Part shown: positions 1-64,000 of the stretch, piece by piece
How positions within the stretch are numbered: the stretch's first letter is position 1
How the letters are laid out: each line of letters starts with the position of its first letter
Assembly: GCA_010672825.2 (NCBI GenBank)
Contig: JAAHFU020000001.1
Location: 2,480,001 to 2,544,000 of the forward strand
Origin: Leptolyngbya sp. SIO1E4
GTDB taxonomy: Bacteria > Cyanobacteriota > Cyanobacteriia > Phormidesmidales > Phormidesmidaceae
Length of the DNA stretch: 64,000 bases
Direction: 5' to 3'
Translations under genes and position numbers: made by a program
Notes under the pieces: model-generated
The model's input: only the letters and a program-made list of their open reading frames with translations
Database searches by the model: none
Told to the model about the DNA's origin: nothing

Positions 1-2016
1 CCTCGCACCGCCGATGAACGGGTGGGCTACTTTCTGTCTGTATTCCGGGCTCCCCTTAGGGCCGAACAGACCGATCCCTTTGTGCGCTACATCAATCGCT
101 GGCATTTAGAGAAACAAAATCCGGACGCTGATCTTTCACCGCCGCAGGAGCCGATTGTCTTCTGGATTGAGAACACGGTGCCGCCAGAATATCGGGAAGC
201 GGTCAAGCAAGGCACACTCCTGTGGAACGAGTCTTTTGAGCAAGCGGGCTTCAAAGACGCTGTTGAAGTGCGGCAAATGCCCGATGATGCGGATTGGGAT
301 CCTGCCGATGTTCGCTATAACGTGATCCGCTGGTCGGACTCCTTAGCGCCTTGGGCTTTGGGTTTAGGCCCCTCACGGGTGAACCCGCTTACCGGGCAGA
401 TTCTGGATGCCGATATTGTGATTGACGCCAATACTGTAAGGCTGCTGCAACAGCAGTATCAGACCCGCGGATTAGACCGTTCTCCCCAATCGGAAGTGTA
501 TTTGCAGCTGTGTGGGCAGCGATCGCAGACCTGGTATTTACAGTGGCTAGCGCTGCAGCAGTTTGGCGAAGCTGGTTTATCCATGGCTCAAACGTTCTCT
601 GAGGGCTACCTGCCTGATGACCATTGCGCGGGGTATTTAGGCGGGCAACAAACCGCCTTTGGGGCCTTGGCCTTAGCTGTCTTGCCCAATAATTTCACGA
701 GTACTTCCCTTGATGATTACATTCAGCAGTACTTAATCGCGCTGACGGCCCATGAAGTGGGGCATACCTTAGGGTTACGGCACAATTTTGCGGGTAGCCG
801 CTTACTGGCGCCAGGGGATCTGAATAATACAGACATTACGCGTGATCGGGGATTAGTCAGCTCAGTAATGGACTATTTTCCTCCGAATATTGCCCCTGCC
901 GATGTGGAACAAGGAGACTTTTTCCCAACTCGTCTTGGGCCCTACGATGATTGGGCGATTGAATATGGGTATCGAACAGTGCCCTCGAGTCCATTTCAAC
1001 AAGAGGAGCGACGGCTCCTGGATGAAATTCTGGCGCGTAGCGATGCCCCTGAATTAGCCTACGCTACCGACGAAGATATCTTTGACTTTATTGATCCTGA
1101 GGTCAATGCTTGGGACTTGAGTGACAACCCTCTGCAGTTTGCCAGGTGGCAACTGGAAAATGCGCAAACTGTTTGGCAACGGCTCAACCGCCTGTCAGTT
1201 AACCCAGGTGAGGGCTATGGTAGCCTTCGGCGGCGTGTAGATTTGGTATTCAACTATTTCCAGAGCAATACCTGGAAGCTGACGGACTACATTGGTGGAC
1301 AACGCTTCCGCCGGTTAGATCCTTGGGAAACGCGGGATCAAAATCCGTTAGAGCCTATTCCGGTAGAAAAGCAGCGAGAAGCCCTGGAAATTCTGAATCA
1401 GGATGTCTTTGCAGCAGATGCTTTCGAATTTTCTCCACAATTGCTCAATCAGTTACCGCCAGATCGGTGGCTACATTGGGGGGTCTCGTTTGCTGAATCC
1501 CAGCTAGACTACCCGATTTATGAACGGGTCTTAGCGGTCCAGAGCATGGCATTGAGTGACCTGATGCTGTCAGAGCGCCTAGCCCGTGTGAGAGACATGG
1601 AATTTAAAACAGACACCGAGGATGTTTTAACCATTGCGGAGCTGTTTGAGTCTCTCTATCAAACTGTTTGGTCAGAAGTCACCCAGACAGAAGACACAGT
1701 TCCAGAGGTGTCTAGCTTGCGACGCGGGTTGCAGCGCCATCACTTGAATACCTTGTCAAATTTGGTTTTGCGGCGAACCCTTTGGGATGCGCTCTCTGCC
1801 CAAAGTTTTACGGACTTTATGGCGCTGGTGTCTACCTTAGGGGCTCCTGAAGATGCGCGGGTGCTGGCCCGTTACCAACTCCGGCAGATCTCCCAGGATG
1901 TTGAAGACACCTTGTCGCGGTATGGAGGCCGCATGGCCATTACTACCCAAGCCCACCTGGAGGATGTGCGCGATCGCATCGAGCGGGTTCTAGAAGCGCC
2001 CTTGCTGGGGGCATAG
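1..2016 (+). CDS. Zinc-dependent metalloprotease (DUF5117/DUF4953-like), 5'-truncated by window
   Basis: C-terminal part of a large zinc metalloprotease. The reading frame is open from the first base, so the gene starts upstream of the window; the GTG at 22 is internal (upstream codons read ADERV-G). The active site is HEVGHTLGLRH (about residue 244 counted from 22), the metzincin HExxHxxGxxH pattern, followed by a Met-turn-like SVMDYF. Relatives with DUF5117/DUF4953 domains are about 800-900 residues and secreted or periplasmic, but the N-terminus that would show export is not visible. The substrate is unknown. It is convergent with the histidine kinase gene, with only 37 bases between the stops. 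Confidence 0.85.
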   Translation, partial: PRTADERVGYFLSVFRAPLRAEQTDPFVRYINRWHLEKQNPDADLSPPQEPIVFWIENTVPPEYREAVKQGTLLWNESFEQAGFKDAVEVRQMPDDADWDPADVRYNVIRWSDSLAPWALGLGPSRVNPLTGQILDADIVIDANTVRLLQQQYQTRGLDRSPQSEVYLQLCGQRSQTWYLQWLALQQFGEAGLSMAQTFSEGYLPDDHCAGYLGGQQTAFGALALAVLPNNFTSTSLDDYIQQYLIALTAHEVGHTLGLRHNFAGSRLLAPGDLNNTDITRDRGLVSSVMDYFPPNIAPADVEQGDFFPTRLGPYDDWAIEYGYRTVPSSPFQQEERRLLDEILARSDAPELAYATDEDIFDFIDPEVNAWDLSDNPLQFARWQLENAQTVWQRLNRLSVNPGEGYGSLRRRVDLVFNYFQSNTWKLTDYIGGQRFRRLDPWETRDQNPLEPIPVEKQREALEILNQDVFAADAFEFSPQLLNQLPPDRWLHWGVSFAESQLDYPIYERVLAVQSMALSDLMLSERLARVRDMEFKTDTEDVLTIAELFESLYQTVWSEVTQTEDTVPEVSSLRRGLQRHHLNTLSNLVLRRTLWDALSAQSFTDFMALVSTLGAPEDARVLARYQLRQISQDVEDTLSRYGGRMAITTQAHLEDVRDRIERVLEAPLLGA

Positions 2017-2053
2017 AGCAGAATGTGTGCTGAAGAGCCCTTAGGCTCAGCCT

Positions 2054-4030
2054 CTACTCATCGCCCCACGTATATTTGGCCAAAATAGATACTAGCTCAG
2101 CAGAGTTAATGGGTTTGCTGATGTAGTCTTGCATGCCGGCTTCAAAGCAGCGATCTCGATCGCGCGATCGCACCAGTGCCGTCATCGCAATCACTGGGAT
2201 ATCTTCCCAATCAGGATGTTGACGCATCTGACGGGTGACTTCCAACCCATCTATGCCAGGCAGATGGATATCCATGAGCACCAGAATGGGACGATGCGAG
2301 GCCAACCACTCCAACGCTTCTTGCCCGTTAGGCATGTGAATCGTTTCATAGCCCCAGTAGCTGAGCATGTGTTCCAGCAATAGGGCATTGATTGGGTTAT
2401 CTTCGACTAACAAGACCTGACCAGTTGGTGCATCTTTGGGTAATTCAGAGAGTTGATTGTCAGGTTCAACGGCTGTATCAGGATGCGAGACTGGGTGACT
2501 GCCCTCCTGAGTTCCAGGGCGGCAGTCTAATGGTAAATGAATCGTAAACTTTGCCCCTTGACCCGCCTCAGACTTGACCGTGATGTCACCCCCGTGGAGA
2601 CGTGCGAGCCTTTGAGTCAGTGCCAGTCCCAAGCCAGTGCCTTCATATTGCCTAGATAGCGCACTGTCGAGCTGTTGGAAGGGTTGGAACAGTAAAGACT
2701 GCTTCTCCTTGGGGATTCCAATCCCTTCGTCCCAAACGGAGATCAGGAGGCGATTATCTGCTTGTTGAACGTCTAGCCCGACCGCTTTGCCTTTTTTAGA
2801 GAACTTGATGGCGTTTGACAGCAGGTTCAGCAACATTTGCCGTACCCGCATCTCATCAGCAATCAACGGTGGCAAGTCTGAGGGAATCGTGCAATGGATC
2901 GTCAGCTGTTTCATCTCTGCTTGAGCCGTGATCATCGTCAGCACATCTTTACAAAGTGCCTTGACCAAGATGGATTTGACGTGCAGATCCATCTGTCCTG
3001 CTTCTACCTTAGAAAGGTCTAACACCTCATTAATGAGGGCTAAAAGATGCTCCCCACTCTGATGAATTTGACTGACATAAAGCCGTTGGCGATCGTTGAG
3101 TTCTCCGTACACTTGCTGTTCTAGAAGAGACGAAAAACCTAAGATAGATGTCATCGGCGTGCGCAGCTCATGGGACATATTGGCCAAAAACTCCGACTTT
3201 AGCTGATTGGCCCGAGCCAGTTCTAGGTTTTTAGAGGCGAGTTCAGCCTCGGTCTGTTCCTGTTGTGTGATGTCACGCAGGATGATGGAAACTGCAGTAG
3301 GGGTTTTGTCATCTTCTCCGCAGACTGAACTGACAGATACTAAAGCTGAGAAAGGCTGGTGATCGTGGCGTTGGCAGACAATTTGACCGCTCCATCCTTC
3401 CCCAATTGCCTGGTTCAAAATCCACCGAACTTGCTCCTCATTTTGGAAAAAGATTTTCAGATTAGCGTCGGTTAGCTGCTCCTGAGGCCACCCAAAAATT
3501 CGCTGAGTTGCCAGGTTCGTATATAAGAGGTTGCCTTCTAGGTCGGTAATTAAGGCGCTGTCGTGGGCAGAGTCCAGCGCTTTAGAAAACATCTTGAGCT
3601 GGGCTTCAAACCGCTTCCGCTCAGTAATATCGCGACCGATTCCAAGGGCTCCGACTAGCTGCCCAGATTGGTATAGTAAGCGCCCATTGACTTCGATGAC
3701 GACGCGATCGCCGGTCTTAGTCAGCACGGCAAATTCATAGTCACGCAGTTCACCGGTCCTTAAGAGATTAGAGAAAGCCTCTAAGGTGGGCATATGATAT
3801 TCAGGCGCAACAATATCTAAATAAGAGCGCCCCACGACTTCTTCGTAGGTTTCTGCCCCAATCAACTTCAGCCCGTAGGGGTTAACAAACGTAAAGGTAC
3901 CTTTTAGATCCAAGGTGTAGACAATATCTGATGCAGCTTCTACATAGGCTCTAAATAATCCATCTGACGTGTTTTCGACTGAAGCAACCGGTGTAGAGCA
4001 GGGAGCTGAATGGGGGTTCGCGCTTGGCAT
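2054..4030 (-). CDS. Soluble PAS-PAS hybrid sensor histidine kinase / response regulator
   Basis: 658-residue hybrid kinase. Two PAS domains lie at about 25-140 and 145-258, with no membrane segment, so the signal is probably cytoplasmic. The HisKA H-box MSHELRTPM holds the likely phosphorylated His287. The HATPase domain shows the N-box (LLNLLSNAIKFS), G1 (DEGIGIP) and G2 (GTGLGLAL). A C-terminal receiver domain (about 538-655) carries the likely phospho-Asp587 in LMDIHLPG. It ends in a receiver with no output domain, so phosphate probably passes on to another protein or returns. No cognate regulator lies nearby. The signal is unknown. Confidence 0.93.
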   Translation of the reverse strand: MPSANPHSAPCSTPVASVENTSDGLFRAYVEAASDIVYTLDLKGTFTFVNPYGLKLIGAETYEEVVGRSYLDIVAPEYHMPTLEAFSNLLRTGELRDYEFAVLTKTGDRVVIEVNGRLLYQSGQLVGALGIGRDITERKRFEAQLKMFSKALDSAHDSALITDLEGNLLYTNLATQRIFGWPQEQLTDANLKIFFQNEEQVRWILNQAIGEGWSGQIVCQRHDHQPFSALVSVSSVCGEDDKTPTAVSIILRDITQQEQTEAELASKNLELARANQLKSEFLANMSHELRTPMTSILGFSSLLEQQVYGELNDRQRLYVSQIHQSGEHLLALINEVLDLSKVEAGQMDLHVKSILVKALCKDVLTMITAQAEMKQLTIHCTIPSDLPPLIADEMRVRQMLLNLLSNAIKFSKKGKAVGLDVQQADNRLLISVWDEGIGIPKEKQSLLFQPFQQLDSALSRQYEGTGLGLALTQRLARLHGGDITVKSEAGQGAKFTIHLPLDCRPGTQEGSHPVSHPDTAVEPDNQLSELPKDAPTGQVLLVEDNPINALLLEHMLSYWGYETIHMPNGQEALEWLASHRPILVLMDIHLPGIDGLEVTRQMRQHPDWEDIPVIAMTALVRSRDRDRCFEAGMQDYISKPINSAELVSILAKYTWGDE

Positions 4031-4178
4031 AGCGTTAATTTACGTATGAGTTGCAGACAAGCAGCAGAGTGGCCCCTGATGGTAGAAATGCAGACTCGCC
4101 CAATGGGCTGACCCTCACTGCCTACTTGAGTTTTCATAACAAATCAAGTGTTATCAGGGTTTTTCCGAGGATTTAGCG

Positions 4179-4322
4179 ATGTATTCCCCACAAGTCGGCA
4201 ATAGAAAGCCAATAGAAACAGATGCACCTGAGATCGCCTCTATTCATGATCTTGCCAAGGTATTTAGTATTTCACCTCAATCTGTGAACGAAATTTACAG
4301 GAGTAAGCTCTTTAAAGCCTAA
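4179..4322 (+). CDS. Possible 47-residue small protein with HTH-like C-terminal half
   Basis: Short reading frame of 47 residues. It has an ATG start and a well-placed Shine-Dalgarno GAGG at 4167-4170, eight bases upstream. The segment IHDLAKVFSISPQSVNEIY reads like a helix-turn-helix core: an alanine in the first helix, a short turn, then a Ser/Gln-rich recognition-type helix. It fills the gap between the divergent kinase start and the nanE stop, and ends 12 bases before that stop (convergent). No family was recognised. Good ribosome site and non-random composition support it, but it could still be chance. Confidence 0.4.
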   Translation: MYSPQVGNRKPIETDAPEIASIHDLAKVFSISPQSVNEIYRSKLFKA

Positions 4323-4333
4323 CGCCTTAGAAT

Positions 4334-5041
4334 TTATAGCTGGCTTTTGGTTTCAGCTCTAAAAATAGCACTGCAGTATTGACTGACCAGCACATCAATG
4401 CCAGTAATCGCTGTGCCCACGACAACCGAGAACGCGCCTAATTCTAAGGCATCATACGCAGCTTGTGGAGACGCAATTCCCCCCTCACAGATACAAGGGA
4501 CAGACAGCTCTGCAACAATATCAGTCAAAAGCTGAAATCCCGGAGGTTCGAGCTTTTCAGTGTCTGCTGTATAGCCATAGAGAGTTGTGCCTAAGAGGTC
4601 AGCGCCTGCGTCCACGGCTGCTCTGGCGGCGGCTAAGGTGTCTACGTCTGCCATGACGGGCTTGGCGAGTTCTTGGTGGATGCGATCAATGAGATTGGGC
4701 AAGGTTTCATTTCCTGGCCGTGGGCGCAGGGTGGCATCGATCGCGACAATATCAGCGCCTGCCTGAGTTACGGCCTGAGCATGGTGAAACTGAGGGGTAA
4801 TGTAAACTTCTGAGCCTGGCGTCACTTGCTTCCAAAGGCCAATAATGGGGACGGTTACTCGCTGCCGAACGGCTTGGATGTGGTCGGGCGTATCGATGCG
4901 GACACCAACAGCCCCCCTCAAAACTGCTGTCTCTGCCATGGCGGCAATGACAGTTGGATGATGCAGAGGAGAGGCGACTGGGGCCTGGCAAGAGACCACG
5001 AGATTCCCCTTGAGAGATTGAAGGATTTCATCCGTCATCAT
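4334..5041 (-). CDS. nanE: N-acetylmannosamine-6-phosphate 2-epimerase (NanE)
   Basis: Converts N-acetylmannosamine-6-phosphate to N-acetylglucosamine-6-phosphate, a cytosolic TIM-barrel step that returns ManNAc to amino-sugar metabolism. The protein starts with ILQSLKGNLVVSCQAP, typical of NanE, and has VDTLAAARAAVDAGAD and the phosphate-binding CEGGI...VVVGTAITG near the C-terminus. The ATG at 5041 (or the adjacent one at 5038) is chosen because GGGGAGGA lies about ten bases upstream; this gives 235-236 residues, normal for the family. A longer frame to 5158 adds 39 unconserved residues. No other sialic-acid or ManNAc genes lie in the window. Confidence 0.88.
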   Translation of the reverse strand: MMTDEILQSLKGNLVVSCQAPVASPLHHPTVIAAMAETAVLRGAVGVRIDTPDHIQAVRQRVTVPIIGLWKQVTPGSEVYITPQFHHAQAVTQAGADIVAIDATLRPRPGNETLPNLIDRIHQELAKPVMADVDTLAAARAAVDAGADLLGTTLYGYTADTEKLEPPGFQLLTDIVAELSVPCICEGGIASPQAAYDALELGAFSVVVGTAITGIDVLVSQYCSAIFRAETKSQL

Positions 5042-5236
5042 CCGTGCCAGAATCCTCCCCATACAAAGTGCGATTGTGCATTGAATACATTGGTAACTTC
5101 GCCAAGAGTCTAGCCTATCTAGACTATTCACGCCGCCGCCCAGCAGCCTAATAAGCAACGCTAATCAACAAAATTGGCAGCCTGAAGATGGTTGAATTGG
5201 TTCAGGGTCTGAAGAGAGGCTATTCAGCGCGATTCA

Positions 5237-5270
5237 TCATATTCAGGCAGCGATTTCAGGCAGCGATCGC
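5237..5270. repeat. Short direct repeat abutting a HIP1 site
   Basis: The unit TTCAGGCAGCGA occurs twice (5242-5253 and 5255-5266); the second copy runs into GCGATCGC. It lies upstream of mug in a gene-free stretch. No function is apparent. Confidence 0.5.
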
Positions 5271-5410
5271 TTCCCTACGTTTTTTCTACAGTTGCAGGTC
5301 ATGTCTGCTCCCATGGCAAAATTCTTGCAGTTGTTCACCTTGCTTTTCAGGTGCTTCAACTCTTTTCTCGCCATTGTTTAGCGGATGAACGTCATGAGTG
5401 CCAAAAGAAA

Positions 5411-5959
5411 ATGAGTGTGCTGCGCAAGCCGACTAAAGCCGAAATTCAAGCTGCTTACAACCAAGAGGTTCCCGACATCATTGCCCCTAATCTCAAGGTC
5501 TTGTTCTGCGGGATTAATGCCAGCATCTACAGTGCTGCTGTGGGCCACCATTTTGCCCGTCCTGGCAACCGCCTTTGGAAAACACTTCATCAGGCAGGGT
5601 TTACGGCTCGCCTGCTAAGCCCTGAAGAGGATCAGACGCTACTTCAATGGGGGTATGGGATGACGAATATTGTGGCTCGAGCAACGGCGCGGGCTGATGA
5701 ACTGGACCGGACAGAACTGTTGGCGGGGTACCACAGCTTGGCAGCAAAAGTGGCTCAGTTTCGTCCTGATTATCTGGCAATTTTAGGGATTACCGCTTAC
5801 CGGACTGCCTTTCAAAAACCGAAAGCTAAAATTGGCCCTCAGTCCGAGTCCCTACATGACAGCAAAATTTGGGTGTTGCCAAATCCTAGCGGGCTCAATG
5901 CCCATTATCAGCTCAACGATCTGGCTCGGGTTTATGGTGAGCTTCTACACGCGCTGTAG
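5411..5959 (+). CDS. mug: G/U mismatch-specific uracil-DNA glycosylase (Mug/TDG family)
   Basis: Base-excision repair glycosylase acting on uracil or thymine opposite guanine. The first conserved motif is FCGINAS (usual GINPS), with the FARPGNRLWK segment after it; the second motif is LPNPSGLNAHY. From the ATG at 5411 the protein is 182 residues, normal for the family, and begins at the conserved TKAEI. An extension to 5351 would add 20 unconserved residues. The gene stands alone, downstream of a gap with HIP1 sites and upstream of the repeat-rich stretch at 6.0-6.4 kb. Confidence 0.87.
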   Translation: MSVLRKPTKAEIQAAYNQEVPDIIAPNLKVLFCGINASIYSAAVGHHFARPGNRLWKTLHQAGFTARLLSPEEDQTLLQWGYGMTNIVARATARADELDRTELLAGYHSLAAKVAQFRPDYLAILGITAYRTAFQKPKAKIGPQSESLHDSKIWVLPNPSGLNAHYQLNDLARVYGELLHAL

Positions 5960-6028
5960 CCCACATGTGTAGTTAAAGGCGTGATACCCGAGCGGCACTC
6001 GGTGTCGTCTTCATCAACTGACCAGGAC

Positions 6029-6136
6029 TATACAGCCTTTTTTAGCTGAGTCAGGTACATCCTGGTCGCAATAGGGGCTAGGGTCTGGGGTTTGGGGTCT
6101 AAGGCGAGTACTGCATCAGAGTGAGAAACGCTGTAG
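6029..6136 (-). repeat. TATAGC-type dispersed element, degenerate copy with four heptamers
   Basis: Degenerate member of the dispersed family described in the findings, in reverse orientation. It reads TATACAGCC, then a GAGTCAGGTACATCCTGG body, then G-rich heptamers (GGGGCTA, GGGTCTG, GGGTTTG, GGGTCTA) and a poor far end. It faces the forward copy at 6244-6339 across 107 bases, so the pair forms a large imperfect inverted repeat. Confidence 0.7.
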
Positions 6137-6243
6137 AGGGTGGCATATCCCAGTTCTCAAGGTTGAGTGTTGAGAGGGTGGAATTCCCGGACAGTAGGGG
6201 CTGGGGGGATTTCATCTGTAGTTGATATTGAGAGATTTGGGAC

Positions 6244-6339
6244 TATAGCGGTATGCAGGCTAATCAAGCACACCCTAAACCCCAAACCCTAGACCCTGTC
6301 TTGACCCAGATGTACTTGACTCAATTGAACAAGGCTATA
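6244..6339 (+). repeat. TATAGC-type dispersed element, copy with three heptamers
   Basis: Well-preserved member of the dispersed family. It begins TATAGCGGTATGCAGGC, continues TAATCAAGCACA, then heptamers CCCTAAA, CCCCAAA and CCCTAGA, then TTGACCCAGATGTAC and CAATTGAACAAGGCTATA. The two ends form a short inverted repeat (TATAGC / GCTATA). Confidence 0.85.
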
Positions 6340-6340
6340 G

Positions 6341-6378
6341 TTATCTGGACTGCTTAGCACAAATGCGTACTGCCATAG
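6341..6378 (+). repeat. Second dispersed repeat family (R2), truncated copy
   Basis: Contains TCTGGACTG, TTAGCACAAATGCGTACT and GCC directly after the element ending at 6339. The same words occur at 10466-10528 and, inverted, at 25291-25352, where the repeat is longer on one side. Only the conserved end is present here. Confidence 0.75.
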
Positions 6379-6385
6379 ATTGCGG

Positions 6386-6415
6386 AAAAACCGGAGGCAA
6401 CATTGCCTCCGGTTT
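6386..6415 (-). terminator. Rho-independent terminator of the DUF4278 gene
   Basis: A perfect 13-bp stem (arms 6388-6400 and 6403-6415, AAACCGGAGGCAA and its complement) with a two-base loop. Read on the minus strand the stem is followed by TTTTT. It lies 42 bases past the stop of the minus-strand gene at 6458, the expected position. Confidence 0.88.
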
Positions 6416-6457
6416 CATTCATCTACTTGCAGCTATTGGGCTAGCCACGAGGCAGAT

Positions 6458-6910
6458 TTAGCTGCTAGCAGCATGACTGCGGTCATACGTTGCCCAAAAG
6501 CTAGGATGAACTTTGCCTTGGATATGGTTCCAGTGTTGGGGCGCATCTGCCGCTAAACCCACGTCGGCTGCTAATCGAGTCAACATTGTTTGCTGACGAC
6601 GCTTGACGTTTCGGTGATGGCCTGTCAGCATCATGCGGGCTTTGAATTCCAGGTCAGCCAGTGCTGCAGGAACATCTGCCACGGTTGGGGTGCTGGGTCT
6701 ATGGGCAGATGCTGCTTGAGGTGCAGCCTCACCCGTGTGATACGACACACCCCGATAGACCAAATCAAGCGTAGGTTGCTGTACCGAGTTCTTTTTAACG
6801 GTTCTGAAGCGGATATCAACGCCGCGATATTTCCCAATATCAGAAGAGCTGCTCATCTCCACAGCGGGAGGAGTGTAATCGTATTGAACGCCGCGATAAG
6901 CTAGTTTCAT
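6458..6910 (-). CDS. DUF4278 domain protein
   Basis: 150-residue cyanobacterial protein with three YRGV motifs: LAYRGVQYDY at the N-terminus, KYRGVDIRFR near residue 30, and LVYRGVSYHTG near residue 52. The first is the DUF4278 hallmark. The rest (about 80-150) is helical and basic, with HHRNVKRRQQ. The function is unknown. The start is supported by GGAGGCGAACC just before the ATG. It is a single-gene unit with its own promoter at 7044-7073 and terminator at 6386-6415, and its roughly 125-base leader suggests possible post-transcriptional control. Confidence 0.85.
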   Translation of the reverse strand: MKLAYRGVQYDYTPPAVEMSSSSDIGKYRGVDIRFRTVKKNSVQQPTLDLVYRGVSYHTGEAAPQAASAHRPSTPTVADVPAALADLEFKARMMLTGHHRNVKRRQQTMLTRLAADVGLAADAPQHWNHIQGKVHPSFWATYDRSHAASS

Positions 6911-7043
6911 GGTTCGCCTCCATACAGTTCCAATCAGTTCCGGAATGTATATGGGGCGCGTTCCTTCGGAGCCGGTATCTCCTACTTCCGTCTCCCTTTT
7001 CGAAAGAGTTGAGGGAGATGAACGATTTATCCTTTACTTCTGT

Positions 7044-7073
7044 ATCGTATTTTACCGTTTTGGGTTATGTCAA
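7044..7073 (-). promoter_or_regulatory. Sigma-70 type promoter of the DUF4278 gene
   Basis: On the minus strand a perfect -35 hexamer TTGACA (7068-7073) is followed after 18 bases by TACGAT (7044-7049) as a -10. The predicted start near 7036 leaves a leader of about 125 bases. In the leader the complementary stretches CTCCCT and AGGGAG around 6992-7018 could fold. This is the only promoter in the 337-base gap 6911-7247. Confidence 0.6.
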
Positions 7074-7247
7074 CTTTCTATTACGAAAGTTGTGGCTGGA
7101 TTGGTTAGGCCAGAGGCGGTGTGTTGCTCGTTTTCGAATGCTGGAATGACTTTCTAGAAGTTGCCATAGCCTGGTTTGTGAGGCTGGGTGATCAGAAATG
7201 ACCGGGTTGATTTCGGGTTTTCTGTTATTTAAAGATTTATGAAAGAT

Positions 7248-7823
7248 TTATGTTGTTGGGATGTGGGTAGAGACTTCCCAATGCTGACCAGTGTGAACTA
7301 GGAGTGTCAGCCGTTGAACCGAGAATGTAAACTGCACGGCTTGCTGCTTAAACTCTGGCCAGGCTTGCCGAAAGGCCGCAGGCTTTAAATCCCGAAAAGC
7401 AACCGTTAGATGGGGGTGAAAGGGGCGACTCCGCGATCGCGGGTCAACAATTGCCAAGGTTTCTGCCAAGTGCTGGCTCAGCTCAGTTTGTAGGGTCATG
7501 AGTTCTGGTGTGTGCTCAACTGCCAGGTAAATGACCCGAGGCGGGAAAGCCCCAAACCCTGACAGCTGAATTGGAATGGTTGGGTATTTGGGGTTGAAGC
7601 AATGGAGAGCAGCCGTGAGGCGCTCATATTCATGGGTTGGCCATTCAAAGGGGGCTTGTAGCGTAATATGTGGGGGCGATCGCAGGGCGGCTTTACTACG
7701 GTAACGATCTCGAAAATATTCCTTAAGTTCTGTCGCGTATGTTTGCACGTTGGGGGGCGGCAGAAGGGCAATAAAAAACCGAGATTTTTGTAGAGAAGGC
7801 GGTTGTGATTGAGGGGCAGACAT
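7248..7823 (-). CDS. 2'-5' RNA ligase / 2H phosphoesterase family protein
   Basis: Member of the 2H phosphoesterase superfamily (RNA ligase or cyclic phosphodiesterase type; the bacterial role is often unclear). The two HxT/S signatures are visible: PHITLQAP at about residue 53 and HPHLTVAF at about residue 138 counted from the ATG at 7823. That start gives 191 residues, normal for the family; the frame extends to 7901 without support. It stands alone on its strand, divergent from the yciI-smpB pair. Confidence 0.88.
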   Translation of the reverse strand: MSAPQSQPPSLQKSRFFIALLPPPNVQTYATELKEYFRDRYRSKAALRSPPHITLQAPFEWPTHEYERLTAALHCFNPKYPTIPIQLSGFGAFPPRVIYLAVEHTPELMTLQTELSQHLAETLAIVDPRSRSRPFHPHLTVAFRDLKPAAFRQAWPEFKQQAVQFTFSVQRLTLLVHTGQHWEVSTHIPTT

Positions 7824-7960
7824 GGTGCAGTTTGGCACCTGCATTCTTTTGTAGCCTATCTCAATGCCCAGAGCCGGTGCTCGGTCGCATGTTGATTCCA
7901 TTACGATTGGAGTCCAGCCTGACTCAGGGTCAGTATGCTAGAGAGTCGAGCACACACTCA

Positions 7961-7989
7961 AGACACCTCATGAACACCTGCAGGTGTCT
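7961..7989. promoter_or_regulatory. Overlapping palindromes upstream of the yciI-like gene
   Basis: Two nested symmetries: a perfect 14-bp palindrome ACACCTGCAGGTGT at 7974-7987, and AGACACCT (7961-7968) matched by AGGTGTCT (7982-7989). They lie 50-80 bases before the ATG at 8040, where an operator or leader hairpin would sit. No regulator is assigned. Confidence 0.4.
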
Positions 7990-8039
7990 GCAAGGGGCTT
8001 ATATGGTTCGGCTTATTCATCCTGATTCGTAAGATTGCT

Positions 8040-8306
8040 ATGCCTTGGTTCGTCAAAATTGAGCGGGGAATTATCTCAAAGGCCGCTTTCGACAAGCATG
8101 TGCCAGCTCACGTCGCCTACGTTAAGGACTTAATTGCTCAAGGTCACCAGGCCCGTACCGGTTACTGGGCTGAGCGAGGGGGTGGGATGCTGTTATTTCA
8201 AGCTGCATCCATGGCAGAAGCCGAGGCGATTGTACAGGCTGACCCTCTGATTAAACAGGGCTGTGTAGAGTATGAGCTACACGAGTGGACTATCGTGGAG
8301 GAATGA
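8040..8306 (+). CDS. YciI-like protein
   Basis: Small 88-residue cytosolic protein of the YciI-like ferredoxin-fold family. It shows the typical N-terminal strand WFVKIERG, a helix with His residues (HVPAHVAYVKDL), a glycine-rich GERGGGMLL-like turn and a C-terminal YELHEW strand. Biochemical roles in the family are mostly unknown; some members are enzymes. Only ten bases separate it from smpB, so the two probably form one transcription unit. Confidence 0.82.
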   Translation: MPWFVKIERGIISKAAFDKHVPAHVAYVKDLIAQGHQARTGYWAERGGGMLLFQAASMAEAEAIVQADPLIKQGCVEYELHEWTIVEE

Positions 8307-8316
8307 GGAGGGGTGA

Positions 8317-8787
8317 ATGGCAGAGTCTAGTAACGGCTATAAAGTTCTGAGTGATAACCGGCAGGCACGTCATCAGTATGAGGTTCTAGAAACCTTTGAG
8401 GCCGGTATCGAACTGCGGGGAACTGAGGTCAAGTCTATTCGGGCTGGCAAAGCCAACCTAAGAGATGGCTATGCTCAGGTCCGTGATGGAGAAGTGTGGC
8501 TGCATAACGTCCACGTCTCACCCCACAGCACAACCATCCAAGCATATAACCATGATCCCCGCAGAACGCGCAAGTTGCTCTTGCATAAAGGTGAAATTCG
8601 CAAGCTGATTGGCAAGGTGGAGCAGAAAGGCCTGACGTTGGTGCCTCTAAAGCTGTATCTCACACGCGGGTGGGTCAAGGTGACCATTGCCCTAGCCAAG
8701 GGCAAAAAGCTACACGATAAGCGAGAAACGCTGAAGCGCAAGCAAGAGAAGCGTGAAGTTGAGCGAGCTTTAAAGGGTGGATTCTAG
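8317..8787 (+). CDS. smpB: SsrA-binding protein SmpB
   Basis: Essential partner of tmRNA in rescuing stalled ribosomes. The 156-residue protein shows the canonical family order: [20 protein letters not shown] near the N-terminus, [19 protein letters not shown], then the KLLLHKGEI and [10 protein letters not shown] strands, and a basic C-terminal tail with [10 protein letters not shown] that folds in the ribosomal A site. AGGAGGGG precedes the ATG by a few bases. The tmRNA gene itself was not seen in the window. Confidence 0.97.
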
Positions 8788-8799
8788 ACAGGGTGAATT

Positions 8800-10338
8800 C
8801 TAGGTAGCTCTGTCCAGAGAGGCGACGACTTGATGATAGATTTCATGGGCCTGTTCAGGGGTGTTGCCAATACTGGTCAGCCCCAGTTTTCCGTATTCTG
8901 AGAGACATCCCATCAGATGAAAGGCTGCCCCAACGCCCTCAATGCTGTTGAAATGCAGGCGATCGCTGACGATGATATCCATCAGGTCGCTGGGCAATAG
9001 CCCGCGATAAGCAGGTTTTTTTAGGTTGTCTGAGGCGCGGTAAAACTTGGCTTGTCCTTGACGGGTGTAGAATAGCCCATCTTCTTTCAGGTAATGGCCA
9101 TCTGTCAGCAGTTTTAAGGCCATAAAGGGATGGGTTGTCCCGCCTTTCCGCAGGTTGATTTCAATGGCGTACAGTTGCCAAGCTGGAATTTGCCCCGGCT
9201 GATGCACGGCAATGAAGTCAACCCCGTAGCGCTCTAGCGCGCCTTTTTCTGCCAAATTTCGCCCAATGGCCTCTCCCATGGCTTGAATCCGCAGGCGATA
9301 CTCAGCATCTGCTGGAAACGAGCATCCTAGAAAAATCTGTCCATCCGGCCCCCCTAACACCTGGTCATGGGTAGACAGCATCTCCACTTCTCCAAGGGGG
9401 TTGATATGTCCCTGGACGCTGGGCGATCGCTTCTGTTCGCCTTCGATAAAAGCTTCGGCAATGGCGCCTAAATCGTGAATTTTTTGTTCAAAACGTTCCC
9501 AAGTTTCAGCTTCACACTGAAACCGGAGCTGCCTGAATGCCTGTATTAACCATTGGACCCGTTGTCGGTGAGTGGCACTTTCTGGGCCAACCGCATCGAG
9601 GGACGTCAAATCTAGAAGGGCATTCCCCTCGCCAGAAAACCCTTGGTTAAGCTTAATCACCATCCGTTTCAGGTGTGGCTGGCGTTCCCATAGATCAGCG
9701 GCGACCTCTGCCAGGTCAGCCGCATTTTGTACGAGTTCACTCCCGTCTGGGTGAGGAACACCGCACTCTGCAAAAATCTGACGGCTACCGCTTTTAGTGC
9801 CCCAGTAACGTAAGTCGGGGTCAAGCGCAAGCAAGGGAATGCCTAGGGTCAGTGCCAGTTTGCGTTCTAAGGAGGTTGAGTTGAAACACACCATATAGGC
9901 ATGGTCTACATCCAGGTGATCGCGAATTTTCCTGAGCAGTCGGGGACGCTCTAGCAGCTTTTGGGTCAGGGGTTTATGGGAGGCATCGTAGGTGGCGAAT
10001 AAATCGAGGCGATCGCGCGCGTGGGAACTGGGAATCCCCGGTAAAAGCTCTAAGTAATAGTCCACAATGCTCGGATGCAGAGGCTGCGACGTGACATAAA
10101 TCAAGCGGGTACAAGGATTGCGCAGACGAGCTAGGGAAAATAACAACCTTTCTTCGTAATAATGAACCCCATCAATTTTCTGCAGCTCGGCCTGATCAAG
10201 GCTTAAAGAGGGCACGATTAAGACCTGGCAATCTCGCACGTCAAATTCGTCTGGCGATCGCCACAGCGTCTTTAAGCGTGCTTGGAGCTGCTGAAACTGC
10301 ATCGTTTGCTTCAGAGAGGCAGGGGTTGTGTCAATCAT
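8800..10338 (-). CDS. ATP-grasp ligase of the PGM1-related / carboxylate-amine ligase type
   Basis: 512-residue protein common in cyanobacteria. The N-terminal ~150 residues (VLIVPSLSLD..., RLIYVTSQPLHPSIVDYY) form a Rossmann-like region. The ATP-grasp fold follows, with KLNQGFSGEGNALL as the glycine-rich nucleotide loop near residue 230 and the metal-binding IEINLRKGG near 393. Relatives include PGM1, which makes an amide bond in pheganomycin synthesis, so a peptide or carboxylate-amine ligation is likely, but the substrate is unknown. It converges on smpB with 12 bases between the stops. Confidence 0.8.
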   Translation of the reverse strand: MIDTTPASLKQTMQFQQLQARLKTLWRSPDEFDVRDCQVLIVPSLSLDQAELQKIDGVHYYEERLLFSLARLRNPCTRLIYVTSQPLHPSIVDYYLELLPGIPSSHARDRLDLFATYDASHKPLTQKLLERPRLLRKIRDHLDVDHAYMVCFNSTSLERKLALTLGIPLLALDPDLRYWGTKSGSRQIFAECGVPHPDGSELVQNAADLAEVAADLWERQPHLKRMVIKLNQGFSGEGNALLDLTSLDAVGPESATHRQRVQWLIQAFRQLRFQCEAETWERFEQKIHDLGAIAEAFIEGEQKRSPSVQGHINPLGEVEMLSTHDQVLGGPDGQIFLGCSFPADAEYRLRIQAMGEAIGRNLAEKGALERYGVDFIAVHQPGQIPAWQLYAIEINLRKGGTTHPFMALKLLTDGHYLKEDGLFYTRQGQAKFYRASDNLKKPAYRGLLPSDLMDIIVSDRLHFNSIEGVGAAFHLMGCLSEYGKLGLTSIGNTPEQAHEIYHQVVASLDRAT

Positions 10339-10421
10339 CGTAGGAACATCCCGCAGGATTAGCCGGTTCCTACTAGATTCACATTTTTGTTCAACAGTTC
10401 AAAAATTTTGAGGAAAATCTT

Positions 10422-10465
10422 GAGATATAGCAAAAGGTGGAGGATGAAGGCAGAAGGGAGAATAA
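10422..10465 (+). repeat. Purine-rich GAAGGCA-type heptamer stretch
   Basis: Begins TATAGCAAAAGGTGGAGG and continues GATGAAGGCAGAAGGGAG. An inverted relative occurs at about 45735-45780 (TATAGCAAAAGGTAGAAAG and GCAGAAGGCAGAAGG on the minus strand). GAAGGCA-like heptamers resemble the short tandemly repeated repetitive (STRR) sequences known from cyanobacteria. Confidence 0.5.
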
Positions 10466-10528
10466 AACGCTTGATTTAGAGAACAGTGAAGTGATCTGGA
10501 CTGCCTTAGCACAAATGCGTACTACCAT
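10466..10528 (+). repeat. Second dispersed repeat family (R2), full-length copy
   Basis: Reads AACGCTTGATTTAGAGAACA, then GATCTGGACTG, then TTAGCACAAATGCGTACT. It matches the inverse of 25291-25352 along about 62 bases with scattered differences. It sits 36 bases from the TATAGC element at 10564. Confidence 0.75.
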
Positions 10529-10563
10529 CGCAGCGAACTGGTAGCCTGAAGCGCGCTTGCACT

Positions 10564-10645
10564 TATAGCCTTGTTCAGTTGAGTCCAGTACATCTGGGTC
10601 AAGACAGGGTCTAGGGTGTGCTTGATTAGCCTGCATACCGCTATA
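10564..10645 (-). repeat. TATAGC-type dispersed element, short 82-bp copy
   Basis: Compact, well-preserved copy in reverse orientation with only one to two heptamers. It is almost identical in length and sequence to the forward copy at 12462-12543. The ends read TATAGCCTTG and CCGCTATA. The 385-base gap 10339-10723 otherwise holds only the R2 and GAAGGCA repeats. Confidence 0.88.
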
Positions 10646-10723
10646 AATGTCTCCCCAATGTCTCCCTGCTCCCAAAGACAGGTAAGGAGCAGGGAGTCAA
10701 AGCACATGACAGGGCGTTAATGG

Positions 10724-12139
10724 CTAGCCCTGGGTTGCCTTAAACACAAAAATGCAGCCTATCAGCAGCAAGATAAGCAGCAGCAGCCAGATCCACCAAG
10801 GTTTTGCGGGCTGAAGAACCGCTTCGCGAATCACGACCTGGTCGCTGACGCGATCGCCCAGACAATAACCCTTGCCTTCTACCAGGGTGATAACCACAGT
10901 CTCATCGGCTTCGCAAGGCTCGTTGTCAGGCAATGGGGTCACGACAATAGGGGCCTCGGTTTTACCCTGGGCAATGACTACGCTGCGCTTCAACGCTGTA
11001 TAGTCTTCCCCTTCGGTGGCCGTACCTCCGACTTGGTAAGCGATTTCCACGTCAGAGGGTGCGGGTGTGTCAAGGCAAACGACAAAGACTGCGCTGTCAG
11101 GCGGACAGTCTATGGCGGGGGGTTCTGTGGCTTTCCCGTCACTGACGTGAAGGGTTGCCACCGGCAAGACAGCGTCGCGGATGACGACTGTGGCTGCTGT
11201 GGGGGTACCTAATTCGTAGCCGTCACCTCCCTGCAGCGTCATGATCACCGTTTCATCCCCTTCAACTTTTTTATCGCTGATGGGAATTACGGGGACTTTG
11301 ACCTCAGTTTTCCCTGCAGGAATGATGACTGTAGTGTCGATAGTCTGGTAATCTTCCCCTGCGGTTGCGGTGCCGCCAAGAACACAGGCGATCGTCAATG
11401 CTCGCTCAGCAGGATTGTCTAATCGAAGCACAAATTCACCAAGGTCAGTCGGTGTTTCTTTCGCTTCTGGATCGCTCGCTTCCACCGTGACTATCGGTAG
11501 TGGCTTCAGGGCCATTGAGGTATCAATCCGAAACTGTGACTGTGTCGTATGCCGCTCGGCAAAGAAAAGATCAAATGCATAGGTTTTGCCGACTTCCAGC
11601 GATAACGAGACTCCAGTGGGTAGGTCTTTCTCCAAGATATTGCTGCCTTCAGGTGCTCTGAGATCGCTCGTGCCTTCTAGCGCCTTATGAACGCCGCCGA
11701 GGTCAATTACTAATTTGCCATCAATAAATACCCAGAGATCGTCATCACCAATAAAGGTGAAAATTTCAGTCCCTTGGTAGGTAAATTCTGAATGAATTTC
11801 ATATGTGAAATGATAATTATGGGGCCGCCCTTCATTGCCAAATAACTGATCATCAAGGGGAAAGAACTCATCGTTCGAATAGGTGAAAACCCCATCATTA
11901 TTGACATCTTTTAGGGTGATATCCAGGCGTTTTGAGCGATTGATATCTTCAACATCTCGATACCATTGATCAAACAACTCTTGACTGTGGGTTGTTTTAC
12001 CCTGGCCGCCTTTGTATACAGGCTTTCTATTGGGTCCTAGAATCGGCTCAACAATGCCCTCTTCAGAGGCAATCGTAAACTCGAAATCGGGATGACTATC
12101 TTTAAAGTCGCGGATTGTGCCGGAAAGAATCAGTTCCAT
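10724..12139 (-). CDS. Fibro-slime plus two Calx-beta domains, C-terminal membrane anchor
   Basis: 471-residue protein. Residues ~1-215 resemble a fibro-slime/PA14-like module (FTFIGDDDLWVFIDGKLVID, LGGVHKALEG, YAFDLFFAERH). Two Calx-beta repeats follow (about 220-325 and 330-440), with acidic Ca-binding-type stretches such as TATAGEDY and TATEGEDYTALK. The last ~25 residues form a hydrophobic helix (WWIWLLLLILLLIG) and a short tail. No N-terminal signal peptide is visible; in the same frame upstream a TAG is reached with no alternative start. The domains are typical of cell-surface proteins, so the topology is odd. It lies next to polysaccharide genes on the same strand, 567 bases apart. Confidence 0.75.
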   Translation of the reverse strand: MELILSGTIRDFKDSHPDFEFTIASEEGIVEPILGPNRKPVYKGGQGKTTHSQELFDQWYRDVEDINRSKRLDITLKDVNNDGVFTYSNDEFFPLDDQLFGNEGRPHNYHFTYEIHSEFTYQGTEIFTFIGDDDLWVFIDGKLVIDLGGVHKALEGTSDLRAPEGSNILEKDLPTGVSLSLEVGKTYAFDLFFAERHTTQSQFRIDTSMALKPLPIVTVEASDPEAKETPTDLGEFVLRLDNPAERALTIACVLGGTATAGEDYQTIDTTVIIPAGKTEVKVPVIPISDKKVEGDETVIMTLQGGDGYELGTPTAATVVIRDAVLPVATLHVSDGKATEPPAIDCPPDSAVFVVCLDTPAPSDVEIAYQVGGTATEGEDYTALKRSVVIAQGKTEAPIVVTPLPDNEPCEADETVVITLVEGKGYCLGDRVSDQVVIREAVLQPAKPWWIWLLLLILLLIGCIFVFKATQG

Positions 12140-12461
12140 AGGGGCTGCACCTGAACTTACAAGTAGGGACGATATTTCCTACAAAGACATAGCGCTGTTT
12201 CCGGACTGGAAATGAAGAGATGCTGCTAGTGCGCTTGCGGTTTCTGCAATTTTTTCCTATCCCTTGGGATGCAGGACTGATCGGATTCGAAATCCTGTTT
12301 GGTTGCTCTCCATCTCAAGGGAGTCAGAATTTACGCCCCTGCAATTGCTATCCATTATGGATAAAAGATATTGAATATGAATTGAGGATGATTTAAAAAA
12401 TTAATTTTCTCAGTCAGAGAGATGGCGTTGTTTATTTGAACGCAGAACATCCTGGCCAAGA

Positions 12462-12543
12462 TATAGCGGTATGCAGGCTAATCAAGCACACCCTAGACCC
12501 TGTCTTGACCCGGATGTACTGGACTCAATTGAACAAGGCTATA
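12462..12543 (+). repeat. TATAGC-type dispersed element, short 82-bp copy
   Basis: Near-identical to the inverse of 10564-10645. Ends are TATAGCGGTATG and AAGGCTATA; the core has CCCTAGA then CCCTGTC. It lies in the 566-base gap 12140-12705, which otherwise contains only the 27-base tandem repeat at 12644-12697. Confidence 0.9.
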
Positions 12544-12643
12544 GGAGTAGGGTCTCCCTGATCCAGCTGCGAGCCGCTATGTATTCTCAGCAGCCCTGAT
12601 GTGATGATTTTGAGTAGTTATGGTGCAATACTGCTGAAGCCAT

Positions 12644-12697
12644 TTGGAGTGCGCAAACAGCTTTATTTAATTGGAGTTCGCAAACAGCTTTATTTAA
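12644..12697. repeat. Two tandem copies of a 27-base unit
   Basis: Units 12644-12670 and 12671-12697 read TTGGAGTGCGCAAACAGC then TTTATTTAA, differing at one base (G to T at the eighth position). It sits eight bases past the acetyltransferase stop. It could be a recent slippage duplication or a tail-end regulatory element. Confidence 0.85.
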
Positions 12698-12705
12698 CTG
12701 GCCGA

Positions 12706-13326
12706 TTATTTAATTTGCCGAGGTTTTTGAGGACGACAAGGGGTGCCTAAACAGACCTGTTGAGACGGTAAATTGCTGAATACACTGCTGCGGGCGCCAA
12801 CGATTGAATTGGCCCCGATAGTCACCCCGGGCCCGACAAAGCAATCCGTGGCAACCCAGACGCCATTTTCAAGTGTGATAGGAGCGGTGATTAAGCCAAA
12901 AGCAGCATCCGTAGGGTCATGGGAGCCGGTGCAGAGATAACTGTTTTGAGAGACAACACAGTGGTTGCCGATCCGAATCTGGTCGACACTGTAAAATTCA
13001 ACGCCGCTGCCAATCCAGCTATAGTCCCCAATTTCAACCCTCCAAGGGTAATAAAATCGGGCTGATGGGCGAATCACAACTCGCTTTCCGATGCGGGCGC
13101 CAAATAGACGCAATAAGGCCCGGCGGGGCGCATGGTGAGCATGGAGCGTCAGCGGAAATGCGATCGCCTGGATCAACCACCACACCATCACGACCCACTT
13201 TGGGCGTCCAGGGTCGTACCAAGATTGGTCGTATTGCCGAAGATCGACTAACGACGGTGGGCCAATTTCTGGCATAGAGCCACTTTCCTCAGGCCGTTCC
13301 GTCATCTCTTGGGGCGATCGCACCAT
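12706..13326 (-). CDS. Polysaccharide O-acetyltransferase, WcaF/HpsU-like
   Basis: Left-handed beta-helix acyltransferase that probably acetylates a sugar of an exopolysaccharide. From the ATG at 13326 the protein has 206 residues. Hexapeptide repeats run from about residue 80 (IGKRVVIRPSARF, IGDYSWIGSGVEF, IGNHCVVSQNSYLC, VWVATDCFVGPGVTIGANS) with the catalytic-type His in TGSHDPT. A hydrophobic stretch WVVMVWWLIQAIAFPL precedes them. A TTG at 13368 would overlap the upstream glycosyltransferase; the ATG 16 bases past that stop is preferred. The architecture matches HpsU-type genes in hormogonium polysaccharide clusters, an inference from memory only. Confidence 0.85.
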   Translation of the reverse strand: MVRSPQEMTERPEESGSMPEIGPPSLVDLRQYDQSWYDPGRPKWVVMVWWLIQAIAFPLTLHAHHAPRRALLRLFGARIGKRVVIRPSARFYYPWRVEIGDYSWIGSGVEFYSVDQIRIGNHCVVSQNSYLCTGSHDPTDAAFGLITAPITLENGVWVATDCFVGPGVTIGANSIVGARSSVFSNLPSQQVCLGTPCRPQKPRQIK

Positions 13327-13342
13327 GATGATCTCTGTCTCA

Positions 13343-14299
13343 CTAACCCTGTACGTTGGTCGGAGCAATCGGCTTGGGCTCCTCTGGACTAGGCTTTAAA
13401 GCCTCATCAGCCTTTTTGACATTCAGCTGACCACCAAATTTTTGCAGCTCATAGAGCTTAACGCCAATCTGATATTCATACTGGCTGAGGAGACGACCAT
13501 AAACATAACCCGCATAGCCATCTAGGAAGCCCAGGCGAATGAAATAAAACAGGATGAATCGTAAGAAAGGCTTGGACGGTAAGCGTACCCAGATCTTTTT
13601 CAGGAACCGCTTCCGCTGAACCGAGTCGCCGAAGAGGTTGGCTCCTATCGTTCCGTCATCTGCCATGCCTGTCAGAAGGTTGTAGTAGACCCGAGCTTCC
13701 CAGTTGGAGTAACGGTTATGGCGTTCTAACCAGTGAAACAAGTCCCGAAAATCTTCGTGGAGCATGTCATGTTTCAGATACCCAACCTCACCGTTCTTGA
13801 CGACGACGTGCTCATGCACCTCATTGTCGCCGGTATTACGGATGCCCTCTGTATTCAGGTTTTCGTAGCGCCCTTGGGCATGACGAAAGAGGCGCAAATT
13901 CCAGTCGGGGTATTTACCTCCAAACCGAATCCACTTGCCTAGGAAAAAAACCCGACGATTGAGATAGTAGCCCCCGTATTGCGGGTTTTTAATGGCTTCT
14001 TCAATTTCATCCCACAGTTCCGGTGTGATGCGTTCGTCGCAGTCTACAATCAGAACCCACTCATTTTGAAAGGGCAAATTGTCGAGGGACCAATTTTTTT
14101 TCTTAGGCCAGCGACCATTAAAGTGAAACTGAACAACCTTGGCCCCATACCGTTCGGAAATCTCAACAGAACGATCTTCGCTCTGAGAGTCCACCACGAA
14201 TACCTCATCGGCACGGGCGACGCTCTCTAAGCAAGCGGGTAAATTCTCTTCCTCATTTTTAGCTGGAATAAGTACGGAAACTGGGATTTTAGCAGTCAT
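13343..14299 (-). CDS. Glycosyltransferase family 2
   Basis: 318-residue GT-A glycosyltransferase of exopolysaccharide synthesis. It shows the N-terminal VSVLIPAKNEEENL nucleotide-binding strand, the DSQSEDRS segment, and DCDERI as the DXD-like metal site near residue 90. WNLRLFRHAQGRYE and VHEHVV downstream are typical of LPS-type GT2 enzymes (KdtX/WaaE-like). A hydrophobic segment FLRFILFYFIRLGF near residue 247 suggests membrane association. It precedes the acetyltransferase by 16 bases, so the two are probably co-transcribed. Confidence 0.88.
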   Translation of the reverse strand: MTAKIPVSVLIPAKNEEENLPACLESVARADEVFVVDSQSEDRSVEISERYGAKVVQFHFNGRWPKKKNWSLDNLPFQNEWVLIVDCDERITPELWDEIEEAIKNPQYGGYYLNRRVFFLGKWIRFGGKYPDWNLRLFRHAQGRYENLNTEGIRNTGDNEVHEHVVVKNGEVGYLKHDMLHEDFRDLFHWLERHNRYSNWEARVYYNLLTGMADDGTIGANLFGDSVQRKRFLKKIWVRLPSKPFLRFILFYFIRLGFLDGYAGYVYGRLLSQYEYQIGVKLYELQKFGGQLNVKKADEALKPSPEEPKPIAPTNVQG

Positions 14300-14423
14300 G
14301 GTGAAGTTTTTATGAATTGATCTAGAGAGCAGCAGCTACGCAATAGTTAGAGATATCTAAAGGCAAGTGTAGGCGCTTGTGTGGCCCAAAGAAGCTAGAA
14401 CCCTGTTTAGAAAAGAACGTTGG

Positions 14424-15374
14424 TTACCCAGAAGCTGGACGGAGTAGGCTTCGAATTGCACTGGTAAGATATCCAATCTGGCCATAGGCATAAAGAAAAT
14501 TCTCAAAGCTTTGGGCCGGATCAGGCAAATATTTAATTGCTTTGTAAGTTCCTCGCAGAAACCGCTCTCCTCCCCATCTCAACTGCCGCCAACCGGCTTT
14601 TCCTGAAATTTGTTCACGGTAGCACTCACTAATACCCTGCCACCAACTACGGCTCATAAACCATGTGGGGGCCAAGCGTCCGGGTGCAACATTATGGGCA
14701 ACCAGCGCATTAGGCAAGTAGGCAACCTTGAAACCCATTTTCAGCGCCTTTTCAGTCATATAGAGTTCTTCATTCGACAGCAGGTTTTTCCCGACTCTAC
14801 CTAGGTTAGGGTCGAAGCCGCCGATCTTTTCTAAGAAGTCTGCTCGAATTGAATAATTTAAGCCCCGAGGCGTCAGTCCTGGCTGGGTAATGTAAACGAT
14901 TTCGTCTCCGAGATCGTAGGCCCCTAGATTACCTGACATGTTGGTGGATATCCAGTTAGGCGCTGTGCGACCCGGTGGCCAAATGAGGGTGACTTTACCC
15001 CCCGCGATCGCCACTTTTTCATCCGTGCCGTAAATATCCATCAGGGCCTGCAACCAACCCACGCTGGCCTCAGCATCGTCGTCTAAATAGGCCAGTATTT
15101 CCCCTTGGGCCGCCTTGGCACCAGCATTCCGAGCGACAGATAACCCAAGGGTTTCTTCATAGACATAATGCAGTTGCGAATGAGGTAATCGAGCCTCAAC
15201 CACGGCTCGGGTTGTATCCGTTGAGGCATTGTCTACCACAATGACCTCATAGTCTGAGAAGTCTTGGGCGAGTAAGCTATCAATTGCCGCGCCCAAATAG
15301 TCATCGCGGTTATGAGTACAAATAATGGCTGAGATGCGAGGAGGAGACATGGGGGCACGATACTCCGCAGGCAT
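14424..15374 (-). CDS. Glycosyltransferase family 2 (possible hormogonium-polysaccharide type)
   Basis: 316-residue glycosyltransferase. It begins ISAIICTHNRDDYLGAAIDS; VVDNASTDTT and the DXD site YLDDDAEAS lie near residue 117, and the acceptor-side LSNEELYMTEKALKMGF follows. ATGs at 15374 and 15350 are both possible; neither has a strong ribosome site. It is 124 bases upstream of the next GT2 on the same strand, so the three polysaccharide genes probably act on one product. The acceptor and donor sugars are unknown. Confidence 0.87.
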   Translation of the reverse strand: MPAEYRAPMSPPRISAIICTHNRDDYLGAAIDSLLAQDFSDYEVIVVDNASTDTTRAVVEARLPHSQLHYVYEETLGLSVARNAGAKAAQGEILAYLDDDAEASVGWLQALMDIYGTDEKVAIAGGKVTLIWPPGRTAPNWISTNMSGNLGAYDLGDEIVYITQPGLTPRGLNYSIRADFLEKIGGFDPNLGRVGKNLLSNEELYMTEKALKMGFKVAYLPNALVAHNVAPGRLAPTWFMSRSWWQGISECYREQISGKAGWRQLRWGGERFLRGTYKAIKYLPDPAQSFENFLYAYGQIGYLTSAIRSLLRPASG

Positions 15375-15508
15375 TACATTGTCATGTCCTAAGCATTCCC
15401 GAAATAAATTCCATTCTCTTCATTTTGACTCATCTCCCCGTTTCGCTAAAGCGCTGACTATGTACGCTAATATCCGTGGAGCTACTGTAAACGGCAATAA
15501 CTTCAGGC

Positions 15509-16201
15509 ATGGATAGTTTTCAGACGTTGCGAGACTTGCCGCAAATTGAGTTGGCTCCCCTGATTGACCATTCTTTGCTAACTCCCACGGCGACCCCGGA
15601 GCAGGTGATGCACTGGTGTAGTGAGGCAGATCGCTATGGGTTTGCAGCGGTTTGCGTCTCTCCAGCCTATGTTGCCTTGGTTCGGGAACAGCTTCAGGGG
15701 AAACGTCCGGCTGTGTGTACGGTGATTGGCTTTCCGACCGGAGCCACCACGTCAACCTGTAAGCTGTATGAGGCTCAAGAGGCGGCGGAGAACGGAGCCA
15801 CTGAGTTAGATGTGGTGATTAACCTTGGCTGGCTCAAATCTGGGCAGCGCGATCGCGTCCATCGAGAAATTGCTGAGATCTGTGAGGAAACTGGGCAAAC
15901 GGTGAAAGCCATTCTAGAAACTAGCCTGCTCACACCGGCAGAAATTCAGGTAGCAGCAGAACTGTGCCTGGATGCAGGCGTGGCGTTCCTAAAAACCAGT
16001 ACGGGCTGGCAGGGCGGAGCTACCGTGGAAACAGTCCGGCAATTGCGATCGCTGACGCGGGGCCAGGTGGGTATTAAAGCTTCTGGGGGCATTCGTACGG
16101 CTGAGCAAGCCCTGCTGTTGGTAGAAGCAGGGGCCACTCGTTTGGGGACTTCGAAAGGCCCTGATTTGGTTCAGCAACAAAAAGATCTGGCTGACCAGTA
16201 G
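15509..16201 (+). CDS. deoC: Deoxyribose-phosphate aldolase
   Basis: Splits 2-deoxyribose-5-phosphate into acetaldehyde and glyceraldehyde-3-phosphate in deoxynucleoside breakdown. The 230-residue TIM barrel contains [42 protein letters not shown], the Schiff-base lysine in FLKTSTGW and the second lysine in GIKASGGIR. The length is typical. It stands alone and divergent from the polysaccharide cluster. A nucleoside hydrolase lies 22 kb away, but no other deo gene was seen. Confidence 0.96.
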
Positions 16202-16253
16202 GGGATTGTTATAGCGACCGCCTGCCTTGCCGAAAAAGTATTCGGGGTAACCC

Positions 16254-16874
16254 CTAAACTTTTGGCTGGGCAGCCTTGGCTTTCCGTTCGCTGTGGCGGT
16301 CTGTGAGGTCGTCTACTTTGTCCCGCAGCAGTAGCGTAAAGCGATACAGTTCTTCCATGACGTCGATCACGCGATCACGGTAGGCTGAGTCTTGCATTCT
16401 GCCATCTTCATGGAATTCTTGATAAGCCTTCGCCACAGAAGACTGGTTGGGGATCGTAAACATCCGCATCCAGCGCCCTAAAAGCCGTAGAGTATTGACC
16501 GCATTAAAGGACTGTGACCCGCCGGAGACTTGCATCACGGCTAAGGTTTTTCCTTGGGTGGGGCGTATCGCTCCAATGTTGAGAGGAATCCAATCAATTT
16601 GAGTTTTCATCAGGCCTGAAATGTTGCCATGCAGTTCTGGGCTAGACCACACCTGACCCTCTGACCATTGAGAAAGTGCTCGCAGTTCCTGCACTTTAGG
16701 GTGGGTCTCGGGTTCGGCACCATGCAGGGGTAAGCCACGAGGGTCAAAGAACTTCACCTCAGCGCCAAAGTCCTGGATGATGCGAGCGGCTTCCTCGGCC
16801 AAAAGACGACTGTAAGAGCGCTCCCGCAGGGAACCGTAGAGAAAGAGAATCCTGGGTTTGTGGTCAAAACTCAT
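16254..16874 (-). CDS. arsH: ArsH, NADPH-dependent FMN reductase / organoarsenical oxidase
   Basis: Flavoprotein that oxidises trivalent methyl- or aromatic arsenicals to less toxic pentavalent forms; it can also reduce metals and quinones. From the ATG at 16874 there are 206 residues. The flavodoxin-like FMN loop [14 protein letters not shown] sits at the N-terminus, [20 protein letters not shown] in the middle, and [17 protein letters not shown] marks the ArsH subgroup. It is the last gene of arsR-arsI-arsH, 75 bases after arsI. Confidence 0.92.
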
Positions 16875-16949
16875 AGTGCAATTCAAAAACAAGGCGACAA
16901 AACACGTTTGAAGTCAAAACTGAAAGATTGTGAGTGGCAGAGAGTGCTC

Positions 16950-17363
16950 CTAAGCACAGCAGGTGTTTTGGGTTTGTTCAGGGGCAGTGTCGGCAACTTT
17001 GACGACAAAAATTTCCCAGCGGTTGCCGTTGGGGTCAGTGACCCAGACTTTGTCCTGCAGGGCGTAGCAGCAGTCGGTGTCGTGTTCTTCGAAGGTCGCG
17101 AGCCCAGCTGCTTTAAAGCGGGCGATCGCAGCCTGAACGGCTTCAGAGCTATCGACCTGAATCCCCAGATGAGAGAGGGTTCCGAGGGATGACACGTCTG
17201 GACTGACGTTTAGCGTCAGGTTAAGCCCCGGATTTTCAAGATCAAATTTGGCATAGTCGGCTTTATGCTTCACGGGCTCCGCCCCAAGCATGGCCCGATA
17301 AAAAGCAATAGATCGATCCAAATCGGTTACGCGTAAGGCTACGTGGGTTTTAAAGGCTGTCAT
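16950..17363 (-). CDS. arsI: ArsI C-As lyase (VOC fold)
   Basis: Non-heme iron dioxygenase of the vicinal-oxygen-chelate fold that removes methyl groups from methylarsenite and splits aromatic arsenicals. The 137-residue protein shows metal-site candidates His7, His65 and Glu117 and the vicinal Cys98-Cys99 in DTDCCYAL that bind trivalent arsenic in characterised ArsI enzymes. A second Cys-Cys pair ends the protein (NTCCA). AAGGAG precedes the ATG by seven bases. CadI-like relatives exist, but the neighbouring arsH and arsR favour ArsI. Confidence 0.92.
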   Translation of the reverse strand: MTAFKTHVALRVTDLDRSIAFYRAMLGAEPVKHKADYAKFDLENPGLNLTLNVSPDVSSLGTLSHLGIQVDSSEAVQAAIARFKAAGLATFEEHDTDCCYALQDKVWVTDPNGNRWEIFVVKVADTAPEQTQNTCCA

Positions 17364-17377
17364 TGGTTACTCCTTTA

Positions 17378-17401
17378 GTATTTCTGCAAGTATCGAAATA
17401 C
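17378..17401. promoter_or_regulatory. ArsR-type operator upstream of arsI
   Basis: Inverted arms GTATTTC (17378-17384) and GAAATAC (17395-17401) separated by ten bases. The arm core TATTTC/GAAATA and the spacing are the same as in the palindrome over the arsR start, so the same repressor probably binds both. It lies 15 bases upstream of the arsI start and allows arsI-arsH to be controlled separately from arsR. Confidence 0.75.
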
Positions 17402-17426
17402 ACGGCAAAAATTTTTATGGGTTGAA

Positions 17427-17825
17427 TTACTCGTTTAGGTTGCGGAAGTCACAACAAGCAGGCTTGCTAGAGGCTTCCATATCGACTCTGGTCACCCCCT
17501 CTAGATCAATCACTTTATTCCGGGTGCAACACTCCTCAAATAAAAAGTCGATCAAAGATTTCAACGTTTCAGACTGGGCGCTATACCAGATCCACTGGCG
17601 ATCTTTCTGCGCTGTGACAATGCCTACCTGACGCAGCTTGTCTAGGTGATGAGATAGGGTGGCGGCAGCGATGCCTAACTCTTTCTGAATCTCTCCTGCG
17701 GGTAGCCCGTGGGGATAGGCGGACAACAGAAGCCGCACAATTTTTAACCGCGAAGGCTGGCCTAGCGCTGCAAAGGCGGCGGCGATGTCGTCAATGGATT
17801 GCTGAGATAGACTGCTTATTTCCAT
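17427..17825 (-). CDS. arsR: ArsR-family arsenic-responsive repressor
   Basis: Winged-helix repressor that leaves DNA when trivalent arsenic binds. From the ATG at 17825 it has 132 residues. The recognition helix region is AAATLSHHLDKLRQVGIV (about 53-70). Metal-site candidates are two vicinal pairs, Cys99-Cys100 (FEECCTR) and Cys124-Cys125 (PACCDF), near the C-terminus rather than in the DNA-binding helix; this is closer to the AfArsR type than the E. coli type. The frame runs on to 17933, but the extension is unconserved and would bury the operator in coding sequence. Confidence 0.9.
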   Translation of the reverse strand: MEISSLSQQSIDDIAAAFAALGQPSRLKIVRLLLSAYPHGLPAGEIQKELGIAAATLSHHLDKLRQVGIVTAQKDRQWIWYSAQSETLKSLIDFLFEECCTRNKVIDLEGVTRVDMEASSKPACCDFRNLNE

Positions 17826-17860
17826 ATTTCGATAATCATCGAAATATCTGGTTTTGTCAA
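17824..17860 (-). promoter_or_regulatory. arsR promoter with overlapping operator; predicted leaderless start
   Basis: On the minus strand TTGACA (17855-17860), a 17-base spacer and GATTAT (17832-17837) form a strong promoter. The -10 ends six bases before the arsR ATG (17823-17825), so transcription should begin at or next to the A of the start codon. A perfect palindrome with arms ATATTTCGAT and ATCGAAATAT (17824-17847, four-base centre) covers the -10 and the start codon, ideal for autorepression. Confidence 0.78.
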
Positions 17861-18065
17861 GTTGGCGGCCAGGCTGATGCTTTAGACTCAACCATGAATA
17901 CCCAAAGATGTTCTTGAATTTCGAGGGCATCAATCCGCATTCCCTAAGAGTGCTCCAAAGAATAAATTGTCCAGGAATCTGGTTTCTCTCAAACCCCAGC
18001 TATTCTCTGGTTAGATTTTGTAGCAACCGAGTTCCTACTGCGGGATGATTTTTACCTGGACTACT

Positions 18066-19202
18066 CTAAGCGACCCGCTGCCCCTGGCACACGACTGAGG
18101 TTAACCGGGGGACGACGCCGTCATGGTGCACGGTAATAAAATCAGCCCGTTTGCCAATTTCTAGGCTGCCGCGATCGCTCGCCAGGCTGATGGCTCGAGC
18201 TGGGTTCAGGGTAAAGAGTCGCATCGCTTCATAGAGAGGTTTTTGTTGCCGCTGAGCGATTATAAACAGAGCCTGCACCAGGCTTTGGGGGACGTAGTCA
18301 GACGAGATGATGTCCACGAGATCCTGTGCTATCAGCTCCATGGCTGAGACATTGCCAGAATGGGACTTGCCTAGGATTAAATTGGGTGCCCCCATGAGCA
18401 CCTGCATGCCGTGGCTATGGGCCTCTTTGGCTGCATCTAGAGTGGTTGGGAACTCAGCAATTTTCGCCCCATCTAGCAGAGATTCCTGTACATGGTCTGG
18501 CGTCGCGTCATCGTGGCTAGCAAGGCAAATGTTATGGTCACGGGCCAGTGCTACCAGTTGGCGGCGGTTCTCTGCTGCGTGGCGCTGCTGAGCGGCGATG
18601 CGATCGCCAATAAACCCTTCCATGTCTTCAGCCCGCACCCCATGTTTGCTCTGGTAGTAATCCTTATATGTCTTTATTTGAGCGAACTGCCGCTGGCCAG
18701 GGGTGTGATCCATTAAAGAGATGAGAGACAGTAGGGGATGGGTCGCATACGGGGCTGCAACTTCATGTACTTGGTCGTACCCCAGCTCACAGCGTAGGTG
18801 CAGGCGATGGTCGACCGAAAAGCGACCGTCCATCTGCCCTTGATGCAAAGTCTCGATCATGGGACCAAATTCGGTCATGCGCATAGAAGTGGGCGTAACA
18901 TCGCCAATGGCGATCGCATCACAAACAGTGGTGATGCCTGCTGCGGCCAAGTCGCGATCGTGGTGAACAGCAGCAACCTCCAAGGGCCACTGCACGTTGG
19001 GGCGAGGTGACATGCGCTGCTCTAGGTTATCAGTATGCAGTTCTACTAATCCTGGCATCAGGTAATCCCCAGCGCCATTGTGACCTTGAGAGACCACGCC
19101 TGGCTGAATATCTGCGATTATTCCGTCCCGGACAACCAGAGTGCCTAGAATCTCGGAGTCAAGGAGCTGTAGGCGATAGTGGGTGTAAACATGTTCAGTC
19201 AT
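18066..19202 (-). CDS. phnM: Alpha-D-ribose 1-methylphosphonate 5-triphosphate diphosphatase PhnM
   Basis: Amidohydrolase-fold enzyme that removes pyrophosphate from ribose-1-phosphonate triphosphate in the C-P lyase pathway. The 378-residue protein has the metal-site signatures VELHTDNLEQ, AVHHDRD, LASHDDATPDHV and SSDYVPQSLV, and the family segments TTVCDAIAIGDV and GAPNLILGKSHSGNVSA. It is divergent from phnCDE with a 363-base gap. No other catalytic phn gene is visible. Confidence 0.96.
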   Translation of the reverse strand: MTEHVYTHYRLQLLDSEILGTLVVRDGIIADIQPGVVSQGHNGAGDYLMPGLVELHTDNLEQRMSPRPNVQWPLEVAAVHHDRDLAAAGITTVCDAIAIGDVTPTSMRMTEFGPMIETLHQGQMDGRFSVDHRLHLRCELGYDQVHEVAAPYATHPLLSLISLMDHTPGQRQFAQIKTYKDYYQSKHGVRAEDMEGFIGDRIAAQQRHAAENRRQLVALARDHNICLASHDDATPDHVQESLLDGAKIAEFPTTLDAAKEAHSHGMQVLMGAPNLILGKSHSGNVSAMELIAQDLVDIISSDYVPQSLVQALFIIAQRQQKPLYEAMRLFTLNPARAISLASDRGSLEIGKRADFITVHHDGVVPRLTSVVCQGQRVA

Positions 19203-19565
19203 GTGAGGCTACGCAGAGATGATAGGGCGCAAACGTTGAATCTATAAAGATGTAACAACACCTAACTGTGACAGAAAATAGGTATAGATGTCTAGACTCA
19301 TTTGAGATGATTTTCACCAGCAGGATCTGTGCTCTGCTTCTGTGCTCGGCTATGGAGCCTGGACTCATCGCTGAGGCTTGAAGGCGATCGCTAAGGCGAC
19401 TCCTGAGGTGTAAGCGTTGCGGTTGAATAACCGATGACCCAGCTTAACCAACCCTTAGACTAAAGCAGGGGTATTCCTGGGAGAATGTCGCTGGAAAAGG
19501 TTTCTGGTCACAACCTCTAGGGATGATTAACCGCTAGTCGCCGCGCTAGATCGTAGGATTGCCTG
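19203..19565. other. Divergent phnM-phnC intergenic region
   Basis: Gap of 363 bases that must hold the promoters of both phosphonate units. It contains a HIP1-like GGCGATCGC at 19383 and the possible Pho box listed separately. No open frame of note and no further strong hairpin were seen. Confidence 0.6.
19443..19461 (+). promoter_or_regulatory. Possible Pho box (two 8-base repeats) upstream of phnC
   Basis: CTTAACCA and CTTAGACT lie 11 bases apart in phase, separated by ACC. The cyanobacterial Pho box is a tandem array of 8-base PyTTAAPyPy(T/A) units with three-base gaps. The first unit fits fully, the second in part, and a third is not evident. It lies 105 bases before phnC. Confidence 0.35.
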
Positions 19566-21330
<1,765 letters not shown>

Positions 21331-21356
21331 ACCTTTGTCAGCAGATCCTTGTCAAG

Positions 21357-22196
21357 ATGCAGGGCAAAAACTCTAAGCATGTAACGATGGTCATAACCCC
21401 CGAAAATAGCGACAGTATTCTGCGTCAATATCGGCGGAGATGGTATCGGCAGCTTGTCCGGGTTTTACTGTTGGGTGGGGTGATTTTTAGCAGCTTTGTG
21501 GGGGTAGAGCTGTTAGATGCAGAGCGGATGACGGCGGGGATTCCGGCGATTATCAGCCTGGTTGGTGAGATGCTGCCACCGGATTTCAGCCGCTTTCCTG
21601 AATGGATAGTTCCCATTGTCGATACCCTGGCGATGAGCGTGGCGGGTACGGCGATCTCCGTTATCCTGTCACTCCCTCTGTGCCTTCTCGCAGCCAGAAA
21701 CACGACCCCTCATCCCGTGTGCTTCCATGGTGCCCGTGTCCTTTTGAATGTGACACGCGCGATTCCTGAACTAATTTTAGGGATGATTTTGGTGGCCGCT
21801 GTCGGGTTTGGCAAGTTGCCAGGGACGTTAGCACTGGGCATCCATTCTGTTGGCATGATGGGCAAATTTTTTGCTGAAGCCATTGAACTGAGTGATCAGG
21901 CCCCGGTGGAGGCGGCGCGGTCAGTGGGGGCGACTGAACCTCAGGTTATTGTCCATAGTATTTTTCCTCAGGTTTTGCCCCAGATGGCCGATGTCACTTT
22001 TTATCGTTGGGAATATAACTTTCGTGCCTCCATGGTGTTGGGGGCTGTAGGGGCAGGGGGCATTGGCCTAGAAATTATCAGCGCGCTGCGGATTTTGCAG
22101 TATCAACAGGTGTCAGCATTGTTGATTGTCGTTTTAGGAATGGTGACGATTGTTGATAGCTTGAGTAGCTATCTGCGAAAGGGGTTTGTACAGTGA
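21357..22196 (+). CDS. phnE: Phosphonate ABC transporter permease PhnE
   Basis: Inner-membrane permease of the importer. It is 279 residues from the ATG at 21357 (269 from 21387; neither has a strong ribosome site). Hydrophobic segments include LLLGGVIFSSFVGVELL, VAGTAISVILSLPLCLLA and LLIVVLGMVTIVDS. The coupling loop that contacts PhnC is VEAARSVGATEPQV. Only one permease is present, whereas many cyanobacterial phn operons carry two. It converges on phnF with 17 bases between the stops. Confidence 0.94.
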   Translation: MQGKNSKHVTMVITPENSDSILRQYRRRWYRQLVRVLLLGGVIFSSFVGVELLDAERMTAGIPAIISLVGEMLPPDFSRFPEWIVPIVDTLAMSVAGTAISVILSLPLCLLAARNTTPHPVCFHGARVLLNVTRAIPELILGMILVAAVGFGKLPGTLALGIHSVGMMGKFFAEAIELSDQAPVEAARSVGATEPQVIVHSIFPQVLPQMADVTFYRWEYNFRASMVLGAVGAGGIGLEIISALRILQYQQVSALLIVVLGMVTIVDSLSSYLRKGFVQ

Positions 22197-22213
22197 GGTG
22201 TGCCGTGCCCAGC

Positions 22214-22933
22214 TTAGGCCTCATTTTCAATCACCAGTTCCATACGATCGCTGCGGAATCGGGTCACGCCATATTCAATGACGGCACCCTGCTGATCGAC
22301 ATTGATTGCCTCTGACAGCAGGATCGGGCTGGTGGCTGGCATTTTCAGGAGACGGGCGTCTCTAGGGCGGGCCGTGCGGGCAGATATGCGTGTCTGCCGA
22401 CGAATGTGATCACATCCATACTCGTTCTGCAGCATTTGAGAAATCGAGCGATAGTTTTGACAGTGAGTGGCTAATTCTGGAAAGCGCTGACTTGGAAAAT
22501 AGCTGCTGGCGACGCTGATCGGAATGTCATCGACCAAACTGAGCCGTTCAAACAATAGCGCTGGTTCCCCGATCGCACTGTCGAGAGACTGGGAAAGCTG
22601 GGCATCGGCCTTGAGGTCAACAATCCGCAGCACCTGCCGTTGGGGCTTGAGGGACTGAGCTTTTAGGGCTTCGTTAAAGCGAACGCGTTTGCCAATTGGG
22701 ACGGCGATAGGGGTTGCCATAACAAAGGTCCCTCGACCTCTCTCAACGCCGACAATCCCTTCTTGCCGCAAGACTTCCATGGCTCGTCGGAGCGTATGGC
22801 GGTTAACGCCGAAGCGTGCACTCAGTTCGGTTTCTGTGGGCAGGCGATCGCCAATCTTAAAAACGGCCTCGGCAATATTTTGGCGTAATTCACTGGCGAT
22901 TTGAATATAAAGTGGCAGGGTTTCTTGCCGCAT
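22214..22933 (-). CDS. phnF: PhnF, GntR/UTRA-family phosphonate regulator
   Basis: 239-residue repressor. The N-terminal GntR winged helix (ELRQNIAEAVFKIGDRLPTE, LSARFGVNRHTLRRAMEVL) is joined to a C-terminal UTRA ligand-binding domain with ISVASSYFPSQRFPEL and SEAINVDQQGAVIEYGVTRF. The HutC/PhnF subfamily and its position at the tail of phnCDE support control of this locus; the effector is unknown. It is transcribed opposite to phnCDE, so it probably has its own promoter in 22934-23158. Confidence 0.9.
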   Translation of the reverse strand: MRQETLPLYIQIASELRQNIAEAVFKIGDRLPTETELSARFGVNRHTLRRAMEVLRQEGIVGVERGRGTFVMATPIAVPIGKRVRFNEALKAQSLKPQRQVLRIVDLKADAQLSQSLDSAIGEPALLFERLSLVDDIPISVASSYFPSQRFPELATHCQNYRSISQMLQNEYGCDHIRRQTRISARTARPRDARLLKMPATSPILLSEAINVDQQGAVIEYGVTRFRSDRMELVIENEA

Positions 22934-23158
22934 CTTTGTATAGTTACATTCAGTTAGAAGCAGTTTGGGAGGAGCATCCGCCCTTCTCTGTCCAGAATCA
23001 AGCGGTGTCTTGAAAGCTTACATTTTAGGCATAGACGAGAATTCGCTATCCATTGTCGCAGGCTATGGAAACAATCGGCCTCCCTGTCCTGCATGAGGCT
23101 ACTGCTCGGGTAAGGCAACGGTCAACAAAATCTGCCAAGATTTGCAAGAGGTTCCGCC

Positions 23159-23602
23159 ATGGAAGTTTGGGTTCGTCCTGCGGAGTTATCCGATTTATCA
23201 GCCGTTCTAAGGCTATATGCCCAGCCGGAACTGGATGACGGCAGGGTGCTTGGACTAGAGGACGCTGCTCATCTCTTTGAAAAAATCCGACAATATCCGA
23301 GTTATGGGCTGTTCGTCGCAGAACGCCAGGGGCAGATTGTGGGCACGTTTACCCTGCTGATTATGGATAACCTGATTCATCAGGGCACGCCTTCTGCCAT
23401 TGTCGAAGCTGTTGCCGTAGACCCTGAAAATCAAGGGCAAGGCATTGGACAACAGATGATGCAGTGGGCGATCGCCCACTGCCGTGAGGCTGGCTGTTAT
23501 AAACTGGTGATTTCAGCAAGCCTCAAGCGCGATCGAGCCCACGCTTTCTACAAATCTCTAGGGTTCGTCCAGCATGGCTACAGCTTTCAAGTTGAGTTCT
23601 AG
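23159..23602 (+). CDS. GNAT-family N-acetyltransferase (possibly PhnO-like)
   Basis: 147-residue acetyltransferase of the GNAT fold. The acetyl-CoA loop is QGQGIG in VAVDPENQGQGIGQQMMQWA, and the C-terminal DRAHAFYKSLGFVQHGY is typical. AGAGG lies ahead of the ATG. PhnO, which acetylates aminoalkylphosphonates, is of the same size and has a similar C-terminal HRFY motif; the phn neighbourhood makes that role possible but not shown. The predicted N-terminal substrate region differs from E. coli PhnO. Confidence 0.85.
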   Translation: MEVWVRPAELSDLSAVLRLYAQPELDDGRVLGLEDAAHLFEKIRQYPSYGLFVAERQGQIVGTFTLLIMDNLIHQGTPSAIVEAVAVDPENQGQGIGQQMMQWAIAHCREAGCYKLVISASLKRDRAHAFYKSLGFVQHGYSFQVEF

Positions 23603-23687
23603 CGGGCTATGTCCTACGTTAGTCCCTGGCATGATGCCATAGCACTTACCCTAAGGTGTCAGATACAGACTTGATTTGGAAACGTCT

Positions 23688-24785
23688 ATGAAGCTGAGCA
23701 TGTTGGCAATCGCTGGGATCACGACTCTAACCGTGGTGCCTCAGGCTGCGATCGCAGCCCCTTTCCCGGCAGAGCTAGAGGTGGTGGCTGAACTACCCCA
23801 GCAGCATCCGCCAGGGAATATTGCGGTCACGCCAGATGGTCGGCTGATCATGAGTCAGCACCAGTTTTATGGGACTGAATTCAAAGTGGTGGAAGTATTG
23901 CCAGACGGGTCAGTGCTGCCGTTTCCCAGTCCTGACTGGTCTTCACCGCCTGACGTTAATGGCATCGGCCTCAATAATGTGTTGGGCATTCGGGCTGATG
24001 GCAACGGCGTCGTTTGGATGCTGGATAATCCGGGGGACGGGGGCAGCGGTCGCCTGGTGGGTTGGAACACTCGCACCGATAGCCTACATCGGCTGATTTA
24101 TCTAGCTCCACCGCTGATCCCGGAAGACACCTTCCTCAATGATTTTGCGGTGGATTTGTATCACGATGCTATCTACATTGCCGATACGGCAGGCGGCAGC
24201 AACTCGGCGCTCATTGTGGTGGATCTGAACACAGGCTATGCTCGCCGAGTGCTAGAAGGTCACCCGTCTATGCAGCCAGAAGACATTCCTATCATCATTG
24301 AAGACAAAATTGTCACCTTGGGCGGCCAGGAGGCCCGTATTGGGGTCAATCCCATCACCCTTGATCCCAGCAATGAGTGGGTTTATTACGGCCCGATGTC
24401 GGGGCGTTCCCTTTATCGCATTCGCACGGTAGATCTGTTAGAGCCGTCCCTATCGTCCGCTGATTTGGCAGCGCGAGTAGAGCGCTTTGGCGACAAACCC
24501 ATCAGCGACGGCATCACCATTGATGGTGGCGGCAATGTCTATGTCACCGACATTACCCGCAACGCGATCGGCGTCGTTGACCCCACTGGTGAATACCGAC
24601 TACTCTATCAAGACGTCGGGCTGAGCTGGACAGATGGCTTTGGGTTTGGCCCCGATAACCACATCTATGTTACGGTCAATCAACTCCACCGCTCCCCAGC
24701 CCTCAATCAGGGAGAAGACCTGTCTCAGCCCCCTTACTATCTGTTGCGCTTTCCAGCGATTGATGCGGGCATTGTTGGTCGCTAG
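23688..24785 (+). CDS. Secreted beta-propeller protein of the yellow/major royal jelly type
   Basis: 365 residues from the ATG at 23688 (the frame also opens at a TTG twelve bases earlier). A signal peptide ends near AAIAAPF. The rest is a six-bladed propeller of the bacterial MRJP/yellow family: PPGNIAVTPDGRLIMSQH, DNPGDGGSGRLVGWN, FLNDFAVDLYHDAIYIAD, VYYGPMSGRSLYRI and DGFGFGPDNHIYVTVNQLH. It is probably periplasmic. The ligand or activity is unknown; some relatives are lactonase-like. Confidence 0.82.
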   Translation: MKLSMLAIAGITTLTVVPQAAIAAPFPAELEVVAELPQQHPPGNIAVTPDGRLIMSQHQFYGTEFKVVEVLPDGSVLPFPSPDWSSPPDVNGIGLNNVLGIRADGNGVVWMLDNPGDGGSGRLVGWNTRTDSLHRLIYLAPPLIPEDTFLNDFAVDLYHDAIYIADTAGGSNSALIVVDLNTGYARRVLEGHPSMQPEDIPIIIEDKIVTLGGQEARIGVNPITLDPSNEWVYYGPMSGRSLYRIRTVDLLEPSLSSADLAARVERFGDKPISDGITIDGGGNVYVTDITRNAIGVVDPTGEYRLLYQDVGLSWTDGFGFGPDNHIYVTVNQLHRSPALNQGEDLSQPPYYLLRFPAIDAGIVGR

Positions 24786-24855
24786 TGGATCATTCTCACC
24801 AACTTTGTTGCAATTTGCGTGGTAGGTACTGTCCCCCCATTGCTCAGAGGTTCCG

Positions 24856-25269
24856 ATGATTACTGGATTAAACCATGTCACATTAGCCGTCTCTGATCTA
24901 AACGCTTCTTTTTCCTTCTACACAACTGTTTTAGACTGTCAGCCTCTGGCTCGCTGGCAACGAGGTGCTTATCTTTTGGCGGGGGATATGTGGCTCTGTC
25001 TACATCTAGATACGAGAACTCGGACGGCTCCCTTGCCCGAATACACCCATTTGGCGTTGAGTGTTACTCCCGAAACATTCGCCGACTGGTGTGAACGCCT
25101 AACTACAGCCCAGGTTCCTCAATGGCAAGACAATACCAGTGAAGGCGCGTCTCTTTATATCCTGGATCCAGATGGACATAAATTAGAGCTCCATGTAGGT
25201 GACTGGCGATCTCGCCTGGCTGAAACTAAAGCCAACCCATTCGCAGAAGAGATGGAATTCTTTCTCTAG
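24856..25269 (+). CDS. FosA-like glutathione transferase (VOC fold)
   Basis: 137-residue protein closely matching fosfomycin-inactivating FosA from end to end. Metal ligands His7, His65 and Glu111 are present, as are Thr9, Tyr101 and Arg120 of the fosfomycin site, the SEGAS potassium-loop region (95-99) and the GDWRSRL signature. The active-site lysine (K90 of Pseudomonas FosA) is Gln91 here (QWQDNTSEG). It lies downstream of the phosphonate genes, separated by two genes. It could be a true resistance enzyme or a FosA-fold protein for another epoxide or phosphonate. Confidence 0.82.
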   Translation: MITGLNHVTLAVSDLNASFSFYTTVLDCQPLARWQRGAYLLAGDMWLCLHLDTRTRTAPLPEYTHLALSVTPETFADWCERLTTAQVPQWQDNTSEGASLYILDPDGHKLELHVGDWRSRLAETKANPFAEEMEFFL

Positions 25270-25290
25270 ATCCATCTTCTCCTGGTCACC

Positions 25291-25352
25291 TAGCAGTACG
25301 CATTTGTGTTAAAACAGTCCAGACAACTCAACTGCTCTCTAATCAAGCGTTT
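25291..25352 (-). repeat. Second dispersed repeat family (R2), inverted copy
   Basis: The inverse of this stretch carries AACGCTTGATTAGAGAGCAG, TCTGGACTG and AACACAAATGCGTACTGC, matching 10466-10528. It lies just after the FosA-like gene with no TATAGC element beside it, so the two families can occur apart. Confidence 0.75.
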
Positions 25353-25510
25353 CTATTCATCCTTTTGCCTACTGCTACGCAGAAGCAAGCTACATCCTTT
25401 GGCTATATCAGCGCCGTTTGTCCATCCTGACCCGCAGCCGCTTGTTCATGGGACCGGGTTCCCTAAAAAGTCTGTCTTAGTCAATTCCTGACTCTGGAGT
25501 GTTGCCATAC

Positions 25511-25714
25511 ATGTCTGAACAACCCATCAACAAGTTTTGTCCCCGCTCTGGCAAACTGATTCAAGCAGATTCCTTAACGCACTACAGAGGATATCTGGTG
25601 GGCTTTTGTAATCCAGGCTGTCGCAATGAATTTGCCTCAAATCCGGCAGTTTGTCCCAGCGATCGCAACTACTTTGACACCTTGCTCAAGGAATATGAAC
25701 TGCCTGAAAAGTGA
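25511..25714 (+). CDS. Small Cys-rich protein, YHS/TRASH-like
   Basis: 67-residue cytosolic protein with CPRSGK near the N-terminus, GFCNPGCRNEF in the middle and VCPSD towards the end, four to five cysteines in all. The CP-x-SGK...GFCNPGC layout recalls YHS/TRASH metal-binding modules, so zinc or copper binding is a reasonable guess. The ATG at 25511 follows GGAG at about the right distance. No operon partner is close. Confidence 0.65.
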   Translation: MSEQPINKFCPRSGKLIQADSLTHYRGYLVGFCNPGCRNEFASNPAVCPSDRNYFDTLLKEYELPEK

Positions 25715-25945
25715 CGCCATCTCTACCAGGTTTGCTTCTGTATAGATATTGCTTGAACTCACCTGATAGATAATGCTTCCTCCACCCATCTCTGTCTGTA
25801 CGATCCAGTTAAGGAGCATGTCTGCGATCTCCAGTACCCTTTATCTGCCGCCGGGCATCCTTTATCTTCAGGATATACATCTTCTCAGCGCAGAGAATAG
25901 CGACAGACAGCGGATGCTGGCAAACCGATTAAAGATATAGAGATT

Positions 25946-26854
25946 ATGAGTCGCTCCTATAAAGCTACTGGCATTAACTTAAAGGGCATGCCCCTCGGAG
26001 AAACGGATCGACTGTTGACAATTTTGACTATTGAGCGCGGGTTAATTCGAGTGATTGCACCCGGTGCCCGCAAGCATAAATCGCGTTTGGCTGGACGGAG
26101 CAGTCAGTTCGTTGTCAATGAGGTGTTGATTGTTCAGGGGAAGCGGCTCGATAAATTAGTTCAGGCCGAAACGGTTCGCTCCTTTCCCGGTCTCGCTTCC
26201 GACTTAGCTAAGCTGACAGCTAGCCAGTACCTAGCGGAATTAGTTCTCTGCCAAGCCTTGAGTGAGCAGCCACAGCAGGAGCTTTTCACGCTGCTGGTAG
26301 AACATCTGCAGCGCTTGGAACAGGCCACAGGAGATGGAGTGTTAGCTTGCCTGAGCCAGGGCATTTTTCATCTCTTAGCGCTGGCGGGTGTGGCCCCAGA
26401 AGTGCAGCGGTGTAGCCTCAGCCAGGTAGAAATTGTGCCTGATTTCACCCAACCTGATTGGCGGGTTGGGTTTAGCCCCATGTCGGGGGGAATCGTGAGT
26501 ACGACACAGCTAAATCAGCATCAAGTTGCTGCAAACAGAGCGAGAATGGCCAGTGGGCGTTACGCTGTTAAAGAAAGCCGTCATTCTCTGGGAAGCTATC
26601 GGCGATCGCCCAGTCAACCAGAGATCACTTTGATTACGGCTTTAGAGCTTGCTCTATTACAACGGTTGGGGCAGCCAGCGCTAATTACCGGTCAATCGAC
26701 GGTAGGGTTAGCTTCTGGCTCAGAGAAGACAAGGCTTCTCTGGCAGCGGATTGAGCGTCTTTTGCGACAGTACGCTCAGCACCACTTTGATCGTCCTATC
26801 CGTTCAGCTACGTTAATGGATACATGTTTTCCAATTACAGTTCCTGCTGAATGA
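25946..26854 (+). CDS. recO: DNA repair protein RecO
   Basis: Recombination mediator that helps load RecA at gaps with RecR. It is 302 residues. The N-terminal OB fold is seen in YKATGINLKGMPLGETDRLLTIL and GLIRVIAPGARKHKSRLAG, followed by SSQFVVNEVLIVQGKRLDKL. The helical C-terminal part includes FHLLALAGVAPEVQRC. The zinc-finger cysteines found in some RecO proteins are not obvious. Its end overlaps the MFS gene by four bases (ATGA), suggesting coupled translation. Confidence 0.94.
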   Translation: MSRSYKATGINLKGMPLGETDRLLTILTIERGLIRVIAPGARKHKSRLAGRSSQFVVNEVLIVQGKRLDKLVQAETVRSFPGLASDLAKLTASQYLAELVLCQALSEQPQQELFTLLVEHLQRLEQATGDGVLACLSQGIFHLLALAGVAPEVQRCSLSQVEIVPDFTQPDWRVGFSPMSGGIVSTTQLNQHQVAANRARMASGRYAVKESRHSLGSYRRSPSQPEITLITALELALLQRLGQPALITGQSTVGLASGSEKTRLLWQRIERLLRQYAQHHFDRPIRSATLMDTCFPITVPAE

Positions 26855-28293
26855 TGCTGCGTGAGTCTGAAACCGATTGCTCTACAGATGTCCAACAGGG
26901 CCCTGATTCCCTTGAACTAGGAGACGTTCCTGACTCGCTGGATTCATCACCCACAGGGGATGAATCCGCCGGGGGCTTTGTGCCTGTCCTCAAAAATCGT
27001 AACTTTCTCGTGCTGTGGAGTGGGCAGGTTTTCTCGCAGTTAGCAGACAAAATCTACTTGGTTTTGATGATTGCCATCATTGGCAGCCAGTTTGAAGCTG
27101 CAGGGCAGTCGATTAGCGGCTGGGTGTCTGCAATTATGGTGGCCTTTACGATCCCCGCCGTTTTGTTTGGATCCTTGGCAGGGGTCTATGTGGATCGCTG
27201 GAGTAAGCAAGCTGTCCTGGTGCTGACAAATTTGCTCAGAGGCGGGTTAGTGGTTGGCTTGCCTGTGCTGTTGTGGATTTCACAGGATTGGGGTGCCCTT
27301 CTGCAGCTACCGGTAGGGTTTTGGTTTCTTCTAGTTATTACTTTTTCCGTCTCCACGCTGACCCAGTTCTTTGCGCCTGCAGAGCAGGCCATTATTCCTT
27401 TAATCGTTGAGACGCCTCACCTGCTATCCGCGAATTCCCTTTACACCACGACGATGATGGCCTCGGTCATTATCGGGTTTGCGATTGGGGAGCCCGTGCT
27501 TGCGATCGCCGATACCTGGCTGTCTCCGATTGATGGCGGTTCAGGATGGGGCAAGGCGCTACTGGTAGGGGCTGGTTATCTTGCCGCAGGGCTCTTGCTG
27601 ATATTCGTTCGAGTTCATAGCGATACTCAGTTGCAGCAGGAAACTGCTCATCCTTGGTCAGACATTAAAGATGGCCTACGGTATCTCAAAAACAAGCCAC
27701 CGGTGCGGAACGCGATCGTGCAACTGGTGCTGCTATTTTCCGTCTTTGCGGCTTTGGCGGTGTTGGCAGTACGGCTGGCTGAAATTATGCCTGATCTAAA
27801 ATCAACCCAGTTTGGCTTTTTGCTAGCGGCCGGGGGAGTCGGTATGGCGCTTGGCGCTGCAATGATTGGTCAGTTTGGTCAACGACTAGAGCGGGGTAGG
27901 CTTAGCCTCTATGGGTCGTTAGGAATGGCCACTGTCCTGATCGGGCTTTCTTTTGTGACCCATCAGCTTTGGCCCACTTTAGGGTTGATTGCGATGTTAG
28001 GGACATTCGCGGCTGCAATTGGTATTCCAATGCAAACGACGATTCAGGAAGAAACACCTGCGACCATGCGAGGCAAAGTGTTTGGCCTCCAAAATAACTT
28101 GGTCAACATTGCCCTGAGTCTGCCATTAGTCTTGGCTAGCGTCGCAGAAAGTTTTTGGGGTCTCCCTTTAGTTTTCATTATCCTCGGGGCAATCGTCGCT
28201 GCGGGGGGCCTGTTGACCTGGTATAGTGCCGGTACGGGTGATGACAGCACAGTAACAGCGTCTCTCGTTAAGCAAGAGAGCGATCGCGCCTAG
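26851..28293 (+). CDS. MFS transporter (MFS_3, macrolide-efflux-like)
   Basis: 480-residue permease with about twelve hydrophobic segments after an acidic, Ser/Asp-rich N-terminal extension of ~45 residues. The loop GVYVDRWSKQAVLVLTNLLRG between helices 2 and 3 is the MFS motif A region, and LLAAGGVGMALGAAMIG and IPMQTTIQEETPATMRGKVFG are typical of the MefA-like subgroup. The substrate is unknown. It overlaps recO by four bases, a pairing also seen in other cyanobacteria as far as memory allows. Confidence 0.88.
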   Translation: MMLRESETDCSTDVQQGPDSLELGDVPDSLDSSPTGDESAGGFVPVLKNRNFLVLWSGQVFSQLADKIYLVLMIAIIGSQFEAAGQSISGWVSAIMVAFTIPAVLFGSLAGVYVDRWSKQAVLVLTNLLRGGLVVGLPVLLWISQDWGALLQLPVGFWFLLVITFSVSTLTQFFAPAEQAIIPLIVETPHLLSANSLYTTTMMASVIIGFAIGEPVLAIADTWLSPIDGGSGWGKALLVGAGYLAAGLLLIFVRVHSDTQLQQETAHPWSDIKDGLRYLKNKPPVRNAIVQLVLLFSVFAALAVLAVRLAEIMPDLKSTQFGFLLAAGGVGMALGAAMIGQFGQRLERGRLSLYGSLGMATVLIGLSFVTHQLWPTLGLIAMLGTFAAAIGIPMQTTIQEETPATMRGKVFGLQNNLVNIALSLPLVLASVAESFWGLPLVFIILGAIVAAGGLLTWYSAGTGDDSTVTASLVKQESDRA

Positions 28294-28357
28294 GTTTTAG
28301 GTCAATAGTGGTCAGCCCCCTTTAATCTGCGGATAAAAAGGCTTACTCCCTTAATAA

Positions 28358-29545
28358 ATGCACGTAGCATGGCTTGGCAAAAAATCACCATTCTGTGGAA
28401 ATGTCACCTACAGCCAAGAAATAACCCAAGCGTTGTTAGAACGCGGCTATCAGGTAACTTTCCTGCACTTTGATCATGGTCAACCAGAGTCTTCAGGATC
28501 ACCCCCTACCCTACCCTCAAAAACGTCTGAGGCGATTCAGTGTCGGGAAGTTGTGCTCCCATTCTTGTTTAAGTCTCAAATCTTGACGATTCCTTCGTTG
28601 CGCTCTGGGAAGCTGCTGGTTGAAGCGCTAGAGCATCTGCAGCCCGATATCGTTCATGCTTCCCTAACGCTCTCTCCCCTGGACTTCCGGTTGCCTGATA
28701 TTTGTCAGGCTATAAAATTGCCCTTAGTGGTCACATTCCATCCAGCCTTTGACCGCAAGCTAAGAACCCTAAGTTCTGGGACGCAGCAGATTGCCTATCA
28801 GGTTTATGCACCGATGCTGGCTCGCTGCGATCGGGTCATTGTCTTTTCCAAATTGCAGCAAAATTTGTTAGTCCGTTTGGGTGTTCCAGAAAGCAGGGTT
28901 GCGGTAGTTCCCAATGGCGTTGACGTCAGTAAATACGCGCCAGGGCCTTCTGCTATCAAGTCAACGTTAAGGGCAAGGCAGCTCTTTGTGTATCAGGGAC
29001 GGCTATCTCCAGAGAAAAATGTTGAGGCCCTTCTCAAGGCATGGCAACAGGCAAAGATGGGGGCAGACTATAAGCTCGTTATTGTGGGTAACGGCCCCTT
29101 AGAGCATTCCCTAAGGCTCTTTTATGGCGGCGACAAGACCATTCATTGGTTAGGGTTCGTGCAAGATGAACTGCGTCGCATTGATATTTTGCGAGGAGCC
29201 GATGCGTTTATCTTACCGTCGTTGGTAGAAGGACTGTCCCTATCCCTCTTAGAGGCCATGTCCTGCGGTACAGCCTGTATTGCGACTGATGCAGGTGCAG
29301 ATGGTGAGGTCTTAGAGGAGGGGGCCGGTATTGTTATAGACACTCAACGGGTCGTTCATCAGCTGCAAACAATTTTGCCGATTCTTCGAGATCAGCCTGA
29401 AATGACCCGGCTATTGGGGCAAAAAGCCCGTCAACGCGTGCTAGAGCGGTATACCCTGGCCAAAAATGTGTCCCAAGTAGAGGCGATTTATCAAGATCTC
29501 ACAACCTTTACCTTTGCCCCCAAGTCGTCTTACATGATGCTCTGA
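28358..29545 (+). CDS. Glycosyltransferase family 4
   Basis: 395-residue GT-B glycosyltransferase. The N-terminal domain opens with the acceptor-side GKKSPFCGNVTYSQEITQALLERGY and contains HASLTLSPLD. The C-terminal nucleotide-sugar domain shows VPNGVDVSKYAPG, YQGRLSPEKNVEALLKAW, VGNGPLEHSLR and the family E-x7-E in EGLSLSLLEAMSCG. The product is unknown. It follows the MFS gene by 64 bases on the same strand. Confidence 0.9.
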   Translation: MHVAWLGKKSPFCGNVTYSQEITQALLERGYQVTFLHFDHGQPESSGSPPTLPSKTSEAIQCREVVLPFLFKSQILTIPSLRSGKLLVEALEHLQPDIVHASLTLSPLDFRLPDICQAIKLPLVVTFHPAFDRKLRTLSSGTQQIAYQVYAPMLARCDRVIVFSKLQQNLLVRLGVPESRVAVVPNGVDVSKYAPGPSAIKSTLRARQLFVYQGRLSPEKNVEALLKAWQQAKMGADYKLVIVGNGPLEHSLRLFYGGDKTIHWLGFVQDELRRIDILRGADAFILPSLVEGLSLSLLEAMSCGTACIATDAGADGEVLEEGAGIVIDTQRVVHQLQTILPILRDQPEMTRLLGQKARQRVLERYTLAKNVSQVEAIYQDLTTFTFAPKSSYMML

Positions 29546-29558
29546 TAGGCGACGAAGA

Positions 29559-30551
29559 TTAGCGATGAATGCTGCCATCTGGCATAGTTGTTCTCGTGAG
29601 GATGGCACCCAATAAGTTAGTGCTGCTCAGCTCAGCCCGAGTCAAAATAGCATCAGTCAAGTCAGCCTCGGCCAAATTTGCCCGCCCTAGATAGGTCTCC
29701 ACGAGTGAGGCACTTTTTAAGTTCGCTCGGGTCATGTCCACGCGACTGAGATCTGCCAAATTTATCTGTGCCCTTGTTAAAACCACGCCGTTCATGGATG
29801 CGTGGGACATGACCGCAGAGGATAACCGGATATCTTGTAAGATTGCCTGACTTAAATTAGCCCCTGAAAAATCTGCGCGGTTAGCCGAGACATTGGTCAG
29901 GTTTGCTTGATTTAGATTGGCTTCTACCAGAATTGCATCGCTCAGGTTAGCTTCCACCAAATGTGCCTTGTGGAGATTGGCACCATGTAAATCTGCGCCC
30001 CGTAAGCTGACATTTGCTAAGTTGGCTTCGCTGAGATCCACATAGGCTAAGTTGGCTCCTCGTAAGTTAGCGCCTTGTAAATCCGCTTGCCGTAAATTTG
30101 CCCCTCGCAGGCTAGCAATGTATTTGCGGCTTTCCTGTCGCAAGTTGGCACCCCGTAGACAAGCCCCCGTGAGATTAGCACCACTCATATCCGCATTTCT
30201 TAAATCGGCCTCAAGCAGGTTTGCATCCATCAGATCAGCGAGGGTTAATTTGGCGCTGCGGAGATCGGCTCCCTGGAGGCTGGCGCCATGTAAATTGGCA
30301 TCTCTTAAATTTGTCTGGGTCAAATTTGCCTGATTGAGGTTCGCCCCAGCCATCTGGGCTCGGGAGAGATTGGCTTGTTGGAAGTTAACCCGACTCAGGT
30401 ATGTCAAGGTAAGGTTGGCGTTTTCCATATCTGCCTGTTGCAGATTAGCGCCAATGAGATCTGCTTTAGAGAGGTCGATACCAATGAGAACAGCCCCTTT
30501 AAAGTTTGTCTCACCGTCAGCATAGAGTTTAAGCAGGTCTTGAGGAGTCAT
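29559..30551 (-). CDS. Pentapeptide-repeat protein
   Basis: 330 residues made almost wholly of A(D/N)Lxx repeats, from about residue 20 to 320, which form a right-handed quadrilateral beta-helix. A short non-repeat N-terminus (MTPQDLLKLYADGETNF) caps it, and one irregular stretch (QESRKYIASLRG) near residue 140 interrupts the run. Such proteins are abundant in cyanobacteria and mostly of unknown function; there is no evidence for a gyrase-protecting role here. Confidence 0.94.
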   Translation of the reverse strand: MTPQDLLKLYADGETNFKGAVLIGIDLSKADLIGANLQQADMENANLTLTYLSRVNFQQANLSRAQMAGANLNQANLTQTNLRDANLHGASLQGADLRSAKLTLADLMDANLLEADLRNADMSGANLTGACLRGANLRQESRKYIASLRGANLRQADLQGANLRGANLAYVDLSEANLANVSLRGADLHGANLHKAHLVEANLSDAILVEANLNQANLTNVSANRADFSGANLSQAILQDIRLSSAVMSHASMNGVVLTRAQINLADLSRVDMTRANLKSASLVETYLGRANLAEADLTDAILTRAELSSTNLLGAILTRTTMPDGSIHR

Positions 30552-30605
30552 ATGGGATGAGGGCAGACGGAGGCTAGTGGTAAAGCTAGAACATCAGATC
30601 GGCTC

Positions 30606-32375
30606 TCATGCTGGGCGACGGGAGGAATTCGTTAACGGATAAAAGGGCTTCATGGCTTGCAAAATAGCGCCTGCAGCTTGCATATTCTCTGAAACGTTAT
30701 CGACACAGTGGCACATAATAGTTAGTTTGCTTTCTAGATCAGCATAGGTTTTGCAATATTGAAAGGCATCTTGAATCAGATCATCGAGTGTTTTTGCCTT
30801 TAAGGTACTCCAATCTTGCTGACTGAAGGCAAAGGGGCTGCGGACGGTAGATAGTAGCAAAATCTTAGCCCGGAGCGGATTGGAGTATCGCATAATCTCT
30901 AAGCGCAGGTTAAAAAGATTGGCGCGATCACGACTTTTGGCGGGGTGTGGTTTCTGAGTATCCACCTGGGGAGCGGGCTTAGGGTGGGCAATGGTCTGTT
31001 CGTTAGAAAATCGATGTCCAATGCTGTCTAACCGGGTGACAGAGGTGAGACCTTCATCGTTAGTCCCGAAAGAAACGTCTTTAGCAGCCATCTCTGTCTG
31101 CTCCCCAGAAGCGAGCGCTAGAGCTGTCGCCTCTATTTGCGTGAGAGATGTGTAAGAGGTGGCTTCATATAACTGCTTAAAAGCATCTGAAATGATCACC
31201 GCTACTTGGGTATAGCGAGATCGACGATTCAGGCGTCTAATAATGCGATCTAGGTGATAGCTTAAATCCGCTTTGGTCAGGGCGATCTGGTGTACAGCGA
31301 CAACCAGGGCCTCCATCGGTTGCTGCGCCAGCACAATAGGGTCATTTTCCCACGTGGTATGAATGACAGCATACAGGAGTTTTTTAATACGCAGGCGCTC
31401 TCGTTGTTGGGTGAAGTCCGTAGCAATTGCCTGATAGATAGCTTGCTTATCGGTAACGGTTGTCTTGTCTTCTTCAGAGGTTGCAGACGAGGCAACTTTT
31501 TCGAGATAAATAGGTTCGAGCGCTTCCAGAATCGTGTCTGCAATGCTAAGGTACTCTGCCTTTCGGTTCAATTGTGAGGCCATTGCCTGAAACGCTTCTT
31601 CAAGAGATGCTAGCGTTCGATGACGATGGCAGATTTTCTCGAGCAACGGCAAGAAGTCGAACTGAGACAGCACGGCTGCGTCGTTTTCCCAGACCCCCTG
31701 ACAAGTACTGAAAATGAGTTTCTTGAGGCGGCGATTTTGGGCATCTTGCTGCAGGGCTTGGGCTATCTTCACCAATGGATTTGCTTCCTGTTTTGCCACC
31801 TGTGGTTGGGCTTGAACCACCATCGTAGCGGGCTGACCAAAGGGCGGAATTTGGAATGCAGGAACCGGCTCTTTAATATTCTTTAACTTTAAGGAGCCGA
31901 GAAAGGTGGCATTAAAGCGTAGACGCGCTTTGACGACATCGTAAACTGTCTGCGAGATACAAATGCCCCCTGGCGTTGATTGGGTTTGCAGGCGAGCGGC
32001 GATATTGACCCCGTTGCCTAACACATCTGTATGACTGAACAGGACATCTCCGAGATGGATCCCGATCCGATGTTGTAAGTATTCTTGAAACGGCAAGCCT
32101 TCTGCGAGGGCGGCTAGCTGCTTTTGAATTTCTTGACCACAGCTCACAGCTTGTACGCCACTGACAAAGGACATCAACAACCCATCGCCGGTAGACTTGA
32201 GCACCTGTCCTCCGTAGCGATCGCACAAATCGGCCATCAGTTTGAGATCCCGCTGGATCAACGCCAACGTGCCCTCTTCGTCATCTGACATTCGAGCACT
32301 AAAACCAGCCGCGTCAGTCAACACGATGGCAGCAAGGGCACGCTGGGTGCTTTTTTTGGCAGCACTCGAGTTCAT
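30606..32375 (-). CDS. Class III adenylate/guanylate cyclase domain protein with unknown helical C-terminus
   Basis: From the ATG at 32375 there are 589 residues. An N-terminal class III cyclase domain (about 10-175) shows AAIVLTDAAGFSARM with the first metal Asp, KSTGDGLLMSF with the second, RIGIHLGDV and the dimer-side GNGVNIAARLQ. The remaining ~400 residues are soluble and unrecognised. They hold three loosely similar helical blocks (around LKKLIFSTCQGVWENDAAVLSQ, IKKLLYAVIHTTWENDPIVL and LRAKILLLSTVRSPFAFSQQD), suggesting an internal triplication. No membrane or sensor domain is evident. Confidence 0.85.
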   Translation of the reverse strand: MNSSAAKKSTQRALAAIVLTDAAGFSARMSDDEEGTLALIQRDLKLMADLCDRYGGQVLKSTGDGLLMSFVSGVQAVSCGQEIQKQLAALAEGLPFQEYLQHRIGIHLGDVLFSHTDVLGNGVNIAARLQTQSTPGGICISQTVYDVVKARLRFNATFLGSLKLKNIKEPVPAFQIPPFGQPATMVVQAQPQVAKQEANPLVKIAQALQQDAQNRRLKKLIFSTCQGVWENDAAVLSQFDFLPLLEKICHRHRTLASLEEAFQAMASQLNRKAEYLSIADTILEALEPIYLEKVASSATSEEDKTTVTDKQAIYQAIATDFTQQRERLRIKKLLYAVIHTTWENDPIVLAQQPMEALVVAVHQIALTKADLSYHLDRIIRRLNRRSRYTQVAVIISDAFKQLYEATSYTSLTQIEATALALASGEQTEMAAKDVSFGTNDEGLTSVTRLDSIGHRFSNEQTIAHPKPAPQVDTQKPHPAKSRDRANLFNLRLEIMRYSNPLRAKILLLSTVRSPFAFSQQDWSTLKAKTLDDLIQDAFQYCKTYADLESKLTIMCHCVDNVSENMQAAGAILQAMKPFYPLTNSSRRPA

Positions 32376-32585
32376 TAGTAGGGTAGAGCAAAAGGACAAT
32401 AGGCCAACAGATCGAGACACATTAGGCCGCCCTTATGTTGCCCTATCTATTGTCAGATGAAGCAAGTGATGATAAAGAATCCAGAAATTGGCACCCTACT
32501 GGTCTGTCTTTTCCAGAGTTTTAAGCAAGTTAAAGAGCATGGCGAAATTGCGGAACTCTCTCCTGCCTTGGAAGACGCTCTCTGG

Positions 32586-34631
32586 CTATGCTTTCATAGC
32601 AGAGATAGCTCCACGAGCCATCGCTGCGATTGCTTGATCAGTTGCCTTTGGTAATTGATAATATTTCCCCCCGGCAGTCTTGGCAAGCTCCCGCCCAAAG
32701 CCTGTGGAGACAAACTTGCGTTCTGTATCGATCACAAGGAGTTGAAACCCAGTCGCCCGAATGCGACTGGCGATATCCAGCAGTTCTTGCTTAATATCTG
32801 GTTTCTCGTCTGCATCTAGAGGTTCTCCCAGGGAACGCGCCAGGGGAATATTGCCGCGACCATCGGTAATGGCCACGATGGCCACGTTGCCGATATCGCC
32901 GGACTGCTGCGCATTTGTCCCGATGCGCACCGCTTGGGTGAGTCCATGGGCCAGGGGAGATCCCCCGCCGCACGGCATGCGTTCTAGGCGACGGCGGGCC
33001 ATCGCGATAGATCGTGTGGGTGGGAGCAACACATCGGCCTGTTCCCCTCGAAAGGGAATTAATGCAACTTCGTCGCGATTTTGATATGCCTCAGTTAAGA
33101 GCTGTAATACGGCTCCTTTGGCAGACTGCATTCGGTTCAGGGCCATCGATCCAGAGGCATCCACGACAAAAATAATTAAAGAGCCTGCCTTACGAGCGAG
33201 TTTTTTAGCTCGGATATCTCCCTGTTCAACAATGACTTTGCGATGGGGATGACGTGCTCTCCGGGCCTTCTGATAGGGAGCTGCGGCTCGGAGTGTCGCA
33301 TCGACGGCAATGCGTCGTACAGGCCCTTGGGGCAGCATCGGTTTGATATAGCGCCCTCTGTCTTCAGAGATGACGAGGCTTTGACTTCCAGACTTGCCTT
33401 GGCGGCTCATGGCCTGAGCAAAGAGCAACAGGGAGGGATCGAGAACAACCCCTTCCGGGTCAAAAACAAACTCCTCAGGCAGGCTGGGAGGCGGCTCTTC
33501 TGGCTGATCTTCTTCAGAATCATCGTCATCAGTGTCCTGATCGTCATTGTCATCTTGGGAGTCTTCCGGCTGATCAGCCTCTTCCTGCTGTGGTGGCGGT
33601 GGCGGCGGTGGCTGCTCGTCTTCTAGCGGTGGCATCATCACTGCGCGCGGCAAGATGACAAGTTCAACGGCTATCCGCAGATCCTCGGCAGTGACCGTTG
33701 AGCGCCCGTCAAGGGCGGCATGGGCTCTAGCAACCTGCACTGCAAATAACTCAGCTCGATGGCCTTGCACGCCGCCTCGAAGTGCTTCTGTGACCAGATA
33801 TTGAATCTGCTCTCGAGTAATGGTGACGTCTTTGAGCCACTCGCGCGCCAAGATAATTTGAGTTTTAAGGGCTTCTAGGTCTTCGGTATATTCGGCGAGA
33901 AAGGCAGTCGGGTCATTTGCAAACCGGGTTGATTGCTCTACAACGGCGACTCGATCTTCGAGGGTTAAGGGCTGGTCTGCAGACAGGGCGATCGCAATGC
34001 GATCTAACAAGTGATCCCGAAGTGGCCCCTCTTCGGGGTTGTAGGTTGCAATCAACAGCGGGGAACAAGGATGTTGAAAGCTAATGCCCTCTCGCTCGAT
34101 CTGGTTTTTACGCTCCGTCAGAGCCGATAGCAGTAGATTGGCGGCCTGATCGTCAAGCAGATTAATTTCATCGACATACAATACGCCCCGATTCGCTTCG
34201 GCTAATAATCCCGGTAAAAAGACCGTTTCCCCAGCTTGAATGGATTTGGCGACATCGACCGATCCCAGCAGCCGATCTTCGGTAACCCCCAACGGGATTT
34301 GGATAAAAGGGGCCGGGATCACCTGCGTCGGCAGGTCTGTAAGCTCGTGAGGTTCATCGCCTAACCGCTCTACCGTTTCGTCATCCCACCGTGAGGGATC
34401 GGTCGGATCCGCATTGCAGCACGAGCCCGTAATCACCTCAATAGGCGGCAGAAGCTGATGGATGGCTCGGGCCATGACGGACTTAGCTGTCCCCCGCCGT
34501 CCAGCAATCACAACCCCCCCCAAATCAGGGTCTACTGCTGCCAGTAAGAGGGCTAATTTGATGGCTTCTTGATCGACTACGGCTGTGAGAGGGAATACGG
34601 TGGGTATTTCAGGACGGTCCGCCGCTAGCAT
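32586..34631 (-). CDS. chlD: Magnesium chelatase subunit D
   Basis: Regulatory subunit of the ATP-dependent enzyme that inserts Mg into protoporphyrin IX for chlorophyll. From the ATG at 34631 (AAGGA upstream) it has 681 residues. The AAA+ domain carries GRRGTAKS at 44-51 and LYVDEINLL as Walker B. A long Pro- and Asp/Glu-rich linker ([10 protein letters not shown] then acidic) lies near residues 345-395. The C-terminal von Willebrand A domain has the MIDAS DASGSM. It is divergent from the duplicated-domain gene at 35111. Confidence 0.97.
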
Positions 34632-35110
34632 GGGTTCTTCCTTGTCTCTAAAGGGGGGATAGGATCGATAAATTGGGGCAATCAAGCCTGGTGCAGAGGC
34701 CTCGATTCAGTCAACTGCGTCTCAGCAAAATTGCCTGTGTGAAGCCAGTGATCTTACAGAATATCAGGAATGTTAGCGGCAGAGGGTGAGGCCCTAAATT
34801 GCCCTGGCCTGGGTTGGTGTAGCCAGACGGCAGAAGGGCTGGAGGCCATCCAGTGCGATGAATACACCCGGAAAAGTAGCAGGAGATCTCACCTGAATAT
34901 TTGGGATCAAGAAATTGCGCCAGTGAGACAACGGAGAGAGTGAGTATCACGATGGATACATAGAATTGCCAGGGATTTCGGTGAATCCCGTACTTTAAAA
35001 AAAGTTACAGTCCGGGCATCCTAGAAGATACGAGAGGACTGAACTCAGCGATTCTGCCATCGCGTTTCGCTCTAACTTGATCGGCCCGTTTTCTAAATTA
35101 CCCATTACCC
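34632..35110. other. Gene-free gap between chlD and the duplicated-domain gene
   Basis: 479 bases between divergent genes. Frames here are short and read as noise. An imperfect inverted pair CTGGAGGCC/GGATGG-like lies near 34838-34852. No known riboswitch or repeat family was recognised. It should contain both promoters. Confidence 0.5.
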
Positions 35111-35719
35111 GTGCTAACCCCATCCTCTGTTAATTCTCTTTCTGCTAAAGCTGAGTACCCGTTGCAAGCTGTGAAGCTATTGGTGCAACGGGAAAGCTAC
35201 AGAACTTGCCACATTAGACTTCCAGAAGATACTCATCGCCTTCCTGCTATTACCTTAGATGGTAAGTTTTACGGTTTCTTTAGAGCCCTGAGTGATCCTG
35301 TTAAAACTTTGGGATTATTGCTCAAACTCTCCGTGCGTGGGAATCAGGCCATGATGACGATGACCAACCGGGGATACGCTGTCTGGGTATACGAGCCTGA
35401 GGGTAGTTTAGTGCCGTCATCTAAAAAAGGTGTACAGGCTCTGCCGCCAACCTTTGGGCCAGCAGATTGTTGGATTATTAGCGATCACCAGCCGGGTTAT
35501 CGTACATGCTCCCTTAAAGTGCCTGATTTGCCTGACACAATCATGGGGCTGTCGAATAACCGGAAGCTTTACAGCCTTTACCGTCGAGAAAAAGATGCGG
35601 CGGATACCCTTAAACTCGCCGCTCGTCTCTGCCAGCGGGGAGATGAAGTCGTTTTGATGGCAGGCACAGCGGGGTATGTCATTTGTATTGAGGAACCTGG
35701 AGCAACGATCGCCCCTTAA
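35111..35719 (+). CDS. Unrecognised 202-residue protein with an internal tandem duplication
   Basis: No known family is recognised. The protein consists of two ~75-residue halves after a 25-residue lead. Half one runs from YRTCHIRLP to VWVYEPEGSLVP (about 32-104); half two from YRTCSLKVP to VICIEEPGATIAP (about 128-202). Shared marks are Y-R-T-C, L-P, a K-x-Y/F-x-x-x-R turn, (D)xxTL, the Leu-rich helix, R-G-(N/D) and the closing E-P-x-x-x-x-P. No signal or membrane segment is present. It sits between chlD and the ccmK cluster; no functional link can be shown. Confidence 0.72.
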   Translation: MLTPSSVNSLSAKAEYPLQAVKLLVQRESYRTCHIRLPEDTHRLPAITLDGKFYGFFRALSDPVKTLGLLLKLSVRGNQAMMTMTNRGYAVWVYEPEGSLVPSSKKGVQALPPTFGPADCWIISDHQPGYRTCSLKVPDLPDTIMGLSNNRKLYSLYRREKDAADTLKLAARLCQRGDEVVLMAGTAGYVICIEEPGATIAP

Positions 35720-35790
35720 ACTCCCAGTTTGGATTGATGGGGGAATTGGTGCAGGGTCTGCAGCCTATGCCGCTGACCAAATAGCGCTAA

Positions 35791-35845
35791 CCATTTTGAT
35801 TCAGACATCAAGATTGCTCTGATTCTTAACTCAGAATCAAAATGG
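35791..35845. terminator. Nested inverted repeats between convergent genes
   Basis: Outer arms CCATTTTGATTC (35791-35802) and GAATCAAAATGG (35834-35845) can pair, or an inner TGATTCT (35820-35826) with AGAATCA (35833-35839). It lies between the convergent stops at 35719 and 35952. There is no T-run, so it is a candidate bidirectional transcription end only. Confidence 0.5.
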
Positions 35846-35951
35846 CTCGCAGTGTTGTCCCAAGCTAAACCCTAGAGGCATCTGGCGGTCTAACAGGGGC
35901 GCATCAGTAATGCGCAGAATCAAACGGAACTGTTAAAACACGTGCCCGGGT

Positions 35952-36305
35952 CTAGGTCTGGCGGCCATTCGACCCAGGTAAGATGGGCTGCTCAACGGCC
36001 TGGCGGAAAGATTCTACGTCTTCACTATATTCAATGGGGAGGACTGCCACTACATTTTCATGGGGGCGAGGGATAATTACCCAAGTCTCTAATACACCGC
36101 CAGGGGCGTTCTCAGCTGCTGCAACACCTGCTTCCATCGCCATCTTAACTTCGGAGACATCGCCCCGAATATTGATTACAAACCGGGCACTCCCGGCTCG
36201 AATATAGTTAACCAGGGTCACTCGACCCGCCTTTACCATTGCATCCGCTGCCGCCAAAACGGGCGGAAACCCTTTTGTTTCAAGGGAGCCAACTGCCTCG
36301 GGCAT
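35952..36305 (-). CDS. ccmK4: Carboxysome shell protein CcmK4
   Basis: Hexameric BMC-domain shell tile of the beta-carboxysome. 117 residues: AVGSLETKGFPPVLAAADAMVKAG at the N-terminus, YIRAGSARFVINIRGDVSEVK in the centre with the pore-lining turn, and WVIIPRPHENVVAVLP, which marks the CcmK4 type. The short C-terminal tail is acidic (EYSEDVESFRQ). AGGAGAAC precedes the ATG. It follows ccmK3 by 153 bases on the same strand, the usual pairing outside the main ccm operon. Confidence 0.9.
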   Translation of the reverse strand: MPEAVGSLETKGFPPVLAAADAMVKAGRVTLVNYIRAGSARFVINIRGDVSEVKMAMEAGVAAAENAPGGVLETWVIIPRPHENVVAVLPIEYSEDVESFRQAVEQPILPGSNGRQT

Positions 36306-36361
36306 TGCCGTTCTCCTAATAAGCCGGTATCGCAGATTTTATTGTACGAGCCTAGGGGACT

Positions 36362-36402
36362 TTGTGCGGTTACTCAAAGTGCTTCGTTGCGTAGCCGCAC
36401 AA
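36362..36402 (-). promoter_or_regulatory. Hairpin between ccmK3 and ccmK4
   Basis: Eight-base arms TTGTGCGG (36362-36369) and CCGCACAA (36395-36402) with a 25-base loop, midway between the two shell genes. It could be a partial terminator or an mRNA-stabilising stem affecting the CcmK3 to CcmK4 ratio. No T-run is present on the coding strand. Confidence 0.4.
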
Positions 36403-36458
36403 TCTTCACCTTTATACAGGTTCGGTTACAGATTTACTCGGGTAGGAGGCCAGACCCA

Positions 36459-36800
36459 CTACAGGCCAGGTAATATGCCTCGCATCTCTTCTAGCCAGTG
36501 GTCTTCAGACTCTTCACTGAAATAAATCGGCAATACAGCTTCCAAATTTTCGAGGGGATTTGGAACAATATAGTGGGCGGTGACCGTTCCTTCATTCGGC
36601 ATATTGTTACCGACGATGACACCCGCTTCTACCGCTCTTTTGACCTCAGATACAGGGCCGCGAACGGCCACAAACTGTCGTCCACTCTCTGAGCGCTCGT
36701 ACTTCACCAAGGTGACTCTTCCGGCCTTTACCATGGCATCTGCGACTGCCAAAACGGCAGGAAATCCTTGGGTTTCGATGACACCGACAGCGAATGGCAT
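36459..36800 (-). CDS. ccmK3: Carboxysome shell protein CcmK3
   Basis: BMC-domain shell protein of 113 residues from the ATG at 36800 (two TTG codons upstream would add six). AVGVIETQGFPAVLAVADAMVKAG is shared with CcmK4, but the pore region reads KYERSESGRQFVAVRGPVSEVK and the end HYIVPNPLENLEAVLP, features of CcmK3, which is reported to work in mixed hexamers with CcmK4. A 73-base gap separates it from the upstream unknown gene on the same strand, so it may be transcribed from the nucleoside hydrolase promoter. Confidence 0.88.
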   Translation of the reverse strand: MPFAVGVIETQGFPAVLAVADAMVKAGRVTLVKYERSESGRQFVAVRGPVSEVKRAVEAGVIVGNNMPNEGTVTAHYIVPNPLENLEAVLPIYFSEESEDHWLEEMRGILPGL

Positions 36801-36873
36801 AAAAAGGGGATCCAACAACTAAAGTGGGTTAGCGTTCTCAAAAGGAACCTTAACCCAATCTGCAATTTCTGCA

Positions 36874-37518
36874 TCATACCTTGATCGCACTGGGCTCTGC
36901 GATCGCTGCAATGATTCGTTTACACCCAGAATCAGGTCTAGCCCAGTCATAGTGGCATTCTTTAGGGTCACCCCAGCAGAGGCTGAGATATAACTCTGCC
37001 CGTGTCGCGTCTACTTCTGCCCATTCAGTTTCTTCGATCCATTGGTCAACGTCTGCTCTGTCAATAGGCTGGGGCGGTGAGCCAGGTTGCCAGAGGCGTA
37101 ATCCGTCAATGGACGATTGCCAGAACCCAATCACGGCAGTTTTGGCGGCGATCAGGGCGGCTTTATCAGCGGGAATGGCGATGAGCTGGGGATGCAGTTC
37201 GGGGAGCTGCAGCGATCGCCCTCGAAACCGACAGGTATGCCACACCAAGCCTGAGACTTGGTGGGCTCGCTGATATTGATGAATCTGATCGCGAAAATCT
37301 TGGACGGCGAAGACCTTGCTCAGCTTCTCTGTGCCTAATGCCTTTGCTACCACTGGGTTAAGACGTTGGGTGGAAGATAAAACCACCCGTTCTCCGCGCC
37401 AAGCTGCCCGCAGTTCCTGATCAAGAATGTCGAGGAGTTCTTCAGTGGTATAGCTCATGGACACTGAGGATAAGTTTGCCTCAATTCTACCAAGCTGAAT
37501 TGGCGGTAATGGCCCCAT
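36874..37518 (-). CDS. Conserved-looking protein of unknown function
   Basis: 214 residues from the ATG at 37518, which overlaps the nucleoside hydrolase stop (TGATG), so translation is probably coupled. An alternative ATG at 37458 (MSYTTEELLDILDQEL) would give 194 residues. No family is recognised. It is soluble, with Trp-rich segments (WHTCRFRGRSLQLPEL, GFWQSSIDGLRLW) and a C-terminal region with Cys-rich LCWGDPKECHYDWARPDSGCKR. Confidence 0.7.
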   Translation of the reverse strand: MGPLPPIQLGRIEANLSSVSMSYTTEELLDILDQELRAAWRGERVVLSSTQRLNPVVAKALGTEKLSKVFAVQDFRDQIHQYQRAHQVSGLVWHTCRFRGRSLQLPELHPQLIAIPADKAALIAAKTAVIGFWQSSIDGLRLWQPGSPPQPIDRADVDQWIEETEWAEVDATRAELYLSLCWGDPKECHYDWARPDSGCKRIIAAIAEPSAIKV

Positions 37519-38447
37519 CAAGGATTTCCAAGATGTTTTGTCAGTAAGTCGTAAACACCGTCAGAATTCACCCCGTTGACGATGGTCACGGGTGGATGAT
37601 CGTTGGGGCTATAGGGGCTGGCGATGGTTTGCCCTAGGGTCAGGGGGCTGTTGATTTCAACCTGGATATCGCCCAGATAGCTGGTGAACAGGTCTGGACG
37701 CAGGAGATAGGCAATAACGCAGGGGTCATGCAGGGGTGCTCCAACCATTCCCAGCTTTTCCTGATCGGCTTTGCCGTAGTGGCTGAGTAAGGCAAACGCG
37801 ACTTGGCTCATCGGAGTTCCGAGAGCCTGCAGTGCTGCGAGGCGATCCGGGGTGGTTAAGACTTGGTGGGTCAGATCCAGGCTGAGTAGGGTGATGGGGA
37901 TGCCTGCTGTGAATACAACCTGGGCGGCATGGGGATCTACAAAAATGTTGAATTCTGCGACCGGGGTGATGTTGCCCTGGGTAATGCCGCCGCCCATCAT
38001 GACGATGTTGGCAATCTTGTCCACAATACTGGGGGCTTGGATCAGGGCTACGGCCACGTTGGTCAAGGGGCCTAGGGTTGCCAGGGTGATGGGGCGGGGT
38101 GCAGCCTGGAGTGTTTCGATCAAGTAGGTCACGGCATGGGAGGGCTGTAAGGGGAGGGTGGGATCCGGTAACGTGGCTCCATCTAGGCCAGTCTTGCCGT
38201 GAATGTCTTCAGCGGTGATGAGCGATCGCACTAGCGGTCGTGGGCACCCGGCATAGAGGGGAATATCTCGGCGTCCTACCAGTTCACAAATCTGACGGGC
38301 GTTGCGCTGGGTTAAGGCTAAAGGGACATTGCCCGCCACAACGGTAATGCCTTGCACTGAGAGTTCAGGAGCACTGAGTGCCAGCATGAGCGCGATCGCG
38401 TCATCTACACCGGGGTCACAATCGATAATGAGGGGATGTTCAGCCAT
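37518..38447 (-). CDS. Inosine/uridine-type nucleoside hydrolase
   Basis: Hydrolyses ribonucleosides to base and ribose in the cytosol. The 309-residue protein starts with the calcium-binding IIDCDPGVDDAIALMLAL, and has GAAPDPT-like LDGATLPDP, TLATLGPLTNVA, MGGGITQGNITPVAEFNIFVDP and PLHDPCVIAYLL, the His/Asp active-site region. The exact base preference cannot be read. It is the first gene of a four-gene minus-strand cluster with the unknown gene, ccmK3 and ccmK4. Confidence 0.93.
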   Translation of the reverse strand: MAEHPLIIDCDPGVDDAIALMLALSAPELSVQGITVVAGNVPLALTQRNARQICELVGRRDIPLYAGCPRPLVRSLITAEDIHGKTGLDGATLPDPTLPLQPSHAVTYLIETLQAAPRPITLATLGPLTNVAVALIQAPSIVDKIANIVMMGGGITQGNITPVAEFNIFVDPHAAQVVFTAGIPITLLSLDLTHQVLTTPDRLAALQALGTPMSQVAFALLSHYGKADQEKLGMVGAPLHDPCVIAYLLRPDLFTSYLGDIQVEINSPLTLGQTIASPYSPNDHPPVTIVNGVNSDGVYDLLTKHLGNP

Positions 38448-38556
38448 GGCCTTTGCCCTTGTAACGGGGAATTCTGCGCTAGTGTGATAACAGAAATAAC
38501 ATTCAGCCTAGCGAGTTTTGGCACCCGTTACAGCGCCTTGGGGGGTAGGCTGAGTG

Positions 38557-39630
38557 ATGTTGCAAGCGAAGAGTCCTATGGTCGGCGGCAGGGTTAGAGA
38601 CGCGATCGCTAGCGTGGTAGCACTCGGTTTGTTAGCCAGCTGTGCTGGGGGGCCATTTGGTGAGGCCGTTGAGCGCTCCTTAGAAGCGGATCCCCAGCTT
38701 GAGGAATCGCCTGCATTCGGAGGCTCCTCAGCGCCTGAACCGGAGGATGAGCCGCCTTCTGATACGCCGCAGTCGCCTCGCTCTACGGATGATGCGCCAG
38801 CAGCACCTGCGCCAGATGACCCAGAGGAGACCGCGTCTTTGTTGGTGGTGCCTGAGCCCGGTGAGGCCGACTTTATTGGCCCGGTCTGGCCTGCTGAAAC
38901 ATTGACCGCAGCGTCCTCAGAGGATGGCCATCGTTTCCAAGACAACACAGTCTCTCTAGAGGGTATCCCGGTAGATTTGCAGGCCTATATTCAGGACTTG
39001 CAGGCGTTGGATCTGATTGCAATCAACGAAAGCCCACCCGCAGATGGAGAGGAGATGTCGGCGGGCTCACCCTTTAACCAGACGATTACGCGTCGGGAAT
39101 ATGCCCAGTGGCTCTTTGACGCCTACAACACCCTGCATGCTGATGAACCGGGTGAGCGGTTGAGAGCTGGTGTCTCGACGGATGAAACGGTGTTTCAAGA
39201 TGTGGCGACAACGGATGCCGCGTTTGCGGCCATTCAAGGATTGGCTGCGGCAGGCATTATTCCCAGTCCTTTAACGGGAAATGGCACAGCGGTGACATTC
39301 CGCCCAGATGCGCCCCTGGCTAGGGAAGACCTAGTGCTTTGGAAAGTGCCTTTAGATACGCGCTCAACCCTGCCGAATACCTCGCCAGAAGCGGTGACTG
39401 AGACCTGGGGATTTCAAGATGCTGCTAGCGTTGAACCGTTGGCCCTAAGAGCTATCGCCGCTGACTTTCAGCTGGGAGATTTTTCGAATATTCGCCGAGC
39501 TTTTGGCTACACCACCTTGTTTCGTCCAGATAAAGCCGTGACCCGTGCTGAAGCGGCAGCGGTTATCTGGCGATTTGGGGATCAAACCAATGGACGTTCT
39601 GCTGCTCAAGCCGCCTCTTCTGATGAATAG
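38557..39630 (+). CDS. SLH-domain lipoprotein
   Basis: 357 residues from the ATG at 38557 (a GTG is directly upstream). A lipoprotein signal ends in LGLLASCAGG. A low-complexity Pro/Ser/Glu region follows (about 45-110). S-layer homology-type repeats follow: ITRREYAQWLFDAYNTLH with FQDVATTDAAFAAIQGLAAAGII, and AVTRAEAAAVIWRFG near the end. Such proteins bind peptidoglycan-linked polymers from the outer face. Gene context gives no specific job. Confidence 0.85.
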   Translation: MLQAKSPMVGGRVRDAIASVVALGLLASCAGGPFGEAVERSLEADPQLEESPAFGGSSAPEPEDEPPSDTPQSPRSTDDAPAAPAPDDPEETASLLVVPEPGEADFIGPVWPAETLTAASSEDGHRFQDNTVSLEGIPVDLQAYIQDLQALDLIAINESPPADGEEMSAGSPFNQTITRREYAQWLFDAYNTLHADEPGERLRAGVSTDETVFQDVATTDAAFAAIQGLAAAGIIPSPLTGNGTAVTFRPDAPLAREDLVLWKVPLDTRSTLPNTSPEAVTETWGFQDAASVEPLALRAIAADFQLGDFSNIRRAFGYTTLFRPDKAVTRAEAAAVIWRFGDQTNGRSAAQAASSDE

Positions 39631-39863
39631 ACTAGGGACAGGAGCCCCCTTGCGCGCCCTGTTTAACGCGCTTGACGGGTGCCGGTTTGCTAGGGGGCTA
39701 GGCACCCGTAGGGCATACCAGTCATCGTGGCCCAAGTGCCGGGGAGTCAGGCAGGCAAACACCAGCAGGTATATAGAGGCAGGCATCATCAAGGAATAAT
39801 GTCAGCCGTATTGATAACTCCTGATCCAGGCCTCGCCTAAGTCCCCAAACTCAGCTCAAAACA

Positions 39864-40124
39864 CTAAATTGCGCCGATACTGGCCAATCCCAGAATGACG
39901 CCAGCCCCCAGCAGGTGGCCGAGGCTGGTGGTTCCCAATAATGCCCCTAACCCCATGCCGCCAAAGAGTGTAGGGGAGGGGAGTGCAGGCCCAGCGCTGG
40001 GGTACTTGATGGTGTATTTGCCGATCGCGATCGCCAGCACATTGCACAGCACCATGACCACTGCCACTTTAGGGCTCCACGTTAAAGTCGTTGGAACCGC
40101 TGCAAGCAAAGAAATATAAGCCAA
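39864..40124 (-). CDS. psaK: Photosystem I subunit PsaK with a TTG start
   Basis: Small two-helix subunit at the edge of photosystem I. The TTG at 40124 is chosen as start: AGGAG at 40133-40137 lies eight bases upstream and the product is then 86 residues, the usual size. Upstream ATGs at 40151 and 40154 add an atypical MHLVLGDRT and lie before the ribosome site. The sequence has LLAAVPTTLTWSPKVAVVMV, LCNVLAIAIGKYTI, PALPSPTLFGGMGLG and TTSLGHLLGAGVILGLAS. The gene stands alone. Confidence 0.88.
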   Translation of the reverse strand: MAYISLLAAVPTTLTWSPKVAVVMVLCNVLAIAIGKYTIKYPSAGPALPSPTLFGGMGLGALLGTTSLGHLLGAGVILGLASIGAI

Positions 40125-40422
40125 TGTTCTGTCTCCTAAGACCAAATGCATCATTGGAAAATGGGGTACAGTGCTCCTGCTGTGCCAGATAATTGGCCAC
40201 TGGAGCCATAACCCTTAGCCAAGATTCTTCATGACGCTATAAAGCATTATCAAAGCCTCTTTGCAAGAATTTACAGAAATTCTGAGGTGAGGGGGACAAA
40301 AACAGCGGAATTTTAAAGGAAGCCGACTGTTTTCGATTTTGAGGGGAACCCGGTCTTCTAGTGCGTGAAGTCGTTACAATCAGAAGCCTACGCGCGATTA
40401 GATTTAGGGTTTCTCGGCATTC

Positions 40423-40854
40423 ATGGAAAGAGGATTGTTGTGGTTACCCCTGCTGGGGCTGTTTAGCTGGCTGGCCTGGGCGGGTTGGAATGAGTATCGC
40501 AAGCTCGAAGCCTATCAGCTGTGGGCGGCTGATTTTGAGCGAGCTAAATACGACATTTATGCTGCCCTCGGACAAACCGCCGATCAGCTTGTCTGGGGTC
40601 GTCCTACCCGTCAGGGACCGGAGCAGATACAACATGCTTCACTCCTATCAGTGAAAGCAATTACCCTATACGAGGATATTTCGCGTCTACCACCTGATAA
40701 TGATTTACCCCGGGGGTGCCAGGTCTGTCTTGGGCTCACGATTGAGACAGGAGAAACACGCTTGATTCCCTTTACAGAGCTTGAGCTAGCATCTCGTTGG
40801 CAAAAGCAGTTGCAGTCTCTTTTAGAGTCGCTACAATCAACGCCACACCCCTGA
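40423..40854 (+). CDS. Single-helix membrane protein of unknown function
   Basis: 143 residues. One N-terminal hydrophobic helix (LLWLPLLGLFSWLAWAGW) anchors a soluble domain with WAADFERAKYDIYAALG, an acidic loop and CQVCLGLTIETGETRLIPF near residue 98. No family is recognised. It precedes ftsQ by 95 bases on the same strand, so a link with the divisome is possible but unproven. Confidence 0.7.
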   Translation: MERGLLWLPLLGLFSWLAWAGWNEYRKLEAYQLWAADFERAKYDIYAALGQTADQLVWGRPTRQGPEQIQHASLLSVKAITLYEDISRLPPDNDLPRGCQVCLGLTIETGETRLIPFTELELASRWQKQLQSLLESLQSTPHP

Positions 40855-40949
40855 AGTGGCGTGCGTCTCTGCCATTCTGAGGCGCTAACCGGATTCCACT
40901 GAGATACCCTCCCTCTTTATTTAGATCTGCTCAATCTGCGCGATCGCCC

Positions 40950-41783
40950 ATGACCGATTTGTCTGCGCTTTCTCCTGAAGACCTGGCCAACCGTCGGCGT
41001 GCCCTAAGACGGCAGCGTCGTATTCGTAATTTGAAAAATATTTGGCGTTTTCTGGCGGTTTCAGGAATGACGGCTGGAACCCTATGGCTTATCTCGAATC
41101 CATTCTGGCTCTTGCGCAGCCGCCACCAGGTTATCGTTGAGGGCAACGAACTCCTCTCGGATGAGGCCATTCAATCCCTGCTTCCCCTAGAGTATCCTCA
41201 GCCTTTGTTAGGGGTGGAACCTGAACATATGGCCCAATTTCTACAAACCCAGTCGCCAGTTGCCTATGCCAGCGTCACGCGGCAGCTCTTTCCGCCGCGC
41301 CTTGAAGTGCATGTGCAAGAACGCCAGCCCGTTGCGGTTACGGTGCCCACGCATCCCCAGCCACCCACCCAGTCGATGCAAGATAGCACACCCACCCATC
41401 ATCCCGGGTTGTTAGATCGTCAGGGGTACTGGACAGCGCAAGTCAGCTTTACCGATATTGATCCTGACTTTGATTTGCCGACGCTCAAGGTAAAAGGCTT
41501 TAGTGCCCAACATCAGTCACAGTGGCCCAGTTTGTATCAAGCTATTCAAGCAAGTCCTGTGGGGATATTGGAGGTTGACTGGCGTCTTCCTAGCAATGTA
41601 ATTCTGCACACCCAGCTAGGGATGGTGCATTTGGGTATTTACGATCCCCGCTTGATTCGGCAACAGCTATCTACCCTGGATCAGTTACGATCGCTGGCTC
41701 AGGCTGAGAATACGCCGGAAGTGGAATACATTGACTTGAGCAACCCCAACTCTCCAGCTATCAAGGTGGTTCCGACGCCCTAG
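40950..41783 (+). CDS. ftsQ: Cell division protein FtsQ/DivIB
   Basis: Bitopic divisome protein. The 277-residue chain has a basic cytoplasmic N-terminus (RRRALRRQRRIRNLK), one membrane helix (FLAVSGMTAGTLWLISNPFWLL), then a POTRA domain starting VIVEGNELLSDEAIQSLLPL, and the FtsQ beta-domain with VTRQLFPPRLEVHVQERQPVAV. A Gln/Pro/His-rich insert near 130-145 is unusual. It precedes ftsZ by 258 bases, the normal cyanobacterial order. Confidence 0.9.
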   Translation: MTDLSALSPEDLANRRRALRRQRRIRNLKNIWRFLAVSGMTAGTLWLISNPFWLLRSRHQVIVEGNELLSDEAIQSLLPLEYPQPLLGVEPEHMAQFLQTQSPVAYASVTRQLFPPRLEVHVQERQPVAVTVPTHPQPPTQSMQDSTPTHHPGLLDRQGYWTAQVSFTDIDPDFDLPTLKVKGFSAQHQSQWPSLYQAIQASPVGILEVDWRLPSNVILHTQLGMVHLGIYDPRLIRQQLSTLDQLRSLAQAENTPEVEYIDLSNPNSPAIKVVPTP

Positions 41784-42041
41784 TGCCCCCACAGGAGGGA
41801 TTTATTAAGAAAAAATGACAATAGTTGAGGCTGGAAGAAAAATCAGTTCTTATAAGGTAACTTTTTCAAGCTGGTCTGAGTGAGTTGCAACCATTGCGAT
41901 TTTTCAATAGGAGAGTGTTGAATATTCGCGATTTCAGATGACGATTATCTGTTTGGTTTTTCAACCGAAGTACCTTATAGTTGTCTAAATTGTCTGGGGT
42001 TGTGCTTGCTCGGAGCTGAGTTTCGCGTAGGATGAGAGTTT

Positions 42042-43334
42042 ATGTCCGCCAATTCAACGCCCTTTGATGCTCATTCCGATGATGCTTTCACAGTGAATGG
42101 ATCACATGCTCCGGTTGAGTATGCCTCATCAACGGAAGCTCATGATAAAGTTGACACTTATTCACAGCCTGGCAGCAGCCCTAAAGGCGCTGGTTATGCT
42201 AATGGTGATCTCAGAGTAGTTCCCAGAGAAATGCTCCTAAACGGTGAGACTGTGCCCAGCAATATTGCAAAAATTAAAGTTATTGGCGTTGGCGGCGGTG
42301 GCTGTAATGCAGTTAACCGCATGATTCATAGTGGTGTTTCTGGAATCGAGTTTTGGACAGTCAATACCGATGCTCAGGCGTTATCGAATGTTGCGACAGA
42401 TAACACCCTACAAATTGGCCAGAAACTGACCCGTGGATTGGGAGCAGGAGGGAATCCTGCTATTGGTCAGAAAGCTGCTGAAGAATCGCGAGATGAGTTG
42501 GCTGCCTCCTTGGAAGAGGCTGATTTGGTCTTTATTACCGCTGGAATGGGCGGCGGCACTGGAACTGGAGCTGCTCCAGTGGTTGCAGAAGTGGCTAAAG
42601 AGGCCGGGGCTCTGACAGTGGGCGTTGTAACTCGCCCCTTTACATTCGAAGGCCGTCGTCGTACTTCCCAAGCTGAAGAGGGGATTGCTGCCCTGCAGAC
42701 GCGGGTTGACACCTTGATTGTGATTCCTAATGACAAGCTCTTGTCCGTCATTTCTGAGCAGACGCCTGTGCAAGAAGCGTTTCAGGCTGCAGATGATGTT
42801 TTGCGTCAGGGTGTTCAGGGCATCTCAGACATTATTACTATTCCAGGGCTCGTGAATGTTGACTTTGCCGACGTGCGGGCGGTCATGGCAGATGCTGGCT
42901 CAGCGTTGATGGGTATTGGCATTGGTTCCGGTAAGTCGCGGGCCCGGGAGGCCGCGATCGCCGCAATCTCTTCGCCTTTGCTAGAGTCTTCCATTGACGG
43001 AGCTTCGGGTGCGGTCTTTAATATCACGGGCGGAGGTGACTTGACTCTGCATGAAGTGAACGCTGCTGCTGAAATTATTTATGAAGCGGTTGACCCCAAT
43101 GCCAATATTATTTTTGGGGCTGTGATTGATGAGCGCCTGCAGGGAGAAGTCCACATTACGGTCATTGCAACCGGGTTTAATCTGGAATCTCAGCCGTCAC
43201 AGTTAGAGACTGCTCGCATTACACCCCTGAAGCGTAACAACCTTAGCGTGCCTCAGGCCGGGAGTAACAGCAGTGGCGGCACTGGGGCTCTCGATATCCC
43301 AGAGTTTTTACAACGTCGCCGCCCCAACCGTTAA
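42042..43334 (+). CDS. ftsZ: Cell division protein FtsZ
   Basis: Tubulin-like GTPase that forms the division ring. 430 residues, with an unusually long, disordered N-terminal extension of ~75 residues that is common in cyanobacteria. [13 protein letters not shown], the GTP-binding GGGTGTG (170-176) and the catalytic T7 loop [11 protein letters not shown] are intact. The conserved C-terminal peptide [14 protein letters not shown], which binds partner proteins, is present. GGATGAGAG precedes the ATG. Confidence 0.99.
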
Positions 43335-43366
43335 TGAATTCAAGTTTTAAAAAAATAGCATCTACC

Positions 43367-43425
43367 AATGGCCTATCCTAGCTGGGGTAGGCCATTGCCT
43401 TGGGGGTGATGGCCTACCCCTAGCT
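43367..43425 (+). terminator. Competing stem-loops downstream of ftsZ
   Basis: Three segments can pair two ways. Segment 1 (43367-43383, AATGGCCTATCCTAGCT) pairs with segment 2 (43380-43396, AGCTGGGGTAGGCCATT), or segment 2 pairs with segment 3 (43408-43425, TGGCCTACCCC then TAGCT). There is no T-run after the first stem; the layout resembles an attenuator more than a simple terminator. Confidence 0.55.
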
Positions 43426-43525
43426 TGACCTGAGGGCAAGGACTCGTGCCCATAATCCATGCGATGCGGTTAATGAGACCTGGTCGTATCAGTTCAGTGG
43501 AGATCCCTGACAGAGGTTGAATGTT

Positions 43526-44386
43526 GTGGTGAATTCGTTGACTCCTCCAGTTGCTTTAACTATTGCTGGCTCTGACAGCGGTGGTGGAGCAGGGATTCAA
43601 GCTGATCTCAGAACGTTTGCGTTTCATCGAGTCCATGGAACCAGTGCCCTGACCTGCGTCACGACCCAAAATACCTGTGGGGTGACTCGGGTAGATGCCT
43701 TGCCTCCGGAGGCTGTCGTTGCGCAAATTGAAGCCGTTGTGAGTGACATTGGGGTGCAGAGTGCCAAACTGGGCATGTTGCTCAACGCAGACATTATGAC
43801 AGCGGTTGCGGAGACGATGCAGCGACAGCCGGTTGAGATTTGGGTGCTTGATCCGGTGATGGTCTCTCGGACAGGGGCGCAGCTGGTTGATGATGCCGCG
43901 ATCGCCACCCTGCAGGAGGTTCTCATCCCCCTAGCGACGATACTGACGCCGAATCGTTATGAAGCTCAAATTCTCAGTGGGTTAGAAATTCGAACGCTGG
44001 CCGATATGGAAGCGGCGGCCGTGAAAATTCATACCCGAGGCTCCCAGGCCGTTTTGGTGAAGGGAGGCGGCATGCCAGAGGGGCTACGGGGGGTCGATGT
44101 TTGGTTTGATGGGGATCAGCTCCTGACCCTGACGACTGAGACGGTAAATACGACAGATACCCATGGCACTGGCTGTACGTTGTCGGCTGCGATCGCAGCT
44201 AACCTGGCATTAGGCCTCGACTCGCTGACAGCTGTGCGCCAGGCAAAAGACTATGTCACCCAGGCCCTCCACCATGCTCTGCGCATTGGTCAGGGGCAAG
44301 GCCCCATTGGGCATTTTTACCCGTTATTGGAGGGGGGATGCCAGACCGATTCCCAATCGGGGCATTTCTCGGTCTCTGGGCCATAG
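43526..44386 (+). CDS. thiD: Hydroxymethylpyrimidine/phosphomethylpyrimidine kinase
   Basis: Two-step kinase of thiamine synthesis. A GTG start at 43526 is favoured because AGAGG lies nine bases upstream; a TTG at 43517 and a GTG at 43529 are also in frame, and the nearby ATG is out of frame. The protein is ~286 residues with ALTIAGSDSGGGAGIQADLRTFA, VQSAKLGMLLNADIM, DPVMVSRTGAQL and the C-terminal TTDTHGTGCTLSAAIAANLA. No TPP riboswitch is visible upstream. Its end overlaps the convergent gene at 44317 by 70 bases. Confidence 0.96.
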   Translation: MVNSLTPPVALTIAGSDSGGGAGIQADLRTFAFHRVHGTSALTCVTTQNTCGVTRVDALPPEAVVAQIEAVVSDIGVQSAKLGMLLNADIMTAVAETMQRQPVEIWVLDPVMVSRTGAQLVDDAAIATLQEVLIPLATILTPNRYEAQILSGLEIRTLADMEAAAVKIHTRGSQAVLVKGGGMPEGLRGVDVWFDGDQLLTLTTETVNTTDTHGTGCTLSAAIAANLALGLDSLTAVRQAKDYVTQALHHALRIGQGQGPIGHFYPLLEGGCQTDSQSGHFSVSGP

Positions 44387-44814
44387 GGGTACATGGCGCA
44401 GACTAGCATGTTACCCCCATGGGTCTGCCCGTAGTAATGGCGGCAGCCGATGCAGGGCGGGTGCTCATTCACAATAGGGTCGAGGGTCTGATTGAGGGGG
44501 GTGGCGATCGTCTCCAGCCAACTATCCAAAGCGTCTACTAAAGGCACGATAACAGGGGTCATGACCTCAGTAAACTCCTCTGAAAACCGCCCGATCTCCT
44601 CATCCAGCCTATTTTCTAAGGGGGTCATTGTTTGCTGAAACTCGTCGGCCCATTCCTCTAGGGTGGGGCCGATTTGTTTTTCGAGTTCATCCGCGAGGGT
44701 ATCGGCGGCATCGACTGCCGTTTTTAGTGTCTGCTCAGCCCATTGTTCGGTCATCCGAGTGGTGCTATCCAAAAACTCACTCAGTTCTCTGGCCCAATCG
44801 TCCCAATTATTCAT
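44317..44814 (-). CDS. Coiled-coil protein with Cys-rich C-terminal module, unknown
   Basis: 165 residues. The first ~115 are acidic and helical with heptad character (EQWAEQTLKTAVDAADTLADELEKQI). The C-terminal ~45 form a compact module with CIGCRHYYGQ, MLVCAMYPYG and EKCPDWE, i.e. four cysteines plus a His that could hold a metal. No name is known. Its ATG overlaps the stop of the phasin-like gene, so they are translationally coupled, and its 3' end lies inside the thiD coding region on the opposite strand. Confidence 0.75.
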   Translation of the reverse strand: MNNWDDWARELSEFLDSTTRMTEQWAEQTLKTAVDAADTLADELEKQIGPTLEEWADEFQQTMTPLENRLDEEIGRFSEEFTEVMTPVIVPLVDALDSWLETIATPLNQTLDPIVNEHPPCIGCRHYYGQTHGGNMLVCAMYPYGPETEKCPDWESVWHPPSNNG

Positions 44815-45182
44815 TAACCACTCTTGCGCTTCAAATCTTCAAGTTGCTGACGGAGAGTATCCACCTGTTGACGAAGCGCTTCGGCTTCCTGCGATTCTGC
44901 TGTGACGTCATCCCCATCATCTAGGATCTCGATACGTCGTGGGCCTTCAGGGTGGGTCTCTGAGGCAGCATTCGGGGCTTCCTGGGCTTGCTGCATCATA
45001 TTGTTGAAAAGCTGCTGGGCTTCTTCTGCGGTTAATTCACCCCGCTCTACCAGTTCATTGACAATCTTTTGAGTTTGTTCGCGCAAATCTCTGAGGCTAC
45101 TGCCTGCTTTCTCCCCTGCATAGGAGGCAGCGCCTACTCCTAAGTAGAAAGCCTTCTGAACGAGATCTCCGAAACCTGCCAT
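44814..45182 (-). CDS. Phasin-like small coiled-coil protein
   Basis: 122 residues from the ATG at 45182. It has the N-terminal DLVQKAFYLGVGAASYAGEK and GSSLRDLREQTQKIVNELVERGELTAEEAQQL seen in proteins labelled phasin-family, a flexible acidic middle and a C-terminal coiled coil (QQVDTLRQQLEDLKRK). Phasins coat polyhydroxyalkanoate granules, but no PHA synthase gene is in the window, so that role is uncertain. The gene is followed directly, with overlap, by the coiled-coil/Cys gene. Confidence 0.8.
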   Translation of the reverse strand: MAGFGDLVQKAFYLGVGAASYAGEKAGSSLRDLREQTQKIVNELVERGELTAEEAQQLFNNMMQQAQEAPNAASETHPEGPRRIEILDDGDDVTAESQEAEALRQQVDTLRQQLEDLKRKSG

Positions 45183-45323
45183 GCCAGTTCCTCTTATATG
45201 TCTCGTAAACAAGATAGGCGGTAAAACCTGGACTCGACTACGGGGGTTAACCGACTACGGGTGAAGTCAATTCACAAGACCTTCGGTAGGGTTGCCCTGA
45301 GGCGCCATGGCTAGCTACCAAAA

Positions 45324-45417
45324 GACCCGGAGTCCACGCCTGTCACAAGCATCCCGTGATGCTGCTACCTTCCGGTCCTGACATGATTTGGGCGTCATGA
45401 CCGCATGGGTCCGAGTC
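45324..45417 (-). ncRNA. ffs: Signal recognition particle RNA, small bacterial 4.5S type
   Basis: On the minus strand the domain IV core GTCAGGACCGGAAGGTAGCAGC matches the SRP RNA signature in two overlapping parts (GTCAGGACCGGAAGG and GGTAGCAGC). The 5' end GACTCGG (from 45417) pairs with CCGGGTC at the 3' end, allowing one G-U pair, giving a hairpin of about 94 bases. A TTTTGG run follows. The RNA binds Ffh to target membrane proteins. Exact ends are estimated from pairing. Confidence 0.92.
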
Positions 45418-45536
45418 AATTACAGGATAGCATCAATCCGCTGATGCTGCGCTGTGGCCTTAACGCTACGCAGTCCTTCATCATTCACCGTTAATCTTGC
45501 CGTTGAGGGCAGCAAATTTTTTGTCCCTGCCAGGGG

Positions 45537-45680
45537 TATAGTCTTGTTCAATTGAGTCCGGTATATCTGGGTCAAGACAGGGGCTAGGGTTGAGGGTCTA
45601 GGGTCTGGGGTTTGGGGTTTGGGGTTTGGGGTTTGGGGTTTAGGGTCTGGGGCGTACTTGATGAGTCTGCAGATCGCTAT
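45537..45680 (-). repeat. TATAGC-type dispersed element, expanded copy with ten or more heptamers
   Basis: Largest member of the family (144 bases), reverse orientation. It starts TATAGTCTTGTTCAATTGAG and has the GGGTCAAGACAG body. Ten consecutive heptamers follow at 45580-45649 (GGGGCTA, GGGTTGA, GGGTCTA, GGGTCTG, four GGGTTTG, GGGTTTA, GGGTCTG), then ACTTGATGAGTCTGCAG and ATCGCTAT. GGG tracts every seven bases on the plus strand suit a G-quadruplex. It lies between ffs and chlN. Confidence 0.9.
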
Positions 45681-45910
45681 GTTGCACCTGAAGTTCTGGT
45701 TAGGACAATCGGATTTCCTGGAATCTTTATGCAGCAAGGTTTTGCCTTCTGCCTTCTGCTTTCTACCTTTTGCTATAGCTGATCTCTCAAAAACGCCCAC
45801 TTCATCACAGTAAAAATGGGACGGGCGATCGCCCATCCCAACCCTTCAGATTCCTGAGATTTCATTTCCTGAGAGCCCAGGTCTTCCAGACCCTTCCAGT
45901 CTGTCTGTCC

Positions 45911-47326
<1,416 letters not shown>

Positions 47327-47442
47327 TTACTCCTTGCGCTTAGGGGTTATTAAGGAGGAACCACAACAGTCGTCGGGAATGGAGGAGCAGCGACATCTCG
47401 AAATCATAGCCGAAATGCCGCGATCGCCTGACGGCGCGATCT

Positions 47443-47805
47443 TTAGAGATCCTCCACCGAATCTGATAATAAGGGCGTATCAGAGGTATCTGTATTCTCT
47501 GCTTCCAAGGTTGGGGGAACCGTATTGTTGTCTAAAGCCATTTCTGGATCAAAGTTCAGACCCAGCACTTCTACCAGGGCATCCTCATCCGAGTTGAGCT
47601 GGTAAAAAGGCACCATCAGATTCCCTAACTTAGGCTCCAGCGCATTGACCACGCCCAGAATGAGGAACGAAGATGGGCGACGACCGCCATCTGGCGTTCT
47701 TACTGAGGTCTGGCGCATCTGAAGTTCTAACCATGCTTGGTTAGCTTGCACATAGTCCAACCATTTTTGGCGAATAACCGCTACGAAATTCTCGAAAAAG
47801 GCCAT
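47443..47805 (-). CDS. DUF5331-like protein between chlL and chlN
   Basis: 120 residues. The N-terminal part is FENFVAVIRQKWLDYVQANQ, followed by RRPSSFLILGVVNALEPKLG. The C-terminal ~40 residues are acidic and low in complexity. A small gene is commonly found between chlL and chlN in cyanobacteria and is labelled DUF5331; its role is unknown. The chl context suggests, but does not prove, a link with dark chlorophyll synthesis. Confidence 0.75.
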   Translation of the reverse strand: MAFFENFVAVIRQKWLDYVQANQAWLELQMRQTSVRTPDGGRRPSSFLILGVVNALEPKLGNLMVPFYQLNSDEDALVEVLGLNFDPEMALDNNTVPPTLEAENTDTSDTPLLSDSVEDL

Positions 47806-48027
47806 CGCTTTGCCTCAATCTGTTGCTTGTAAACGCCTCATGATAGAGGAAATCCGGTGTAAGGGAGAGAATATCGTAGCAACGTTACGCTTTTAGAGAC
47901 TGTTGTTGATTCCTGAAAAGTAAAGTGCTCAATGGCGTTGCCCAGTCTGGTTAACCTGCAATTCAGGTTGAGTAAAAGATGATTCCGGCACCTTTCGAGA
48001 CAGCCTGGGACGCCGAGATAGCTATCT

Positions 48028-48891
48028 TCAGACCATCATCAGGTCTAGTTCAGATTCTTGCTGAGGGGCTGTTTCTGGGGGATTCAGATAGAAGTCTGAC
48101 AACAGGGAGAACAGATCGCGATCTTGCGCATCTTGAGGAACGACCCCTTCAGGTTCCGCCAGAATCTGGTCTGCGATATTGAGGTAATACTGAGTTACGG
48201 GGGCTAGAGACGGGTCGGTTTCTGCCATTTCAAAGAGGGTTTTGCCCTTCACGCGGGACACCCGAATATCTTCAATTAGGGGCAGAATCTCGAGTACGGG
48301 CATCGTGACATGCTCGACGTATTTGTCGATCAGATCGCGCTTAGAGGTTCGATTTCCAATCAGCCCAGCTAGGCGCAGGGTATGGGTACGGGCCTTTTCA
48401 CGCACTGAGGCGGCAATACGATTCGCTGCAAATAAGGCATCAAAGCCATTGTCTGTAACGATCATGCAGTAGTCAGAATAGTTGAGAGGGGCAGCAAATC
48501 CACCGCACACCACATCTCCCAACACGTCAAACAGAATGACGTCATATTCGTCAAAGGCGTTGAGTTCCTTCAGCAGCTTGACGGTTTCCCCGACTACATA
48601 GCCCCCACAGCCAGCCCCAGCTGGCGGCCCCCCGGCTTCGACGCAATCTACGCCACCATAGCCTTTGTAGATCACATCTTCGGGCCAGATGTCTTCGTAG
48701 TGGAAGTCTTTTTCTTGCAGGGTGTCAATGATAGTGGGGATGAGAAAGCCCGTTAGCGTAAATGTACTGTCATGTTTAGGATCGCAGCCAATTTGTAGGA
48801 CTTTTTTGCCTCGCTTCGCCAGGGCTACGGAGATATTGCAGCTAGTGGTGGATTTCCCAATGCCACCTTTGCCATAAACAGAGAGTTTCAC
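48028..48891 (-). CDS. chlL: Light-independent protochlorophyllide reductase ATP-binding subunit L
   Basis: Nitrogenase-reductase-like protein that hydrolyses ATP and passes electrons to ChlNB. 287 residues: P-loop [15 protein letters not shown] at the N-terminus, the Fe4S4 cysteines in [12 protein letters not shown] and [11 protein letters not shown], and the switch segment FDVLGDVVC. It is the first gene of chlL-DUF5331-chlN, preceded by a 520-base gap that must hold the promoter. Confidence 0.99.
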
Positions 48892-49411
48892 AGAAGCGAT
48901 CTCCTAAGTGCTCATTTTCAAAGTGAAGAACTTGTTGCAGCGGTCATTGATGCGCGGGTTGATGAATTGACAACGTGAGAAAAAATCAAATCACTGCGTC
49001 AGTGCAGCGAGGGTTTTCGGCTTGTCAGCATTATGGGCAACCTCACCCTGAAATGTAAGGGCCTTTGGATATGGAGCAGTTAGTAAAACGGCATGACCGA
49101 CACTCTCAATGATTTGGAAGAGCAAGAAAGCCTATAAAACGCTCTCAGCCTTTTCTAAAACTGCCCAACTAAATTGATATCCTCCAATACTGTTTTTAAG
49201 AACAAAGGACAAAATGAAGTTCACCCGAATATTCTCCTGAGGTCAGGTCGCCTTGAATTCCCATGACCCAATATTTACGGGCCTGCATTCGCAGGTTAGG
49301 GAGGAGGGTCACAACCGCACGATCGCACCCCTATACCGCCTGCTGCGACTCACCTGATGGCGGCTGCGATCGCAGTTGCCGAGCAAGTAGAAACTTTTTT
49401 GTTAAGAATGC
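48892..49411. other. Upstream region of chlL
   Basis: 520 bases with no convincing frame. It holds a TTGACA at 48968 on the plus strand, a small inverted CACTG/CAGTG at about 48991-49003, and an HIP1-type site near 49367. It presumably carries the chlL promoter; no known regulator site was recognised. Confidence 0.5.
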
Positions 49412-50395
49412 TCAATTTTTGGGTGGCGTCCCCTCTTCAGTCGGATTTTTGGCCCTGTCAGAGCGCGGGTGGACCTCAACCCCGATGCTGATCTCGCCCC
49501 CTAGGACAGAGTTGCCCGTTGGTTCATCCTTCTGGAGTAAAGGGGGGATGTAGGTGGGGGTATCAATGCCCTGTGCTGCCCGATAGCGTGCCACTTCGTC
49601 ATGGATTTGCTGGGCCATCTCTAGGATCGTTTTTGAGGGCGATGCAGAGGCTTCCATCAGCTTAAGTTTGAAGCTGATTTGTTTCACCATCAGGCGTTGA
49701 GACTCTGGATCAAGGGCCAAGTCTAGGCCGAGTTTTGCCTTGTTGTTAATGACAGCGCTTAAGGCCGTTTCAACTAACCCTTCCCCAATTTCGACAAGGG
49801 TCGGCTTGAATGTGACCATATAGGCCCGCACTGTGTCTTGGACAGTGGCTTCCACCGCTTGATTGCGGGCAACTTGGGCGACTTGGTTGGCAAAGGCGAC
49901 CCACTTTGGATCCAGAATGCGCTGGGCCGCTGTCTGCCAATCGAATTCGTCGCGGATGAGATGAATGAGCCGTTTCGCTTCATCTCGGGAGATTTGCACA
50001 TCTTCGACAATGGGCAAAATTGTGGTGATGAGGGCTTGAATTTGAGGGGTTTCTAGATTGGGGACATGGGTTTGAATGTAAGCATCTAAGGTGGCTCTGG
50101 CTTTAACTTCAAGGGCTTCGCGCCAGTGTTTCGCCTGGGTTGCGATCGCCTGTTCCCCCTCAGTCCAGGCTTGCTCTGCGACCCGGCTCGGATCAAAATC
50201 GACCACTAGCTCATCCACCCAGGCTTCCATTTCGAGCCCTTGGAAGACGATCGCACCAGCTTTGGCGCGTACTGAAAGCAGGGATCCGGCGATCGCCCGC
50301 ACCTGTGGGATGGATTCACCCCCGCCGTACTGGCCAATATAGGCATACAGAGCCTGTCGGAGCGATTGGGCGGTTTTGGGCGTAAGAGCGGTCAT
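49412..50395 (-). CDS. Helical protein of unknown function
   Basis: 327 residues, mostly amphipathic helices (QSLRQALYAYIGQYGGGESI, AKAGAIVFQGLEMEAWVDELV, IVEDVQISRDEAKRLIHLIRDEF) with a flexible Pro/Lys tail. No signal or membrane segment. No family is recognised. Its ATG overlaps the stop of the deacetylase gene by four bases, so it is co-translated with it; a functional link with protein or polyamine deacetylation is a guess. Confidence 0.7.
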   Translation of the reverse strand: MTALTPKTAQSLRQALYAYIGQYGGGESIPQVRAIAGSLLSVRAKAGAIVFQGLEMEAWVDELVVDFDPSRVAEQAWTEGEQAIATQAKHWREALEVKARATLDAYIQTHVPNLETPQIQALITTILPIVEDVQISRDEAKRLIHLIRDEFDWQTAAQRILDPKWVAFANQVAQVARNQAVEATVQDTVRAYMVTFKPTLVEIGEGLVETALSAVINNKAKLGLDLALDPESQRLMVKQISFKLKLMEASASPSKTILEMAQQIHDEVARYRAAQGIDTPTYIPPLLQKDEPTGNSVLGGEISIGVEVHPRSDRAKNPTEEGTPPKN

Positions 50396-51345
50396 GGAAT
50401 GCCTGGCGAAGTGTCGTCACGATCTAAACAAGCGGCGATTGTCGCGACGACGGACTGGGCGAGGGCATCAGGGTCGTAGCCTCCCTCTAGGCCCAAGAGC
50501 AGATTAGGCTGAATTTCTCGGCAATAACGCGTGAATATGCCGAAATCCTCAGGTTTGAGGGAAATCCCTGCCAGCGGATCGGCATGGTTAGCGTCATAGC
50601 CGGCACTGATAATCAAAAAATCAGGCGCGAATGTCTTCAGGAAGGGCACCACGGCCTGCTCAAACTGAGGCTGATACTCTGCTAGGGTGCTGCCGCGCGG
50701 CATCGGAATGTTGAGGACGTTTTTGTAGAACCCCTGCTCACTGGCTCTGCCGGTGCCGGGGTAAGCCGGAAACTGATGCAGCGAACAGTAAGCGATGTTA
50801 GGATTCCCCTCAACGAGGGCTTGGGTACCATTGCCGTGATGTACGTCCCAATCCAAAATGGCCACCCGATTAATGGCGGCATGTTGCAGGGCATAGTGGG
50901 CCGCGATCGCGGCGTTAGAAAATAGGCAAAACCCCATGCCGCGATCGCTGATCGCATGGTGCCCTGGCGGGCGGGCCAATACAAAGGCTGATTGCTGCTG
51001 TTGCAGAACGGTATCTACCCCGGCTAGCCAGGCATTAACCGCTAACAGCGCAATGTTGTAGCTTTGGGGGGATACGGGGGTGTCTGGATCAAGCAAGCCC
51101 CCTCCTTCCTCGGCTAAATGCTCTAAGTCGCTGATGTAGTGCAGGTTATGCAGTTGGCGAATGAAAGGCAGAGGATCTCGGGCTGCCAGGGGGGACGGTT
51201 GTTGCCAGTGCAGTTGTGAGGCCCAGGGCAGGGCTTGTAGCGCCTGGGTGATCGCCACTAGGCGGCCCGCGTTTTCAGGATGCAGCCGTCCTGTATCATG
51301 CTCCAGAAAAGCCTCGGAATAGATCACCGTTAGTGTAGAAGCCAT
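50392..51345 (-). CDS. Histone-deacetylase family protein
   Basis: 317-residue zinc-dependent deacetylase fold (arginase/HDAC superfamily) from the ATG at 51345. Key motifs are RLHPENAGRL, PPGHHAISDRGMGFCLFSNAAI with the paired active-site His, ILDWDVHHGNGTQ with metal-binding Asp and His, and the Asp of SAGYDANHADPLAG, then LEGGYDPDAL. Bacterial members act on acetylated proteins, acetoin or polyamines; the substrate here is unknown. It overlaps the next gene by four bases. Confidence 0.92.
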   Translation of the reverse strand: MASTLTVIYSEAFLEHDTGRLHPENAGRLVAITQALQALPWASQLHWQQPSPLAARDPLPFIRQLHNLHYISDLEHLAEEGGGLLDPDTPVSPQSYNIALLAVNAWLAGVDTVLQQQQSAFVLARPPGHHAISDRGMGFCLFSNAAIAAHYALQHAAINRVAILDWDVHHGNGTQALVEGNPNIAYCSLHQFPAYPGTGRASEQGFYKNVLNIPMPRGSTLAEYQPQFEQAVVPFLKTFAPDFLIISAGYDANHADPLAGISLKPEDFGIFTRYCREIQPNLLLGLEGGYDPDALAQSVVATIAACLDRDDTSPGIP

Positions 51346-51541
51346 TCGCTGTAAGGGCCGTTGTAGCGGCATTAAACATCCTTTACCCCTACAATACGCC
51401 GTCCGTAAGCACAGGGAAAAGCGTGGTAAAATAAGAGATGCAGTGACACATATTTTGCAACGAATTTAGCCGTCATAGCCGTATGCGATTCAATTTTCCG
51501 GCTTTTGGCTAAATTTTTGTGATTTTGGAGCTTTTTACCCT

Positions 51542-54148
51542 ATGAGTATCATCCCCACAGATTTGCGGAACGAAATGTCCCGTTCTTATCTGGAATACGC
51601 CATGAGCGTAATTGTGGGGCGAGCGCTGCCGGATGCACGAGACGGCCTCAAGCCGGTACATCGGCGCATTCTTTATGCCATGCACGAACTGGGCTTGACC
51701 TCCGATCGCCCGTTTCGTAAATGTGCCCGTGTAGTCGGGGAGGTACTGGGTAAATATCATCCCCACGGAGACACGGCTGTTTACGATGCCCTGGTGCGGA
51801 TGGCGCAGGATTTTTCCATGCGGGCACCGCTGATCAATGGTCACGGAAATTTTGGCTCCATTGATAATGACCCCCCTGCCGCCATGCGGTATACCGAGTG
51901 TCGGCTCCAGGCGCTCACCAGTGATGCCCTCTTACAAGACATTGAGTCTGACACCGTTGACTTTGTTGACAACTTCGATGGCTCTCAGCAAGAGCCCATT
52001 GTCTTGCCATCACGGGTGCCGCAGCTGCTGCTCAACGGCTCTTCAGGGATTGCGGTGGGGATGGCCACCAATATTCCTCCCCACAATTTGGGGGAGTTGT
52101 TAGATGGTGTGATTGCCCTGATTAACAACCCAGAGATTTCGTTGGCTGAGTTGATGGCGCTGATTCCTGGGCCAGATTTCCCAACGGGGGCCCAAATCCT
52201 TGGCTCCAGCGGAATTCGGGATGCTTACACAACCGGGCGTGGGTCTGTCACGATGCGCGGCGTTGCCAACATTGAAACGCTGGAGCAGCGCGGGCGCCCA
52301 GATCGCGATGCCATTATCATCACCGAGTTGCCCTATCAGACGAATAAAGCAGCGCTGATCGAAAAGATTGCCGAGATGGTGAATGAGCGCCGTCTAGAGG
52401 GCATTTCTGATATTCGCGACGAAAGCGATCGCGATGGCATGCGCATTGTCATTGAACTCAAGCGGGATGCGTATCCCCGGGTTGTGCTCAATAACCTGTA
52501 TAAGCAGACGCCACTGCAAAATAATTTTGGCGTCAATATGCTGGCTTTGGTGAATGGGGAGCCCCAGCTGATTGGGCTGAAGCAAATGCTGGAAGTCTTT
52601 GTGGACTTCCGGGTTGAAACCATCACGCGCCGTACCCAATATGAGCTGAATAAAGCAGAAGAGCGGGATCATATTCTGCAGGGATATCTGGTGGCCCTAG
52701 AGAATATGGATGCCATCATTGCCCTGATACGCCATGCAGCGGATACCCCAACGGCCAAGCAGGAGTTGATCGCGGGGTACGGTCTGACAGAAGTGCAGGC
52801 AGACGCCATCCTGCAAATGCAGTTGCGCCGCCTGACGGCCCTAGAAACAGACAAAATTCAGCAGGAACATGAAGCGCTGCAGGCCAAAATTGCCGATCTG
52901 CGCGACATTTTGGCCCGGCGAGAGCGCATTTTAGACATTATTGTGACCGAGCTGGGAGAGCTGCGCGATCGCCATGCCACTGAGCGCCGTACGGTCATCG
53001 AACGCGATGCTGGGGAACTGACCGATATTTCCCTGATTGCGAATGAGCAAGTGGTCATTCTGGTGACGGAGTACGGCTATATCAAGCGCATGCCGGTCGA
53101 TACTTTTGAGGCGCAGAGTCGGGCGACTCGCGGTAAGGCGGGGGCTCGCATCAAGGAAGATGATGGCATTCAGCATTTCATTACCTCCTGCTGCCACGAT
53201 CATGTGCTGTTCTTTAGCGATCGCGGCGTCGCATATTCCTTGCGTGCCTACCAACTTCCTGAGGGGTCGCGGACATCCCAAGGGGTGCCCATTGTACAGA
53301 TGCTGCCGATTCCTAAAGAAGAGAAGATTACCTCTGTCATTGCTGTCCCTGAGTTCACCGATGATGAATACCTGGTGATGCTGACCCAGGGAGGGTACAT
53401 CAAAAAGACAGCGCTATCGGCCTTCAGCAATATTCGCGCCAACGGGCTGATTGCCATTTCCCTGGAAGAAGGAGACCAGTTGCGCTGGGTTCGTCTAGCG
53501 CGCACCAGCGACAGTATCCTCATTGGATCGCGCCAGGGCATGACGATTCACTTCATGGCTGATGACGATCAGCTTCGTCCGCTGGGTCGCCCGACCCGGG
53601 GAGTGAAAGCCATGAACCGCAGAGACGGCGATGAACTCATTAGCATGGATATTTTGCCGTCCCAAGTGACCAGTGCAGTTGCAGAAGCAGAAGCGGCAGG
53701 CGCTAACGAAGACACCGAAGAAGCCGCAGTCAATAGCCAAGGACCTTGGATTCTGGTGATTACCGCAGGGGGGATGGGGAAGCGGGTGCCGGTTGCTCTC
53801 TTCCGGCTGCAAAACCGTGCTGGGATGGGGCTACAAGCCCTCAAGTTTCGGATTAAAGACGATACCCTGGTCGCTGTTTTAGTCGTTAATGAAGACGAAG
53901 AACTCATGCTGGTGACTAACCGCGGCATCATCATTCGCCAGCGAGTCAACGATATCTCTATTCAATCTCGGGCGGCGCAGGGGGTGCGTCTGCAACGGTT
54001 AGATGATGACGACCAAATCGCTGCGGTTGCAGTGGTTCCAGCGGTTTTAGAAGGGGAAGACGAGACGGAAGATGAAACAGCCGCGTCTTCTGAAACTGAG
54101 TCTGAGGCCACTTCAGAATCAGCCCCTACCTCAGATGCCGAGGAGTAG
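51542..54148 (+). CDS. gyrA: DNA gyrase subunit A
   Basis: Breakage-reunion subunit of the type II topoisomerase. 868 residues. The catalytic Tyr117 lies in AAMRYTEC, and the quinolone-determining [19 protein letters not shown] has Thr78 where E. coli has Ser83. C-terminal beta-pinwheel blades follow from about residue 510. The GyrA-box position reads [10 protein letters not shown] instead of QRRGGKG. An Ala/Glu-rich insert near 715-730 and a Ser/Thr/Glu tail are lineage-like additions. The gene is monocistronic and followed by a TATAGC element. Confidence 0.97.
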
Positions 54149-54179
54149 CCGCAGCGACGAGCCTGCTAGCGAGCCGTTG

Positions 54180-54275
54180 TATAGAGGTCTGCAGGCTGAT
54201 CAAGTTACACCCTAGACCCCAAACCCTAGACCCTGTCATGACCCAGATGTACTGGACTCAACTGAACAAGGCTAG
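54180..54275 (+). repeat. TATAGC-type dispersed element after gyrA
   Basis: Reads TATAGAGGTCTGCAGGCTGA, then TACACCC with heptamers TAGACCC, CAAACCC and TAGACCC, then the GACCCAGATGTACTGGACTC body and ACTGAACAAGGCTAG. It lies between gyrA and the response regulator gene (convergent), a few bases before the latter's stop. Confidence 0.85.
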
Positions 54276-54279
54276 AGCG

Positions 54280-54918
54280 CTAGCTCCGCAGGTGTTGATA
54301 GGCCCAGAGCGCAGCCTGAGTCCGATCGCGCACGTCTAATTCACAAAAAATATTCGTCAGATAGTTTTTAACCGTGCCTTCGGTGAGATTCAGGTCTGCC
54401 GAAATTTCGCGATTGCTTTTGCCTTGACCCAACAGCTTCAAGATATCCAGTTCTCGTTCACTGAACTGGGTGCGATAGTCTGTTTTATCGTTTCCAGGTT
54501 GGGGATGCAGTTGCGAAAACACTTTGGGAGCGATCGTCGGGCCTAACTGGCTATATCCCTGGTGTAGATTGCGAATTGCTGCAGCGACTTCACGGGCTGG
54601 CGTGCTTTTGAGCAAATACCCCAAAGCTCCTGCCTGCAACGATTGAAAGACATATTCGTCTTCATCAAAAGTGGTCAGCACCAAAATCCGAATCCAGGGA
54701 TACCGGGCATGAATTGCCTGGGTTGCCTGCACCCCATCACAGATAGGCATGCGCACATCCATCAAAACGATATCGGGTTGCAGACGCTCTGTCAGGGCGA
54801 TCGCCTCCTGCCCATGGTTAGCTTCACCCACAAGTTCCAGGTCGTCCTCTAGGGAGAGCAACGAAGCAAGCCCCTGACGAAAAAGGGGTTGGTCGTCAAC
54901 CAGCAACAATCGAATCAT
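54280..54918 (-). CDS. NarL/LuxR-family response regulator
   Basis: 212 residues. The receiver domain carries the phospho-acceptor Asp in PDIVLMDVRMPI and the switch residues in VLTTFDEDEYV and LLKSTPAREV. The C-terminal LuxR-type HTH is LLGQGKSNREISADLNLTEGTVKNYLTNIF. It overlaps the histidine kinase gene by four bases and is its partner. Targets are unknown. Confidence 0.95.
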   Translation of the reverse strand: MIRLLLVDDQPLFRQGLASLLSLEDDLELVGEANHGQEAIALTERLQPDIVLMDVRMPICDGVQATQAIHARYPWIRILVLTTFDEDEYVFQSLQAGALGYLLKSTPAREVAAAIRNLHQGYSQLGPTIAPKVFSQLHPQPGNDKTDYRTQFSERELDILKLLGQGKSNREISADLNLTEGTVKNYLTNIFCELDVRDRTQAALWAYQHLRS

Positions 54919-56141
54919 CGAGGTACCATAAGTTGAATACAGGTTCCTTGCCCGGGGGTGCTGTTTACCCGCACGGATCCACCTACTAATTGTGCCCGTT
55001 CCTGCATGCCCCGCAGGCCGAAACCGCTAGAGGGCTGGCTTGGATCAAAGCCATCGCCATCGTCTTCGAGGTAGATGATCACGTCCGTGGGGGTGGCTTT
55101 CCCTTGCAAGCAGATAGCATGGGCATGGCTATGTCTGCGGATGTTCTCGAGCCCTTCTTTCACAATGCAGTAAATCTGGTGGCTGGTTTGCAGGGGAAGT
55201 TGCGGTAAATCAATTTTGCTCTCAGCCTTCAGGGACGGATCAGATTTGAACGGGGCCATCAGATGCGTGAGCGCCATATTGAGATTAAACGGCTCCTCTC
55301 GCAGGGTGGAAAATGCTCGTCGCACCTCTTGTAGCGATTGACGGGTTAACAGCTTTGAGGTGTCCAATAGGGGACGAACCTGGTCAGAACCGCGCTCGTA
55401 GAGTCTCTGGGCCAGTTCTATCTGTACATCTAACGACGTCAGCGTCTGACCCAGGGAATCATGGATATCGCGGGTGATGCGGGCGCGCTCTAAATCTGCC
55501 GCTAACGTCTCAACGGCTTGCGTGAGGGCCGCTTCTCGCTCGCGGCTTTTGCGCTCAGAAATCACGGTTAAACACAGTAAGACAATCAACAAACCGGCGG
55601 CAATGAAGACCGTGGCATGGGAAAGGATGACGGTGATCACCTGAATTGAGAGGGGCTGTGCCAGGGTTGCTTCTAGCTGATTGTGCAGGTGATCAGCATT
55701 CATCGGCTGTGAGAATTGTTGGGCAATCTCTTGGGCGGTAATCACTTGCCAGAAAATGCCGGAGGCGATCGCGGTGACGATCACTTCTCTCAACCTCAGC
55801 AAAAAGCAACTTTTAGCCAAGACGAGCAGCAGAAATAAATCTAGCCCCCAGCGAGAGAACAAACGGGTCGCCAAGAGCGCCCCAATCTCCACCCAAATGT
55901 AGGTGCGTCTCTGCCAAAGGGGGCGGTGAGTAGGGAGCCGTTGACTGAGGATGATAAACAGCCCGAACACCCCAAAGACAAGATAATCTCCTCCTCTGAC
56001 TGTATCAGCCAAGGGTCGGTAAAAAAGCGGAACAATCATCTGCAGGAGATGCATCCCCAAAAACGTCCACTCGACATATCGCAGGACTTTGGGGATAGGA
56101 GGGGCGGTGATGAAGCGTTCCGGGCTTGCCCTGGAAGTCAT
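54915..56141 (-). CDS. NarX/DesK-type membrane histidine kinase
   Basis: 408 residues. Four to six hydrophobic helices occupy the first ~200 residues (e.g. YLVFGVFGLFIILSQ, DLFLLLVLAKSCFLL, ATVFIAAGLLIVLLCLTV). A HisKA_3 region follows, with the phospho-His in ARITRDIHDSLGQTLTSLD. The HATPase_c domain carries IVKEGLENIRRHSHA and GDGFDPSQPSSGFGLRGM. The pair resembles thermosensing or nitrate-type systems, but the signal is unknown. It is translated ahead of the regulator with a four-base overlap. Confidence 0.94.
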   Translation of the reverse strand: MTSRASPERFITAPPIPKVLRYVEWTFLGMHLLQMIVPLFYRPLADTVRGGDYLVFGVFGLFIILSQRLPTHRPLWQRRTYIWVEIGALLATRLFSRWGLDLFLLLVLAKSCFLLRLREVIVTAIASGIFWQVITAQEIAQQFSQPMNADHLHNQLEATLAQPLSIQVITVILSHATVFIAAGLLIVLLCLTVISERKSREREAALTQAVETLAADLERARITRDIHDSLGQTLTSLDVQIELAQRLYERGSDQVRPLLDTSKLLTRQSLQEVRRAFSTLREEPFNLNMALTHLMAPFKSDPSLKAESKIDLPQLPLQTSHQIYCIVKEGLENIRRHSHAHAICLQGKATPTDVIIYLEDDGDGFDPSQPSSGFGLRGMQERAQLVGGSVRVNSTPGQGTCIQLMVPR

Positions 56142-56272
56142 AGTGCAAATTGCGGCTATTCCGCGTCAGTATGCAGTCTACAGGCTTTGTCCTTCGATGG
56201 CTCTGGTCTTCTTAGCTACCGCTTATACATATCTCGGTTTGAACAATATCAGCGCTGCATGACCTCTCTTAA

Positions 56273-56333
56273 TCCCTCCTTGCTCTTGTTGCCTTAGGAG
56301 GGAAACCCAGTGCTCCCCTTTGTTAAGGGGGAG
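56273..56333. repeat. Two adjacent inverted repeats
   Basis: TCCCTCCT (56273-56280) pairs with AGGAGGGA (56296-56303), and CTCCCCTT (56313-56320) with AAGGGG(G)AG (56325-56333). Such CTCCCCTTTGTTAAGGGGGAG-like stems are common between cyanobacterial genes. The rest of the 440-base gap 56142-56581 shows nothing else. Confidence 0.55.
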
Positions 56334-56581
56334 TTAGAGGGGATCTCCAGCACGCTTCTGGATCAGACAAGGACTGATGTATAAGCAGCCGGGTCTTCTT
56401 AGGGGGGGTACATGGGAGCACACGCCAGGAAAGCTTATGATTGTTGATCCTATGGCAGCTGCTTGTGCGATCACCATGACCTTTGTCATAGGATTCAATG
56501 ACCTCTCGCTATGGGAGGGAATGGCCCTGCCTCGTTACAGTTGGCAAGTAAGTGAGCTCACTGAATCAGGAGGCCATCTTG

Positions 56582-57763
56582 ATGATTTCAATCGCGGCTG
56601 ACATTGAAACCTTGGTGGCTCCCTGGATTGCCCACAAAGACCACATCAATGTGGTGATTGGGGTGATTCAAGGGAGCGATCGCTGGATCAAAGGCTGGGC
56701 TCACCCCGCTGCCCCCGATAGCCCAGAGGTAGATCTGCCAGATGGCGACACCCTCTTTGAACTCGGCTCAATTACCAAAATCTTCACCGCTACCCTGCTC
56801 TCTCTGCTAGTGGAAAGCCGAAAGTTGGAGCTAACAACGCCGATCAATCGCTTGGGGTCAGCCTATCAGCAGTTGCCGGATGCCATTACTTTAGAAAGCC
56901 TGGCGACCCATACTTCTGGCCTCCCCCGACTCCCTGATAATTTGAGAGAGTCTTTCCTGAAAGATCAGCAGAATCCTTATGCGGCCTATACCTTTGAGGA
57001 TTTACATGAGTACCTGCAAAAACAGGACGGTAAGCTCGGCAAGACAACTGGAACCATTAGTTATTCCAACTTGGCGGCTGGTATCTTAGGGAACATCCTG
57101 GCAGATCAGTGCGGTCAGTCTTATGAGGAGGCGATCGTCCAATACATCTGCAATCCATTGGGGTTAACAGATACGCGCATTACCCTGAGTGATAGGCAAC
57201 AGGTTCGATTAGCAATGGGGCATTTAGAAGACGGAAAACCAGCTAAGCATTGGGATTTGCCAACCCTCGCTGGAGCTGGGGCGCTGCGCTCAACCGCCAA
57301 TGATTTACTCACGTTGCTTGCGGCCCATCTAACACCAGAGCAGACGCCCATGGCCCAGGCATTGCTCAATACCCATGGCTTGAGAGCCACAACCTTTGCC
57401 CAAAGCCGTGACTTTCTGGCGCTGCTAGAGTTCTTGGCTAAATGGGTTCAACGCCTGCGGGGAGACTTACTGATTCATCAGGAAACGGGTGTGGCCCTGG
57501 GATGGTTTATGGAGTATTTGCCCACGATTGATCGCTACGTTTATACCCATGCTGGCGGCACAGGGGGGCATCGATCGTTTTGTGGGTTTATCAAAGAAAC
57601 TCAAACTGGGGTCGTTGTCTTGTCCAACTATGGCGAAGTTTTATCGAGTCTGTTCGGCCGATATTCCATTGGTAAGGTTGGGCTCAAACTCTTAGAAATG
57701 CTCAATTCTAGCCCTCAACGCCACCCTCAAAAGCTGGGCGTCAGAATTCAGAAGCCTGCCTAA
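56582..57763 (+). CDS. Class C beta-lactamase-like serine hydrolase
   Basis: 393 residues from the ATG at 56582, which has AGGAGG about nine bases upstream; a GTG at 56552 is weaker. The S-x-x-K nucleophile is in ELGSITKIFTA, the second motif is YSN in ISYSNLAAGILGN, and the third is HAGGTGGHRS in place of KTG. No signal peptide is evident, so it is probably cytosolic. Such proteins are more often esterases or D-amino peptidases than true beta-lactamases. Confidence 0.88.
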   Translation: MISIAADIETLVAPWIAHKDHINVVIGVIQGSDRWIKGWAHPAAPDSPEVDLPDGDTLFELGSITKIFTATLLSLLVESRKLELTTPINRLGSAYQQLPDAITLESLATHTSGLPRLPDNLRESFLKDQQNPYAAYTFEDLHEYLQKQDGKLGKTTGTISYSNLAAGILGNILADQCGQSYEEAIVQYICNPLGLTDTRITLSDRQQVRLAMGHLEDGKPAKHWDLPTLAGAGALRSTANDLLTLLAAHLTPEQTPMAQALLNTHGLRATTFAQSRDFLALLEFLAKWVQRLRGDLLIHQETGVALGWFMEYLPTIDRYVYTHAGGTGGHRSFCGFIKETQTGVVVLSNYGEVLSSLFGRYSIGKVGLKLLEMLNSSPQRHPQKLGVRIQKPA

Positions 57764-57842
57764 GGGGATGGCTGCGCTGGATGATGTTGAAATCATTTCC
57801 TGACCGAAATTAGCGAGTTTCAATCGAATTGAAATATGGAGC

Positions 57843-58097
57843 ATGAAATCAGCCATGCCTGATTCAAAAACACCCGAGTCAACCCCTCGGACTGCTAAAG
57901 AAACGGTGCTGCTGTTTTCAGGGGGGGCAGCGGCTGGACTAATCGCTTTTGCCCTGTTTGGAGCCTTATGGAGAGTGGATCACTTTATCTGGGTGATGGG
58001 GGCAACGACAGTTTCCTGTGGGGTCTTAGCCCTTGGGTTTCGCCAGGGCTTTAAGAAAACCCTCAGTGCTCTGATAGATAACGCCCCTTGGATTTAG
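57843..58097 (+). CDS. Small two-helix membrane protein
   Basis: 84 residues. After a polar N-terminus (MPDSKTPESTPRTAKE) it has two hydrophobic helices (VLLFSGGAAAGLIAFALFGALW and FIWVMGATTVSCGVLALGF) and a short basic tail. No family is recognised. It follows the serine hydrolase by 79 bases on the same strand. Confidence 0.6.
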   Translation: MKSAMPDSKTPESTPRTAKETVLLFSGGAAAGLIAFALFGALWRVDHFIWVMGATTVSCGVLALGFRQGFKKTLSALIDNAPWI

Positions 58098-58150
58098 ATA
58101 GTAGTGCTGCTCATGTCAGGTGTGTTCCCTGCATTGACTGCCATTCAAAC

Positions 58151-58200
58151 CAGATCTAGCAGTCCAGATCTAGCAGTCCAGACCGAGCAGTCCAGACTCA
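58151..58200. repeat. Three-plus tandem copies of a 14-base unit
   Basis: CAGATCTAGCAGTC occurs at 58151-58164 and 58165-58178, then CAGACCGAGCAGTC at 58179-58192, then a partial CAGACTCAG. It lies in the gap before the propeller gene and next to a decayed TATAGC element. Confidence 0.85.
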
Positions 58201-58225
58201 GCTATGTGTACCGAAGCATTCACGA

Positions 58226-58287
58226 TATATCGATTTGCCTACACCCCAGACCTAGATGTCCTGGACTCAACTGAACAAGACGCTAGG
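58226..58287 (+). repeat. TATAGC-type dispersed element, internally deleted relic
   Basis: Keeps CCTACACCCCAGACC, AGATGTCCTGGACTCAACTG and AACAAGACGCTAG, matching the right half of the family; the left part is shortened. It lies 100 bases before the ATG of the WD40-like gene. Confidence 0.65.
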
Positions 58288-58387
58288 CGATAGGCAGCTT
58301 GACAAGATGTGCTGACACCTTGTCGGGTAATTGAGCGCTTGGACTTGGGGGCACTGCCGTTCATGGCCAATCACAGAAGCGAGTTTA

Positions 58388-59596
58388 ATGACTATGCAAA
58401 CACATCACTATTTTTCGCCGCTGAGCACAGCCCTCGGTTTGGGGATTGGGTTAGCCTTTAGCCTGGTTGTTCCTGCGGTTGCCCAAGGTCAGAGAGTTCA
58501 TCAGGCTTGGGCTCAAGAAGATCTGCTCGCAATCTTAGCGGAAGCCCCTGACAGTCTTATCCAAACAGCTTCGACCTGGCAGAGCGAGCCCATTGCAACA
58601 ATTGCCCTCAACGCGAAACAAATGGGTTTCAGTGGCTCTGGTCAGCAACTGGTGACACTGACCTCAGAGGGCGATAGGTTCCAGATATGGGATACCCAAA
58701 CGAGTGAGTCACTGGCAGAACTTGCCGCTGATGCCGAGAGGCGCTTTGAAGCCGTGGCAATTAATGAGGCTGGCAACCAGGTGGCTGTTATTGTGCAGAC
58801 TCTGCCGACCAATACCCTGGAACTATGGCTGTGGCACCTTGAGGCAGAAGCTCCCCTTTGGCGTCAGCCCCTAGGCGTTGTTCAAAGCCAGTTTCGGGAT
58901 GGGGATGGGTTTTTTATCGATTCCCCAACGACTGTGGCCTTTCGCCCAGGCGATGAGGCGATATTGACCCAGGTCAGCTTAGGGTTTGGCCCTGCCGATG
59001 GCCCGGCTGATACACAGCTGCGCCTGCACGACGTTGCTACCGGCGAGGTTTTGCACGTTTTGGAGACGACGCCTGGTGCAAGCCCTGGGCAGTTTGAGTT
59101 TAGCCCTGACGGAGCGTTTCTGGCGAGTGTCAGTTATGTCCTGACAGGGTTAGAGATGGGAGGCCTCTCGGATGAGGTCATTGATGTCTGGCAGCTCAAC
59201 GATGGCACTCATCATCTGACCCTCAGACCTGATGAAGATGATTTTTCGTTTATGGATATGGTGTTTACCCCTGATGGATCCTTCAACGTACTGACTCAGA
59301 ATTTCTATGACATTCGCCTCGATACCTGGAATTTGGACTCGGAGGAACGGATAGCACGGATTACGGAATTGCCAGACATCGATCGCACAGATGGCCTCGG
59401 GCGCCTCAGCCCAGATGGTGAATATTACTTTGTCCGTAGTGATGTGGCTGGGACTCGCCTGATCAATACTCAAACCCTGTCGGTTACCCACCTGGAAACT
59501 TACGTGGATAGGTTGGCGGTGTTTAACGGCACGGGGGACTATTTAGCCGTTAAGAGTTTTGATGGGATTCAAATATTTTCTCAACTTGAACCGTAG
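58388..59596 (+). CDS. Secreted WD40-like beta-propeller protein
   Basis: 402 residues from the ATG at 58388 (or 58394). The signal peptide is STALGLGIGLAFSLVVPAVAQ. The mature part consists of propeller blades with motifs such as FQIWDTQTSESLAEL, LRLHDVATGEVLHVLE, FEFSPDGAFLASVSY and FTPDGSFNVLTQ. It is probably periplasmic or exported. The binding partner is unknown. It converges on the sugar dehydrogenase gene. Confidence 0.78.
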   Translation: MTMQTHHYFSPLSTALGLGIGLAFSLVVPAVAQGQRVHQAWAQEDLLAILAEAPDSLIQTASTWQSEPIATIALNAKQMGFSGSGQQLVTLTSEGDRFQIWDTQTSESLAELAADAERRFEAVAINEAGNQVAVIVQTLPTNTLELWLWHLEAEAPLWRQPLGVVQSQFRDGDGFFIDSPTTVAFRPGDEAILTQVSLGFGPADGPADTQLRLHDVATGEVLHVLETTPGASPGQFEFSPDGAFLASVSYVLTGLEMGGLSDEVIDVWQLNDGTHHLTLRPDEDDFSFMDMVFTPDGSFNVLTQNFYDIRLDTWNLDSEERIARITELPDIDRTDGLGRLSPDGEYYFVRSDVAGTRLINTQTLSVTHLETYVDRLAVFNGTGDYLAVKSFDGIQIFSQLEP

Positions 59597-59609
59597 GCGC
59601 CTATTTTTA

Positions 59610-59632
59610 GGGGCTTGGCACTGCCAAGCCCC
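59610..59632. terminator. Bidirectional hairpin between convergent genes
   Basis: Perfect 11-bp inverted repeat GGGGCTTGGCA (59610-59620) and TGCCAAGCCCC (59622-59632) with a one-base centre. It lies between the stops at 59596 and 59658. There is no long T-run on either side, so the strength is uncertain. Confidence 0.65.
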
Positions 59633-59657
59633 GATGACCCATTGCTCCGATTGATTC

Positions 59658-60923
59658 TTAACCAGGTTCTAATCGAATGAGGTGTCCGTTCGGCTCATCT
59701 GTCAGGATGTAAATTAACCCATCTGGCCCTTGGCGCACATCACGTACTCGCTGGCCGATCGCGATCGAATTTTGGCTGATCACCGTCCCTGCCTCATCGA
59801 GTTCAATGCGCAATACTTCTTGAGAGACGAGCCCACCTGCAAACAAATGCCCCTGCCACTGGGGAAAGCGATCGCCCCGGTAAACCATTAACCCAGAGGG
59901 CGCAATCGCGGGTGTCCAAACTAAGCGCGGATCCACCATGCCGGGGCGCGATCGCTCCGATGAAATTTCGCCGCCCGAATATTCGCGGCTGTGGGTCACG
60001 ACGGGCCAACCGTAATTTTCACCCGGCGCTAACTGATTCAGTTCATCGCCCCCTCGCGAGCCATGTTCGGTAGCCCAAACTTGGTTCGTAACAGGGTCAA
60101 TTGCCATCCCCTGGATATTGCGATGCCCATAGCTCCACACGGCGGGTTCAGCCTCAGGCGTTCCTACAAAGGGGTTATCGGTGGGGATTGATCCATCGTC
60201 ATTCAGCCGCACGATTTTGCCTAACCCACTGTCTAGTCTTTGGGCCTGATTACGGATGAGTTCTCCATCGAGTTGCACCGGAGGGTTACCGCCATCGCCA
60301 GTGGAAACCAGCATCGTGTTGTCGGGCAGCCAGACGATGCGAGAGCCAAAGTGCTGGCCCCCCTCTTTAGAGCGGTTGACCTCAAAAATGACGGTCCAGT
60401 CAGACAGGGTGCTGCCGTCTAACCGCGCTCGGGCAACACGCGTTTGATTAGCTGCAGCAGTTCCATGGGCATAGGTGAAATAGACCCATTGGTTTTCAGC
60501 AAACTCGGGATGAACTGAAACATCCAGCAAGCCTCCCTGACTGACCGCAAACACTTCTGGCACCCCTGACACTGGGGTTGGCTCCAGTACCCCATCTCGA
60601 ATCATGCGTAGGCGCCCTGGTCGTTCGGTGACCAGCAGAGTGCCATCCGGTAGCCACGCCATGCCCCAAGGGTTTTGCAGAGACTCTACCAGGGTGACTG
60701 GCTGCACCGTCTGGGTCTGGGCGATCGCCTCCCCTGAAGGATCTGCCCCGTTCGAAGAAGAGGGCGAGGCAGTCGCCGCCGAGGCATCAGTATCGGGGGG
60801 AGCCGACGTAGCCTCGGATGTTGACTCTGACTGCGCTGAGTTAGGGGCGGCACAGCTGCTCAGCGCCATCCCTACCATGAATACGCCGACGAGTGGGATC
60901 ACTCCATATCTGACCATTGTCAT
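59658..60923 (-). CDS. PQQ-dependent sugar dehydrogenase-like lipoprotein
   Basis: 421 residues. The lipoprotein signal ends in MALSSCAAP, and a Ser/Ala linker follows (about 27-65). The six-bladed propeller shows NPWGMAWLPDGTLLVTERPGRL, QGGLLDVSVHPEFAENQWVY, YGHRNIQGMAIDP, TEHGSRGGDELN and the final LIYILTDEPNGHLIRLEP, as in Asd/YliI aldose dehydrogenases. The PQQ-contacting His and Arg residues appear present. It would act in the periplasm or on the outer face; PQQ supply is unknown. Confidence 0.9.
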   Translation of the reverse strand: MTMVRYGVIPLVGVFMVGMALSSCAAPNSAQSESTSEATSAPPDTDASAATASPSSSNGADPSGEAIAQTQTVQPVTLVESLQNPWGMAWLPDGTLLVTERPGRLRMIRDGVLEPTPVSGVPEVFAVSQGGLLDVSVHPEFAENQWVYFTYAHGTAAANQTRVARARLDGSTLSDWTVIFEVNRSKEGGQHFGSRIVWLPDNTMLVSTGDGGNPPVQLDGELIRNQAQRLDSGLGKIVRLNDDGSIPTDNPFVGTPEAEPAVWSYGHRNIQGMAIDPVTNQVWATEHGSRGGDELNQLAPGENYGWPVVTHSREYSGGEISSERSRPGMVDPRLVWTPAIAPSGLMVYRGDRFPQWQGHLFAGGLVSQEVLRIELDEAGTVISQNSIAIGQRVRDVRQGPDGLIYILTDEPNGHLIRLEPG

Positions 60924-61168
60924 GATTCAAAAGCCAAATCAGAACAGACTAAGCCTTAAGCGCTGCTTCAATATATTGATTGTTGATGCTGACCTCTGAC
61001 CCATCATAGCGCTCGGAAATCAGCCATATCTCATGAACCATGAGTCGTGCGGGTTGGGGTGACTGCGCCCCACCTCCCTGGTGGCGATCTCTCACCCTTC
61101 AAGAGAATCGCCGTTACGATACAGATACTGCTTGGTCGAGTGTTCCGTCTACTAGAGCCCAGCCTGCC

Positions 61169-61834
61169 ATGGTCATTGCCGCTCTGACTCCTGACCCCCC
61201 TCATCCAGTGGGTGAAAAGCGTGTTGTTTTCCATCAGCTCGATTGGCGAGCCTATCAGCAAATTCTTCACGCCTTGGGTGCGCATCGGTCTGCGCGACTG
61301 AACTACTTACATGGCACGCTAGAAATCACAATGCCTTTAGAAGATCATGAGTTTTTGAGTGAATTGATTGGGCGGTTTATTTATTTTCTAGTGTCGGAGC
61401 TGGGGCAAAAAATCAAAACGATGGGGTCAACGACCTTAGACCGTGAAGACCTAGATCGAGGTGCCGAACCTGACAAAGCCTACTATATTCAAAATCAGGC
61501 TCAAGTTGCGGGTAGAACCGTTGATTTACAGCATGATCCCCCTCCTGACTTAGTCGTAGAAGTCGATATCACGCATTCTGATATTGACAAGTTGAAGCTA
61601 TACGCGGTCATGGGTGTGCCTGAGTTCTGGCGCTATGATGGCAAGGCCTGGAAAATTTATATGTTGAGCGGCGATCTCTACGTAGATGTTGAAGCGAGCC
61701 CGACCTTTTCTTTTGTCCCAAAGAGTAAACTCTATGAGTTTTTGGAGCAGGCTCAAACTGATGAAATTGAGGCAGAAAATAGTCTCCGTCAATGGCTCAG
61801 AAAGGTCGCTTTTAACCCGTCAGACAGCGGTTAA
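61169..61834 (+). CDS. Uma2-family (DUF820) endonuclease-like protein
   Basis: 222 residues from the ATG at 61169; a longer frame starts at 61040 without conserved residues. The PD-(D/E)XK fold is seen in LNYLHGTLEITMP, the core PDLVVEVDITHSDIDKLKLY with the nuclease Asp and Glu, and FWRYDGKAWKIYML. Uma2 proteins are very numerous in cyanobacteria and of uncertain function. Confidence 0.9.
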   Translation: MVIAALTPDPPHPVGEKRVVFHQLDWRAYQQILHALGAHRSARLNYLHGTLEITMPLEDHEFLSELIGRFIYFLVSELGQKIKTMGSTTLDREDLDRGAEPDKAYYIQNQAQVAGRTVDLQHDPPPDLVVEVDITHSDIDKLKLYAVMGVPEFWRYDGKAWKIYMLSGDLYVDVEASPTFSFVPKSKLYEFLEQAQTDEIEAENSLRQWLRKVAFNPSDSG

Positions 61835-61841
61835 ACACTCA

Positions 61842-62249
61842 TCAGCTTTCGCACTGATATCTCGGAAGATCGTCTTCAATCTTGAGCCACGATAGTTCAC
61901 TCTCTATCCCGTAGTGATATTCCGGTGTTATCGCATTGGGGTCGTCTAGGGTGCCTATATTAATGCTGACTTCTTTGTTTCCTGTGAGTTTTTGAAACAG
62001 AATCGGCGTGCCGCAAGTTGGGCAGAACCCCCGTCGGGCCGTCTGTGAGGATTGGTACCAGGTTGGCTCGTTGCCTATGAACTGGAGGGCAGACTGATTA
62101 AACAGGGCTGCGATCGCAAAGGCGCTGCCAGAGTTTTTCTGGCACATGCGGCAATGACAATAACTTGCCTCCAGGGGAGTTTCACTTAGCTGATAGCGAA
62201 TTGATCCACACAAGCACCCACCGCTGACAGTTTTCTGTTTCGTTGGCAT
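61842..62249 (-). CDS. GFA-family (glutathione-dependent formaldehyde-activating/CENP-V) protein
   Basis: 135 residues, a Zn-binding fold. The cysteines are in GGCLCGSIRY, YCHCRMCQKNSG and FCPTCGTPI, the GFA/CENP-V pattern. Family members are assumed to bind glutathione adducts; the activity here is not shown. It converges on the Uma2 gene with seven bases between the stops. Confidence 0.9.
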   Translation of the reverse strand: MPTKQKTVSGGCLCGSIRYQLSETPLEASYCHCRMCQKNSGSAFAIAALFNQSALQFIGNEPTWYQSSQTARRGFCPTCGTPILFQKLTGNKEVSINIGTLDDPNAITPEYHYGIESELSWLKIEDDLPRYQCES

Positions 62250-62373
62250 GGTGTCCTCTAGACCGACGGCTCTTCCCTTGAAAGTTTACTTGTCTGCTCC
62301 ACCGTCTTATGACCGAGATCGGTGTTCCTGTCCATGGGGCTGTTTGGGCAGGGCAGGGCTGCATCCCTTTCTC

Positions 62374-62467
62374 TTAGCCTTGTTCAGGTGAGTCCAGTAC
62401 ATCCGGGTCAAGACAGGGTCTAGGGTTTGGGGTCTAGGGTGTGCTTGATTAGCCTGCATACCGCTAT
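62374..62467 (-). repeat. TATAGC-type dispersed element before the MATE gene end
   Basis: Reverse-orientation copy: TTAGCCTTGTTCAGG, AGTCCAGTACATCCGGGTCA, then heptamers GGGTCTA, GGGTTTG and GGGTCTA, then GTGCTTGATTAGCCTGCATA and CCGCTAT. It sits in the gap between the GFA gene and the MATE gene, on the 3' side of the latter. Confidence 0.88.
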
Positions 62468-62540
62468 CTATGCCTTTCTCTTAGGGTAGTCTGGCCCGGA
62501 GTCGGGACCGCCAAGGGGCTATCCCGACAGGTGGGTGGAA

Positions 62541-63944
62541 CTAACGGGAGGCAGATGAATTCTGCCTTAACTGGGCAAACCGCCGGTGTGAAGTAAGGCT
62601 GTGAAAACGCCACAGGAAAATTAAACCGGCAAACGCCACGCCGATAGACTGCCCTGTCCACAACCCGATGCCCCCCAGGCCTGCCCGAAATCCCAGCACA
62701 TAGCCGCTGGTTAACCCCACCCCCCAAAAGGTCACAACACTCAAAATCATTGGGGTACGGATATCTTGAAGCCCATACAATGCCCCCATCGCGACACGTT
62801 GAACCCCATCTAAAAATTGTGCTAGCGCGGCGATAATCAGCATGGGAATGGCTAGGGCTATCACCCCCGCAGAGGCTGGATCATTCACATCGAGATAGAT
62901 ACCAATCACCTGCTGGCGAAAGAGTAGCAGGGCGATCGCCGTGAGTGCCATAAAAGCAGCAGCGGCAGCAACGCTGACATATCCGGCTTGCCTCGTGCTG
63001 GGGCGATCGCGCTGGCCTAGCCATTGCCCGACCCGTACCGTCACCGCGTAAGACATGCCCAGCGGCACCATAAATAATAGAAATACCGTCTGATAGACCG
63101 TTTGGTGGGCCGCAAGGGTCTCGGTGCCCAACGTGCCCATGAGGAAAGTCACTACCGTAAACAAGCCGTATTCAACCGCGATCGTGACGGCGATGGAGAA
63201 GCCAATCACAACGAGCTGCCAGAGCATTTGCGGCCTCAGTCGATGGAGTTCGCGCCAGAATGGGTACACCTTCAAGGTTTGGTTTCTGCAGGTGTAGAGG
63301 AACAACGCCAAAAACATCAGCCAGAAACTGAGCCCGCTGGCGAGCCCCAGCCCTGCCAGCTCCATCCGAGGAAAGCCGAATTTACCGTACCCCAGAATGT
63401 AATTGCCCGTGATGTTGGCGATCGCCCCTAACAAGACAATCATCATGACAGGGCGCGCTTGGGAGAGAGCCGCAACATACCCTCTCAACATTGCAAACCC
63501 TAGCGCCGGGAAAAATCCCCACAACACATAGTCGAGATAGCCATCCGCCAGCCTTACGGTTCGGGCTGCCTGCCCCAGATGAATCATTACTGCATCTAGA
63601 TGGCTAATCACAACCATCATCGGCAGGGCCAAAAGGAATGAGAGCCATAAGCCCTGCCGGGCAATTTTCTCAACCTGATGTTTTCTGCCAGCGCCATAGG
63701 CTTCAGCCACCAGCGGGCTCACGGACATAACCACCCCGCTGAGGGTATTCAACACAAGCTGAAAGACTGCAGAAGCGAGCCCCCCAGCGGCGAGGCTTTC
63801 GGCCCCCAAACGCCCCATCATTAAGGTATCGACAAAGCCTACTAAAGCTTGAGCTACTTGGGCCCCTGCGAGTGGCACCGCGAGTTTGACAAATTCTCGG
63901 ACTTCCAGGTTGATACCGGGTGTAACCAATGTTTTAACAACCAT
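62541..63944 (-). CDS. MATE-family efflux transporter
   Basis: 467 residues from the ATG at 63944 (the frame opens at 63968). Twelve hydrophobic helices in two halves. The first starts FVKLAVPLAGAQVAQALVGFVDTLMMGRLGAESLA and has GVVMSVSPLVAEAYGAGRKHQVE. The second repeats the plan with TLAAHQTVYQTVFLLFMVPLGMSYAVTVRVGQWLG. It is of the NorM type and probably Na or H driven; substrates are unknown. Confidence 0.93.
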   Translation of the reverse strand: MVVKTLVTPGINLEVREFVKLAVPLAGAQVAQALVGFVDTLMMGRLGAESLAAGGLASAVFQLVLNTLSGVVMSVSPLVAEAYGAGRKHQVEKIARQGLWLSFLLALPMMVVISHLDAVMIHLGQAARTVRLADGYLDYVLWGFFPALGFAMLRGYVAALSQARPVMMIVLLGAIANITGNYILGYGKFGFPRMELAGLGLASGLSFWLMFLALFLYTCRNQTLKVYPFWRELHRLRPQMLWQLVVIGFSIAVTIAVEYGLFTVVTFLMGTLGTETLAAHQTVYQTVFLLFMVPLGMSYAVTVRVGQWLGQRDRPSTRQAGYVSVAAAAAFMALTAIALLLFRQQVIGIYLDVNDPASAGVIALAIPMLIIAALAQFLDGVQRVAMGALYGLQDIRTPMILSVVTFWGVGLTSGYVLGFRAGLGGIGLWTGQSIGVAFAGLIFLWRFHSLTSHRRFAQLRQNSSASR

Positions 63945-64000
63945 TGCACTGCGTCTTTGAGACAACACTCGTGAACGGTCTACAATCTAGGGAATCTCAA

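Follow-up and report, generated by a model that had tools for sequence, protein, structure and literature searches.

The arsenic-resistance operon of Leptolyngbya sp. SIO1E4 raises the question of how a repressor gene is transcribed, translated and controlled when only six bases separate its promoter from the ATG and a palindrome lies across the start codon. We analyzed this locus within a stretch of 64,000 nucleotides (hereafter, the window), in which the operon and the control elements of its first gene are arranged as follows:

17427–17825, minus strand: arsR, encoding a 132-aa ArsR/SmtB repressor with the cysteine pair C99-C100 (NF033788, E 3.4e-20)
16950–17363, minus strand: arsI, ArsI/CadI family, C-As lyase (NF041414, E 3.8e-51)
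16254–16874, minus strand: arsH, ArsH family arsenical resistance protein (TIGR02690, E 1.8e-114; profile read from 16868, start at the ATG at 16874)
17855–17860, minus strand: −35 hexamer TTGACA of arsR, present in this register with at most one mismatch to TTGACA in 31 of 36 loci
17832–17837, minus strand: −10 hexamer GATTAT of arsR, with A-11 in 33 and T-7 in all 36 operator-anchored loci
17825, minus strand: predicted transcription start on the A of the arsR ATG, from canonical −35/−10 numbering with this A as +1
17824–17847, minus strand: operator 1, a perfect 10+4+10 palindrome conserved in orthologs, taking in the −10, the predicted start and the first two letters of the arsR start codon

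The product of arsR belongs to the ArsR/SmtB family by two profiles, NF033788 (71.6 bits, cut-off 55) and PF01022 (38.5 bits, cut-off 22). Read 5′ to 3′ on the minus strand, its promoter consists of TTGACA (17860–17855), a 17-nt spacer, GATTAT (17837–17832) and CGAAAT (17831–17826), followed directly by the ATG (17825–17823), just as an earlier sequence-only reading of this DNA had described it. The −10 hexamer starts at position −12 from the ATG and no Shine-Dalgarno (SD) sequence precedes the gene; leaderless genes in bacteria are reported to be marked by a −10 element some 12 nt ahead of the start codon (PMC3160421). The same reading placed a perfect 10+10 palindrome over the −10 and the ATG. 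The half-sites ATATTTCGAT and ATCGAAATAT, 4 nt apart, indeed form a perfect inverted repeat that covers the −10 and the first two letters of the start codon, the G lying outside it.

Within the window, the promoter motif alone is near chance (2 matches against 1.2 expected in a scan of 1.3 kb). The combination of promoter motif, spacing and ATG is rare: a single match to the complete pattern TTGAC[AG]-17-NATNAT-6-ATG exists in the window, and 20 simulated windows gave no match. Perfect 10+10 inverted repeats give 9 nested hits in the window, which fall into 4 distinct places, compared with 0–3 hits in 10 simulated windows. As the window by itself offers a promoter signal close to chance and more than one such palindrome, we turned to orthologs to judge the finding. 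Across the 8.22 Mb genome, TATTTC-N10-GAAATA is present at 2 places, both in the ars operon, and the reversed control pattern at 1; a looser operator pattern adds one more site, with a mismatch and on another contig, against 1 control hit. When the promoter motif and operator were searched for together with up to two mismatches, they were found once in each of 25 out of 136 genomes, always beside an arsR ortholog, and the reversed control yielded 0 hits, although this search missed 8 of the 33 genomes having a close arsR ortholog.

For the comparison, ArsR relatives were collected from 37 of 143 genomes at E ≤ 1e-20, comprising the window's own gene, 32 close orthologs (69–80% identity) and 4 distant ones (45–49%). 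A scan of named genomes, including Leptolyngbya, Nodosilinea, Halomicronema and Microseira, gave 30 loci. Merging both surveys resulted in 36 distinct arsR loci, the window's own included, once L001 and L002, which coincide with the window's locus L003, and the 24 of 30 named loci that repeated surveyed ones had been left out. Among the 33 close-ortholog genomes, 30 gave loci in the genome survey, and G060, G051 and G005 entered as L052, L057 and L062, respectively. Three locus pairs have upstream sequence in common, leaving 33 groups among the 36 loci. For L057, the anchor was set manually on its TTGACA.

Anchored on the operator motif, the loci display a −35-like hexamer at −35 in 32 cases and at −36 in 3, with none clear in L006; these counts include the variants TTGATA, TTGCAT and TAAACA, accepted post hoc after the sequences had been inspected, and the strict count (at most one mismatch) is the 31 of 36 given above. 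A pyrimidine at −1 and A at +1 are invariant (36/36) and the ATG is kept in 35 of 36, all being letter counts biased by the anchoring, as the anchor motif itself contains the −10 and the ATG. In L011, ATA replaces the conserved ATG and the next in-frame ATG lies 18 nt downstream, so that a short leader may have been gained there.

Since operator-anchored counts lean toward the motif, we repeated the distance test with ATGs defined by the reading frame alone. In 29 of the 36 loci, TTGAC[AG] then starts precisely 35 nt upstream of an in-frame ATG (28 if the choice is limited to the ATG closest to the conserved core), the other distances being 41 nt (three times), 36 nt (twice), 17 nt (twice) and 53 nt (once). 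The N-terminus of ArsR relative to the conserved core varies from 4 codons shorter to 10 longer (range 14) at a constant promoter–ATG distance, which ties the start codon to the promoter rather than to the protein. Pairwise identity among the loci is 25.5% for positions −95 to −36 compared with 67% for −35 to −1: the conserved block runs from about −36 to the arsR ATG, and sequences farther upstream are no more alike than random. An SD core is absent before arsR in all 36 loci (−18 to −4), in line with the earlier remark that no ribosome site is visible, and precedes the second gene in 30 of 32 (−20 to −4). Because many cyanobacterial genes are reported to lack both SD sequences and leaderless signals (PMC3160421), the absence of an SD is by itself weak evidence, and the contrast within the operon is worth more.

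Alternatively, a promoter farther upstream could give arsR a conventional leader, or translation could begin at an earlier codon in the same frame, in which case the motif at the ATG would be no more than an operator. In the window, the arsR frame does continue upstream without a stop, and start codons in that frame are found at −66, −105 (ATG) and −108; no in-frame stop occurs within 60 nt upstream in 24 of the 36 loci, and 9 have a further upstream in-frame ATG. Yet conservation beyond −36 is slight, 17 of the 36 loci offer no other in-frame start before a stop, and the SD core is missing throughout. As to a leader, TTGACA is not needed by the operator and is nevertheless held at −35, whereas it is absent from the same register of the second operator described below. 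We regard this alternative as very unlikely. A leaderless arsR message, with its predicted 5′ end on the ATG, is the best reading and, for this step taken alone, very probable. The earlier proposal of a leaderless arsR with an autoregulatory operator on its start codon is accordingly strengthened by the promoter–ATG distance kept in 29 of 36 orthologs, the lack of an SD and the conserved block ending at the ATG. A palindrome is present in the promoter of arsR itself and conserved in orthologs, and ArsR is predicted to bind it.

That proposal had located the switch at the arsR start codon, which stands; it did not include a second operator (17400–17379), which we found before arsI:

17379–17400, minus strand: operator 2 (promoterless), TATTTCGATACTTGCAGAAATA, in the arsR–arsI intergenic region, with the same half-sites as operator 1
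17370–17376, minus strand: Shine-Dalgarno sequence AAAGGAG of arsI; an SD core precedes 30 of the 32 second genes

At a threshold score of at least 19 out of 30, operator 2 is present in 34 of the 36 loci, with scores of 22–29, whereas 720 shuffled regions scored 20 at the highest; the two misses, L030 and L055, score at most 16. The distance between the operators is 446 bp in the window and 399–590 bp across loci. Searched for with up to three mismatches, the operator 2 consensus occurs at 27 places in 25 of the 63 genomes of the order, against 2 reversed-control hits; two of these places are in G057 and G062, for which no ortholog is listed, and the window's own site was not reached. Most relatives keep both operators, and for that reason the compact arsR switch looks real rather than accidental on this sequence comparison. 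Leptolyngbya sp. PCC 7375 (L043, same locus as L022) is a cultured strain among the relatives with the module. The second gene, where nameable, is arsI or a PF03773 (ArsP_1) permease; two of the permeases were assigned by profile and the rest of the identities by eye, and for the two permeases tested no NCBIfam model matched above its cut-off. In L012 (Vasconcelosia, 332–1453; L036 is the same locus), a PstS-family phosphate-binding gene begins 4 nt after operator 2, replacing arsI or the permease. Adjoining the ars operon in the window, at 18066–22933, are phosphonate genes: phnM (minus strand), phnC, a PhnD-like binding protein and phnE (plus strand), and a phnF regulator (minus strand).

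What could a second copy of the site do 446 bp into the operon? It might cover a second promoter driving arsI alone. Its placement, 14–18 nt before the ATG of the second gene in 25 of 32 loci, and a conserved T-rich stretch with TTG on its left would suit such a promoter. The same criteria applied to both operators point the other way: a 9-of-12 promoter match is found at operator 1 in 27 of 36 loci and near operator 2 in 2 of 34, the in-register −35 hexamer in 31 of 36 and 0 of 34, A at −11 in 33 of 36 and 6 of 34, and A at −8 in 29 of 36 and 5 of 34, respectively. Operator 2 conserves T-10 and T-9 no less than operator 1 does, and these letters hence belong to the operator; given the overlap between operator and −10, part of the −10 conservation at operator 1 could likewise be operator conservation. 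We consider a second promoter unlikely and, for sigma-70 promoters with a −35, the class that these counts (2/34 vs 27/36) cover, rejected it. The T-rich left flank of operator 2 (17401–17415; TTTTTGnCCTT, with TTG and CCTT) is conserved in many orthologs, and none of promoter, hairpin or operator symmetry explains it.

Operator 2 might instead act as an RNA hairpin masking the SD of the second gene, as TATTTC with GAAATA and CCTT with AAGG are able to pair, and 6 of 34 stretches fold with z ≤ −2. In-register partners pair in 87.9% of cells compared with 40–57% when slid, a difference that any palindrome would give. Against a hairpin, z lies above −2 in the other 28 of 34 stretches, and the 29 of 34 operator 2 sequences compared (L011, L031, L052, L056 and L057 were left out) pair and covary slightly less than shuffled ones do on average. 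Furthermore, the same motif in operator 1 would fall outside the predicted transcript. With covariation absent and most stretches lacking such a fold, we rejected the hairpin as highly improbable. Two copies of one site 446 bp apart also invite the idea that ArsR bound to both forms a DNA loop. The distances of 399–590 bp show no helical phasing across the loci (Rayleigh p about 0.29), on which ground a loop was rejected, and we know of no tetramerization of ArsR, a further point against it; of the explanations weighed here, we give looping the least credence.

A repressor site that lies within a transcription unit, downstream of the start and without a promoter of its own, is what roadblocking requires, and this is the situation at operator 2 as far as sigma-70-type promoters are concerned, with ArsR predicted to bind. 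We therefore favor, with moderate confidence, reading operator 2 as a roadblock operator on the basis of its sequence context, although its position 14–18 nt before the ATG of the second gene could reflect another role. A leaderless autoregulated repressor and an ArsR operator are known kinds of element; the conserved promoterless second operator is the new part and the more interesting one. Among the titles and abstract openings listed in our literature searches, none reported this cyanobacterial module or a natural, conserved second ArsR operator.

We propose that a single sigma-70-type promoter would start transcription on, or 1–2 bases from, the A of the arsR ATG, and that the resulting leaderless arsR message would continue through arsI and arsH. 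An ArsR dimer at operator 1 would cover the −10 and the start point and so shut the promoter, while a second dimer at operator 2, 446 bp downstream and without a visible promoter to repress, would most likely be a roadblock to escaped polymerases. Leak transcription would then provide some ArsR and little arsI or arsH. Both operators would be released by trivalent arsenic, most probably methylarsenite bound at C99-C100, and arsI would then be translated from its own SD. As a whole, this mechanism (leaderless arsR, repression at operator 1, roadblock at operator 2, release by arsenic) appears probable from the comparative data. Whether it amounts to a naturally evolved two-checkpoint switch, in which a leaderless, self-repressed arsR with an operator on its start codon is combined with a conserved promoterless operator that stops leak before the effectors, we rate as an even chance. 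If it does, production of the sensor would continue while the effectors stay off, and evolution would have arrived at the arrangement that was built artificially into E. coli arsenic sensors.

The nature of the inducer is suggested by the protein. C99-C100 align with the vicinal cysteines of the ArsR in PDB 6j05, the best solved relative, which we take to be AfArsR, a type 2 ArsR; the third arsenite ligand of AfArsR is absent here at the aligned position. All 35 readable loci retain the cysteine pair and none has a Cys at the third AfArsR ligand position (+7), L055 having been left out of this count for its broken arsR frame. This combination, found in 35 of 35, is that of SpArsR of Shewanella putrefaciens, an AfArsR-like protein with the pair and without the third cysteine, which is reported to respond to methylarsenite and not to arsenite (PMC11868830). 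It differs from SpArsR in the additional tail cysteines of most orthologs, and its response to methylarsenite is a prediction. ArsH, ArsP and ArsI are described as handling methylarsenite (PMC5258700). Gene content and the two-cysteine site thus suggest, as a lead only, methylarsenite rather than arsenite as the inducer. Nostoc ArsR is reported to respond to arsenite and methylarsenite alike (PMC5258700), which, together with the tail cysteines of most orthologs, makes the inducer uncertain. The operon nevertheless offers a candidate methylarsenite-responsive promoter from photosynthetic bacteria for use in sensors.

Parts of this arrangement have counterparts elsewhere. The arsR message of Cupriavidus metallidurans CH34, an unrelated bacterium, is listed as leaderless by transcription-start mapping (PMC7563307); that of the present arsR is predicted from sequence. 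CvkR (Alr3614), a repressor of Anabaena, likewise has a leaderless message, its corrected start being the mapped transcription start (PMC9938897). Both are cyanobacterial repressors, arsR being the predicted case, but CvkR belongs to the MerR family and regulates a CRISPR-associated transposon. Reported leaderless messages are few in cyanobacteria, with 51 cited for Synechocystis (PMC9938897) and 19 for Synechococcus UTEX 2973 (PMC6091082); the loci studied here would provide a comparative case, not a single sequence, for a leaderless regulator in this group. The closest parallel to the two-operator layout is man-made. In engineered E. coli arsenic sensors, too, a feedback promoter is followed by arsR and, ahead of the output gene, by another ArsR site; this engineered site downstream of arsR is reported to lower background (PMC3918153), and PMC10310618 cites E. 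coli ArsR as acting by roadblocking. Those constructs use E. coli or R773 ArsR, whereas the cyanobacterial layout is natural and conserved. Pairing a promoter-bearing with a promoterless site of one regulator in the same operon, it constitutes a natural test of roadblock repression by ArsR.

The layout of promoter and operator at the ATG occurs outside the ortholog group but is not universal. Two of the four distant cyanobacterial ArsR genes (proteins of about 42–50% identity) have it (L075 and L076, both with a 16-nt spacer and 6 nt to the ATG), and L073 is not counted among them. L074 carries two tandem operator-like palindromes between TTGACA and the ATG, and a leader is likely there. The gene at L076 (same place as L085) encodes a type 2-like ArsR and has a different perfect palindrome, ATATTTCCAA/TTGGAAATAT, over its ATG; its relatives sit on proteobacterial plasmids, and among 291 genomes of the class, genes of this type were found only in L076's own genome. 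We also inspected 10 plasmid-borne proteobacterial ArsR genes, chosen from 30 of 357 records. The layout was detected in two, L086 (Methylocystis) by the test and L087 (Comamonas) by eye. In L091, a promoter match lies 6 nt from the start but the ATG lacks an inverted repeat; in L090, an inverted repeat extends to the ATG but a promoter match is missing; and the remaining 6 of the 10 did not show the layout. L087 was missed by the test because of its weak −35; in this plasmid-borne arsR-arsH pair, far outside cyanobacteria, an operator much like operator 1 ends on the ATG.
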